Assembly: GCA_021372825.1 (NCBI GenBank)
Contig: JAJFTR010000063.1
Coordinates: forward strand, 1 to 46,139
Origin: Actinomycetes bacterium
GTDB taxonomy: Bacteria; Actinomycetota; Coriobacteriia; Anaerosomatales; Anaerosomataceae
Direction of reading: 5' to 3'
Length of the DNA: 46,139 nucleotides
The notes below the pieces were generated by a model that ran no database searches, was not told the DNA's origin, and saw only the letters and a program-made list of their open reading frames with translations. Of this stretch, positions 1 to 46,139 are shown piece by piece. How positions within the stretch are numbered: the first letter of the stretch is position 1; each line of letters starts with the position of its first letter. A program made the position numbers and the translations under genes.

Positions 1-99
1 TGATCCCTATGACCGACAGCATTCGGCCGCGTCCCGTCGAGGCATGCATACTCGCCGGGGCGCGGCCGAGGTCTTGCGTAAGCGACAGCGACGATGGCG

Positions 100-594
100 T
101 CACTCTGGTGGCGCCGGTGGTGCGGGTGGCGCCGGTGGTGCGGGCGGAGCAGGCGGAGCAGGCGGAGCAGGCGGAGCGGATGGCGCCGGTGGCGCCGGTG
201 GTGCAGGCGGAGCTGGAGGAGCGTATCCCGACGGAGCAGAGACCCCCGTACCGCGCTTCACTTTCCGGTACACCATGAAGTAGTAGCAGATGGCCGCTAT
301 CCAGTACGCGCCTAACACGCAGGTCAGCAGCATGATGATCAACCACGTGCTCTTGCTGTTGCCAGATGAATTCGGAAACTCGTACTCCTGGCGTTTGACC
401 AGGTCGACGAACATCCAGATCCAGAAGCCGAGAAGCACGAGACCCAGGATCACCAGGATCACCGTAGTGCCGCAGACGAAGCCGGTGGCCGCCTCCTCGC
501 CGCTCCCGTAGTCTTGCGCGAACGCCGGGAATGCGGCTGCGAGCAACAGGGCGCCGCTGACCCCTGATAGTCCTAGACTGAGCGACCGCTTCAT
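100..594 (-). CDS. PLDc_N-like small membrane protein with (Ala-Pro-Pro)n tail
   Basis: This is a protein of about 164 residues and unknown function. The chosen start at 594 follows a purine-rich G tract on the minus strand; an in-frame start at 636 would add 14 residues ahead of a clear signal-like segment. It has an N-terminal hydrophobic segment ending in AFPAFAQ, which looks like a signal peptide, then two membrane segments around residues 40-60 and 85-105. The stretch FWIWMFVDLVKR and the basic loop after it resemble the PLDc_N (phospholipase D nuclease N-terminal, PF13396) membrane domain. The last 40 residues are about 13 APP units, probably a flexible cytoplasmic or surface linker. 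It is divergent from pgeF. The family call is by eye; the coding call is firm. Confidence 0.75.
   Translation of the reverse strand: MKRSLSLGLSGVSGALLLAAAFPAFAQDYGSGEEAATGFVCGTTVILVILGLVLLGFWIWMFVDLVKRQEYEFPNSSGNSKSTWLIIMLLTCVLGAYWIAAICYYFMVYRKVKRGTGVSAPSGYAPPAPPAPPAPPAPSAPPAPPAPPAPPAPPAPPAPPAPPE
106..222. repeat. 9-bp tandem repeat coding for APP units
   Basis: About 13 degenerate copies of a 9-bp unit (plus strand pattern ggcgccggt / ggtgcgggt / ggagcaggc) lie at the 3' end of the minus-strand membrane protein gene and encode the Ala-Pro-Pro tail. Several adjacent copies are identical, for example three ggagcaggc units in a row, so the array could expand or contract by slippage without breaking the frame. 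Confidence 0.85.
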
Positions 595-633
595 GTCGTT
601 CACCCCCCTTCGCTGAGCGATCTTCGCACCCGT

Positions 634-665
634 CATGACCGCGCGAGAACATCATCGCGGTCATG
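634..665. repeat. Perfect 10-bp inverted repeat in divergent intergenic region
   Basis: CATGACCGCG (634-643) and CGCGGTCATG (656-665) form a perfect inverted repeat with a 12-base spacer. It lies between the divergent starts of the PLDc_N-like gene (594, minus) and pgeF (743, plus). The genes diverge here, so a terminator is unlikely. An operator for a dimeric regulator or a structured 5' leader fits better. No T tract follows it. Confidence 0.5.
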
Positions 666-742
666 GTGATAGTGTGCCCAAAGACGGGTATCGGCTACCA
701 GTCTCTGCCACCTTAGGCAACCTTGCAGCGAAGGAGGAATAC

Positions 743-1564
743 ATGGGAGGGACGCCAACGCTCACTCGGGTGGAGAGCGACGGCATCTTCTACTACACGG
801 ACGCCGCACTTCGCGAACGCTCAGGCATCGTGGTGGCGTTCTCGGAGCGGGCGGGCGGGGTGAGTGTCGCGCCGTATGCGACTCTGGATCTGGCTGCGCA
901 CACAGGAGACGACCCCGACTGCGTCGCGGCCAACCGCGCACGGTTCCTGGAAGCCGTCGGTCTGGCAGCTCTCGCTGCGCGTACCACGACAGCCGAGCAG
1001 GTGCACGGCTCGGCGGTCATAGAGGTCGCAGGCGACCTGGTCGGGGCAGGAGCGCGTCCCGGCGACACGGAGCACCCTCCACTTCCCGGTGTTGACGCGC
1101 TTCTCACGCGTGAGCAGGACGTGCCCCTCGTGCTGTTCTTTGCGGACTGCGTGCCCGTTGTGCTCGTGAGCGAGTCATCCCGTGCCGTGGCGGTGGCACA
1201 CGCCGGGTGGAGAGGCGCCCTGGCCGGTGTCTGCAGCAAGACAGCTGGCGCGCTGCGGTCCGTGTGTGGCGATCCGCACGATCTCGTGGCATATATTGGC
1301 CCGCACATCGGCGTGTGCTGCTACGAAGTAGGTCCCGCGGTCGTGTCGCAATTCGATGCCATGTTTGCTACGATACCTCGGGCTTCTGGCCGTCTCGATC
1401 TTGCGGCGGCGGTGGCCGAGGACCTCGACCGAGCAGGGATCCCTAAAGAGCGCCAGTGTCATCTCGGCATCTGTACCGCACACAACACAGATCGCTTCTA
1501 CTCGTACCGTGCCGAGGGCAGGACGGGCCGGCACGCCGCACTCGCCGTCGTCTTGTCGTCGTAA
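743..1564 (+). CDS. pgeF: Laccase-domain purine nucleoside phosphorylase (YfiH/YlmD/PgeF family)
   Basis: A protein of 273 residues of the multicopper-oxidase-like DUF152 family. Characterised members phosphorolyse and deaminate purine nucleosides, and the E. coli member acts on peptidoglycan precursors (established for the family). Visible metal ligands are His88 in EQVHGS, Cys136 in FFADC and His153 in VAHAGWRG. The C-terminal CTAHNTDRFYSYR motif is intact. The ATG at 743 has an excellent AAGGAGG seven bases upstream; the open frame extends back to 635 but lacks such a site. In Gram-positives this gene (ylmD) normally precedes yggS/ylmE after ftsZ. Here pstSCAB-phoU separates the two. Confidence 0.93.
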   Translation: MGGTPTLTRVESDGIFYYTDAALRERSGIVVAFSERAGGVSVAPYATLDLAAHTGDDPDCVAANRARFLEAVGLAALAARTTTAEQVHGSAVIEVAGDLVGAGARPGDTEHPPLPGVDALLTREQDVPLVLFFADCVPVVLVSESSRAVAVAHAGWRGALAGVCSKTAGALRSVCGDPHDLVAYIGPHIGVCCYEVGPAVVSQFDAMFATIPRASGRLDLAAAVAEDLDRAGIPKERQCHLGICTAHNTDRFYSYRAEGRTGRHAALAVVLSS

Positions 1565-2379
1565 CGCTACTGACAGCTGGTGCGATCGCGCTCCTGCTTT
1601 CGGGGTGCCAAGGCGCGAACGGAGCGTCGAAGCGCGTGATCGTCACGGGATCGACGACCATCCAACCCATCGCCGAAGTGGCTGCCGAGGAGTTCATGGC
1701 CACGCATCCGGGCACGGCGATCCTTGTGAGTGGTGTCGGTTCCTCGGCCGGAATAGAGAACGTTTCGAGCGGGACGAGCGACATCGGGACGTCATCGCGT
1801 GAGCTCAAGGACGAGGAGCTCGACCTTCGGCTAGTGGACACGCCTGTTGCTTATGACGCCATCGCGGTGATCGTGAATCCTTCGAACCCGGTCGACAATC
1901 TCTCGACAGCCGAGATCAAGGCGATCTTCCAGGGCAAGATCATCAACTGGAGCGAGGTCGGGGGGCCCGACATGGAGATCGGCATCGTCAACCGCGACGA
2001 GGCTTCTGGTACGCGTGAGGCGTTCTCCAAGATCGTTCTTGATAAGGAGCGCTTCGATCCCCGGGCGGTGATCTTACCTGGGACCGGTCAAGTTCGTTCT
2101 GTGGTCGCGCAGGCCCCCGGGGCCATCGGCTACATCTCCTTGGGCTTCGTGACTCCCGAGGTCAAGACCGTCGCAGTCGATGGGGTGGTCCCCGAGGAAC
2201 CGACCGTGGTCTCTGGTGCGTATCCGATACAGCGCGTGTTGCACTTCTTCACGGCCGAGGAACCGGCGGGGTTGGTGAAGGAGTACGTCGACTTCGTCCT
2301 GTCCCCTGACATCCAAGAGACAGTCGTGCGCGATGCGGGGTTCATCCCGATCACCGCCAAGGAGCGTTTCAGTGAATGA
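1456..2379 (+). CDS. pstS: Phosphate ABC transporter substrate-binding lipoprotein PstS
   Basis: This is the phosphate-binding protein of the Pst importer, anchored outside the membrane as a lipoprotein. The lipobox LLSGC places the lipidated Cys at residue 51 counted from the GTG at 1456. A basic RRTRRR segment and a hydrophobic run precede it. PBP-like motifs follow: GSTTIQPI, GVGSSAGI, and NRDEASGTR near the phosphate site. The start is uncertain. The only standard in-frame start I can find before the signal sequence is the GTG at 1456, which overlaps pgeF by 109 bases and gives an unusually long n-region. An unconventional start nearer 1520 is possible. It is immediately followed by pstC. 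Confidence 0.9.
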   Translation: MSSRHLYRTQHRSLLLVPCRGQDGPARRTRRRLVVVTLLTAGAIALLLSGCQGANGASKRVIVTGSTTIQPIAEVAAEEFMATHPGTAILVSGVGSSAGIENVSSGTSDIGTSSRELKDEELDLRLVDTPVAYDAIAVIVNPSNPVDNLSTAEIKAIFQGKIINWSEVGGPDMEIGIVNRDEASGTREAFSKIVLDKERFDPRAVILPGTGQVRSVVAQAPGAIGYISLGFVTPEVKTVAVDGVVPEEPTVVSGAYPIQRVLHFFTAEEPAGLVKEYVDFVLSPDIQETVVRDAGFIPITAKERFSE

Positions 2380-3304
2380 GCCGATCCGCGACAAGGAGAG
2401 CGGGCTCTCGAACGCAGAGCGTGCCCCTAAGCTGAAGCTGGTGTCGCAGTCGACCTATCTTAAAGAGGCAGCGCTCAAGAATCTGTTCCTCGTGTGCGCG
2501 TGCGTGGCAGTGGCCGGAGTGGCGCTCATCTTCGTCTTCGTCGGATGGCGTGGGTGGCCGGTGTTCAGTGAGATCGGTGTCGGCAAGTTCTTGTTGGGTA
2601 AGGAATGGCTGCCCACCGAGCAGCTCTTCGGCATACTGCCTTTGTTCGTCGGGTCCTTAGTGGTGACGATAGGAGCTTTGGCGCTTGGCACCCCGCTCGC
2701 GGTGGGCACCGCCGTGTTCCTCTCGGAGATCGCGAGCCATCGCGTGCGAGCCATCGTGCGTCCTGCTGTCGAGCTGCTCGCGGGGGTTCCCTCGGTCATC
2801 TACGGCTTCTTCGGGCTGCTGGTTCTGCGGCCCATCATCGCGAAGCTCACCGGCAGCCTGGGGTTCGGCCCGCTCACTGCGTGGATCGTGCTGGCTATCA
2901 TGATCGTGCCGACGATCGCTACGCTCACCGAAGACGCGCTGCGGTCACTTCCCCCGGGGATCCGCGAAGCGAGCTACGCGATGGGAGCGACGACCTGGCA
3001 GACGATCTCGCGAGTGCTGCTGCCTGCTGCCAAGATCGGGATAGTGGACGCGATCATCTTGGGGATGGGCCGTGCGATCGGAGAGACGATGGCGGTCCTC
3101 ATGGTGGTGGGCAATGCCCCCGTGTTCTTCCATGGGCTTGGCCAGCCGATTTCGACGCTCACCAGCCAGATCGTGATGGACATGCCCTACGCCGCAGGGA
3201 TGCATCGCACCGCCCTGTTTGGGATGGCGATCATCCTGTTCTTGGTCTCGATGGGCCTTGTAGGGATCGTGCGCTTCATCCAGCGCTTGCGCGAGGAGCA
3301 GTGA
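2372..3304 (+). CDS. pstC: Phosphate ABC transporter permease PstC
   Basis: The first of two Pst membrane subunits, 310 residues with about six transmembrane helices, the first at roughly residues 36-58. The ABC permease EAA loop (EASYAMGATTWQ) lies near residues 189-200, where the PstB ATPase docks. The GTG at 2372 overlaps the pstS stop and has an AAGGAG site at 2359-2364. The upstream in-frame ATG at 2333 lies inside pstS and lacks such a site. The neighbours are pstS and pstA, both overlapping, which indicates one translationally coupled operon. Confidence 0.95.
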   Translation: MNEPIRDKESGLSNAERAPKLKLVSQSTYLKEAALKNLFLVCACVAVAGVALIFVFVGWRGWPVFSEIGVGKFLLGKEWLPTEQLFGILPLFVGSLVVTIGALALGTPLAVGTAVFLSEIASHRVRAIVRPAVELLAGVPSVIYGFFGLLVLRPIIAKLTGSLGFGPLTAWIVLAIMIVPTIATLTEDALRSLPPGIREASYAMGATTWQTISRVLLPAAKIGIVDAIILGMGRAIGETMAVLMVVGNAPVFFHGLGQPISTLTSQIVMDMPYAAGMHRTALFGMAIILFLVSMGLVGIVRFIQRLREEQ

Positions 3305-4146
3305 TGGCGCGTCGCGACTCGAAGGACCTCGCCAACAGGGTGGCTCTCACGGGCTTCTGGATCGCCGCGCTCACGACCGTCTTCATCCTCGGCGCGGTGA
3401 TAGTGTACGTATTCGTCAACGGTATCGGTGAGATCTCGCTCGAGTTCATCTTCACGAAGCCTCACGGGGTGAACGCCGAGGGCGGCATCTGGCCGATGAT
3501 CGTGGCGACGCTTTATGTGACCGGACTGGCCATGCTGATCGTGACGCCCATCGCGGTCCTCGCGGCTGTCTATCTCGCCGAGTATGCGGTGCAGGGCCAG
3601 CTCGTGCGCACGATCCGCTTCGCCGCCGATACGCTTGCGAGCGTTCCATCGATCGTGATGGGCTTGTTCGGCCTGGCTTTCTTCGTCGAGGCCCTGAAGC
3701 TTGAGTTCTCTGTGCTATCAGGTGCACTCGCCTTGTCGTTCCTGATGCTCCCCATCGTCATGCGCACGACCGAGGAGGCCATCCGCGCCGTCCCCAAGTA
3801 CATCCGCTGGGGTTCGTACGGTTTGGGCGCCACGAAATGGCAGACGGTGAGCCGTATCGTGCTGCCTTCAGCGGCGCCGCGCATCATCACCGGTATCATC
3901 CTTGCCACGGGCCGGGCGGTGGGGGAGACGGCTGTGGTGATCTTCACGATGGGCACGATGATCTACACACCGGTGCTTCCTACCGACCCTGGGCGGTCTA
4001 TGACAGTGCACCTGTACCAGATGGCCATGGAAGGGATCAACCTGCCCGCGGCTTTCGGCACGGCTCTGCTCCTGATGGTGATGATCCTGGCATTCAATCT
4101 CTTTGCTCGCTGGCTGCTCCGCAGGAACAGGAGGATGCAGGGATGA
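3304..4146 (+). CDS. pstA: Phosphate ABC transporter permease PstA
   Basis: The second Pst membrane subunit, 280 residues. The ATG at 3304 overlaps the pstC stop (tgATG). The frame stays open back to 2605, but that extension lies wholly inside pstC and is arginine/histidine-rich shadow sequence. The first membrane helix is at about residues 14-38. The [17 protein letters not shown] helix and the EAA loop around residues 170-185 ([11 protein letters not shown]) are typical of PstA. It forms the channel together with PstC. Confidence 0.95.
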
Positions 4147-4976
4147 CCGATACCCTGTCTCAAAGTACGTCGCAAGCCGCGCCCGACGTCGTCGCCGAGG
4201 AGGCTACGGTGAAGATCCGGGTCAGGGACCTGGACTTCTACTACGACGACTTCAATGCGCTCACCGGCATCACATGTGACATCAAAGCCCAGGCGGTCAC
4301 GGCCTTCATAGGTCCTTCCGGCTGTGGGAAGTCCACTTTCTTGCGGTGCTTCAACCGGATGAACGATCTGATCCCGGGTACGCGCGTGGTGGGGACGGTC
4401 CTTCTGGACGGCCAGGACATCTACGGACCCGATGTGGATCCGGTCGACCTTCGTCGGCGAGTGGGCATGATCTTCCAGCAGCCCAACCCGTTCCCCATGT
4501 CGATCTACGACAACGTCGCCTATGGGCCCCGCTTGCACGGTGTGAAGAAGAAGTCGGACTTGGACGACATAGTGAAGACCTCACTCAAGCGGGCGAACCT
4601 GTGGAAAGAGGTCAAGGACATCCTCGATCGAGGAGGGCTCACGCTCTCGGGCGGGCAGCAGCAGCGGTTGTGCATCGCGCGCGTGCTCGCCGTACAGCCC
4701 GACGTGCTGCTCATGGACGAGCCGTGCTCGGCCATCGATCCGACGAGCGTACAGAAGATCGAAGACCTCATGGCCGAGCTCAAGAGCACGGTCACCATCA
4801 TCATCGTCACGCACAATATGCAGCAGGCCGCTCGCGTCTCGGACGATACGGCGTTCTTCTTGCAGGAGGTCATGGGCGAACCGGCGCATCTGGTGGAATT
4901 CGGGCGCACGGCCGAGATATTCACGAGTCCGAAGGACAAGCGGACTGAGGACTACATCACTGGACGCTTCGGCTAG
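4143..4976 (+). CDS. pstB: Phosphate ABC transporter ATPase PstB
   Basis: A cytoplasmic ATPase that powers phosphate import, 277 residues. It has Walker [10 protein letters not shown] at residues 57-65, the ABC signature LSGGQQQR from residue 168, Walker B with Asp192-Glu193 in LLMDEP, and the PstB-typical [17 protein letters not shown]-loop region. The ATG at 4143 overlaps the last codon and stop of pstA. The first 22 residues form a polar extension before the ABC fold. A 99-base gap separates it from phoU, the only real gap in the pst set. Confidence 0.96.
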
Positions 4977-5034
4977 TATCAGGAGGTCGGGCCGAAGGGG
5001 TACGCTCACCACCCGCAGCGTGCGCGCGAGCGGC

Positions 5035-5040
5035 TATAAT
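5035..5040 (+). promoter_or_regulatory. Candidate -10 element for phoU
   Basis: A consensus TATAAT lies at 5035-5040, 35 bases before the phoU start, in the 99-base gap after pstB. I cannot find a convincing -35 hexamer at 16-18 bases upstream, so a separate phoU promoter is only tentative. In a genome this GC-rich a perfect TATAAT between genes is still notable. Confidence 0.35.
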
Positions 5041-5075
5041 CAGGTGACAGGCGAGCGAGGACAGGGGTCGAGCGA

Positions 5076-5738
5076 ATGCGCGAGGGCTTTCGTAAGGAGC
5101 TCAAGCAGCTCAAGAAGTCCGTATTGGGCATCGGACGCGACGTCGTAGGCGTCACCAAAGAGGCCGTGGCGGCTCTGGTGGATGGTGACGTGGACCGTGC
5201 CCAGCGTGTCATCGACAACGATGATGCGATCGATGCCGCATGCCTCGGTATCGAAGAGCACTCACTCGAGATCATCGCCACGCAGTTCCCCGTGGCGCGC
5301 GACCTGCGGCTGCTGCACTCGCTCACATACATCGTCATGCACTTCGAGCGCATGGGCGACCTTGCGGTCAACATCTCCAAGGCGGCGAAACGCACCGCGT
5401 ACCGGAGAGGTCCTCAGACGCTTTACGACCTCATCCAGGCGCAGGGGAACCTCGTGCACCGTGTGCTGGAGGCCATGCTCGAAGCACTTGAGAAAGGCGA
5501 TCTGGAGCTTTCTCACAAATTGCCCGAGCTGGACGAGCCCATCGACCACCTTTTCAAGCAGTTCTTCCGAGAGCTGGCCAGGATCCAGGACGAAGACGAC
5601 CTTGAGTGGGCGAGTCAGATGGTGCTGGCCTCGCGCTATCTGGAGCGGATCGCTGACCATGCGGTGGACATCGGAGAACGCATCACGTATATGGTGACGG
5701 GTCAGTTCGAGGGCGCTTACGAAGAGGAAGAGGCCTGA
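5076..5738 (+). CDS. phoU: Phosphate-signalling complex protein PhoU
   Basis: A 220-residue all-helical protein that links the Pst transporter to phosphate signalling. Two PhoU three-helix bundles are visible. The first carries EHSLEIIATQFPVARDLR and ends with HFERMGDLAVNISK, the second ends with SRYLERIADHAVDIGERI. These acidic motifs bind metal in known structures. It follows pstB, as is usual, and only six bases separate it from yggS. No phoR/phoB pair is visible in the window, so the partner it signals through is unknown here. Confidence 0.95.
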   Translation: MREGFRKELKQLKKSVLGIGRDVVGVTKEAVAALVDGDVDRAQRVIDNDDAIDAACLGIEEHSLEIIATQFPVARDLRLLHSLTYIVMHFERMGDLAVNISKAAKRTAYRRGPQTLYDLIQAQGNLVHRVLEAMLEALEKGDLELSHKLPELDEPIDHLFKQFFRELARIQDEDDLEWASQMVLASRYLERIADHAVDIGERITYMVTGQFEGAYEEEEA

Positions 5739-5744
5739 TGGGCC

Positions 5745-6422
5745 GTGGGCATGATCGCCGAACGATACGGAGCCGTTCGCAGAGCGGTCGCGGATGCGGC
5801 TGACGCGGCTGGCCGGGACCCGGAGGGCATCAGGGTCGTGGCCGTCACCAAGCATGTGGGGGTCGCTGAGGTCCAGCAGGCGATCGCGGCGGGCTGCGAC
5901 GACTTCGGCGAGAACCGGGTGCAGGAGTTCCTCGGCAAGTATGGGCTGTTCCCCGACGTCCGCTGGCACTTCATCGGGACGCTGCAGTCCAACAAGGTCA
6001 AAGACGTGGTCGGCCGTGCATCGCTCATCCACTCGGTGGACTCCCTGCCACTGCTCGAGAGGATCGATCGGGTGGCGCAAGCCCGCGGAGTCGTGCAGCC
6101 CGTGCTCCTGCAGGTGAACGTCTCCGGTGAAGCGACGAAGCACGGCATGGAGCCGGACCGGGTGGAGGAGTGCGTGAGAACGTCCGCGGACATGCCGGGT
6201 GTGGATGTCCGTGGACTCATGACGATCGCGCCGCTCGCGCGGCCTGCCGACGTCCGCTGGGTGTTCCGAGGGCTTGCCGAGCTCTTTGCCTCTCTGCGTG
6301 CGATGCGGTTCAATGGCATAGAATTGACGGAGCTCTCGATGGGCATGACGAACGACTACCGTGTGGCGATCGAAGAAGGGGCGACGATCGTTCGGCTGGG
6401 CACAGCGATCTTCGGACGCTGA
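5745..6422 (+). CDS. yggS: PLP homeostasis protein YggS (YlmE)
   Basis: A 225-residue cytoplasmic pyridoxal-5'-phosphate binding protein of the alanine-racemase-like barrel family, involved in PLP and amino-acid homeostasis. The PLP lysine is Lys36 in VAVTKHV. The C-terminal phosphate-binding segment LSMGMTNDYRVAIEEGATIVRLG is intact. The start could be GTG 5745 or ATG 5751; both lie at a purine-rich stretch at the end of phoU. The next gene is sepF, the usual ylmE-ylmF order. Confidence 0.93.
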   Translation: MGMIAERYGAVRRAVADAADAAGRDPEGIRVVAVTKHVGVAEVQQAIAAGCDDFGENRVQEFLGKYGLFPDVRWHFIGTLQSNKVKDVVGRASLIHSVDSLPLLERIDRVAQARGVVQPVLLQVNVSGEATKHGMEPDRVEECVRTSADMPGVDVRGLMTIAPLARPADVRWVFRGLAELFASLRAMRFNGIELTELSMGMTNDYRVAIEEGATIVRLGTAIFGR

Positions 6423-6448
6423 GCTAGCATGGATGCGAGGAGACGACC

Positions 6449-6988
6449 GTGGGTCTGTGGGACTCCATCAAAGAGCGCTTCGGCATCGGGGACGAGGAGT
6501 ACTACGACGATGAGTACGACGAGGAGCCGGAACAAGAGGTCGACGGGTACGACCCCAAGGTGAACTATCGCAGTCCCTACGACACGGGGGAAACGTCGTC
6601 GGTGCGTCGCCTCGACCGGCAACCCGACGTGGAGCGCGCACGAGCCGCGTCGCCGCGAGTGTCGTCTGGGGCGGCGATCCCTGGTCCCGGCGTTCAAGCT
6701 GTACCTCAAGTGAAGATGCAGATCGTCGAACCGCGGTCTTTCTCAGAGGCTCAGACGATCGCGGACAAGTTCCGCGTAGGTATGCCGGTGATCATGAACC
6801 TCACGATGACGGACCCGGATCTTGCTCGCCGGCTGATCGATTTCGCGAGCGGGCTCACCTACGGTCTGAACGGAGGTCTCCAGAAGGTCTCCGAGAAGGT
6901 GTTCATGCTCACTCCCGCCAACGTGGACGTCTCTGCCGAGCAGCGCAGGGTGTTGCGTGACCGCGGGCTTTTCGATGCGGGTGTGTGA
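6449..6988 (+). CDS. sepF: Cell division protein SepF
   Basis: A 179-residue FtsZ membrane anchor that assembles into rings at the division site. The N-terminal MGLWDSIKERFG is the amphipathic membrane-targeting helix. An acidic tyrosine-rich linker follows (residues 15-45), then a low-complexity spacer, then the globular SepF domain from about residue 88 (IVEPRSFSEAQTIADKFR) to residue 170. The GTG at 6449 has a GAGGAG site upstream. FtsZ itself is not in the window and would be expected to the left. Confidence 0.95.
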   Translation: MGLWDSIKERFGIGDEEYYDDEYDEEPEQEVDGYDPKVNYRSPYDTGETSSVRRLDRQPDVERARAASPRVSSGAAIPGPGVQAVPQVKMQIVEPRSFSEAQTIADKFRVGMPVIMNLTMTDPDLARRLIDFASGLTYGLNGGLQKVSEKVFMLTPANVDVSAEQRRVLRDRGLFDAGV

Positions 6989-6995
6989 GGCAGCC

Positions 6996-7802
6996 ATGAA
7001 GTTCGGACGCGTGGCTGTCATCGGCGGAGGCCGGATGGGTGAGGCGATCGTCGCAGGGCTTCTTGCCGCGGAGGTCGTGGAGCCCGGCGGCATCGTCATC
7101 GCAGAACCGGACGCAGCGCGCCGTGAGGTCCTGACGGCGTATGGCGTCAGGGCGGTTCTCGACGGTCACGAAGCGGTCGTTTCGGCCGATGTCGTCATAT
7201 TCGCGGTGAAGCCCCAGGTGATCGACTTGGCGGTCGCGCATCTGGCCGATGAGATACCTGCCGGTGCGGTCGTCGTGTCGATCGCGGCGGGCATCACCAC
7301 AGCCCGGCTGGAGTCGCTGCTGCGTCCCGGGACGGCGGTGGTGCGCGTGATGCCCAACACGCCCGCGATGGTCGGGCAGGGGATGAGCGTCGTCTCGGGA
7401 GGAAGCGAGGCGACCTCCGAGCAGGTCGAGGCCGTCCGGGAGATGTTCGACGCTCTGGGCCGTGCGATCACGCTGGACGAGAGGTACCAAGATGCGGCTG
7501 GCGCGATCTCGGGGTCGGGTCCGGCGTATGTGGCGCTTATCATCGACGCTCTCGCGCGCGCCGGTGTGCGGCAGGGACTCTCCCGGGACGTGGCGCAGAC
7601 TCTCGCGCTGCAGACGATGCGCGGCACGGTCGAGCTCATCGAGAGGACGGGTTCGCATCCTGAAGCCCTCGTGGACGGTGTGTCCAGCCCCGGTGGCACG
7701 ACGATCGCTGCGATAGAGGCACTGGAGGCAGGCGGTCTTCGTTCCGCCATGTTCGACGCGGTCGCCGCTGCTGTGCGCCGCTCAAAGGAGCTGGGCTCAT
7801 AG
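6996..7802 (+). CDS. proC: Pyrroline-5-carboxylate reductase
   Basis: Catalyses the last step of proline synthesis, NAD(P)H-dependent reduction of pyrroline-5-carboxylate. It is 268 residues long, the usual length. The Rossmann motif VIGGGRMGEAI lies at residues 7-17, and the substrate-binding domain carries SGSGPAYV and VSSPGGTTIAA. The ATG at 6996 has GTGAGG upstream; an alternative at 6957 would overlap sepF by 32 bases. The gene sits between sepF and yggT, a common Gram-positive arrangement. Confidence 0.96.
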   Translation: MKFGRVAVIGGGRMGEAIVAGLLAAEVVEPGGIVIAEPDAARREVLTAYGVRAVLDGHEAVVSADVVIFAVKPQVIDLAVAHLADEIPAGAVVVSIAAGITTARLESLLRPGTAVVRVMPNTPAMVGQGMSVVSGGSEATSEQVEAVREMFDALGRAITLDERYQDAAGAISGSGPAYVALIIDALARAGVRQGLSRDVAQTLALQTMRGTVELIERTGSHPEALVDGVSSPGGTTIAAIEALEAGGLRSAMFDAVAAAVRRSKELGS

Positions 7803-8081
7803 ATGTCTTTGTCCTTGACTGGTGTGGTGGACTCGCTCATCTCGTTCTACTCGTTGGCTATCTTCGTCTATGTGCTGATGTCATGGTTCCGCCCGACGGG
7901 CGTCTTCTATGACATCTACCGGGTGCTCGGGCAGATATGCGAACCGTATATCGGGCTCTTCCGACGGATCTTGCCCCTCGCGGCGGGCGGGCTGGACTTC
8001 TCGCCGTGGGTCGCCATCCTCGTGCTGCAGTTACTGATCCGCCCGGGATTGGTTACACTGCTTGGCATAGCCGGACTCTGA
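7803..8081 (+). CDS. yggT: YggT family membrane protein (YlmG)
   Basis: A 92-residue protein with one YGGT repeat: a hydrophobic helix at about residues 12-28, the loop ILSWF-like SWFRP, and a second helix near residues 68-90. The ATG directly abuts the proC stop codon. Family members affect osmotic tolerance, cell division and, in plastids, nucleoid distribution; the molecular function is unknown. Its position before divIVA matches the ylmG locus of other Gram-positives. Confidence 0.92.
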   Translation: MSLSLTGVVDSLISFYSLAIFVYVLMSWFRPTGVFYDIYRVLGQICEPYIGLFRRILPLAAGGLDFSPWVAILVLQLLIRPGLVTLLGIAGL

Positions 8082-8102
8082 CGGTCAGGGAGGACCAGAC
8101 CG

Positions 8103-8912
8103 ATGAAACTCACACCCCTGGATATCCACCACAAGGAATTCAGCCGCTCGATCCGTGGCTACAACGAAGCCGAGGTCGATGAGTTCCTGGACGAGGTCGC
8201 CGATGAACTGGAACGGCTGTTCAAGGAGAACATCGACTTGTCGGAGCGGATCGAGGCGGCCGAGGAGAAGGTCAAGGGCTATCAAGAGATGGAGCGCACG
8301 CTCCACAACACGATGGTGAGCGCTCAGAAGTCGGCCGAGGACATCGTCGCCGCGGCACGGCAAGAAGCCGAGACGATCCTCAAAGACGCCGAGGTCAAGG
8401 CGAAGGACATCATCCACAACGCCCTCACCCAGAAGCAGAAGACACAGAACGATCTTATGCGGATCAAACAGGCCGAGGAGGACTTCCGTAAGCAGTTCAA
8501 AGCGCTTCTGGAGAGTCACATGCGCGCGCTCGCGGAGATTCCTTTGCCCGAGGACGTGACAGTGCTTACAGGCGAGGCGAACGGTGAGGTCATCGGAGAG
8601 GTGCAAGTCGCCACGCCTCGGCCGAGAGCCTCCGTCGAGGAGGGGACGGTACCGCCGGCGTCTTCGACTTACAAGGAGGCAGTGGCCTCTCAGCTCACAG
8701 CAGAGCCCGAGCCACGCCGCGAACCCGCGCGTGAAGAGCCGTTGCCCCAAGAGCCTCCCTCGCCCGGGTTCGTCCAGGGTCTCCAGCTCGGAGAGATCGC
8801 GCCTCCTGATCTTCCGGACGAGGAACCCACGCTCGATGTCCCTGAGTTCACCATAGACTTCGGGTCTGTCGGCGAGCGCGATGACGACATCGACATCGAG
8901 GAGATCGACTAG
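8103..8912 (+). CDS. divIVA: DivIVA-domain protein
   Basis: A 269-residue polar/septal scaffold protein. The N-terminal curvature-sensing motif ([18 protein letters not shown], residues 3-20) is followed by [12 protein letters not shown] and a long coiled coil to about residue 150 with repeated EA/EK heptads. The C-terminal 110 residues are proline- and acid-rich and end EIDIEEID-like, probably disordered. The ATG at 8103 follows GGGAGGACC. It is the last of the ylm-type division genes and could recruit polar or septal partners. In Actinobacteria the related Wag31 directs growth. Confidence 0.95.
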
Positions 8913-8918
8913 CTTCAC

Positions 8919-9206
8919 ATGACGTTGAATCTGCGCGTTCACGTCACCCCCAAGTCGGGTCGCAACGAGGTCGCGGGCTGGCGAGGGGGTGAGTTGTCTG
9001 TGCGAGTCTCGGCCCCTCCTGAGGGCGGCAAGGCGACCGCTGCCGTGTGCAAGGTCGTGGCGGATGCGCTCGGCGTGCCAAGAGGCGCGGTGACCGTGAT
9101 GCGTGGCGAGACATCACGTCACAAGACGCTCGTGGTCGAAGGTGTGGGGGAGGCTGAAGCCGCTGCGGTGTTCGGTGACCCGCCAGGGCCGGGAGGTGCG
9201 CGTTGA
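8919..9206 (+). CDS. yggU: DUF167 family protein (YggU-like)
   Basis: A small 95-residue protein of the DUF167/YggU family of unknown function. Its recognisable motifs are VHVTPKSGRNEV, RVSAPPEGGKATAAV and the C-terminal GETSRHKTLVVEG. The start ATG lies six bases after the divIVA stop codon, so it is part of the same operon. The last bases overlap the -35 element of the ileS leader promoter. Confidence 0.9.
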   Translation: MTLNLRVHVTPKSGRNEVAGWRGGELSVRVSAPPEGGKATAAVCKVVADALGVPRGAVTVMRGETSRHKTLVVEGVGEAEAAAVFGDPPGPGGAR

Positions 9207-9232
9207 CCCGCTTGTGCGGCGTGCGATACGAT
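9203..9232 (+). promoter_or_regulatory. Promoter for the ileS T-box leader
   Basis: TTGACC at 9203-9208 and TACGAT at 9227-9232 are separated by 18 bases, a good sigma-70/SigA-type promoter. Transcription would start near 9239-9242, just ahead of the T-box stem I. The -35 hexamer overlaps the stop codon of the DUF167 gene. Confidence 0.6.
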
Positions 9233-9252
9233 GCCCGTCATGCACAAGACAG

Positions 9253-9530
9253 GCGTTGACGAGGACGAGTAGGCGCGAGACCGGACCCAAAGCGAGCGGG
9301 GAGAGTGAAAGCCCGCGGGACGACGGCGCGACCGAAGATCACCTCCGAGCCTCGGCCCGAACGGCGCTGAGCCGCCCAGTAGGCGTCGACGGATGCCCCC
9401 GTTAGCAGGCGGCCGAGTGGCGCGCGGTCCTTTTCTTCGGAAAGGTGCGGCGCAAGCTGGGTGGTACCGCGGAGCGCGAGCATGGCGTCGCACTTCGTCC
9501 CGGCTCGACGGGCGAAGTGCTTTTTTGTCT
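9253..9530 (+). promoter_or_regulatory. T-box riboswitch, isoleucine specifier, upstream of ileS
   Basis: A tRNA-sensing leader. Stem I begins GACGAGGACGAGTAGGCGCG, and a distal-loop GAGAGTGAAAGCC motif lies at about 9300-9313. The specifier codon is ATC (Ile) at 9338-9340 within GAAGATCACC. The conserved T-box sequence TGGTACCGCG starts at 9462; its TGGT bulge pairs with the uncharged tRNA 3' end. A terminator hairpin follows at 9490-9520. The leader matches the ileS gene behind it: uncharged tRNA-Ile should favour antitermination. It accounts for the 351-base gap between the DUF167 gene and ileS. Confidence 0.93.
9490..9526 (+). terminator. T-box intrinsic terminator
   Basis: GCACTTCGTCCCG (9490-9502) pairs with CGGGCGAAGTGC (9509-9520) with one bulged base, followed by a run of six T (9521-9526). 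This is the regulated terminator of the ileS T-box; it lies about 30 bases before the ileS start codon. Confidence 0.9.
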
Positions 9531-9557
9531 CTCGGGAGCGATGGAAAGGACAGGGCC

Positions 9558-12332
9558 GTGCCCAACGACTACAAGAACACGATGAATTTGCCACAGACCG
9601 AGTTCCCGATGAGGGCCAACCTTTCCCAGCGCGAGCCGGAGTGGCTGAAGTTCTGGGAGGACATCGACATATACCGGCGCTCGCTTCAGGTGAACGAGGG
9701 CGGGGAGACGTTCATCTTGCATGATGGCCCGCCGTACGCCAACGGTCACATCCACATGGGCACCGCCTACAACAAGGTCCTCAAAGACCTGATCGTCAAG
9801 TACAAGACGATGCGCGGCTACCGGTCACCGTACGTGCCGGGGTGGGACTGCCACGGTCAGCCCATCGAGCATCAAGTGGAGAAAGACCTGGGTCCGCAGA
9901 AGATGGCCCAGATCAGCCAGGCGGAGCTGCGCGAGCGCTGCCGCGAGTACGCTCTGAAGTTCGTTGACGTGCAGCGCGAGGAGTTCAGGCGTTTGGGAGT
10001 ACGCGGCGACTGGGACGATCCGTACCTCACGCTCGCTCACGACTATGAAGCGGGAAACGTCAAGATCTTCAAGAAGATGTACCTGGACGGCGCCATCTAC
10101 AAAGGCGCCAAGCCGATCCATTGGTGCGTCCGGTGCCACACCGCGCTCGCTGAGGCGGAGATCGAGTATGCCGATGAGGTCTCGGACTCGATCTATGTGG
10201 CCTTCCGCTTCACTGACGCGACGCCGTGGGACACCGAGGGGCCGGCCTTCATCCTCATCTGGACCACGACCCCCTGGACGCTTCCCGCGAATGTGGCAGT
10301 CACTCTTGCCGAAGACGCCGACTACGTGGGAGTACGCTTGCCCGACGGGCACGTGCTCGTGATGGCCGAGGAGCTGGTCGAGCCGGTCGCCTCGGTCACC
10401 GGCTGGGACTCCTACGAGATCATCGGTCCCCGGGTCAAGGGGAGCGAGCTTTCTGGGCTGCACTACGCTCACCCCATCCATGCCAAGGTCGGCGGCGTGA
10501 TCGTCACCGGTGAGCACGTCGATCTCTCGACGGGTACCGGCGCGGTACACACGGCGCCCGGGCATGGCGAAGAGGACTATCTTGTGGGCCAGCGCTTCGA
10601 CCTGCCGATGCCGATGCCGGTTCTCGATGATGGGACCTTCGACGCGGGTGGCGGTCCTTTCGCAGGCATGAGCGTGACAGATGCGAACCCGCGCATCATC
10701 GAATGGCTGCGTGAGCGAGGCGCACTCATCGCGGCCACCACGATCACGCATAGCTACCCGCATTGCTGGCGGTGCAAGAAGCCGGTGATCTTCCGCGCAA
10801 CTGAGCAATGGTTCGTTTCGATGGAGCGCACGCACCTACGAGAGCGCGCACTGCGCGCGATCGGGGAGGTCGAGTGGATTCCCGGGTGGAGTGTCAACCG
10901 CATCTCGGCGATGGTCGCGGACCGTCCGGATTGGTGCATCAGCCGTCAACGCGCGTGGGGCGTGCCGATCCCCGTGCACAAGTGTTCCGTCTGTGGCGAG
11001 ACGGTGGCCACCGCCTCGACGTTCGACGCGGTGATCGAGCTCTTCGAGCGTGAGGGATCGGACGCGTGGTTCACGAAGACGCCTGCGGAGTATCTGCCGA
11101 AAGACACCGTGTGTCCAAGGTGCGGAGCCGGCGTGGAGAATCTTGTCCCCGAAGACGACATCGTGGACGTGTGGTGGGAGTCCGGCGTCTCGCACACGAG
11201 CGTGCTGGAGGCCCGGCCTGAGCTTCGACGTCCGGCTGAGCTTTACCTTGAGGGCTCCGATCAGCATCGGGGATGGTTCCAGTCGAACCTGCTCACGAGC
11301 GTGGGTGTATATGATGCTCCGCCCTACAAGGCAGTGCTGACCCACGGCTTCATCGTGGACGGCGAGGGGCGCAAGATGTCCAAGTCGCTGGGTAACGTCA
11401 TCTCGCCACTGGACGTGATCGCCAAGTCGGGGGCGGACATTATCCGCCTGTGGGTCGCTGCGTCGGACTACTCGCAAGATGTGAGTGTCTCGGATGAGAT
11501 CCTCGATCGCACGAGCGAGGCCTACCGGCGTATCCGTAATACCTTCCGGTTCTTGCTATCCAACCTGTACGATTTCGAACCGTCTGAGGCAGTGGCGTGG
11601 GAGGACATGCCAGAGCTCGACCGGTTCGCTCTCGCGCAGCTCGCCGATCTTGTGGGTCGAGTGACGGCCTCTTATGACGACTGGCGGTTCCATCAGGTGT
11701 TCCATGCGGTGTACGGTTACTGCGTGACGGACCTCTCTGCGGTCTATCTTGACGTGCTCAAGGACCGTCTTTACGCGGACGCGCCCGGTTCGGTCGGAAG
11801 GCGAAGCGCGCAGACGGTGCTCGCGCAGATCCTCACCACGCTCGTCAGGCTGGTCGCGCCGATCCTTGCCTTCACCGCGGAGGAGGTATGGCAGTTCATG
11901 CCCGAGACGCTCCGCGGGGGTCATGTGAGCGTGCATCTGGCAGGGTGGCCCGAACTCGACGTCCCAGAGCAGGAAGGCGCGGCGCTGAGGGGTGTCTACG
12001 CCGTCGTGCTTCAGGTGCGCGACGCGGTGACCAAGGCGCTGGAAGACGCACGGGCGGCGGGGACCATCGGGAAGAGCCAGGAGGCACGCGTGGTGGTGGC
12101 GGCGCCCACCGACGTGCGAGCGGTCCTTAAGGAGCGCGGCATGGCGACGCTGGCTGAGCTCTTCATCGTGTCAGATGTGGAGGTCATCGCGAGTGACGAG
12201 CTTGCTGTGACGATCGAGCCTGCACGGGGCGAGAAGTGCCCTCGTTGCTGGAACTACCGCGAACTCTCGCATGACTCCGCACATCCCGACGTCTGCGGCC
12301 GGTGCGCGGACGTGCTTTCCCAGCTCGCCTAG
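9558..12332 (+). CDS. ileS: Isoleucine-tRNA ligase
   Basis: A class I aminoacyl-tRNA synthetase that charges tRNA-Ile. It is 924 residues long. The HIGH-type motif HIHM is at residues 64-67, the KMSKS motif at 606-610, the editing domain lies between them, and a C-terminal zinc finger has Cys894, Cys897, Cys913 and Cys916. That zinc-finger layout is the standard bacterial IleS type. The GTG at 9558 with AAGGA seven bases upstream is the start. The open frame runs back to 9393, but that part is the T-box leader and non-coding. Expression is controlled by the T-box ahead of it. Confidence 0.97.
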   Translation: MPNDYKNTMNLPQTEFPMRANLSQREPEWLKFWEDIDIYRRSLQVNEGGETFILHDGPPYANGHIHMGTAYNKVLKDLIVKYKTMRGYRSPYVPGWDCHGQPIEHQVEKDLGPQKMAQISQAELRERCREYALKFVDVQREEFRRLGVRGDWDDPYLTLAHDYEAGNVKIFKKMYLDGAIYKGAKPIHWCVRCHTALAEAEIEYADEVSDSIYVAFRFTDATPWDTEGPAFILIWTTTPWTLPANVAVTLAEDADYVGVRLPDGHVLVMAEELVEPVASVTGWDSYEIIGPRVKGSELSGLHYAHPIHAKVGGVIVTGEHVDLSTGTGAVHTAPGHGEEDYLVGQRFDLPMPMPVLDDGTFDAGGGPFAGMSVTDANPRIIEWLRERGALIAATTITHSYPHCWRCKKPVIFRATEQWFVSMERTHLRERALRAIGEVEWIPGWSVNRISAMVADRPDWCISRQRAWGVPIPVHKCSVCGETVATASTFDAVIELFEREGSDAWFTKTPAEYLPKDTVCPRCGAGVENLVPEDDIVDVWWESGVSHTSVLEARPELRRPAELYLEGSDQHRGWFQSNLLTSVGVYDAPPYKAVLTHGFIVDGEGRKMSKSLGNVISPLDVIAKSGADIIRLWVAASDYSQDVSVSDEILDRTSEAYRRIRNTFRFLLSNLYDFEPSEAVAWEDMPELDRFALAQLADLVGRVTASYDDWRFHQVFHAVYGYCVTDLSAVYLDVLKDRLYADAPGSVGRRSAQTVLAQILTTLVRLVAPILAFTAEEVWQFMPETLRGGHVSVHLAGWPELDVPEQEGAALRGVYAVVLQVRDAVTKALEDARAAGTIGKSQEARVVVAAPTDVRAVLKERGMATLAELFIVSDVEVIASDELAVTIEPARGEKCPRCWNYRELSHDSAHPDVCGRCADVLSQLA

Positions 12333-12358
12333 GGGCGTGAGTGCTCTTCGCGCGCGGG

Positions 12359-12367
12359 TGGTATAAT
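12359..12367 (+). promoter_or_regulatory. Extended -10 promoter upstream of the DksA/TraR-like gene
   Basis: TGGTATAAT at 12359-12367 is a perfect extended -10 element, 70 bases upstream of the DksA/TraR-like start. I see no good -35 hexamer, as is common for extended -10 promoters. It lies in the 104-base gap after ileS. Confidence 0.55.
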
Positions 12368-12383
12368 CGCTGCGTGCAGAGCA

Positions 12384-12406
12384 GCGCCCCTTGCAGGGGG
12401 CGTTTT
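12384..12406 (+). terminator. Hairpin with T run between ileS and the DksA/TraR-like gene
   Basis: GCGCCCC (12384-12390), loop TTGCA, then GGGGGCG (12396-12402) and TTTT form a short GC-rich hairpin with a T run, the form of an intrinsic terminator. It lies downstream of the TATAAT at 12362. It could therefore terminate ileS read-through, or act as an attenuator on the transcript that starts at that promoter. Confidence 0.55.
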
Positions 12407-12436
12407 GCGTACGGTCCCCGACGTGTGGAGGACACG

Positions 12437-12805
12437 ATGACAGACGCGAGGAGCCTTAAGGCGCTTAGGGCCATGCTCGTGGCCGAGCGTGAACAGCTGC
12501 TCGCCGAGATCGAGGAGTACGAGCGCGAGGGCAGAGAGACCCTCTCGGACGTCTCTGGCGAGAACAACTATCGCGACCACATGGCCGATCAGGGCTCGGC
12601 CACGTTTGCACGAGAGCTCGACATGACACTTGAAGACAACGCACGTCGGCGCCTGGAGCAGATAGAAGGGGCGCTTGCGAGGATGGACGATGGGTCCTAC
12701 GGCGTGTGCAGACGCTGTGGAGCGGAGATTCCCCTCGAGCGGCTGAAAGCAGTTCCCGCAGCAGATTTGTGCGTGGCTTGCAAGGAGTGGGAGGAGAGCC
12801 GCTAG
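12437..12805 (+). CDS. TraR/DksA C4-type zinc finger protein
   Basis: A 122-residue DksA/TraR-family protein. An N-terminal helical hairpin (residues 5-85) is followed by a C4 zinc finger with Cys91, Cys94, Cys112 and Cys115 (GVCRRCGAEIPLERL). Family members bind the secondary channel of RNA polymerase and alter promoter output. Many Gram-positive homologues are uncharacterised. The ATG at 12437 follows GTGGAGGAC. It directly precedes lspA and their ends overlap, a frequent linkage in Gram-positives. It has its own promoter and hairpin leader. Confidence 0.9.
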   Translation: MTDARSLKALRAMLVAEREQLLAEIEEYEREGRETLSDVSGENNYRDHMADQGSATFARELDMTLEDNARRRLEQIEGALARMDDGSYGVCRRCGAEIPLERLKAVPAADLCVACKEWEESR

Positions 12806-13326
12806 TGATCCGTCGGCCCGCGCGGTACTTCGCGGTCACGGTGGCATCGGTCCTCATCCTGGATCAGGTGAGCAAGGCCCTTGTTCGGTCGTCGCTTGCT
12901 GCAGGTGAATCAGTTGCTGTGATCGGAACTGTCCTGAGTTTCACCCACGTTCGCAATACGGGAGCGGCGTTCGGGATCTTTCAGGGCGGCACACCCTTCT
13001 TCATCGCCACGTCTGTGGCGGTGCTCGCGGTGATCGCGTGGGTGTGGTGGAGATTGCGACCAGCGAATGTCTGGGTCGTGAGCGCTTTGGGCCTGGTCTC
13101 GGCAGGGGCGGCCGGCAACCTCATCGATCGCGCCGTCAACGGGCATGTCACCGATTTCATCGACGTGCATGTATGGCCCGTGTTCAACGTCGCCGATGTC
13201 GCCTTGGATGTGGGCGTCGGGATTCTCGTCGTGTGGCTCCTCTTCTCCAAGGAGGCCGAAGGCGTCTCAGACCCGGATGCGCCCGCGGAACGACCCGTCC
13301 GAGCGGGTGGCGACTCCGCACCGTGA
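12805..13326 (+). CDS. lspA: Lipoprotein signal peptidase II
   Basis: A 173-residue membrane aspartyl protease that removes signal peptides from prolipoproteins at the lipobox Cys. Its four transmembrane helices span residues 8 to 150. The catalytic aspartates are Asp108 in GNLIDR and Asp131 in FNVADVA; the VRNTGAAFG motif is intact. The GTG at 12805 overlaps the preceding stop and has a GGAGGAG site at 12790. The C-terminal 25 residues are a hydrophilic tail. PstS and the other lipoproteins in the window are expected substrates (inference). Confidence 0.96.
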   Translation: MIRRPARYFAVTVASVLILDQVSKALVRSSLAAGESVAVIGTVLSFTHVRNTGAAFGIFQGGTPFFIATSVAVLAVIAWVWWRLRPANVWVVSALGLVSAGAAGNLIDRAVNGHVTDFIDVHVWPVFNVADVALDVGVGILVVWLLFSKEAEGVSDPDAPAERPVRAGGDSAP

Positions 13327-14321
13327 CCGAGCGGCACACTCACACGGTGCGCGCGGACGAAGCAGGCGAGCGGCTGGACCGGCTTCTGGGAGAGATGGAC
13401 TACATCGTGTCGCGCTCCATGGCCCAGCGGCTTCTCGCGCACGGCGATGTCCTGGTCAACGGTCAAGTAGCGTCGAAGAACCACGTCACTCGGCCGGGAG
13501 AGCGCATCGAGGTGCACATACTGCCGCGTGAGGGGAGCTCGCTCGTACCCGAGAACATCCCGCTCGACATCCGGTTCGAGGACGAGCACCTCATCGTGCT
13601 CTCCAAACCTGCGGGACTGGTGGTACATCCCGCACGCGGTCACTATACCGGCACGCTGGTCCATGCACTGATGGCACACAGCGAAGCGCTCGGCATGCTG
13701 CAGGGCGAGGACCGGCCCGGCATCGTGCACCGCCTGGACAAGGACACCTCGGGGCTCATGATGGTGGCCAAGACCGACGAGGCCCAGGCGATCCTTTCTG
13801 AAGGCCTCAAGATCCGTTCGATAGAGCGGCGCTATATCACTCTCGTGCATGGTTACATCGCGCCCGATACGGGTCTTGTGGACGCACCTCTCGGCCGCAA
13901 TCCCAAGGATCGCACGCGAATGGCCGTCGTGAGCGACGAGACCGGCAAGCAGGCAGTCACCACCTTCCGGGCGCTCGACCGGTATATGGCAGGTCGCAAC
14001 GACGACGGGTACACCCTTCTTGAATGCAAGCTGTACACCGGGCGGACGCATCAGATCCGCGTGCACATGCAGTACATCGGCCACCCGGTGGTGGGCGATC
14101 CTGTCTATGGCCGGCGTCGGCTCCCGGCGGAGCTCGGGCTGGAGAGGCAGTTCCTGCACGCCTATCGGCTCACGTTCGCCCATCCGATCACGGGCGAGCC
14201 GCTCGACTTCCTCGACCCTATCCCGGAGGACCTCGCTGGCGTTCTTTCGCGCCTTGAGCCCGACTCGATGGGTATCACCGCTGCGGGTGAGGAGGTCATG
14301 CCGCTGGTTCAGCGAGCGTAG
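13323..14321 (+). CDS. rluD: RluD-family 23S rRNA pseudouridine synthase
   Basis: A 332-residue pseudouridine synthase. The S4 RNA-binding domain occupies residues 15-75, followed by the RluA/RluD catalytic domain with Asp139 in the HRLDKDTSGL motif. KLYTGRTHQIRVH and GHPVVGDPVYG are typical of the family. The GTG start at 13323 overlaps the lspA stop by four bases, the standard lspA-rluD pair. By homology it modifies 23S rRNA; the exact uridines cannot be told from sequence. RluC-like specificity is an alternative. Confidence 0.93.
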   Translation: MTERHTHTVRADEAGERLDRLLGEMDYIVSRSMAQRLLAHGDVLVNGQVASKNHVTRPGERIEVHILPREGSSLVPENIPLDIRFEDEHLIVLSKPAGLVVHPARGHYTGTLVHALMAHSEALGMLQGEDRPGIVHRLDKDTSGLMMVAKTDEAQAILSEGLKIRSIERRYITLVHGYIAPDTGLVDAPLGRNPKDRTRMAVVSDETGKQAVTTFRALDRYMAGRNDDGYTLLECKLYTGRTHQIRVHMQYIGHPVVGDPVYGRRRLPAELGLERQFLHAYRLTFAHPITGEPLDFLDPIPEDLAGVLSRLEPDSMGITAAGEEVMPLVQRA

Positions 14322-14395
14322 GTGTGCCAGTGACCGGGAAGATACCGGCACAGCGGACATGTGAAGTCCGTGGTCCCGAGTCTTGAGGAGGCGCT

Positions 14396-16048
14396 GTGAA
14401 GGTCCTCGTGGTCGACGACGACCCATCAAGCCGCTATCTGCTGGAGTCCATCCTGCGCTCAGGAGGCCACGACGTCATGTCGGCGCAGAACGGCGCCGAC
14501 GCGCTCGCTCAGGCCAAGGTGACGCCGCCCGACCTGTTGATCACCGACATACTCATGCCGCAAGTGGACGGGTACCAACTCGCTCGGTCGTGGAAGGCTG
14601 ACACGCAGCTCTCCGGGATCCCACTGGTGTTCTACACGGCATCGTATACCGATCCCGCCGACGAACGTTTCGCCAGCACTCTCGGCGCAGACGCGTTCTG
14701 GCGAAAGCCGATGGATGCGCGTGCGCTTCTGGAGAGGGTCGCTGAGTTCGCTCAGCGTCAAGGTGCGAGCGCGAGTCCCGCTCGGCAGCCTGAACTTGCC
14801 GACGAGGCTGAGATCCTGCAGGAGTACAGCCAACGTCTTGTCCACAAGCTGGAGCAGAAGGCGGTCGAACTCGAGCGCGCGAACGCCGAGCTGCGTTCGG
14901 CGATGGAAGTGCTTGCCGAGGAGGTCTCGGTCAAAGCGAGCCTCATAGATCAACTCAATGCTGACGTCATCGAGCGCAAGCGCGTGGAGGCGGAGCTTCG
15001 CCGCGAGCGCGATTTTACGCAACAGGTGATCGACGTCGCGGACATCTTTATTTGCGTGCTCGACGAGGACTATCGCATCGTGCTCTTCTCGCGCGGCGCG
15101 GAGGAGATGACGGGGTTCTCCTCGGCAGAGATGACCGGCAGGCCCTATGTGGACGTCCTCGTGCGTCCGGACTTCCGCGAGCGCTTCTCCACCGCATTGT
15201 CGCTTCTGGGCGAGAAGGGCGCATGGCATGTGCAACTTCCCGTGCTGACGAAAGCAGGAGCGGTACGCTTCTTGGACCTTACGGTATCCCCGACGAGTGG
15301 AGAGAGCGGAGAGGTCGTAGCGGTCAACATCTTCGGCATCGACGTGACGCAGGCGCGTCTGCTGGAGGAGCTGCGGACAGGCTTCGTTGCGAACGTCTCG
15401 CACGAGTTGAGGACGCCGCTGACCGCGATCCTCGGCTTCACCGACGTGCTGTCGCAGATGAGTTCGCTACAGCTGGCTGAGCGTGGGCCAGACGTCATCG
15501 GGAAGATCCGCCAGAGCGGTGAGCGCATGAAGCGCCTGGTGGAGGAACTCCTCGAGGTGAATACGATCCAGTCGGAGGGCAGTCTGCCGATGGCTGTTCG
15601 CGCCGTCGATCTGGAGCAGGTGGTACTCGAGCATGCGGAGATCGTGCCGAGGACCCCCGACCACCGGCTGGTGGTGGAAGCGGACCCCGACATACCAGAG
15701 GTGCGGTGCGACCCCGAGCGCATCGGCCGTGTCGTGGAGAACCTGGTCTCCAATGCCGTCAAGTACTCGCCGAAGGGTGGTCCGATCCACGTGTACGTGG
15801 GTCTGGACGGCACCTTCGCGTCCATCTCGGTCACGGACCACGGAGTCGGCATCGCTCCGGAGGACCTGCCCCGGCTCTTCGACCGGTTCACTCAAGGCGA
15901 CATGGCGACTCGACGCGAGTTCGGCGGGATGGGGAACGGTCTGTTCGTGGCGGACGCGATCGTGCGGGCCCACGGGGGCCGGATAGACGTGAACAGCGCC
16001 AAGAGTCGCGGGACGACGTTCACTGTCCGGATCCCGATAGGTGCGTGA
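14396..16048 (+). CDS. Receiver-PAS hybrid sensor histidine kinase
   Basis: A 550-residue soluble kinase without membrane segments. It has a receiver domain (residues 1-125, phospho-acceptor Asp51 in LLITDILMP, conserved Lys near 104), a coiled coil of about residues 140-205, a PAS domain of about 205-320, HisKA with His336 in NVSHELRTPL, and a HATPase domain with NLVSNAVKYSP, DHGVGI and GGMGNGL. The GTG start follows GAGGAGG. The receiver at the N-terminus suggests that an upstream kinase controls it. No cognate response regulator is adjacent, so its target is unknown. Confidence 0.93.
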   Translation: MKVLVVDDDPSSRYLLESILRSGGHDVMSAQNGADALAQAKVTPPDLLITDILMPQVDGYQLARSWKADTQLSGIPLVFYTASYTDPADERFASTLGADAFWRKPMDARALLERVAEFAQRQGASASPARQPELADEAEILQEYSQRLVHKLEQKAVELERANAELRSAMEVLAEEVSVKASLIDQLNADVIERKRVEAELRRERDFTQQVIDVADIFICVLDEDYRIVLFSRGAEEMTGFSSAEMTGRPYVDVLVRPDFRERFSTALSLLGEKGAWHVQLPVLTKAGAVRFLDLTVSPTSGESGEVVAVNIFGIDVTQARLLEELRTGFVANVSHELRTPLTAILGFTDVLSQMSSLQLAERGPDVIGKIRQSGERMKRLVEELLEVNTIQSEGSLPMAVRAVDLEQVVLEHAEIVPRTPDHRLVVEADPDIPEVRCDPERIGRVVENLVSNAVKYSPKGGPIHVYVGLDGTFASISVTDHGVGIAPEDLPRLFDRFTQGDMATRREFGGMGNGLFVADAIVRAHGGRIDVNSAKSRGTTFTVRIPIGA

Positions 16049-16100
16049 GATCGACCTCCAGTGGGCCGGCGCCTGCAGATGGATGGCACTGACCAGAAGA

Positions 16101-16108
16101 CCGTCCCC
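16101..16108. other. Isolated CCGTCCCC motif in gap between kinase and secreted protein
   Basis: The 200-base gap 16049-16248 contains AGAAGACCGTCCCC, which resembles the GGGGACGG core seen next to REP-type tyrosine transposase genes in some Gram-positives (from memory, not checked). No transposase remains here. A weak CGAGT/ACTCG inverted repeat lies at about 16137-16168. Otherwise I see no gene in this gap. Confidence 0.2.
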
Positions 16109-16248
16109 AAGAGCTGGATACCCTGGACAGGGGCGCGAGTCCAGTACTATGACGAAAAACCGTACTCGATTTGTCCACGATGGCCAATGACCTCACCAAC
16201 GGTGAACGCACTTGGACTATCTGGGACACCAGGGAGTAGGAGTAAGAC

Positions 16249-16782
16249 ATGAAGGCGAGATACAACCGCCGGGGCTTGCTCGTTGCCGCTGCGTGCATGT
16301 TGGCCGTGCTGGTCGGTGCGGCGACATCATTTGCGGGCGATTCCGACACCACCGTCGAGGATGTGACCGCGGCAGGTGTACCGGGTGTCGGGGGCGTTCA
16401 CGCACCGCGGATCGAGGGGCTTGATGAAGCTACGACAGACTACTTCGCCCGAAACATGCTCGAGGTGAGTGTCGGCACGGCGCCGACCAAGATCGACGAG
16501 ACTACAGCGATCGATATCGTGCGCAAGACACGTGCCGGTTCACGTGCAAGCAGTGTCACGGCGCTGCAGATAGTCGTCACCGACCCGACGACCGCGACGG
16601 TGGACAGGCCTATGTGGCTGGTATCGGCTCAAGGCTTGACGATCAGGCGGCATGGCCATCCCAACTGGCCTTCGCTGTCTGAGGAGGAGCGAGTTCTCAC
16701 TAGCGGAGACACACATCATGAGCTGACCTTCCTCATAGATGCGGAGACAGGTCAAGCGCGCTCTGAGTTCAGCTACCGCTAG
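16249..16782 (+). CDS. Secreted protein of unknown function
   Basis: A 177-residue protein not recognised by family. Residues 1-29 form a Sec signal peptide: basic start KARYNRR, hydrophobic core LLVAAACMLAVLVGAA, probable cleavage after SFA. The mature part is a mixed soluble domain of about 150 residues with a conserved-looking TALQIVVTDPTT strand and the C-terminal ELTFLIDAETGQARSEF; the latter resembles PepSY-like or similar small secreted beta folds but is not diagnostic. The ATG is preceded by AGGAG. A large inverted repeat follows the stop. The gap ahead shows no gene. Confidence 0.75.
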   Translation: MKARYNRRGLLVAAACMLAVLVGAATSFAGDSDTTVEDVTAAGVPGVGGVHAPRIEGLDEATTDYFARNMLEVSVGTAPTKIDETTAIDIVRKTRAGSRASSVTALQIVVTDPTTATVDRPMWLVSAQGLTIRRHGHPNWPSLSEEERVLTSGDTHHELTFLIDAETGQARSEFSYR

Positions 16783-16799
16783 AGAGTCGGACGCCTTCG

Positions 16800-16870
16800 G
16801 CCGAAACCCCAGCAGTCTGCGGCGAGTAGCCGCGCTCCTCTCCGCCGCGGTCAGCTGGGGTTTCTTCGGC
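16800..16870. repeat. Long imperfect inverted repeat after the secreted-protein gene
   Basis: GCCGAAACCCCAGC (16800-16813) pairs with GCTGGGGTTTCTTCGGC (16854-16870), leaving a small bulge. An inner GCGGCG/CGCCGC pairing lies between them. The downstream arm has a TTTCTTC stretch but no clean T run. It may terminate the 16249-16782 gene and protect its 3' end. This is the first part of the 386-base gap before pyrR. Confidence 0.5.
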
Positions 16871-16977
16871 GTGGCTCGACTGGATGGAGCTGCGGTCGGG
16901 TATAAGGCACGCGCGGTTCGACGTGCGTAAGCGTGCGACGTGTCGGGCGTAGCGTCGTAGAAGGGCCACGCGCCTTC

Positions 16978-17006
16978 TTGTGGCTGCGCCGGTATTGCGG
17001 TATCGT
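16978..17006 (+). promoter_or_regulatory. Candidate promoter of the pyr operon
   Basis: TTGTGG (16978-16983) and TATCGT (17001-17006) are spaced by 17 bases. Transcription would begin near 17013, just before the PyrR-type hairpin, which is where a pyr leader should start. The hexamers are partial matches to consensus, so this is tentative. Confidence 0.4.
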
Positions 17007-17023
17007 CGGTACGACCTTTAAAC

Positions 17024-17726
<703 letters not shown>

Positions 17727-17731
17727 CCGGG

Positions 17732-18667
17732 ATGCTTTCATGCCGACACATCATGACGATGAGCGATCTGGACGCCGACGACATCATCTCCATACTCGAT
17801 ACCGCCGACTCGTTCTCCGAGGTGAACGAGCGGCGCATCAAGAAGCTTCCCACGCTGCGTGGTCGCACCGTGGTCAACCTCTTCCTCGAGCCGAGTACGC
17901 GGACTCGCACGTCATTCGAGCTTGCCGCTAAGCGGCTATCCGCTGACGCGATCAACTTCTCGGCGTCGGCTTCCGCTACTGTGAAAGGCGAGAGTCTCCG
18001 CGATACCGCCAGGACCCTCTCGGCGATGGCGTGCGACCTGGTGATCGTCCGCCATCGCTATGCGGGAGCGCCGCACATGCTTGCCGAGTGTATGGACGCG
18101 CACATCATAAACGGCGGGGACGGCATCCATGAGCATCCGACGCAGGCGCTGCTCGACCTGTTCACGATGCGCCGCACGCTCGGACGCCTGGAGGGGCTCA
18201 CAGTGGGCATCATCGGTGACATCGCGCACTCACGGGTGGCGGGCTCGCTCGTGCCCGCGCTGCGCACTGTCGGCGCCACTCCTGTGGTCATCGGCCCGCC
18301 GACGCTCATGCCGGCCCGTCCTGACGTGCTTGGCGCCGACGTGGCGTACTCGCTCGACGAGGCGCTGCCGACCCTGGATGTCGCGTACATGTTAAGGGTC
18401 CAGTTCGAGCGCGCGGACGCGATGCCGTTCCCGAGCAATCGCGAATATGCGCGATTGTACGGGATGAACGCGTCCCGCATGGCATCGGCCAAGCCCGAGA
18501 TGATCGTGATGCACCCAGGGCCGATGAACCGGGGCGTGGAGATCTCAGCCGATGTGGCCGATTCACCTCGGTCGGTGGTGCTCGACCAGGTCAACGCGGG
18601 CGTGGCGGTGCGGATGGCCGTGATGTACCTGCTCCTGGGAGGCGAGGACAGTGGCGCTGCTGCTTAA
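17732..18667 (+). CDS. pyrB: Aspartate carbamoyltransferase catalytic subunit
   Basis: Condenses carbamoyl phosphate with aspartate, the second step of UMP synthesis. It has 311 residues. The carbamoyl-phosphate motif EPSTRTRTSFE is at residues 53-63, HRYAGAPHM and the EHPTQALLDLFT motif follow, and the aspartate domain carries MHPGPMNRGVEI. No pyrI regulatory subunit gene is adjacent, so it probably works as a simple trimer. The start ATG at 17732 is five bases after pyrR. An internal ATG at residue 8 or 10 is also possible. Its 3' end overlaps pyrC. Confidence 0.96.
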   Translation: MLSCRHIMTMSDLDADDIISILDTADSFSEVNERRIKKLPTLRGRTVVNLFLEPSTRTRTSFELAAKRLSADAINFSASASATVKGESLRDTARTLSAMACDLVIVRHRYAGAPHMLAECMDAHIINGGDGIHEHPTQALLDLFTMRRTLGRLEGLTVGIIGDIAHSRVAGSLVPALRTVGATPVVIGPPTLMPARPDVLGADVAYSLDEALPTLDVAYMLRVQFERADAMPFPSNREYARLYGMNASRMASAKPEMIVMHPGPMNRGVEISADVADSPRSVVLDQVNAGVAVRMAVMYLLLGGEDSGAAA

Positions 18668-19943
18668 GAACGGACGTGTCGTCGATCCATCCAAGGGCAC
18701 GGATGAGGTTGCTGACATCGTCATCCGGGATGGGGTGATCGTCGAGATCGGCCACGACCTCACGATCCCTAAGGGCGAGACTCTCGATGTGAGCGAGAAG
18801 GTCATACTTCCCGGCCTGGTGGACCTACACACCCACCTGCGCGAGCCGGGCCGTGAGGATGAGGAGACGATCTTCTCGGGAACGGCAGCTGCTGCGCGTG
18901 GCGGATTCACTGCGGTGTGCGCGATGCCCAACACGGATCCCGTGTGTGACAACGGCTCGAAGGTGCGGTTCGTGGTGGAGAGAGCGGCCGAGGAGGGCCT
19001 GGTGCGCGTGTATCCCATCGGCGCCGTCACGAAGGGGCAGGCAGGGGAGCAGCTCGCGGAGATAGGTGACATGCGCGCTGAGGGAGCGGTGGCGTTCAGC
19101 GACGACGGGCACAGCATCTCCTCGGCAGGGATGGCTCGTGTGGCGATGGACTACCTGAAGGCGTTCGACGCGGTGATGGTCAGTCACTGCGAAGACACCT
19201 CGCTCTCGCGCCCAGGAGTGGTGAACGAGGGCGTCGTCTCCACGCGGCTGGGATTGCCGGGATGGCCGGCTGCGGCCGAGGAGGTGATGGTCGCTCGCGA
19301 CATCCGGCTTTCGGAGCTGACGGGGTGTCGCGTACACCTCGCGCATCTGTCGACCGCCCGCTCTGTCGACCTGGTGCGCGAGGCCAAAGCTCGCGGCGTC
19401 CGTGTGACGTGTGAGGTCACGCCCCATCACCTCTTCCTCGATGAAGATGCGCTGGTGAGCTATGATACGAACCTCAAGATGAATCCTCCGCTGCGAACGG
19501 CGGCTGATCGGCACGCACTCGTCGAGGGATTGCTCGATGGGACGGTTGACGCGATAGCGACGGACCATGCGCCTCACGCACCTCACGAGAAGGAGCTCGA
19601 GTTCGAGCTGGCGCCGTTCGGCACCACGGGACTGGAAACGGCTCTCTCGCTCGTGAACACGCATCTCGTGGCCACGGGCCGGCTCTCATGGAACGATGTG
19701 GCGCGACTGATGAGCTCGGGCCCTCGGGCAGTGTTCGGACTGCCCCGCGTGCGGATCGAACCCGGCCAAGTCGCCGACATCACAGTCGTCGACCCTGAGG
19801 CTCGAGTAGAGGTTGCGGCCGACTCGTTCGTGAGTGCGTCGCGCAACTCAGCCTTCATCGGACAGAGGCTGCTGGGACGCGCGAGTGAGGTCCTTGTCGG
19901 CGGGTACTTCGCCCTCAAGGGTGGGAAGGTGGTCGACAGGTGA
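18651..19943 (+). CDS. pyrC: Dihydroorotase
   Basis: Cyclises carbamoyl aspartate to dihydroorotate. It has 430 residues, of the type I (long) dihydroorotase class. Zinc ligands His60 and His62 lie in DLHTHLREPG, the ATDHAPH motif provides the catalytic Asp, and NPPLR is present. The GTG start at 18651 lies within pyrB, overlapping it by 17 bases, with GGGAGGCGAGG as ribosome site. The carA start overlaps its stop. Confidence 0.96.
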   Translation: MALLLKNGRVVDPSKGTDEVADIVIRDGVIVEIGHDLTIPKGETLDVSEKVILPGLVDLHTHLREPGREDEETIFSGTAAAARGGFTAVCAMPNTDPVCDNGSKVRFVVERAAEEGLVRVYPIGAVTKGQAGEQLAEIGDMRAEGAVAFSDDGHSISSAGMARVAMDYLKAFDAVMVSHCEDTSLSRPGVVNEGVVSTRLGLPGWPAAAEEVMVARDIRLSELTGCRVHLAHLSTARSVDLVREAKARGVRVTCEVTPHHLFLDEDALVSYDTNLKMNPPLRTAADRHALVEGLLDGTVDAIATDHAPHAPHEKELEFELAPFGTTGLETALSLVNTHLVATGRLSWNDVARLMSSGPRAVFGLPRVRIEPGQVADITVVDPEARVEVAADSFVSASRNSAFIGQRLLGRASEVLVGGYFALKGGKVVDR

Positions 19944-21220
19944 GCGACAGCGCGCGTGCGTTCCTCGCGCTCGAAGACGGGACGTTCTTCGAGGGAGTCT
20001 CGTGCGGAGCGCCCGGCGAGGTGTTCGGCGAGGCGGTCTTCAACACGTCGATGACGGGCTATCAAGAGGTGTTCACCGACCCGAGCTACGCGGGGCAGAT
20101 CGTGGTGATGACCTCGCCGCATATCGGCAACTACGGAGTGAACGCGGCCGACATGGAGTCGAGCGGCGTCTTCGCCTCAGGTTTCGTGATGCGCGAGTGC
20201 TCGCCGGTCGCGTCGAACTGGCGCGCTGAGGAGAGCCTTCGCGAGTTCTTCGCGCGAAACAGGGTGGTTGCGGCCGAGGGTATCGACACGCGGCGCCTCA
20301 CTCGGCACATCCGCGAGGCAGGCGCCATGCGGGCGGTGCTGTCGACTGTGGATGCCGACCCCGCGTCGCTCGTGGAAAAGGCGCGCGCCTCTCTTGGACT
20401 CGTGGGAAGGGACCTCGTGCGAGAGGTCGCCGTCACAGAGCGGTTCACGTGGGGATCGGAAGTCCCGCCCGGGTGCGAGCTTCCCGTGGACACGGGGGTG
20501 CTTCCCGCCGAGTCACGCTTCCGGGTGGTGGCGTTCGACTCAGGCATCAAGTGGAACATCCTGCGACGTCTTGCTGAAGCATCGTGTGAGGTCATCGTCG
20601 TACCGCCGGCGACGACTGCCGACGAAGCGCTTGCGCTCGCCCCGGACGGGGTGTTCTTCGCGAACGGTCCGGGGGACCCGGCGGCGGTGCCGTACCTCTA
20701 CCGCACTCTAGGCGATCTACTCGGTAAGAGGCCCCTCTTCGGCATCTGCCTTGGGCATCAGATGCTCTCCCTCGCGCTGGGAGGTGAGACCTACAAGCTG
20801 AAGTACGGGCACCACGGAGGCAACCAGCCGGTCAAGAATCTGCTCACCGGTCGCGTGGAGATCACCAGCCAGAACCACGGCTTTTGTGTGGACTTTGCGA
20901 GTATCGGCGAGCTCATCTTGGAAGAAAGCGGAGGATGGGCGCTCGACCCTGGCGACCTCGCAGGGTGGGTGCGCGTGGGGGTGCCGCCAGTGGTACGCTC
21001 GGAGCGGTACGGCCGCGTGCGGCTCACGCACGTCAATCTCAATGACATGACAGTCGAGGGGCTCGAGGCTCTCGACCAGCGCGCCTTCTCGGTGCAGTAC
21101 CATCCGGAGGCGGCTCCGGGCCCGCACGATGCGGCCTACCTGTTCGGGTCGTTCGTGGGACTCATGCACGGCGACGGAGAGACGCTTGAGGCGGGAGCGG
21201 GAACTCCCGCACGTCGATAA
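19940..21220 (+). CDS. carA: Carbamoyl phosphate synthase small (glutaminase) subunit
   Basis: Supplies ammonia from glutamine to CarB. It has 426 residues, longer than the usual 360-385. The N-terminal CarA domain (NTSMTGYQEVFTDPSY) is followed by a class I glutamine amidotransferase with Cys270 in GICLGHQM, and His388 and Glu390 in QYHPEAAPGPHDA. The triad is complete. Much of the extra length is a segment of about 45 residues between NHGFCV and THVNLND, where homologues have about 12-20, plus a short C-terminal tail. The GTG start overlaps the pyrC stop. A usp gene separates it from carB. Confidence 0.96.
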   Translation: MSDSARAFLALEDGTFFEGVSCGAPGEVFGEAVFNTSMTGYQEVFTDPSYAGQIVVMTSPHIGNYGVNAADMESSGVFASGFVMRECSPVASNWRAEESLREFFARNRVVAAEGIDTRRLTRHIREAGAMRAVLSTVDADPASLVEKARASLGLVGRDLVREVAVTERFTWGSEVPPGCELPVDTGVLPAESRFRVVAFDSGIKWNILRRLAEASCEVIVVPPATTADEALALAPDGVFFANGPGDPAAVPYLYRTLGDLLGKRPLFGICLGHQMLSLALGGETYKLKYGHHGGNQPVKNLLTGRVEITSQNHGFCVDFASIGELILEESGGWALDPGDLAGWVRVGVPPVVRSERYGRVRLTHVNLNDMTVEGLEALDQRAFSVQYHPEAAPGPHDAAYLFGSFVGLMHGDGETLEAGAGTPARR

Positions 21221-21229
21221 GGAGGGATG

Positions 21230-22075
21230 ATGCTGCGGACGGTCATGGTGCCCACGGACTTCTCGGAAGACAATGAGAGCATCCTCGCCTTTGCGAAGGG
21301 GCTCCCAGCTCTGGGCGTGAAGGTGGTGGTGCTCACCCATGTGGTGGAGGCTTCCGGTATGGAGGGTCCGGTGATCGCCGCCACGGTCGATGAGGTGAGA
21401 GACCGTCTTCGGGTCTCGGCTGCTGAGCTTGAGGCGGCAGGGCTGAGCGTGGAGGTCCGAGTGCCCACCGGGGACCCGTTCGATACGATCGTGGCACTGG
21501 CGAACGAGATGGGCGTGGATGCGATCGTCTGCGGAAGCCATGCGAAGGGCATCATGACACAGCTCGTGGAAGCCTCGGTCTCGGAACGCCTCGTGCGCGA
21601 CGCGCCGGTCCCTCTGCTCCTGGTGAGGTTCGACCTTCTCAAGATGCAGGCCGAGCCAGCTGCGCTGCTCAAGCGCTTCGGAGAGAAGGTGCTGCTTCCC
21701 ACCGACTTCTCGCTTTCCGCTTCGCATGCGTTCACTGCGGCGATGGAGCTGCCTAAGGGCACGATCAAGTCGCTTTACCTCATGCACGTGGTCGACCCCG
21801 CGCTGACCGGTGAGAAGCTACGCAAGGCCGAGGAAGGCGCCGAATCCCACCTGCGCGATCTGCAGGCCATAGCCGCGCAACAGGGGATCCAGGCGAGCGT
21901 GGTCGTGAGAAGAGGCGAGCCTCGGCACGCCATCTTGACGGAGATCGACGAGAGACGTGTCACGGGCGTGATCACAGGCACACGAGGCCGGAACGCCGTT
22001 CAGGAGGCGCTTCTCGGCAGCGTGTCTCGCACGGTGTTCCGTCAGGCATCCTGCCCTGTCATGATCGTCCCTTAG
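21230..22075 (+). CDS. Tandem universal stress protein (UspA family)
   Basis: A 281-residue protein of two Usp domains (about 1-135 and 145-281). The second keeps the ATP-binding signature GTRG-9 residues-GS (GTRGRNAVQEALLGS); the first has a degenerate GSHAKG loop, so probably only one half binds nucleotide. The ATG at 21230 is preferred over 21227 because GGAGG at 21221-21225 is then four bases away rather than one. The gene lies inside the pyr operon between carA and carB, nine bases ahead of carB, and so should be co-expressed with pyrimidine synthesis. Its role there is unknown. Confidence 0.9.
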   Translation: MLRTVMVPTDFSEDNESILAFAKGLPALGVKVVVLTHVVEASGMEGPVIAATVDEVRDRLRVSAAELEAAGLSVEVRVPTGDPFDTIVALANEMGVDAIVCGSHAKGIMTQLVEASVSERLVRDAPVPLLLVRFDLLKMQAEPAALLKRFGEKVLLPTDFSLSASHAFTAAMELPKGTIKSLYLMHVVDPALTGEKLRKAEEGAESHLRDLQAIAAQQGIQASVVVRRGEPRHAILTEIDERRVTGVITGTRGRNAVQEALLGSVSRTVFRQASCPVMIVP

Positions 22076-22084
22076 AGGAGTCAG

Positions 22085-25000
22085 ATGCCGCGCAGAGACG
22101 ACATCTCGAAGATCTTGCTCATCGGAAGCGGTCCTATCGTCATCGGTCAGGCGTGCGAGTTCGACTACTCCGGCGCACAGGCGTGCAAGGTGCTGCGTGA
22201 GGACGGGTACGAAGTCGTGCTCGTCAACAGCAATCCCGCCACCATCATGACCGACCCGGAGTTCGCGCACCGCACGTACGTGGAGCCCGTGACGCCTTCC
22301 TTCGTCGAGAAGGTCATCGAGCGTGAGCGGCCTGATGCGCTGCTGCCCACCCTCGGCGGGCAGACCGGCCTCAACTGCGCTGTTGCCCTTGCCGAGACGG
22401 GCGTTCTGGAACGCTACGGTGTGGAGCTCATCGGCGCGAGACTCGAGGTCATCAAGAAGGGGGAGGACCGCCGTCTGTTCGCCGAGGCCATGGCCCGTAT
22501 CGGCCTCGACACTCCGCGCAGCGGGTACGCCTATAGCGTGAGCGATGCCGAGGAGATCGTCGCAAGCATCGGCTACCCTGCGGTGATCAGGCCGTCGTTC
22601 ACGATGGGAGGAGCGGGTGGCGGCATCGCCTACAACGTCGATGAGCTGCGAAGCGTCGTCACGCGTGGGATCGCTCTTTCTCCGGCGGGTGAAGTCCTCG
22701 TGGAGGAGAGCGTCATCGGCTGGAAAGAATACGAGATGGAGGTCATGCGCGACCGCAACGACAATGCGGTGATCGTGTGCTCGATCGAGAACTTCGACGC
22801 GATGGGCGTGCACACGGGGGATTCGATCACCGTCGCTCCCGCACAGACCCTCACTGACCGCGAGTACCAGGCGATGCGGGACGCCTCGCTCGCCATCATG
22901 CGGGAGATCGGCGTGGAGACAGGCGGCAGCAACGTGCAGTTCGCCATCGACCCGAAAGACGGCCGCCTCGTGGTGATCGAGATGAATCCGCGGGTCTCGC
23001 GCTCCTCGGCGCTTGCGAGCAAGGCGACGGGCTTCCCGATCGCGAAGTTCGCTGCCAAGCTCGCGGTGGGGTATACCCTCGACGAGATCCCCAACGACAT
23101 CACCCGCAAGACACCGGCCAGCTTCGAGCCTTCGATCGATTACACCGTCGTGAAGGTGCCCCGCTGGGCCTTCGAGAAGTTCCCGGGGACCGACCAGGCC
23201 TTAAGCACCCGCATGAAGAGTGTGGGCGAGGTCATGGCCATCGGTCGCACGTTCAGCGAGGCACTCGGCAAGGCGTTCCGGTCGCTTGAGACCGGGCGTA
23301 CGGGTCTCGGCGTCGACGGGAAGGACGCCTTCGACGAGGAGCACTTTGAACGTTACCTCGCAGTTCCCAACGAGAACCGGCCCTTTTACATGGCCGAGGC
23401 CTTCCGCCGTGGCCGTAGCGTGGAGGAGGTATCCGCGCTCACTCACGTCGACCCGTGGTTTTGCGAACAGATGCGTCGCATGGTGGCCGTCGAGCGCGAC
23501 ATCGCGGGACGGGCGCTTGACACGTTGGATGTCGAGCAGATGCGTATCGCCAAGCGGCAGGGGCTGTCCGACGCGCAGATCGCTTACCTTACGGGTTCGG
23601 TCGAGGCCGAGGTTCGCGCCAGGAGGATGGACCTCGACGTGAGGCCGACCTTCAAGTCGGTCGATACCTGTGCGGCGGAGTTCGAGGCGTCGACGCCCTA
23701 TTACTACAAGACGTACGAGGACGAGGACGAGGCATGCCCGTCGGACCGTCGTAAGGTGATGATCCTCGGAGCGGGGCCGAACCGCATCGGGCAGGGCATA
23801 GAGTTCGACTACTGCTGCGTGCATGCGGCGTATGCGCTTTCTGAGCTCGGCTACGAGACGATCATGGTCAATTGCAATCCCGAGACGGTCTCCACCGACT
23901 ACGACACCAGCGACCGGCTCTACTTCGAGCCGCTCACCTTCGAGGACGTCATGGATGTCTTTGAGACAGAGAGACCCTCGGGCGTGCTCGTCACCTTCGG
24001 CGGCCAGACACCGCTTAAGTTGGCACGCTCGCTTGAGGCGGCTGGCGTCCCGATCCTCGGCACCAGGCCAGAGGCGATCGATCTTGCGGAGGATAGGAAG
24101 CGGTTCGCTGAAGTGCTCGACCGGCTCGGCATCCGGTATCCTGCGGCCGGTACCGCGTCCACGGTCGCCGAGGCGATAAACATCGCGAAGCGGATAGGCT
24201 ACCCCTTGCTTGTGCGCCCGAGCTACGTGCTCGGCGGGCAGGGGATGGTCATCGCCTATTCCGAGGAGTACCTGGTGCGCTACATGGAACGCGCCACCGA
24301 AGTGAGTCCCGACCACCCGGTGTTGCTCGATCGCTTCTTGGAAGGAGCGATCGAGGTCGACGTGGATGCGGTGTGCGACGGCGCCTCGGTCTACATCGGC
24401 GGTGTGATGGAGCACATCGAGGAGGCGGGGATCCACTCAGGCGACTCGGCATGTTGCATCCCGCCCTTCTCCTTGGGCGCCGAGACGGTGGCACGTATTC
24501 GAGAGCACACACGCGCACTTGCCCTTGAGATCGGAGTAATGGGGCTCATGAACGTGCAGTTCGCTGTCAAAGACGAACAGGTGTACGTTCTTGAGGTGAA
24601 CCCCCGCGCGAGCCGGACGGTACCGTTCGTGAGCAAGGCCACAGGGGTGCCGCTCGCCAAAGTCGCCGCTCGCGTGATGGCGGGAGTGCGTCTTGCCGAG
24701 ATGGACCTTCCCGACGAGGAACGCGAGCTCGGCCGCTTCTGCGTGAAGGAAGCGGTGATGCCCTTCGGGCGGTTCCCGGGTAGCGATTCCGTGCTCGGCC
24801 CGGAGATGAAGTCGACGGGAGAAGTGATGGGGGTCGCGGCGGACTTCCCCAGCGCTTACGCGAAGAGCCAACTTGCGATCGACTACTCTCTGCCCGACGG
24901 AGGCACGGCTTTCATCTCGGTATGCGACCGTGATAAACGGGCGATCGTCCCGGTGGCGCGGCATCTGCATCACTTGGGCTTCCGCATACTGTCCACGCAC

Positions 25001-25306
25001 GGGACGGCGCGCTCGCTGAAGGCCGCCGGGATTCCCGTCGAGGAGGTGCTGAAGGTCCACGAGGGCCGTCCGAATGTCGTCGACGCCCTTAAGAACGGTG
25101 ACGTGCAGCTGGTGGTCAACACGCCGTTCGGCCGTGAGACTCGCTCGGACGGCTACCACATCCGGACGGCCGCGGTGGAGCATGGGATCACCAACATCAC
25201 CACTGTGTCGGCCGCGCAGGCAGTGACGCAGGCCATCGAAGCGATGCTCTCGGGCAGACTCGATGTGGTGGCGCTTCAGGACATGGGGACGGAGGGCGGC
25301 GCGTGA
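22085..25306 (+). CDS. carB: Carbamoyl phosphate synthase large subunit
   Basis: Makes carbamoyl phosphate from bicarbonate, ammonia and two ATP. It has 1073 residues, the standard length. Two homologous ATP-grasp halves are visible (first [17 protein letters not shown], second [17 protein letters not shown] near residue 557), an oligomerisation segment between them, and an MGS-like allosteric domain from about residue 940 ([13 protein letters not shown]). Both halves carry VEMNPR/LEVNPR-type metal motifs. The ATG has GAGGAG upstream. The last codons overlap the pyrK start. Only CarA-like and CarB-like proteins of this operon are seen, so it probably serves arginine as well. Confidence 0.97.
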
Positions 25307-26130
25307 CACCCGATCCTCAGGCGGCGCGCACGTCCCTCGAGCGCATGCGTGTCGTGAAGAATGTGCAGCTCACCGAGGGTGTCGGGCTTGTCGTCTTCGA
25401 TGCTCCGCGCATCGCCCGGCAGGTGCGACCGGGGCAGTTCATCCACCTGCGCATCGCTCGGGATGCGGCATTCATCCTGCGCCGCCCGTTTTCCGTGCAT
25501 CGGGTGCGCGGAGACCTCATCGAGATCGTGTACCAAGTGCTCGGCGTCGGTACGCGAGCGCTCTCGCTTGCCGCGCCGGGTGAGGTGATGGACGCGATCG
25601 GTCCGCTCGGTACTGGCTGGGACGTCCCAGACGACGTCACGCACGCTCTTCTCGTCGCAGGAGGACTTGGCGCTGCTCCTTTGGGCATGCTTGCCGAGGA
25701 GCTCTCAGCGCATGGCGTGGCGGTGAGTGTGGCGTTGGGCGCCCCCACGGGGGAGCGGCTGGTGGGCCGGGAGCTCTTCGAGAGTGTCGCGCGCCGCGTG
25801 GTCCTGTGCACCGACGACGGGACAGTGGGCCGAGCAGGGTTCGTCACGGCGGTCGTCGATGCCCTTCTTGTGGCTGACAGGCCCGATATCGTCTGCGCAT
25901 GCGGGCCTGAGGCGATGGCGCGCACAGTGTGTGAGAAGGCGTCGGCTGCAGGCGTGCCCTGCCGCGTCTCGCTCGAGCGGCTCATGGCGTGTGGAGTGGG
26001 GGCGTGTCTGTCCTGTGTGGTGAGTACGCGCACGGGGCAGAAGCGCGCATGCATAGACGGCCCGGTATTCTGGGCGGACGACGTGGTATGGGAGTCCGTC
26101 GATGCATCGTGCTGGCGTGGACAGGGGTGA
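25303..26130 (+). CDS. pyrK: Dihydroorotate dehydrogenase electron transfer subunit
   Basis: The iron-sulfur flavoprotein partner of class 1B PyrD, passing electrons to NAD+. It has 275 residues: FAD-binding beta barrel with RRPFSVH, NAD-binding domain with [13 protein letters not shown], and a C-terminal [2Fe-2S] site with Cys230, Cys235, Cys238 and Cys250. The GTG start overlaps the carB stop. The pairing with pyrD next door confirms the NAD-dependent class 1B enzyme, which suits anaerobic life because it does not need quinone. Confidence 0.95.
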
Positions 26131-26132
26131 GC

Positions 26133-27065
26133 ATGGACGTCGACATGACAGTCGAAGTCGGGCCGCTCACCTTGCGTTCCCCGGTGGTCACCGCTTCGGG
26201 AACGTTCGGCTCGGGGCGCGAGTACGCGGACTTCGTCGACCTCACGCGTCTAGGCGCTGTGGTGACCAAAGGCGTTTCGTGGGACGCCTGGCCGGGCAAT
26301 CCGGGTCCGCGCATCGCCGAGACGGCGAGCGGGATGCTCAACTCGATCGGGCTCCAGAACCCCGGGGTGGAGGCGTTCATCGAAAGCGACCTCGCCTGGC
26401 TCGCGACCCAGGACGTGCCGGTGATCGTGAACGTCGCGGGGCACACGGTCGCGGAATACGTCGCGGTGGCCGAGCGGCTCTCGGCCGAGTCGAGCGTCGC
26501 CGCGCTCGAGCTCAACATCTCATGCCCGAACGTGGACGAGGGGGGTCTTGCGTTCGGCACGACGTGTAAGGCGGCGGCCGAGGTGACCCGAGCGGTGCGC
26601 GCGGCGACCGGTCTTCCACTGATCGTCAAACTCTCTCCCAACGTGACGGACGTCTCGGAGATCGCGCGTGCGATGGAAGCGGAAGGTGCGGATGCGGTGA
26701 GCCTCATCAACACGCTTCTCGGCATGTCGATCGATACCGTCACGTGGCGCCCCAGGCTTGCTCGGACTGTCGGCGGTCTTTCCGGCCCCGCCATCAAGCC
26801 GGTGGCGCTTCGGATGGTGTGGCAGGTGGCGTCTCGTGTCGGCATCCCCGTGATCGGCATGGGCGGTATCATGAGCGCCGAGGACGCCGTCGAGTTCATG
26901 CTTGCCGGTGCCTGTGCGGTGGCTGTCGGGACGGCGAACTTCGTCGACCCGGCAGCGACGATGAAGATCACTGACGGTCTGGAGTCGTATTGCCGACAGC
27001 GAGACATCCCTCGAGTCGCGGATCTGACCGGCGCTATAGTCGCACAGCGGACAGGAGAGCGATGA
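26133..27065 (+). CDS. pyrD: Dihydroorotate dehydrogenase, class 1B catalytic subunit
   Basis: Oxidises dihydroorotate to orotate with FMN. It has 310 residues and a TIM-barrel. The catalytic Cys131 lies in NISCPNVDEGG, typical of class 1 enzymes. Other FMN-site motifs are VTASGTFGSG, GVSWDAWPGNPGPR-like, LSGPAIKPVALRMV and GMGGIMSAEDAVEF. The ATG at 26133 sits behind AGGGG; a GTG at 26127 is an alternative. The upstream in-frame sequence to 25989 lies inside pyrK. It overlaps the next, unrelated, gene by four bases. Confidence 0.96.
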   Translation: MDVDMTVEVGPLTLRSPVVTASGTFGSGREYADFVDLTRLGAVVTKGVSWDAWPGNPGPRIAETASGMLNSIGLQNPGVEAFIESDLAWLATQDVPVIVNVAGHTVAEYVAVAERLSAESSVAALELNISCPNVDEGGLAFGTTCKAAAEVTRAVRAATGLPLIVKLSPNVTDVSEIARAMEAEGADAVSLINTLLGMSIDTVTWRPRLARTVGGLSGPAIKPVALRMVWQVASRVGIPVIGMGGIMSAEDAVEFMLAGACAVAVGTANFVDPAATMKITDGLESYCRQRDIPRVADLTGAIVAQRTGER

Positions 27066-28303
27066 GAAGCGGGTTCTCGATGGCGGCGCAGCATCACGGT
27101 GTTGAAGGGATACGCCGAGCCAGCCTCGCCGCCTTTGCGGCGGCAGTGGTGCTGATTGCGAGTGTGCCCGGGGGGTGTGCGCGCGCCGAGAAGACGGATG
27201 GCGCCGCCGGTTCGCCCGCGCCGGTCGCGACTCCGGGCGCCGAAGAAGTGGTGGTCGCCTGGTCGGGTGAGGGCCGGTGTGCGGTCGTGCAGTACTCCGG
27301 TGAGGACCGATATCCCTGCGTGGCCGTATGGGACAGCCGAACGGGCGAGACGCGCGTCCTCGAGCGGCACCAGATCCTATTCGCCGAGACAGCGGCGCCA
27401 GTGCTGTGGCTCGAGCCTGCCTCGGCGGGTGACGGCGGTGCGACGACGCCAGTAGACGGTCTCGTCGATGGCGTGGACCACAGACCTCAGCAGCTCGTCG
27501 CGTGGGACGTTAGCCGCGCGGACCCTCCCAGTCCACGCGTCTCGGCCAAGTGGCATGCGTGGCCCGGACCGGGTGGTTATGTGGCCTATCCCGAGATCGA
27601 TGTCCTTAAGGGTGCAGGTCTTGCCGCTGTATGGTTCAACAATGCCGCGTCAAGTGGCGAGGGGGCCAAGGCGGCTCTTCCGGACGCCACCGTCACGTTC
27701 TCACCGATCGGATGGTCGCCATCGGGCGCCTACTTCGCGGTGGAAGAACTCCTGCAAGAGACCGACGCTGCCACTTCGGCGCCGAGGGAGGCGAAGGCGC
27801 CGGCGCGCAAGTTGGTGGTCTTCGAGGCAGCGAGCGGGCAGATCGCTGCAACAGCGCCGCTGCCACCCGCCTGCTCCGGCCCCGGTGCCGCATGGGACGC
27901 GAGCGTCGACCGCCTGTACTGGCCGGAAGCGGAAGCACGAGCGACCGGGGTGTCGCTCCGAACGATGACCGCGACGGGCACTGCCGGCGACGCGTTCGAC
28001 CTGCTCGGCTGGCGGAGCCTTCCCGAGCTTGAGGGCGCAAGCGACGCCTACGTCGTGGGCAGCGATTCCCAGGCCGCTCTGCTGGCCGTCGCAGACGGGC
28101 TGTATCGCGTGTCAGTGGGCGGACTGGAGCGCGTCGGTGATCTTGATGCCGCACACGCTGCGGTCAACGCGCGGGGCGAGCTTGCGATGGTGCGCCGCGT
28201 GCAGGAGGGCGCCGCGAAAACATCGCACGTGGAACTCGTCATCAGAAGCGCTGACGGCGAGCGCGTCGTTTGGAAGTCACAGCCGCAAGCAGTGTCCGAG
28301 TAG
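27062..28303 (+). CDS. Exported protein of unknown function (propeller-like)
   Basis: A 413-residue protein I do not recognise. Its N-terminus has a membrane-export segment (about residues 20-38, LAAFAAAVVLIASV) followed by PGGC at residues 36-39; this lipobox is imperfect because Pro occupies -3. A proline/alanine-rich linker follows, then repeated blocks with strands such as GEGRCAVVQYS, VAVWDSRTGETRVL, IGWSPSGAYFAVEE and KLVVFEAASGQIAA. That pattern suggests a WD40/TolB-like beta propeller. It overlaps the pyrD stop and precedes pyrF by 11 bases, so it is transcribed with the pyr genes although no pyrimidine role is known. Confidence 0.8.
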   Translation: MRSGFSMAAQHHGVEGIRRASLAAFAAAVVLIASVPGGCARAEKTDGAAGSPAPVATPGAEEVVVAWSGEGRCAVVQYSGEDRYPCVAVWDSRTGETRVLERHQILFAETAAPVLWLEPASAGDGGATTPVDGLVDGVDHRPQQLVAWDVSRADPPSPRVSAKWHAWPGPGGYVAYPEIDVLKGAGLAAVWFNNAASSGEGAKAALPDATVTFSPIGWSPSGAYFAVEELLQETDAATSAPREAKAPARKLVVFEAASGQIAATAPLPPACSGPGAAWDASVDRLYWPEAEARATGVSLRTMTATGTAGDAFDLLGWRSLPELEGASDAYVVGSDSQAALLAVADGLYRVSVGGLERVGDLDAAHAAVNARGELAMVRRVQEGAAKTSHVELVIRSADGERVVWKSQPQAVSE

Positions 28304-28314
28304 AGAGGCGCCGG

Positions 28315-29034
28315 ATGAGTCCACAAGATCTGATGCGCGAGAAGATCATCGTCGCGCTCGACATGCCCGAGAAGGAAGCCGCCCTCGATATGGCGCGCTC
28401 ACTCAAGGGGCACGTCCCTTGGGTCAAGATCGGCATGACGCTCTTCTACTCGGAAGGTCCCGATATCATCCGCGAGATGCGCGGCCTGGGGTTCAAGGTG
28501 TTCGTCGATCTCAAGATGCACGACATCCCTCACCAGGTGAGCGGGGCGTGCCGGGTGCTCGTACGTGCCGGAGCTGACATGTTCACGGTTCACGCGTCGG
28601 GTGGCCGGGCGATGCTTGAAGCTGCCGTGCAGGAGACGAAGAGCGCGGCCTCTCGGTTCCGGGTCGCTCCTCCCGGTGTCATCGCGGTCACTGTGCTCAC
28701 CAGCCTCGATGATGCGGGTCTTGCCGAGATCGGCATCCAGAGAACATCCGCCGAGGAGGTCATGACGCTCGGGACTCTCGCCTGGGAAACGGGGTGCGAC
28801 GGGGTTGTGTGTTCGCCCGCAGAGGCGACGGCGATCCGAGGGGTCTTCGGCGAGCAGGGCCTCGTCATCACACCCGGCGTCCGGCCCGCATGGGCCGAGG
28901 CGGGCGACCAGGCTCGGGTCGCCACACCCGCTGAGGCGATCGCGGCGGGCGCGTCCCACCTGGTGATCGGCAGGCCGATCACACAAGCGCCTGTGCCCGC
29001 CGAGGCGGTCAGGCGCATCGTGGAAGGGGAGTAG
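28315..29034 (+). CDS. pyrF: Orotidine 5'-phosphate decarboxylase
   Basis: Decarboxylates OMP to UMP, the last step. It has 239 residues. Catalytic Asp65, Lys67 and Asp70 are in DLKMHDIP, and the phosphate loop TPGVRPAW is near the C-terminus. The ATG at 28315 follows AGAGAGGCG; an in-frame start at 28270 would overlap the upstream gene. pyrE follows after three bases. Confidence 0.96.
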   Translation: MSPQDLMREKIIVALDMPEKEAALDMARSLKGHVPWVKIGMTLFYSEGPDIIREMRGLGFKVFVDLKMHDIPHQVSGACRVLVRAGADMFTVHASGGRAMLEAAVQETKSAASRFRVAPPGVIAVTVLTSLDDAGLAEIGIQRTSAEEVMTLGTLAWETGCDGVVCSPAEATAIRGVFGEQGLVITPGVRPAWAEAGDQARVATPAEAIAAGASHLVIGRPITQAPVPAEAVRRIVEGE

Positions 29035-29037
29035 GAC

Positions 29038-29622
29038 ATGGCCGAGATGACCCCGCAAGACGTGCGTGAGGCTCTAGAGGACGCAGGAGCGGTCCTGAAG
29101 GGACACTTCCAGCTGACGAGCGGGAGGCACTCCGACACGTACGTCCAGTGCGCGCGCGTGCTCGAAGACCCGGCTCTTACGATGCGCCTCGCGCGCGCGA
29201 TGGTCGATCGTCTCGGTCCACGGCAGATCGACCTTGTAATAGCGCCCGCGATGGGTGGCATCATCATCGGCTTCGCGGTGGCGCAGGTTCTCGGGGTCAA
29301 CTTCATCTTCACCGAGCGTCAGCAGGGCACGATGGTGCTGCGCAGAGGATTCAAGATCCCTTCTCAGTCACGCGTGCTGGTGGTAGAAGACGTGGTCACA
29401 ACCGGTGGTTCGGTTGCCGAGGTCGTCGATGTGGTCCGGGCCGCCGGCGCGGAGGTGGTGGCGGTGGCCGCCCTCATCGACAGAGGTGGACCCAAGGTGT
29501 TCGATGCCGAGTTGGTACCTCTACTTAAAGTAGAAGTCGAGTCTTGGGAGCCCGTGTCCTGTTCGTTGTGTGAGGCCGGAGTGCCCCTCTACTCGCCTGG
29601 AAGTCGACGACTTTCCGTGTGA
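29038..29622 (+). CDS. pyrE: Orotate phosphoribosyltransferase
   Basis: Converts orotate and PRPP to OMP. It has 194 residues with the PRPP-binding motif VLVVEDVVTTGGS at residues 113-125, and the FQLTSGRHSDTYV and FTERQQGTM segments. It resembles the shorter PyrE class. The ATG follows GGGGAG at the pyrF end. It is the last pyr gene; a separate promoter follows at 29626. Confidence 0.96.
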   Translation: MAEMTPQDVREALEDAGAVLKGHFQLTSGRHSDTYVQCARVLEDPALTMRLARAMVDRLGPRQIDLVIAPAMGGIIIGFAVAQVLGVNFIFTERQQGTMVLRRGFKIPSQSRVLVVEDVVTTGGSVAEVVDVVRAAGAEVVAVAALIDRGGPKVFDAELVPLLKVEVESWEPVSCSLCEAGVPLYSPGSRRLSV

Positions 29623-29625
29623 GGG

Positions 29626-29654
29626 TTGGCTTCGCCGCAGGTCAGGGGTAGTAT
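29626..29654 (+). promoter_or_regulatory. Promoter upstream of mihF
   Basis: TTGGCT at 29626-29631 and TAGTAT at 29649-29654 have a 17-base spacing, giving a good housekeeping promoter. A transcript start near 29661 would leave a leader of about 75 bases before the mihF ATG. It lies directly after the pyrE stop, separating the pyr operon from mihF-gmk-rpoZ. Confidence 0.6.
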
Positions 29655-29736
29655 CCCTGTGTAGTCATGAACCGAGCGTGCGTCCGAAGCGCACGAGTGA
29701 GCGTGTCCCAGCCGTACCGAGTCAGGAGGAAGCATC

Positions 29737-30045
29737 ATGGCCCTGCCCAATCTTTCCGAGGCCGATCGCAAGGCTGCTCTTGAGAAAGCTGCCCAGGCTC
29801 GTCAGGCTCGCAAAGAGCTGCGTCAGAAGATCAAGTCGGGCAAGATGTCGTTCGCGGATGTGATGAAGAACGCGGACGATCCCATCGTGGCCCGGATGAA
29901 GGTCTCGACGCTCCTGGAGAGCCTGCCGGGTTACGGCAAGGCCAAGGCTGCCAAGATCATGGATGAGCTTGAGATCTCCGAGAGCCGTCGCGTGCAGGGT
30001 CTGGGTGCTCGCCAACGCGAGATGCTCATGGCCAAGCTCGGCTAG
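29737..30045 (+). CDS. mihF: Actinobacterial integration host factor (mIHF)
   Basis: A 102-residue nucleoid-associated DNA-binding protein of the Actinobacteria-specific mIHF family, not related to proteobacterial IHF. Its motifs LPNLSEADRKAALEKAAQAR, VSTLLESLPGYGKAKAAKIM (helix-two-turn-helix region) and LGARQREML are typical. The ATG follows AGGAGGAAG. Position before gmk and rpoZ is the conserved actinobacterial order and is the strongest taxonomic marker in the window. Confidence 0.94.
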   Translation: MALPNLSEADRKAALEKAAQARQARKELRQKIKSGKMSFADVMKNADDPIVARMKVSTLLESLPGYGKAKAAKIMDELEISESRRVQGLGARQREMLMAKLG

Positions 30046-30066
30046 TCCGCGTCTTCTCCGACACTG

Positions 30067-30636
30067 GTGAGCAAGGGCAGGCTCGTCATCATCTCCGGGC
30101 CTTCGGGCGCCGGAAAGGGGACTCTGGTGGACCGGCTCGTCTCCAGGGTCCCTGGCGTGTGGGTCTCCGTGTCGGCGACGACGCGTCGGCCTCGGCCTAA
30201 CGAAGTACATGGGCGTGACTACTACTTCATGTCACCGGAGGAGTTCCAGTCTCTGATCGATGACGGCGACTTCCTTGAGTGGGCCGAGGTGCACGGCAAC
30301 AGGTACGGCACACTCAAGAGCATGGTCGCCGAGAAGATGGACGAGGGTCGGCTCGTGGTGCTGGAGATCGACCCTCAAGGCGCCCGGCAGGTGAAGGCGG
30401 CGATTCCCGACGCGGTGCTGGTGTTCATCGTGGCGCCGTCTTTCCAGGAGCTCGAACGTCGGATCCGGGAGCGAGGAGCTGAGACTGAGGAGCAGGTGAG
30501 GGCACGTCTTGCGACGGCTGAGCGCGAGATGGAACTTGTGGGGACATACGATTTTGTGGTACAAAACGACGACATCGCCCGAGCTACAGACGAGCTCGTC
30601 GGCATCGTCGAATCCCTCGGTGAGAAGGAATCCTGA
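30067..30636 (+). CDS. gmk: Guanylate kinase
   Basis: Phosphorylates GMP to GDP. It has 189 residues with the P-loop GPSGAGKGT at residues 10-18, SATTRRPRPNEVHGRDYYF as the GMP-binding region, and the lid near residue 130. The GTG at 30067 is the likely start and gives MSKGRLVIIS. It overlaps rpoZ by one base, the usual gmk-rpoZ pair. Confidence 0.96.
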   Translation: MSKGRLVIISGPSGAGKGTLVDRLVSRVPGVWVSVSATTRRPRPNEVHGRDYYFMSPEEFQSLIDDGDFLEWAEVHGNRYGTLKSMVAEKMDEGRLVVLEIDPQGARQVKAAIPDAVLVFIVAPSFQELERRIRERGAETEEQVRARLATAEREMELVGTYDFVVQNDDIARATDELVGIVESLGEKES

Positions 30637-30884
30637 TGATCATCAAACCCGAAATCGACCTGTTGCTCTCCAAGGTCGACTCCAAGTACACACTGTGCAT
30701 CGTCTCCGCGCGACGCGCTCGGCAGATCAACGACATGATCCACGGCGTACGCGATCAGGCCTTGCTCACGATGCAGGCGCCTCAGATCGCACAGATCACG
30801 AGCACGAAGCCGCTCACGCTCGCACTCGAGGAGATCGCGAACGGCGATATCGGGTACGTGCGCACGACCGACAGCTATAAGTAG
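30636..30884 (+). CDS. rpoZ: DNA-directed RNA polymerase subunit omega
   Basis: An 82-residue RNA polymerase omega subunit that helps assemble beta-prime. It carries ARRARQIND (residues 26-34), the typical omega helix motif, and KPLTLALEEIANGDI near the C-terminus. The ATG overlaps the last base of the gmk stop codon. It follows gmk as in most bacteria. The 75-base gap behind it holds a hairpin. Confidence 0.95.
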   Translation: MIIKPEIDLLLSKVDSKYTLCIVSARRARQINDMIHGVRDQALLTMQAPQIAQITSTKPLTLALEEIANGDIGYVRTTDSYK

Positions 30885-30909
30885 CGTCGGGACGACCGAG
30901 AACACGGAG

Positions 30910-30940
30910 GTGCCTCGCCGCTTGAAGGGCCGTGAGGCAC
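30910..30940 (+). terminator. Hairpin after rpoZ
   Basis: GTGCCTC (30910-30916) and GAGGCAC (30934-30940) pair perfectly, with an inner GCC/GGC extension. No T run follows (GCTCTTCG), so it is a weak terminator at best or an RNA processing/stability element between rpoZ and thiI. Confidence 0.35.
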
Positions 30941-30959
30941 GCTCTTCGCCGGGGGCTGG

Positions 30960-32162
30960 ATGTTCGAACGCGTAGCGCTCGTCCACTATCACGAGATCGG
31001 CCTCAAAGGCCGCAACCGCGGCACATTCGAGCGCAAGCTCAAGGACAACATCGCATTCTCGCTCGGCGACCTTGCGCCACAAGGTGTGGAGCGTGTGGCG
31101 AGCAGACTCGTGGTGCCGCTCGCCTCTAAGAGCGCGGAACAAGCACTCGAGCTGATCTCGCGCATCCCAGGAGTCGCGTCTGTCGCGGACGCGTACGTGA
31201 CCTCACGTGATCCCGCCGAGATGGAACGCGCCGCTACGCAGGCGGTCCTGCGGGCGGCGCCGGACGCGTCGACCTTTGCTGTGAAGGCGCGACGCTCCTC
31301 GACGGACTACTCCGAGTCGGGTCATGAGATGAACGTTCGTATCGGGGCCGCCGTGCGAGCGGCCACTGGCATGGCGGTCGACCTCGGTCACCCCGATGTC
31401 ACATGCTCCATCGAGGTCGTCCAGGGTGCGGTGTACGTCTATGCGAGACGCATCGAGAGTCCGGGTGGTCTGCCGGTCGGCACGTCGGGGCGTGTGGTCG
31501 CGCTCCTTTCGGCGGGTATCGACTCTCCGGTCGCGGCGTGGCGCATGATACGACGGGGTGCGGTGGCCATCGCTCTGCACTTCTCGGGACGCCCGCAAAC
31601 CGATGCGCGCTCCGAAGAGTACGCCCGTGACATCTGCCGGGTGCTGGAGCGCACCGGCGGACTTGCGCGCCTGTACGTGGCGCCGTTCGGCGAACTTCAG
31701 CGCGAGATCTCGCTCGCCGCTCCGCCTGACCTGCGTGTGTTGCTGTACCGCCGTCTCATGTTGCGAGTGGCCGAGAAGATCGCTGCGGTCGAGGGTGCGA
31801 AAGCCCTTGTCACCGGGGAGTCACTCGGTCAAGTGGCCTCGCAAACGCTCGACAACATCGCGGCGGTAGACGCGGTCGCGCCGGTACCGGTGCTTCGACC
31901 CCTGATCTGTAACGACAAACTCGAGATCATGGCGGAGGCGCGCGCCATCGGGACCTATGAGCTCTCGACCCAGCCTCACACCGATTGCTGCACGCTCTTC
32001 ATGCCGAGGAACCCCGCCACGCATGCGACCATCGAGCAGGTGGAGGCAGGGGAGGCGGGCCTCGACATCGACCGCATGGTCGATGCGGCCCTCGCGGGCC
32101 TGTCGTGGACGACTTTCGCGTGCGCCTCATACCGGCCCCCTGCGCAGTGGCGGGAGGGGTGA
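30960..32162 (+). CDS. thiI: tRNA 4-thiouridine sulfurtransferase ThiI
   Basis: Adds sulfur to uridine 8 of tRNA and can serve thiamine thiazole synthesis. It has 400 residues, without the C-terminal rhodanese domain of E. coli ThiI, as in many Gram-positives. It has a ferredoxin-like/THUMP N-terminus (residues 1-170), the PP-loop ATP pyrophosphatase motif LLSAGIDSP near residues 181-189, and the conserved GESLGQVASQTLDN and DCCTLFMP segments. Without rhodanese, sulfur would come directly from a cysteine desulfurase not seen here. It lies four bases before the glycosyltransferase gene. Confidence 0.95.
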   Translation: MFERVALVHYHEIGLKGRNRGTFERKLKDNIAFSLGDLAPQGVERVASRLVVPLASKSAEQALELISRIPGVASVADAYVTSRDPAEMERAATQAVLRAAPDASTFAVKARRSSTDYSESGHEMNVRIGAAVRAATGMAVDLGHPDVTCSIEVVQGAVYVYARRIESPGGLPVGTSGRVVALLSAGIDSPVAAWRMIRRGAVAIALHFSGRPQTDARSEEYARDICRVLERTGGLARLYVAPFGELQREISLAAPPDLRVLLYRRLMLRVAEKIAAVEGAKALVTGESLGQVASQTLDNIAAVDAVAPVPVLRPLICNDKLEIMAEARAIGTYELSTQPHTDCCTLFMPRNPATHATIEQVEAGEAGLDIDRMVDAALAGLSWTTFACASYRPPAQWREG

Positions 32163-32165
32163 GGC

Positions 32166-33272
32166 GTGCGCATCCTCGTACTCGAGCCCTACTACGGCGG
32201 CTCGCATCGCGCGGTCCTCGACGCGATTCTTCCGGCGCTGGGGCATGACTATGACCTTCTCACGCTTCCGGCGTCCAAGTGGAAGTGGCGGATGCGCGGC
32301 TCGGCCATCACCATGGCCGAGCAGGCGCGCACGCTCCACGCCTCCGGCGTGCAGTGGGACCTCGTCTATGCGAGCACGTTCATCAACCTGGCCGAATTCA
32401 TCGCGCTTGCGGGACCTGCCGTCGCCGGTGTGCCCTCGATCGTCTACTTCCACGAGAACCAGTTAGTATACCCCACCAGGTATACAGCTGAGTGGGACTA
32501 CCAGTTCCCGCTCACCAACATCACGAGCGCGCTCGTGGCCGGCGAGTGCCTGTTCAACAGCAACTGGACCATGGACTCCTTCCTCGATGGGATCCCCGCG
32601 TTCCTGCGGCAGTTCCCCGACCACGTGCCCACAGGCGTCACCGAGCGCATCGCGGCCAAGTCGAGAGTGCTCGCTCCGCCCTTCGACCCGGCGCCCTTCG
32701 ACGCCGCGCCAGTGGTGAGGGGAGACCGCCCGCGAATCGCATGGCCCCACCGCTGGGAGCACGACAAGGACCCTCAGGCGTTCTTCGCCGCCGTCGCGGA
32801 GCTTGCTGCCGAGGGTCTGGATTTCGAGGTCGCGGTCCTCGGCCAGTCGTTCCATGACGCGCATGACGAGATGACTCGTGCGGCGGCGCCGCTCGGGGAC
32901 AGGCTCGTGCACATGGGCGAACCGGGCGACAGGGAAGCGTACGCGGCGCTCCTCGCGAGCGCCGATGTGGCGGTGTCCACCGCACGCAACGAGTTCTTCG
33001 GGCTCGCCATGATCGAGGCCTGCTACGCGGGGTGCACGCCGCTCGTGCCCGATCGTCTCGCATACCCGGAGATCTACCCGGTCTCGTACCGCTACCGGAG
33101 GCCTGGCGAACTCGTCGCGCGGTTGCGTTCGCTTGTGTGCGAACCGCCCGCGCCAGGCGCGGCGCGCCGTGTCGCCGAGGCTTTCACTGTCGGTCGCATG
33201 CTCCCTGCGTACCGGGAAGTCTTCGAACAGGTTGTGGACGCCAGTCGCGAGAAGGGTGCACGAACATGCTGA
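32166..33272 (+). CDS. Glycosyltransferase, tRNA-queuosine mannosyltransferase (DUF3524/GTDC1) family
   Basis: A 368-residue GT4-type glycosyltransferase. The N-terminal DUF3524 domain is recognisable from EPYYGGSHRAVLDAI, LPASKWKWRMRGSA and FHENQLVYP. The C-terminal half has the nucleotide-sugar fold with the NEFFGLAMIEACYAG motif. Vertebrate relatives (GTDC1/QTMAN) mannosylate queuosine in tRNA-Asp; the bacterial function is not established, to my knowledge. The GTG start lies four bases after thiI, another tRNA modification gene, which supports a tRNA role. No queuosine gene is in the window. Confidence 0.85.
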   Translation: MRILVLEPYYGGSHRAVLDAILPALGHDYDLLTLPASKWKWRMRGSAITMAEQARTLHASGVQWDLVYASTFINLAEFIALAGPAVAGVPSIVYFHENQLVYPTRYTAEWDYQFPLTNITSALVAGECLFNSNWTMDSFLDGIPAFLRQFPDHVPTGVTERIAAKSRVLAPPFDPAPFDAAPVVRGDRPRIAWPHRWEHDKDPQAFFAAVAELAAEGLDFEVAVLGQSFHDAHDEMTRAAAPLGDRLVHMGEPGDREAYAALLASADVAVSTARNEFFGLAMIEACYAGCTPLVPDRLAYPEIYPVSYRYRRPGELVARLRSLVCEPPAPGAARRVAEAFTVGRMLPAYREVFEQVVDASREKGARTC

Positions 33273-33598
33273 GCAGCATCCCGTTCGACCAGCTTCCCGT
33301 CGGCGCGCGTATCGCACTGGGCCTGCTGGCGGTAGTCCAGGTCGGCCTGGAGGTCTTCGCGCTCGTCACGCTTGCAAGAACGCCGAACGACCGCCTCGTC
33401 TTCGGCATGAAGTGGCCATGGGTCGTGATCATCCTCCTGATCAACACGGTGGGTGCGATCGTCTTCCTCGCGGCGGGCCGGGTCTCCCGTCCCGCGGAGG
33501 AGCCTGTGCGGCCACTCGTCGAGCACGACGCCACCCGCGTGAAGAACGCGGCCGATCTGCTCTACCCCCGCAAAGACCGCGAGAGCGAGCAGTCGTGA
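33266..33598 (+). CDS. Small PLDc_N-domain membrane protein (YxlE-like)
   Basis: A 110-residue membrane protein with two helices, at about residues 17-37 and 48-68. The intervening RTPNDRLVFGMKWPWVVIILLINTVGAIVF segment is the PLDc_N (PF13396) signature. A charged cytoplasmic tail ends the protein. Overlaps at both ends (with the glycosyltransferase stop and the ABC ATPase start) couple it to the ABC genes. The same trio, small PLDc_N protein, ABC ATPase, ABC permease, occurs as YxlE-YxlF-YxlG next to SigY in Bacillus. Confidence 0.85.
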   Translation: MLSSIPFDQLPVGARIALGLLAVVQVGLEVFALVTLARTPNDRLVFGMKWPWVVIILLINTVGAIVFLAAGRVSRPAEEPVRPLVEHDATRVKNAADLLYPRKDRESEQS

Positions 33599-34524
33599 CC
33601 GCTTCCAGCGCAGTCGAGCTCGTGTCGCTCACCAAAGTCTACGGCGGAGTCACGGCGCTAGACGCGGTCGACCTCAGCGTGCCGGAAGGGTCGGTGTTCG
33701 GCTTCATGGGACCGAACGGAGCGGGCAAGACCACCACGCTGCGCATCCTCACGGGTCTTACATGGCCGACTTCCGGCTCGGCATATGTGTTCGGAGCGGA
33801 TGCCACGAGTGCGACCAGCACCGTGCGTGCGCGGATCGGATTCTTACCTGACGTGCCTGGCTTCTACGACTGGATGACCGCCGAGGAGTTCCTGCGCTTC
33901 GCGGGTTCGCTCTTCGGCATCGACAGACGCACGCTCGATGAACGTACCGGCGCGCTAGTGGACATGGCGGGTCTTTCGGGTGTGACGACGCGGCTGGGGG
34001 GCTATTCTCGAGGCATGAAGCAGCGCTTGGGTATCGCCCAGGCGCTCGTCAACGCGCCCGCGTTGTTGCTGCTCGACGAGCCCACTTCGGCCCTTGACCC
34101 GCTCGGGCGCAAAGACGTGCTCGACATGATCGCGTCACTCTCCGGGCGTACCACGGTGTTCTTCTCGACACACATCCTGTCTGACGTCGAGCGTGTGTGC
34201 GACACGGTCGCCGTTCTCGACCGCGGGCACGTGGTCGCACAGGCGCCCGTCGGCGAGCTCAAAGCTCGTTACGGCGCGCAGAAGATCGTCGTGGAAGTCA
34301 CGCAGGCGAGCGAGCAAGTGGAGCGCTTGTTGCGCCGGACGCCGTCGGTGAGCGCTGTTACGCGTGAGAACCACACCCTCACCCTCACAGTGAACGACGT
34401 CGACGAGGCGCGCATCGCGGTGCCCGCTGCGATCGCGAGCGTGGGGGCAGGTATCGTGCGCATGGAAAGCGGTGAGGTCTCGCTAGAAGACATCTTCGTG
34501 GAGCTCGTGGGGAGTGAACGGTGA
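33595..34524 (+). CDS. ABC transporter ATP-binding protein (YxlF-like)
   Basis: A 309-residue ATPase of the CcmA/Nod-type ABC-2 exporter class. Walker A is GPNGAGKTT at about residues 38-46, the signature is YSRGMKQRLG, Walker B is LLLLDEPTSALDP, and the switch His is in FFSTHIL. The C-terminal 85 residues are a small extra domain. The GTG at 33595 overlaps the stop of the PLDc_N gene. The open frame back to 33133 is a shadow. The substrate cannot be told from sequence. Confidence 0.93.
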   Translation: MTASSAVELVSLTKVYGGVTALDAVDLSVPEGSVFGFMGPNGAGKTTTLRILTGLTWPTSGSAYVFGADATSATSTVRARIGFLPDVPGFYDWMTAEEFLRFAGSLFGIDRRTLDERTGALVDMAGLSGVTTRLGGYSRGMKQRLGIAQALVNAPALLLLDEPTSALDPLGRKDVLDMIASLSGRTTVFFSTHILSDVERVCDTVAVLDRGHVVAQAPVGELKARYGAQKIVVEVTQASEQVERLLRRTPSVSAVTRENHTLTLTVNDVDEARIAVPAAIASVGAGIVRMESGEVSLEDIFVELVGSER

Positions 34525-35294
34525 TGCGGGCTTTCGGCGCGTTTCTCCGCAAGGAGTCACTTGAGACGGTCCGGACGTGGCGCGTGTGGGTCGTCGGGGG
34601 AATGCTGCTCTTCTTCGCGCTCAGCGGACCGGTCCTCGCTGAACTCACGCCCCAGATCTTGCGCTCGGTGTCCGGCACGTCGGGGATGGGCGGCCTGATC
34701 ATCGAAGTGCCCGACCCCGGATGGGCAGACGCCTACGCGCAATGGGTGAAGAACCTCTCGCAGATCGTCACGTGGGCGATCATCGTCATGCTCGGCGGGA
34801 TGATCTCCTCCGAGCGCAAGAAAGGCACAGCGACTCTGGTGCTTACCAAGCCCCTTAGCCGCCGAGCCTTCCTCATGGCCAAGTTCGTGTCCCATTCGGT
34901 GCTGATCGTACTCGCCACACTCCTCGGAGCCGCCGTCACGTGGCTGGTCACGCTCCTGATCTTCGGCGAGGCCCCCGCAGGTGTGCTCGCCGAGACCACC
35001 GCGGCGTGGCTGGTCTTCGCGGTGATGCTCGTGGCGGTGATGACCTTGCTGTCGGCACTCATGGACTCGCAGGTAAGCGCCGCTCTTCTGGGCTTCGGGG
35101 TGCTCGCGGGCCTTGGGATCGCCGGGATGTGGGAGCCGGCGTCACGGTACACGCCCGCCGGCTTGATGAACGCCCCCGCGGCGCTTCTCGGTGGCCGGGA
35201 AGTCGCCACGGGCTGGCCCATCGCAAGCGCCGTGCTGGTCGCGATAGTGTCGCTGGCGGCCGCGGCGGCTGTCTTCTCGCGTAAGGAGCTCTGA
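34521..35294 (+). CDS. ABC-2 type transporter permease (YxlG-like)
   Basis: A 257-residue permease with about six transmembrane segments, at roughly residues 20-40, 85-100, 125-150, 155-178, 185-205 and 230-250. The cytoplasmic ERKKGTATLVLTKPLSRRAFL segment is a hallmark of ABC-2 permeases with an ABC-2 membrane fold. The GTG at 34521 overlaps the ATPase stop by four bases; ATG at 34524 is an alternative. With the ATPase and PLDc_N protein it forms one export module. The substrate is unknown. Confidence 0.92.
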   Translation: MMRAFGAFLRKESLETVRTWRVWVVGGMLLFFALSGPVLAELTPQILRSVSGTSGMGGLIIEVPDPGWADAYAQWVKNLSQIVTWAIIVMLGGMISSERKKGTATLVLTKPLSRRAFLMAKFVSHSVLIVLATLLGAAVTWLVTLLIFGEAPAGVLAETTAAWLVFAVMLVAVMTLLSALMDSQVSAALLGFGVLAGLGIAGMWEPASRYTPAGLMNAPAALLGGREVATGWPIASAVLVAIVSLAAAAAVFSRKEL

Positions 35295-35342
35295 TCGCGG
35301 CGTTCTGCGCGAACGTTTGCCCGTGAGGCCTTCGGGAGTATC

Positions 35343-35879
35343 TCAGATGTAGTCTCGGGCAAGCTCGTCGAGTGTGATGTGATCGGCTTCGACCGCGCTC
35401 ACCGCGTCCCAGACCTCGCGCAGCCGTGGACTCGTCGCTCGCGAGGCGAAGGTCGCGTAAAGCACGGTCGCCCGGTTCTCGCGGGCAAGCGATTCCTCGA
35501 TGTCGCTCGCCCACGACCCTGTGGTCTCTCCGGGGCTCAAAAGGTCGGTGGGGGCCGGTGTTCTCGCGAGCTTACAGAACACCGAGCAGTGCTCGGCCTC
35601 GATCTTTGCGAGCCGCTTGTACGCCGACCGCAGGGTGTCGTTGTCCTTGCGCTCGGCCATCCCCAGGTAGAACCGGGTGTTCGCGTGCTCCAGCTCGATG
35701 GAGGTCTCGAGGTCGGCGCGCTCGACCTCGGTGAGCATGACGTCGTTCACGGCGGCATCGTAGTCTTGAGGCGGCCCGAAGAACTCGGTGTGCGCTCCGC
35801 AGAAAGGACAGTTCGCCGGCGGCTCGTAGCCCAGGTACGTCTCGCCACACACCCGGCAGCGCCACATCTTGAGTCTCAT
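35343..35879 (-). CDS. Rubredoxin-like / rubrerythrin domain protein
   Basis: A 178-residue protein with an N-terminal rubredoxin-like iron or zinc site (Cys8, Cys11, Cys24, Cys27) followed by a ferritin-like diiron domain with ELEHANTRFYLGMAER, EAEHCSVF, ARENRATVLY and VEADHI helices carrying the Glu/His ligands. The domain order is reversed relative to classical rubrerythrin ('reverse rubrerythrin'). Such proteins usually reduce peroxide in anaerobes. It is transcribed leftward, convergent with the ABC permease. The DJ-1-like gene lies 19 bases upstream on the same strand, so they are probably one operon. Confidence 0.88.
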   Translation of the reverse strand: MRLKMWRCRVCGETYLGYEPPANCPFCGAHTEFFGPPQDYDAAVNDVMLTEVERADLETSIELEHANTRFYLGMAERKDNDTLRSAYKRLAKIEAEHCSVFCKLARTPAPTDLLSPGETTGSWASDIEESLARENRATVLYATFASRATSPRLREVWDAVSAVEADHITLDELARDYI

Positions 35880-35898
35880 GCGTGTCTCCTTCGCCTGA

Positions 35899-36411
35899 TC
35901 AGTGCAGTCCTAGCGCATCGGCTATCGCCTCGCCGAACAAGCGCGCGGCAGCCGGTCCGTTCGCGGTGATGACACGGCCATCGACCTCCACGGGCGCGCC
36001 TGTGAAGAGCGCGCCGTGCGTGATGAGGTCGGCCTTCTCGGACTCGAAGGCGGTCGCGCGCCGTCCCGCGAGCAGACCTGCGCGAGCGAGGATGCCCGGC
36101 GCGATACAGATCGCCGCCAGCACGCGCCCGTTCTCGCTCGCCGCCCGTGCGAGCTGGTGAGCGTGCGGGTCGTCGAAGAACACGCTCGCGCCATCGCCGC
36201 CCACGAAGACTACCGCGTCGTAGTCACGGGCGTCGGCGTCGGCGACAGCGATCGTCGCAGTCGCTCGCATGCCGAGTTTGCCTCGGCATGTCCCCGGCGC
36301 GACGCTTGCGGTCGTCACCGTGGCGCCACGCTGCTCCAGCACCGTCTTCGGGTGCTCGTACTCCTCATCGCGGAACATCTCGGGCGCGATGACCATCAGT
36401 ACGCGTGACAT
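35899..36411 (-). CDS. DJ-1/PfpI family protein
   Basis: A 170-residue class I glutamine-amidotransferase-like fold. The nucleophile Cys102 lies in LAAICIAPGILARAG (the elbow), with VVFVGGDGA before it. An acidic residue near position 17 may be the partner. Members act as proteases, chaperones, glyoxalases or redox sensors; the exact role cannot be told. It is paired with the rubrerythrin-like gene (19 bases), which suggests oxidative-stress or carbonyl detoxification (inference). The start is divergent from the GGDEF gene. Confidence 0.88.
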   Translation of the reverse strand: MSRVLMVIAPEMFRDEEYEHPKTVLEQRGATVTTASVAPGTCRGKLGMRATATIAVADADARDYDAVVFVGGDGASVFFDDPHAHQLARAASENGRVLAAICIAPGILARAGLLAGRRATAFESEKADLITHGALFTGAPVEVDGRVITANGPAAARLFGEAIADALGLH

Positions 36412-36423
36412 GTGTCGCCTCCA

Positions 36424-36454
36424 TTGGTACGCGGGGAGCCGTCAGCACTATACT
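36424..36454 (+). promoter_or_regulatory. Candidate divergent promoter region of the GGDEF/HD-GYP gene
   Basis: TTGGTA (36424-36429) and TATACT (36449-36454) have a 19-base spacing, which is long. Read on the minus strand, TAGTATAGTGC overlaps the same site and may serve the DJ-1 gene. It lies in the 89-base gap between the two divergent genes. Confidence 0.35.
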
Positions 36455-36500
36455 ACCCGGAAGAGGGTGTCGTACGCGGCTCGCGCGGGAAGGCAGGTCG

Positions 36501-38720
36501 ATGGAGCAGGACCTCACGGGAGACGCCTCTCACGCGTCCGTCACGGGCGAGCGTTCCGCCGCGGTCGCGCCTCTTGTGGCGTTGTGGGTCCTGCTTGTCG
36601 CTACGTACGTCATCACGAGCTTGGTCGAGGCGCGGTCCACCGCGTCAGAGGTCGTGCGCCAACTCGCGTACATCGCGCCGTTCGCGGGAAGCCTCTTCGT
36701 CGTGTCCGCGCAGCTTGCGCGGAGCAGTGGCGAGGAGAGACGCTTTTGGCGCTCGCTCGCATTCGGCATCGCGCTTATCACCGTGTCCGAGACGTACGTG
36801 AGCTCTCGCATGGTGATGGGGCTTGATCTGGCCGGTGGATGGCCGGCGCTGCCGACGGTGCTTTCTTCTTTCGCGGGCGTCGGTTTTTCCATCCTTCTCC
36901 TGCGACTGGCCGACTTTCGGATGCTTTCGCGCGCCGCGATCATGCGCCACATCATCGACATGGCGGGAGTCGTGCTCGTCGTCTTCGGGCTCGCACTCGC
37001 TACTGTGCTCGTGCCGCTGTCTCAACGCTACGCGATGGCCAGCGCCGCAGACATGTTGCTCGCGGCAGGCTACAGCGCTCTGGGTGCCCTCATCCTTCTC
37101 GCGGTCACGGTGGACTTCGCGAGTTCAAGCTGGCGGCGTTGGCAGACGTGGGAGCGCCAGATCGTGGCGGGCATCGGTGTGTACGGACTCGCCACCTTCG
37201 CGTGGCCGGCGTGGTACTTCGGGACCGTGCTCGACCCCGCAAGCCATGCCGACGTGGCCGTCGAGTTGTTGTGGATGTCGGGCATGGCGCTCGCCTTCGC
37301 GGCGTCCGTCACCCGGATGCGTTCGCCAAAGAGCGCTTCGCGCTTCAGCACGGTCCCTCGCATCCGGCTGATGGGGCGTAACGCTCTTGCGGTCGCCGTG
37401 CCTGTCGTGTTCACGGCGGCGGTGCCTCTGTTCGCCTATCTCGGCCGGAGTTCCGCAGCTTCGCCACCCATCGCCGTCGCGTATACGGCCGCCGCGATCG
37501 GCCTTGCTGTCGTGGTCGCTGCCCGGCAAGTGGTCGTGGCCGTCGAGAACGAGTGGCTCTTCAAAACGGCGGCGAACGACCCTGTCACCGATCTTCTCGG
37601 CCATCGCTACTTCCATGAGCGTTTGCAGGTGGACATCGACCTTGCGATGCGGCACGGCAACACGGTGAGCGTCGCGGTGGTCGATCTCGACGATTTCACG
37701 CGTGTCAACGACGTGTGGGGGCACGGTCGTGGAGACGAGGTGCTGCGCCAGGCCGCTCGGGTCATCAAGAGCGCGTGTCGCGCGTCGGACGTGGTGTGCC
37801 GCTTGGGTGGGGACGAGTTCGCCGTCGTCCTGCCGGGTGGCGGAAGCGACGACGCGAGCGCGTTGTGCGCGCGCATAAAGATGCACCTGGCCGAAGTGGA
37901 ATGCCCCGATGGGCGGCCGCTCACGGCATCGATGGGAGTGGCGGTGTTCCCCTACGACGCGACCGACCGCGCCGAACTCATCCGCAAGGCGGAGGGCGCC
38001 GTGTACTGGGCCAAGTACCACGGCAAAGACCGGGTCGTCGTCTTCGACGAGTCCGTGGTGGAGGCGCTGTCCGCCGAGGAGCGCATCGCCAGGCTCGAGA
38101 CCGAGACCGACCTGAGCACGGTGCGCGCCCTTGCGGCGGCCGTCGACGCACGGGATCCGCTCACGCAGTTCCACTCTCGCAACGTTTCGACACTCGTCGG
38201 GATGCTTGCGCGCGACCTTGGTCTGGACGACGATCGGGTGCGCCTGCTCGAGATGGCGGCCCTCCTTCATGACATCGGCAAGATCGGCGTCTCCGACAGG
38301 ATCCTGCACAAGCGAGCTCCGCTCAGCGCCGCCGAGCTCAAACATGTGCGCGAACATCCCGTTCTAGGCGAGCGTATCTTGTCCTCCGCGAACCTGGAGG
38401 AGATCCTTCCGTGGGTCCGTCACCATCACGAGCGGTACGACGGCACGGGCTATCCCGAAGGGCTGGCGGGCGAGGAGATACCTTTCGAGTCGCGGCTTCT
38501 TGCGATCTGCGACGCGTACGACGCCATGACGTCCGGCCGTCCGTACCGCTCGGCGCTCTCGCCCGGCGCCGCTATCCAGGAGCTCGACCTGTGCATGGGC
38601 ACTCAGTTCGACCCTGTGTTGACCGAGGCTTTCATCAGACTCGTGGGCAGGCGACGCCTGCTCAGGGCCGACGCGCGTTTTGAGCGCGCCGAGACGGAAG
38701 GCCTTGTAGGCGCCGACTAG
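36501..38720 (+). CDS. Membrane GGDEF and HD-GYP domain protein
   Basis: A 739-residue c-di-GMP turnover protein. The N-terminal half (residues 25 to about 345) has about eight to nine membrane helices. A GGDEF domain follows (GGDEF at 436-440, with RASD five residues upstream as the inhibitory I-site), then an HD-GYP domain with HDIGK (His590-Asp591), HVREHPVLG, HHHERYDGTGYP (from residue 641) and ICDAYDAM. Both cyclase and phosphodiesterase signatures are intact, so both activities are possible. The ATG at 36501 is preferred to the longer frame from 36405. Confidence 0.93.
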   Translation: MEQDLTGDASHASVTGERSAAVAPLVALWVLLVATYVITSLVEARSTASEVVRQLAYIAPFAGSLFVVSAQLARSSGEERRFWRSLAFGIALITVSETYVSSRMVMGLDLAGGWPALPTVLSSFAGVGFSILLLRLADFRMLSRAAIMRHIIDMAGVVLVVFGLALATVLVPLSQRYAMASAADMLLAAGYSALGALILLAVTVDFASSSWRRWQTWERQIVAGIGVYGLATFAWPAWYFGTVLDPASHADVAVELLWMSGMALAFAASVTRMRSPKSASRFSTVPRIRLMGRNALAVAVPVVFTAAVPLFAYLGRSSAASPPIAVAYTAAAIGLAVVVAARQVVVAVENEWLFKTAANDPVTDLLGHRYFHERLQVDIDLAMRHGNTVSVAVVDLDDFTRVNDVWGHGRGDEVLRQAARVIKSACRASDVVCRLGGDEFAVVLPGGGSDDASALCARIKMHLAEVECPDGRPLTASMGVAVFPYDATDRAELIRKAEGAVYWAKYHGKDRVVVFDESVVEALSAEERIARLETETDLSTVRALAAAVDARDPLTQFHSRNVSTLVGMLARDLGLDDDRVRLLEMAALLHDIGKIGVSDRILHKRAPLSAAELKHVREHPVLGERILSSANLEEILPWVRHHHERYDGTGYPEGLAGEEIPFESRLLAICDAYDAMTSGRPYRSALSPGAAIQELDLCMGTQFDPVLTEAFIRLVGRRRLLRADARFERAETEGLVGAD

Positions 38721-38728
38721 AACGCGGG

Positions 38729-38748
38729 CCGCGACTGGCGAATCGCGG
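38729..38748. terminator. Hairpin between convergent genes
   Basis: CCGCGA (38729-38734) and TCGCGG (38743-38748) form a six-base stem with an eight-base loop in the 34-base gap between the GGDEF/HD-GYP and polyferredoxin genes, which converge. No T run is seen on either side, so a bidirectional terminator is only a guess. Confidence 0.3.
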
Positions 38749-38754
38749 CGGTGT

Positions 38755-39960
38755 CTACTCGCCTGCGGGTACGAACGCCGCCGCCGCTTCCGGGTCTTGC
38801 CGGTAGATCTCGACGAACGTCCGTACGTCCTCCGGGCTGAAGCCGTAGACGCTCTTGATGTCTTTGATCGGCCGGTCCTGCTCTGCGACCGGCACGCCGA
38901 ACACCTGCTCGACGGTTTCGGGCGGTATCCCCGCCGCGTCCATGACTTCAGCCAACACGCTCGAACCCTTGATGAGACCGACATCGAAAGAGCCGTCCGG
39001 CGCGGGCGCCGTCTCTGCCACGCTTTGCGCGAAGGACGGAGCCGTCCAGTCGAAATGACCGGACAGCGTGGTCGCACCGACGATCAGCGCGAAGCCGGCC
39101 GCGAGGCCGGCTGCGGCCACGACGGGGGAGACTCGGCGACTGCCCGGCCCTGCGAAGGCGAGCGTGTCTTTCACGGGACACGCGGTCACGCACTCGCCGC
39201 ACGAGATGCACTCGGGGCTGTCCACCTTCTGGACGGCCGAGACGGTCACGTTCATCGGGCAGGCCTTGTCGCACGCCCTGCAGTCGATGCAGTTTGCGGT
39301 GGTGCGCGTGACTCTAAAGAGACTCGCCTTGGAGAAGAGGCCGAGAAACGCACCCATCGGGCATAGGTACTTGCAGAAGAAGCGGTCGTAGACGAACGAG
39401 CCCGCCAAAGCCACCCCCAGGACCGCTAGCCCTGGGGCGAAGTCGGTGATCAGATCCGCCGACGTCAGGTGCTGCCACGCGACCCATGGGTCGTAGGGGC
39501 GTATCGCAAGATCGGCGGTCGCCCATGCAAGTCCGATGAACCCCGCGAGCACAGCGTACTTGAGAAGCCGCGCGGGCCGGTCAAGCGCCGCCGGCATCGT
39601 GCGCCGCCCCCGCAGGACGCGATGGCCGAGACCCCCCATGAGTTCCTGCAGAAAGCCGAGCGGACAGACGCGTCCGCAGAAGGAACGCCGGGCCAGAAGC
39701 GCCATGGCGACCGTGGCCACCAGAAGGATCACCGAGGCGACCGCTACCTTCTTGAGCATGGCGCCAGTGGTGACAAGTGAGAAGAGCGTTTCCAGTCCGC
39801 CGAAGGGACACAGTGCGTCGACTCCGGCGGGCTTGTCGACTGCGAGCTCTTGGTGCAGGTAGCCCAGAAGCGTCATCCCTGCGAGTACCACGCTCAGTAC
39901 CGCCCAGCGAGTCCATCGTGCCCATCTCCTGGGTGTCTGAGGCGCCTTCTGATGCGCCAT
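38755..39960 (-). CDS. NapH/polyferredoxin-like 4Fe-4S membrane protein
   Basis: A 401-residue membrane iron-sulfur protein. It has a first helix at about residues 17-35, CPFGGLETL, a helix near 72-90, and FCGRVCPLG and FCKYLCPMGAF cysteine motifs typical of NapH/NosR-like proteins. Two ferredoxin clusters follow, CIDCRACDKACPM and CISCGECVTACPV. After another helix (about 282-302), the C-terminal 75 residues form a helical domain (GSSVLAEVMDAAGIPPETVEQ) seen in some Gram-positive relatives. The RBS GGAGG precedes the start. Likely moves electrons at the membrane; partners are unknown. Confidence 0.87.
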   Translation of the reverse strand: MAHQKAPQTPRRWARWTRWAVLSVVLAGMTLLGYLHQELAVDKPAGVDALCPFGGLETLFSLVTTGAMLKKVAVASVILLVATVAMALLARRSFCGRVCPLGFLQELMGGLGHRVLRGRRTMPAALDRPARLLKYAVLAGFIGLAWATADLAIRPYDPWVAWQHLTSADLITDFAPGLAVLGVALAGSFVYDRFFCKYLCPMGAFLGLFSKASLFRVTRTTANCIDCRACDKACPMNVTVSAVQKVDSPECISCGECVTACPVKDTLAFAGPGSRRVSPVVAAAGLAAGFALIVGATTLSGHFDWTAPSFAQSVAETAPAPDGSFDVGLIKGSSVLAEVMDAAGIPPETVEQVFGVPVAEQDRPIKDIKSVYGFSPEDVRTFVEIYRQDPEAAAAFVPAGE

Positions 39961-40073
39961 GATCCCTCCTCGTCTGGTGGCGCGGACGCCACGCGTTCCA
40001 TCAGGTCCGTTATCTTTCTAACGAACGGCTGTGAAGGCCGCGCGTGCGGGATGTGCGCGTCCTGTGAACGCCT

Positions 40074-41177
40074 CTAAGAGGCGTGTGTGTGCAGATAGGC
40101 AGCCACTCCGGGGCGATCGTCGAGGTGCGCGGCGACGTAGTCGATGGCCTCCACGGCGGCGTTGTATCGCTCGACAAGAGCGTTGCGCGCGGCGAGCGCG
40201 GTGTTGTACCGCTCGACGGCGGCGTTGTACTCGGGCAGAAGCGCGTTGTAGCGGGCAGGGTCACTGGCGCGCGCGTCGAGTTCTCGCTGGAGGCGTCGCG
40301 CCCGCTCTTCGAGGACAGTGAGCTCGCTATCGGCGGCTGCGATCTTCTCGGCGAGTGCAGCGGCGCGTGTCTCAAGATCGGCGACGGTGTCCACGATCCA
40401 GGCGACTTGGTGCGCCGAAGTGTACGTGGTCTCTCCGTCGCCGAGCGCGAACGTCTGAGGATCTGTGGAGAGCCTCGTGCCGTCGCCGACGTGCGCGGGT
40501 ACCATCCCCACGAATCCCGGCGCGGTCGTCTCAATGAGGGCATAGCCAGTGTCGCCGTAGGCGAGGGCGTCCGCGCGTATTCCGAGCGCTACGTGCTGCT
40601 CGGTGTCGAAGAGAAGCACTGCGACGTCATATCCTTCGCGTGCGAGCATCCCTCCCAGGAGCAGGGTCTTGTCGTCACAGTCACCCGCCCGCTGCACAAA
40701 GGTCTCCACGGGGAACTTCGGCGAGAGATCGCCAGGGTCGGTGCGGTACTCAAGCGACTGGACGAAGACGGTCATGAGCTCCACATAGCGGTCGGAGTCG
40801 AGCTTCTCGGCGTCGCGGATACGGCGCATCTGGCCGATGAGGTCCGAGAAGAACCCGTCTTGCGCGGGGTCGAACACGAATGCGGGGTAGTAGTCGCAGA
40901 TCCAGTCCGTCTTACGGCTATCTCCGAACCGGACCACGCTCTTTGGAGCCTGTTGGGCTCCCGCGTAAAGAGAGCCGTCGACACTCACGGTCACGTCCTG
41001 CTGCTTGCCTTCAAAGGTGAAGCTGTGGTTGACGGTGAGGTCGTCGGTGACCGTCTTGTCGAGTGTGATCGACGGGTAGACGACACCGGACGGCAACGAC
41101 ACGCCCGCGGCGCATCCCGCTGCGAGCACGAGCGTGGTCGCGAGGGCGAGTGCCGCCGTGCGGATGGAGCGCTGCAT
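40074..41177 (-). CDS. Transglutaminase-like lipoprotein with coiled-coil C-terminus
   Basis: A 367-residue lipoprotein: signal with LAAGC lipobox (Cys22), a domain of about 120 residues, then a transglutaminase-like (Cys-His-acid) core with Cys167 in RAGDCDDKT, His195 in EQHVALGI and Glu216 in ALIETTAPG. The final part (about 261-345) is a coiled coil, ETRAAALAEKI-like, followed by repeated YN...NAAVERYN units. Enzymatic activity is unproven; homologues may be proteases, cross-linkers or inactive. The ATG at 41177 follows a GGAGG site. The longer frame from 41279 lacks a site. Confidence 0.82.
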   Translation of the reverse strand: MQRSIRTAALALATTLVLAAGCAAGVSLPSGVVYPSITLDKTVTDDLTVNHSFTFEGKQQDVTVSVDGSLYAGAQQAPKSVVRFGDSRKTDWICDYYPAFVFDPAQDGFFSDLIGQMRRIRDAEKLDSDRYVELMTVFVQSLEYRTDPGDLSPKFPVETFVQRAGDCDDKTLLLGGMLAREGYDVAVLLFDTEQHVALGIRADALAYGDTGYALIETTAPGFVGMVPAHVGDGTRLSTDPQTFALGDGETTYTSAHQVAWIVDTVADLETRAAALAEKIAAADSELTVLEERARRLQRELDARASDPARYNALLPEYNAAVERYNTALAARNALVERYNAAVEAIDYVAAHLDDRPGVAAYLHTHAS

Positions 41178-41207
41178 GTGACCTCCAAGGAGTCGCAGGT
41201 CCCCACG

Positions 41208-41213
41208 AGTGTA
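41208..41213 (-). promoter_or_regulatory. Candidate -10 element of the transglutaminase-like gene
   Basis: On the minus strand TACACT (plus-strand 41208-41213) lies 17 bases from CTGAAG, a poor -35. It precedes the start at 41177 by about 30 bases. The same 136-base divergent region has CATACT at 41269-41274, which could be a -10 for the isomerase-like gene, also without a good -35. Confidence 0.25.
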
Positions 41214-41313
41214 ACGCGTGAATCGCGCGGCTTCAGCGTGTGACACGCCGGCCGGGCACGTGTTCGGGCATACTCTCACACAAGACAGCCATCAGCACAC
41301 CCAGGAGGCGAAC

Positions 41314-42558
41314 GTGACCGCTCGATTCGGATTCATGCCCGTGGCATCCATCCTCGTCAAGGACGAACAGCTGTCGTCGATCATCGGCCCGTACGAGACC
41401 GCGCTTCTCGCCATGGGCGGCGAGCGGTGGAACGAGGAGGATCTCACGCGTAGCGCGCCGGCGTTCTACGTGATCGCGACCGGCGGCACCGAAAGCCTCG
41501 TGCTCGCGCTCAACGCGTCCCGGCAACAGACGGCTCCAGGCGAGCCGGTGTTCTTGATCGCGCACCCGGGCAACAACTCGCTTCCCGCGGCCTTGGAGGT
41601 GCTCGCGCGCCTGCAACAAGACGGCGTCGCGGGGCGCATCTTCTACCTGCGCGACCCCGATGACGAGCGGGGACTGGCGCACATCTCCTCGGCCGTGGAG
41701 GACCTGGCCGTGCGGAGCGCTTTGCGCTCGGTGCGCATCGGCCTTGTCGGCGAGCCTTCGGAGTGGCTCGTGGCGAGCATGCCTTCGCCTGAGGTCGTGA
41801 GGCGGACGTGGGGTCCCGAGGTGATACCTGTCGCGCTTGGCGAGCTCATGTCCCGCATCGACGCGGTCGACCCGGCCCGCATCGAACCTGCCGTCCGGTC
41901 GCTCGCCGACGGAGCGACCGAGTGCGTGGAGCCTTCCGAGCAGGACCTTGCCGCCGTCGCCGCGGTACACGCCGCGATGCGCGACCTGGTCGCCGACTTC
42001 GAGCTCGACGCGGTGACGCTGCGCTGCTTCGACCTTGTGCTCGAGCGTTCGACTTCCGGGTGCTTCGCTCTTTCGGCGCTCGCCGACGAAGGCGTCATGG
42101 CGGGGTGTGAAGGCGATCTGGTGAGCACGGTCGGAATGGTGTGGACGCATCTGCTGACCGGTGAGATGCCGTGGATGGCGAACCCGGCGCAGCTCGACGA
42201 AGACGAGAACACGCTGTGGCTCGCGCACTGCACCGTACCGCGCAGCATGGTGGAGAGGTACCGTCTGCGCTCGCACTTCGAGTCGGGCCTGGGTGTAGGC
42301 ATCCAAGGCGTCATCCCCGAGGGCGATGTCACGCTCGTGCGCATCGGCGGGGCCGCGATGGAGGCCCTGTGGGTGGCTGAGGGCGTCATCACACGCACAG
42401 GCGACGCCGAGAACCTCTGCCGCACGCAGGCGCACGTCCGGCTCACCGACGGCGACGTGCGCGATCTTCTCACGGCTCCGCTCGGCAACCACATCGTACT
42501 CGTGCGCGGTCACCACGCCGATCGGCTGTGGGCGTGGTGGGAGACCATGCTGGCCTAG
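41314..42558 (+). CDS. L-fucose/L-arabinose isomerase-like protein
   Basis: A 414-residue protein of the L-fucose isomerase-like superfamily. The middle segment (TSGCFALSALADEGVMAGCEGDLVS followed by TGEMPWMANP and AHCTVP) and the C-terminus (GVITR..., CRTQAHVRL, GNHIVLVRGHH) match the catalytic and C-terminal domains of that family. The substrate is unknown. No sugar transporter or kinase genes are near, so a role outside sugar use is possible. The GTG at 41314 follows CAGGAGGCG. Confidence 0.75.
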   Translation: MTARFGFMPVASILVKDEQLSSIIGPYETALLAMGGERWNEEDLTRSAPAFYVIATGGTESLVLALNASRQQTAPGEPVFLIAHPGNNSLPAALEVLARLQQDGVAGRIFYLRDPDDERGLAHISSAVEDLAVRSALRSVRIGLVGEPSEWLVASMPSPEVVRRTWGPEVIPVALGELMSRIDAVDPARIEPAVRSLADGATECVEPSEQDLAAVAAVHAAMRDLVADFELDAVTLRCFDLVLERSTSGCFALSALADEGVMAGCEGDLVSTVGMVWTHLLTGEMPWMANPAQLDEDENTLWLAHCTVPRSMVERYRLRSHFESGLGVGIQGVIPEGDVTLVRIGGAAMEALWVAEGVITRTGDAENLCRTQAHVRLTDGDVRDLLTAPLGNHIVLVRGHHADRLWAWWETMLA

Positions 42559-42588
42559 AAGCGCCAAGTGAACGCGCAGCCGAGTCCT

Positions 42589-43479
42589 TCACCCGCCGTA
42601 TCGCGCAAGCGCTGTGGAGATGTCGCGGGGCTTCTCGGCGTGCTTCCACATCGGCCGGTCGAGCTGGGGCAGTCCGTCTTGGTACGTGAAGGACTCCGCC
42701 TCCTCGAAGAAGACTCCGATGGGCACTCGGCACTCATCGGGGGCGCACGTGAGCTCGTGGAACGTGGACATCGACAGGTCGAACGCCTTGGTGCGGCTCG
42801 TGGGGTCGTAGCCGGGCAGCTCCTCCAGTTTGTATACGCGGTCGCGGAACCATGAGAACGTGTTGACCTTGTTCCATGTGACGCATGGCTGGTAGACGTC
42901 TACCACCGAGAACCCCTTGTGGGTGATCGCACGCTTGTAGAGCTCCTTCAGGTGGGGGATGTCTCCCGCGAATCCGCGCGCCACGAACGTCGCGCCTTGC
43001 GCCACAGCCACTCCCACCGGGTTCACCGGCTCCTCCACCACGCCACCCGGGGTGCTCGGCGTCTTCATGAACTGGTCGGATGTGGGGGAGGCCTGGCCGG
43101 TGGTGAGGCCGTAGATCTGGTTGTTGTGGAAGATGGCGGTCATGTCGATGTTGCGGCGCACCGAGTGGATGAAGTGGTTGCCGCCGATGCCGTAGCCATC
43201 GCCGTCGCCCATCTCGACGACCACCGTGAGGTCGGGCCGCGTGAGCGCGATGCCGGTCGCAAGCGGTAGCGCGCGGCCGTGCAGGCCGTGGAAGCCCTGC
43301 ACGTTGTAGAAGTCGGCGCCATTGCCATGACACCCGATGCCCCACACCATCACGAGCTCCTCGGCGCTCAGGCCGAGCTCGGCGATGGCCTCCTTCAAGG
43401 CGCGGTACATCCCGAAGTTGCCACAGCCGGGGCACCAGGTGGGGGTGAGTCCGCGGCCGAGTTCGTCAGCGGTCGGCAT
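42589..43479 (-). CDS. 2-oxoacid:ferredoxin oxidoreductase subunit beta
   Basis: The thiamine-diphosphate subunit, 296 residues. ThDP/Mg2+ motif GDGDGYGIGGNHF, with Cys16 and Cys19 in TWCPGCGNFG and GIGCHGN as probable cluster or binding Cys. It abuts its alpha partner (43480-45240). In anaerobes this enzyme oxidises 2-oxoacids (2-oxoglutarate, pyruvate or branched-chain) to acyl-CoA with ferredoxin. The fused gamma-alpha partner resembles KorA, so 2-oxoglutarate is the best guess, but the substrate is not proven. Confidence 0.92.
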   Translation of the reverse strand: MPTADELGRGLTPTWCPGCGNFGMYRALKEAIAELGLSAEELVMVWGIGCHGNGADFYNVQGFHGLHGRALPLATGIALTRPDLTVVVEMGDGDGYGIGGNHFIHSVRRNIDMTAIFHNNQIYGLTTGQASPTSDQFMKTPSTPGGVVEEPVNPVGVAVAQGATFVARGFAGDIPHLKELYKRAITHKGFSVVDVYQPCVTWNKVNTFSWFRDRVYKLEELPGYDPTSRTKAFDLSMSTFHELTCAPDECRVPIGVFFEEAESFTYQDGLPQLDRPMWKHAEKPRDISTALARYGG

Positions 43480-45240
43480 CTAGAGCACCTCCTTCACGCG
43501 TCGGGCGATCTGTTCAGGCGTGAACGGCCGCCCGTCGTAGCGCTGGAGCCGGTGCTCGATGCGCAGAAGGCACTGCTCGCGCACCAGGCCCTCCAGCTGC
43601 CCGGTGAGGTTGCCCTCCACCACCAGAGTTTTAGGAGCCGTGCCGATGAACGCCGCGACCTCATCGGCGGGGAAGGGCCACACCGTGACGACTTGCATGA
43701 GCGACGCGCGAATGCCCTCGCGCGCGAGCATGCTCGCAGCCTCACGCGCGGGACCCTTGGTGGTGCCGAAGAAGAGCAGCCCGATGTCGGCTTCGTCCGG
43801 CGGCGAGCCGAAGTACGCGGGCGGCGGCACGAGTGTGCGGGCCAGCTCGAGCTTGCGCATGCGTTTCTCGTTCTGCGCCGCACGGACTTCGGCGGACTCT
43901 CCCGCAGAGCCGTACCCGTACTCGTCATGCTCGTAGGAGTTGGCCAGCTGGTTCGCGCCTTTCACGCCAGGCAGCACCCGGATCGAGACGCCGTCCTCGG
44001 TGAGCTTGTAGCGCAGGTAGCGGCCGTCGTCGCCGAGCGCGTCGGCGGGGATGTCGCCTTCGGTCACCAGCTTGCCGCGGTCGACGGTGACCTGTGACAG
44101 GTCGTAGGCCGGGATTGACTGCCGGTTGTCCGAGAGGTAGCTGTCGCCCAGGATGACGACCGGCGTCTGGAGCTGCTCGGCCAAGTTGAACGCCTTCCAG
44201 GTGAGCGTGAAGGCGTCCTCGCGGTCGCCGGGCGCCACTACCACGCGCGGGAACTCGCCCTGCGCCGCGTGGATCACGTAGCGCAGGTCGCTTTGCTCGG
44301 TCCAGGTGGGCAGTCCGGTCGCGGGGCCGGGGCGCGTGAACACGCCGACCACTACCGCGCTTTCGCTCACGCCGGCCATCCCGAACGCTTCCACCATGAG
44401 CGCGAAGCCGCCGCCCGCGCTTGCGCACATCGCCCGCGTTCCCCCGAACGACGCGCCCACGACCATGTTCATGGCGGCGATCTCGTCCTCGGTATGCTTG
44501 ACCACCACGCCGAATTCGCGCTCGTAGGAGGCCATGATGTGCAGCAGCGAGGACGCCGGCGTCATGGGGTATGCGGCGTACAGGCCGATACCCGACGCAA
44601 GCGCGCCCAGCGCGATGGCCTCGTTGCCGTCAACGAGCATCCGCCGGGGGGCACTCTCCACCGGCGAGAGCCGCACGAAGAAGTCGGGGAGGGCTGACGA
44701 GGCCGCGCTGTACCCGGCCTGAGCGGCCTTCACGTTGCCCTCGGCCACCTCGGGCGCCTTGCGCGCGAACTGCGTGCGGAGCGAGTCAGCGAGGTAATCT
44801 AGCGGGAAACCGACGATGCCCAGTAGTGCGCCGAGCGCCACGGTGTTGCGCATGATCTTGCCGCCAGCGTCTCGCGCCATGTCGGTGAGTGGGACCGGCA
44901 CGGGTCGAAGACGGGCGGGCACGTCCTCGGCAGGGAAGTCGTCTGGATCGAAGATCACCGCGCCGCCATCGACCAATTCGTGGTGGTGCAGGTCGAGTGT
45001 CTCGCGGTTAAGGCAGATGAGTGCGTCGACCGGCTCCACATGTGAGTAGATGGGTTCGGTACTCACGCGGAGCAGGTAGTTATTGTGACCACCCCGGATG
45101 AGGGAGGGGTACTCGGTGAGGTCGAAGGTCTCGAGCCCGGCGTCAACGAAAGAGCGAGCGAGCATCTGACCTGCGGCCTTGATGCCAAAGCCGGCCTCGC
45201 CGCCGATGCGGATGCGGAGCTCTAAGGGTGTTTCGGACAT
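43480..45240 (-). CDS. 2-oxoacid:ferredoxin oxidoreductase subunit alpha (gamma-alpha fusion)
   Basis: A 586-residue subunit made of an N-terminal gamma domain (residues 1 to about 190, GGEAGFGIKAAGQMLARSF near the start) fused to an alpha domain (about 200-586, DGNEAIALGALASGIGLYAAYPMTPASSLLH-region). It is the KorA-type fusion found with a separate beta. The minus-strand ATG at 45240 follows CAGGAGGCACGC. Its stop directly abuts the beta start. No small ferredoxin-type delta subunit is adjacent, as is normal for this fusion class. Confidence 0.93.
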   Translation of the reverse strand: MSETPLELRIRIGGEAGFGIKAAGQMLARSFVDAGLETFDLTEYPSLIRGGHNNYLLRVSTEPIYSHVEPVDALICLNRETLDLHHHELVDGGAVIFDPDDFPAEDVPARLRPVPVPLTDMARDAGGKIMRNTVALGALLGIVGFPLDYLADSLRTQFARKAPEVAEGNVKAAQAGYSAASSALPDFFVRLSPVESAPRRMLVDGNEAIALGALASGIGLYAAYPMTPASSLLHIMASYEREFGVVVKHTEDEIAAMNMVVGASFGGTRAMCASAGGGFALMVEAFGMAGVSESAVVVGVFTRPGPATGLPTWTEQSDLRYVIHAAQGEFPRVVVAPGDREDAFTLTWKAFNLAEQLQTPVVILGDSYLSDNRQSIPAYDLSQVTVDRGKLVTEGDIPADALGDDGRYLRYKLTEDGVSIRVLPGVKGANQLANSYEHDEYGYGSAGESAEVRAAQNEKRMRKLELARTLVPPPAYFGSPPDEADIGLLFFGTTKGPAREAASMLAREGIRASLMQVVTVWPFPADEVAAFIGTAPKTLVVEGNLTGQLEGLVREQCLLRIEHRLQRYDGRPFTPEQIARRVKEVL

Positions 45241-45480
45241 GCGTGCCTCCTGGGTGTGATCAAAGGCGTTCGCAGGAGGTTATTCCCAAAGGGAGACTCG
45301 GAGGATGCGGACACTCCGAAGGCGACTGAGGGTCAAGTGACGCCATCTTCCTCGAAATGTGTTGCGCACGCGTCTCCGGATGTGTTTCCGTCTTTCGCGT
45401 AGCCGTTGCCGGGGCGGACCACGTGCTATCAAGTGCTCGGGAAACAGGGCTGCGCCCAGTACTCCGTCGGGGGGAGGATC

Positions 45481-45825
45481 ATGAGGAACGTGCCGGGCTT
45501 CTTGTGGCTTGCGCTCACCGCTGCATACTGCGTGTACTTGGGTATGTCGCTCTCCGCGCTTCGACGCAGGACCTTGAACATGGAAGCAGGAGAGGCGAAG
45601 CGTGAGGTTAGAGCGTGGGCATACAGGGCCGGGATGCTGATGCCCTTGACCTTCGCGCCTGTATACCTTGCTGAGGTTGTGAGAGCAAGCAGGCAGCTCG
45701 GGTTCGCACGCGTAGTCCCGACGGCGCTTGCGGTGGCAATCGGCATGCTGGCGGCGGGTGCCTGGACGGGATTCTGGTTCAGTCGGATGGAACTCCGGTG
45801 GCGGAAGACCAGGGGACGGCCCTAA
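45481..45825 (+). CDS. Small membrane protein of unknown function
   Basis: A 114-residue protein, not recognised. Three hydrophobic segments: about residues 6-27 (FLWLALTAAYCVYLG), 51-67 (MLMPLTFAPVYLAEVV) and 80-103 (ALAVAIGMLAAGAWTGFW), separated by basic loops. The ATG at 45481 follows GGGGGGAGGATC; the frame stays open to 45406 but without a site. The 240 bases before it (45241-45480) show only a short CGGAG/CTCCG inverted repeat. The function is unknown. Confidence 0.6.
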   Translation: MRNVPGFLWLALTAAYCVYLGMSLSALRRRTLNMEAGEAKREVRAWAYRAGMLMPLTFAPVYLAEVVRASRQLGFARVVPTALAVAIGMLAAGAWTGFWFSRMELRWRKTRGRP

Positions 45826-46139
45826 GGTCGCGCGAGTTGTCCACCCACCCATCGAAGCTATGGACACCATCGTCATCGGGCTGCTATCCGTTGCTCTTGA
45901 ACCCCTGTCATTCCTCGACGCTTCTCGACGCGCGTCCGCTCGCTCGACGGCATCTGAGGGTTCCGGCACTCAAAGAGCATGGGGACCTCATCAGGCACCG
46001 CCTGGACAGGTACTAGACCCGGCACCTTCCGCTTCGTGTCGCCTGACCCCGCACCGCCGAGTGCAGGGGACGGCAAGGCGTCGTCCGGTGAGGTGGCGAT
46101 ACACGCCGAAGTGGTCACACAGGAACGGGCGGGCCGCTC
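45826..46139. other. Right-edge region without a recognised gene
   Basis: I find no supported gene in these 314 bases. A plus-strand frame opens at an ATG near 45861 and runs off the window edge, and an 81-codon minus-strand frame covers 45873-46118. Neither has a ribosome site nor a recognisable composition; both look like shadow frames. A truncated gene continuing beyond the edge cannot be excluded. Confidence 0.5.

Follow-up and report, generated by a model that had tools for sequence, protein, structure and literature searches.

A tandem universal stress protein gene between carA and carB in Coriobacteriia as a candidate accessory to carbamoyl-phosphate synthetase

Described Usps, described car operons and the locus in the window

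Universal stress proteins (Usps) are very widespread, and few of them have a known target. Tandem Usps, in which two halves of the same fold are joined in one chain, include AF1760 of A. fulgidus (structure 3LOQ), TTHA0350 of T. thermophilus, Rv2623 of M. tuberculosis and UspE of E. coli. A Usp can also serve a single partner: TeaD of Halomonas elongata serves one transporter, TeaABC, and the title of its structure, 3HGM, places it as ‘from the TRAP transporter TeaABC’. The subunits of carbamoyl-phosphate synthetase (CPS) are encoded by carA and carB, which have no gene in between in E. coli. In P. aeruginosa, where we take carA to be PA4758, a foreign gene lies between the two. This gene, PA4757, encodes an amino acid efflux permease and is numbered next to carB, PA4756 (PMC9866376, in excerpt); the preliminary description of the locus studied here had called carA and carB normally adjacent, a statement that stands only with such exceptions. 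Usps, tandem Usps, Usps with one partner, and carA and carB separated by some other gene are thus already known. A Usp tied to carA or carB was reported in none of the titles and abstract openings found by our literature search. The review PMC6245113 nowhere uses ‘universal stress’ in its main text, ‘carbamoyl’ does not occur in PMC11944479 (in excerpt), and a term search of the main text of the 2022 description of Anaerosomatales found none of ‘universal stress’, ‘carbamoyl’ and ‘pyrimidine’.

The window, by which we mean the whole stretch of 46,139 nucleotides analysed here, is from an assembly of 1.94 Mb that is 99.5% complete. Its source belongs to the order Anaerosomatales, which is part of the class Coriobacteriia (PMC9686372, in excerpt). 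Open reading frames and Pfam matches give the operon order pyrR-pyrB-pyrC-carA-usp-carB-pyrK-pyrD, with all genes on the + strand (Table 1). The preliminary description had placed a tandem Usp with one intact ATP-binding motif in the interval between carA and carB, only nine bases from carB, and the coordinates and domain matches bear out each of these points. The gap to carB, AGGAGTCAG, is exactly 9 nt. PF00582 matches the usp product in two stretches (156.1 bits against a curated cut-off of 24, E 1.1e-45), and the halves taken separately score 76.1 and 89.2 bits. The nucleotide motif is complete in the C-half, as G251-TR-G254-x9-G264-S, but not in the N-half, which reads G103-SH-A106-x9-A116-S.

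The gap between carA and usp is 6-9 nt, depending on the start chosen for usp. The first ATG of the frame is at 21227; the ATG at 21230, given as the start in the preliminary description, is the better choice because the GGAGGG at 21221-21226 and most ortholog N-termini fit it. An AGGAG lies ahead of carB at 22076-22080. Upstream of pyrR, a leader resembling a PyrR-binding site scores below the curated Rfam cut-off of 54 bits, and with such a leader usp would probably be under PyrR control together with the rest of the operon. Elsewhere, the source genome encodes one further tandem Usp above the cut-off (C62), with 29% identity to the Usp of the car genes (car-Usp), and it has one CarA N-domain in all.

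Table 1. Features of the pyr operon in the window, with the truncated carA genes of four genomes of family f20 (these on their own contigs, marked by locus)
Feature	Position	Strand	Basis
PyrR-binding-site-like leader RNA	17011..17135	+	Rfam RF00515, 43.2 bits, E 0.0027, full model length
pyrR	17169..17726	+	ORF; PF00156 over cut-off; same position in relatives
pyrB (aspartate carbamoyltransferase)	17732..18667	+	PF02729, PF00185
pyrC (dihydroorotase)	18651..19943	+	PF01979, PF12890
carA	19940..21220	+	PF00988 CPSase_sm_chain, PF00117 GATase; GICLGHQ and HPEA present (alignment)
GGAGGG, likely usp ribosome-binding site	21221..21226	+	read in sequence
usp, tandem universal stress protein, 281-282 aa	21227..22075	+	PF00582 twice, AlphaFold model, 3LOQ match
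Usp N-half	21230..21628	+	G-SH-A-x9-A-S; signature SGMEGPVI
Usp C-half	21683..22072	+	complete nucleotide motif G-TR-G-x9-G-S
carB, with MGS-like allosteric domain	22085..25306	+	CPSase_L_D1/D2/D3 and MGS (Pfam)
pyrK	25303..26130	+	PF10418
pyrD (estimated start)	26133..27065	+	PF01180
carA without glutaminase, family f20	L125 3769-4560; L126 3790-4581; L130 1314-2102; L132 5481-6257

The AlphaFold model of the Usp has a pLDDT of 88.9 and a pTM of 0.87, and pLDDT falls below 50 solely at residues 108-116 and 256-263, which lie within the two motif loops. The best PDB match in a fold search with this model is the tandem Usp 3LOQ (E 2.1e-16), and Foldseek comparison with AF1760, TTHA0350, Rv2623 and UspE gives TM-scores of 0.67-0.77 on the query at 16-26% identity; the four match in sequence too. 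The likeness to AF1760 extends to the typical motif, which lies in what must be the C-half of that protein as it does in car-Usp (PMC3673472, in excerpt). Unlike these tandem Usps, car-Usp sits between carA and carB, and in Coriobacteriia it carries a G-x-E-x-P signature in its N-half. The TeaD structure also appeared in the fold search. For both TeaD and car-Usp, the place of the gene links the protein to a single partner system, but TeaD is a single-domain protein with a transporter as partner, whereas car-Usp is a tandem protein beside a biosynthetic enzyme. Similarly, the P. aeruginosa locus resembles ours in its foreign gene, which is however a permease and not a Usp.

The glutaminase of CarA is intact in the window as judged by the motifs GICLGHQ and HPEA. 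CarB matches the E. coli structure 1BXR over residues 1-1067, and in an alignment read by hand it keeps the residues that correspond to E. coli S948, T977, K993 and T1042, which are named in PMC6245113. The idea that the Usp replaces a lost allosteric control was rejected, since these effector residues are retained.

Conservation of the arrangement and of the protein

We searched 346 genomes of the class, drawn evenly from a larger group, with a Usp profile at E <= 1e-40. Orthologs were found in 65 of them, namely 24 of 27 genomes of the window's family, 33 of 42 in the rest of the order (57 of 69 for the order as a whole) and eight outside it. Within the window's family (the window's own genome included) identity is 59-100%, and two of the orthologs, those of G011 and G020, are partial. 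The G011 gene (L027 1391-2145) is split over two frames, possibly by sequencing error or gene decay. Family f20, to which we return below, has the Usp in five of nine genomes.

We inspected the genes flanking one locus in each genome, and all 65 orthologs proved to lie beside carA and/or carB. In 59 of these, carA precedes and carB follows; the remaining six have one car neighbour and a contig end at most 58 nt away on the other side. None of the 65 loci lies at any other place, as far as the contigs reach. With starts chosen by script, 64 of 68 loci have a gap of -11 to +26 nt between carA and usp. A search that reached close relatives only gave 20 loci, 12 of them linked to car, all in actinobacterial or Coriobacteriia records. 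That the arrangement might be conserved in no relative was the first objection that the preliminary description had raised against its own idea; what we find is strong conservation, and in a second class too (see below). Because the arrangement is conserved in relatives, a functional tie to CPS is the best reading, and this fixed place in many deep-branching anaerobic actinobacteria suggests that the Usp may be a dedicated helper or regulator of the enzyme. More precisely, the reading that we put first, though tentatively, is that car-Usp would be an accessory dedicated to CPS, a co-translated, adenine-nucleotide-responsive partner that modulates or stabilises it. (Partner prediction from gene neighbourhood alone had a precision of 55% in one benchmark; PMC6941341, in excerpt.) In second place, possible though less probable, we put the alternative that a general stress or growth-state Usp gains from co-production with the pyrimidine enzymes, acts elsewhere and never touches CPS. 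Such a gene would be expected to move within the operon sometimes, yet every class ortholog is at the carA-carB junction within the reach of its contig.

A search of 396 genomes of the phylum gave 19 matches, 15 of them outside the class, and a second profile search at E <= 1e-55 gave 18 of 396, none of them new beyond the first search. Nine of the 15 outside genomes have carA-usp-carB amid pyr genes, and all nine are in one other class (nine of its 36 genomes). The same gene order in two classes speaks further against a Usp which acts elsewhere. In the other six of the 15, no car genes were adjacent within the at least 1.2 kb checked on each side, and related Usps outside car operons are what that alternative would predict. 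By eye, the genes upstream of one unlinked Usp encode membrane proteins like those of NADH dehydrogenase. One genome (G362) has an unlinked Usp in two copies, back to back, and three unlinked Usps (L182 2012-2911, L183 4110-5866 and L184 1233-2132) are relatives of the car-Usps of the second class without adjoining car genes.

In a tree of 84 Usps, from which five partial sequences among the 65 were left out, the remaining 60 car-Usps of the class make up a single clade (98/95). A second group (98/95) holds the nine car-Usps of the second class together with two unlinked Usps. The tree thus prefers two groups of car-Usps with unlinked Usps beside the second, and an AU test (p 0.08, on a quick tree with one long row dropped) does not reject one common clade for them all. 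Either one old insertion was followed by later escapes, or two insertions took place at the same junction; both histories would favour a function.

The motif counts differ between the two halves. In the C-half, G-x2-G-x9-G-S/T is complete in 22 of 22 compared members of the window's family, 31 of 38 in the rest of the class and nine of nine in the second class. The corresponding counts for the N-half are 0/22, 27/38 and 8/9, and in the window's family the second Gly is replaced by Ala in 22/22, so decay of the N-half motif is fixed in this family and partial in the rest of the class. Among 15 unlinked Usps, the motif is complete in 11 N-halves and eight C-halves. Degenerate Usp sites can still bind nucleotide, as in TTHA0350 and AF0826 (PMC3673472, in excerpt). 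The N-half loop signature, G44-x-E46-x-P48, is shared by the car-Usps of the class (G44 in 59 of 60, E46 in 56, P48 in 55), which is a further point against a Usp that never touches CPS. E46 occurs in seven and P48 in five of the 15 unlinked Usps, and the nine car-Usps of the second class have P48 in all, E46 in two and G44 in three, so that they share the loop only at P48. We regard this loop as a candidate contact surface in the car-Usps of Coriobacteriia.

These counts also bear on the idea that the Usp, translated between the two subunits, chaperones the association of CarA and CarB, or protects CPS together with its unstable intermediates, and does so without nucleotide sensing. The fixed order and tight junctions would fit such a role, as would the tendency of operon order to follow the order of complex assembly (PMC4742563, in excerpt), but the completeness of the C-half motif is more than a pure scaffold needs and the absence of the Usp is tolerated (see below). 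We consider this improbable.

Absence of the Usp and exchange of its neighbours

The Usp is under purifying selection: dN/dS could be obtained for 11 of 12 close pairs and is 0.02-0.13. Over longer distances it is the least conserved of the three proteins (to G078, 49% identity for Usp, 71% for CarA and 80% for CarB); among the closest relatives it is not less conserved than CarA and CarB.

Twelve genomes of the order have no Usp match. In eight of them carA is directly followed by carB, three lack a CarA match at E <= 1e-40, and in one the contig breaks off within carA. We also chose eight Usp-less genomes of the class outside the order; five had a CarA hit, with carB next in all five and carA-carB gaps of up to ~270 nt (by BLAST ends). 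Such adjoining pairs, in which the junction exists without usp, are what one would expect of a chance insertion held solely by the cost of disrupting the operon. This explanation is nevertheless highly improbable, because selection acts on the protein, which moreover persists in two classes and has kept its motif.

A quick CarA+CarB tree was made for 36 genomes of the order, 29 with and seven without the Usp; presence and absence require six changes on it, five of them forced by well-supported branches. We read these as repeated losses of a dispensable Usp, and they imply that CPS works without it. In the same 29 and seven genomes, the CarA and CarB columns that track absence of the Usp are no more numerous than with shuffled labels (p 0.27 and 0.41). 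Both the repeated absence, with carA and carB then adjoining, and the lack of co-varying residues are in keeping with a Usp that benefits from the operon and acts elsewhere.

The same can be said of an apparent exchange of carB. In four of five genomes of genus g9 (G016-G019; L035, L036, L037 and L043), carB shares 89.5-91.5% identity with the carB of G108, a member of family f10, over residues ~1-854, and 79-80% with carB of the window. The Usp of G018 is 83% identical to that of the window and 52% identical to that of G108. It therefore seems that carB was replaced in g9 while usp is native, which argues against tight co-adaptation of Usp and CarB, or else for a conserved docking surface on CarB. 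Of the earlier interpretation, then, the functional tie to CPS stands as the best reading, within which the proposed tuning or stabilising of the complex and a coupling to ATP level are possible, and an essential or tightly co-adapted subunit is argued against by the absences, the lack of tracking residues and the replacement of carB.

A possible partner and mode of action

Five genomes keep the Usp beside a CarA that has no glutaminase active site. Four of them belong to family f20; in these, CarA of the operon measures 258-263 aa and lacks the regions of the catalytic Cys (GICLGHQ) and of His-Glu (HPEA), and usp and carB follow (Table 1). No second CarA N-domain was found in these four genomes, but their assemblies are 59-93% complete and may have missed a further CarA. 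As far as gene content tells, they probably have an ammonia-dependent CPS. The fifth genome, G035 of family f21, has an operon CarA that consists of the N-domain alone (173 aa, L129 5404-5925) beside usp-carB, and a full carA-carB pair on another contig (L093 1351-2382). Since the Usp persists without the glutaminase, its possible partner would be CarB or the CarA N-domain. A CarA-Usp read-through fold (CarA only, 12-row alignment, without interface scores) has a pTM of 0.52, which shows no defined placement of the two proteins relative to each other and, in this weak test, does not support contact. We also rejected the idea that the Usp stands in for the CarA glutaminase, since short CarA occurs in only five class genomes with complete operons here.

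CPS spends two ATP, and its effectors in E. coli act mainly via the apparent affinity for MgATP (PMC6245113, in excerpt). For a dedicated accessory, the reading that we favour, we envisage the following. The Usp would be made from the same message as CarA and CarB, probably under PyrR control and in fixed order between them; its C-half most likely binds an adenine nucleotide; it would dock on CPS, at CarB or the CarA N-terminal domain; and, once docked, it would add an energy or adenylate input to an enzyme whose classical control sites are intact. If so, the textbook control of pyrimidine and arginine synthesis would gain an extra energy-sensing layer at this enzyme, and car-Usp would give this protein family a concrete target. 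A stronger version, which we think unlikely, makes the Usp a third, regulatory subunit of CPS, an adenylate sensor on CarB, the CarA N-domain or both that anaerobic actinobacteria would have inherited from an ancestor or recruited twice; two lineages would then have lost the glutaminase, leaving an ammonia-fed CarA(N)-Usp-CarB.

Genomes that combine the Usp with a CarA devoid of glutaminase, and genomes without the Usp, offer natural contrasts. One of the latter is G031, a member of family f20 whose CarA retains both GICLGHQ and HPEA.
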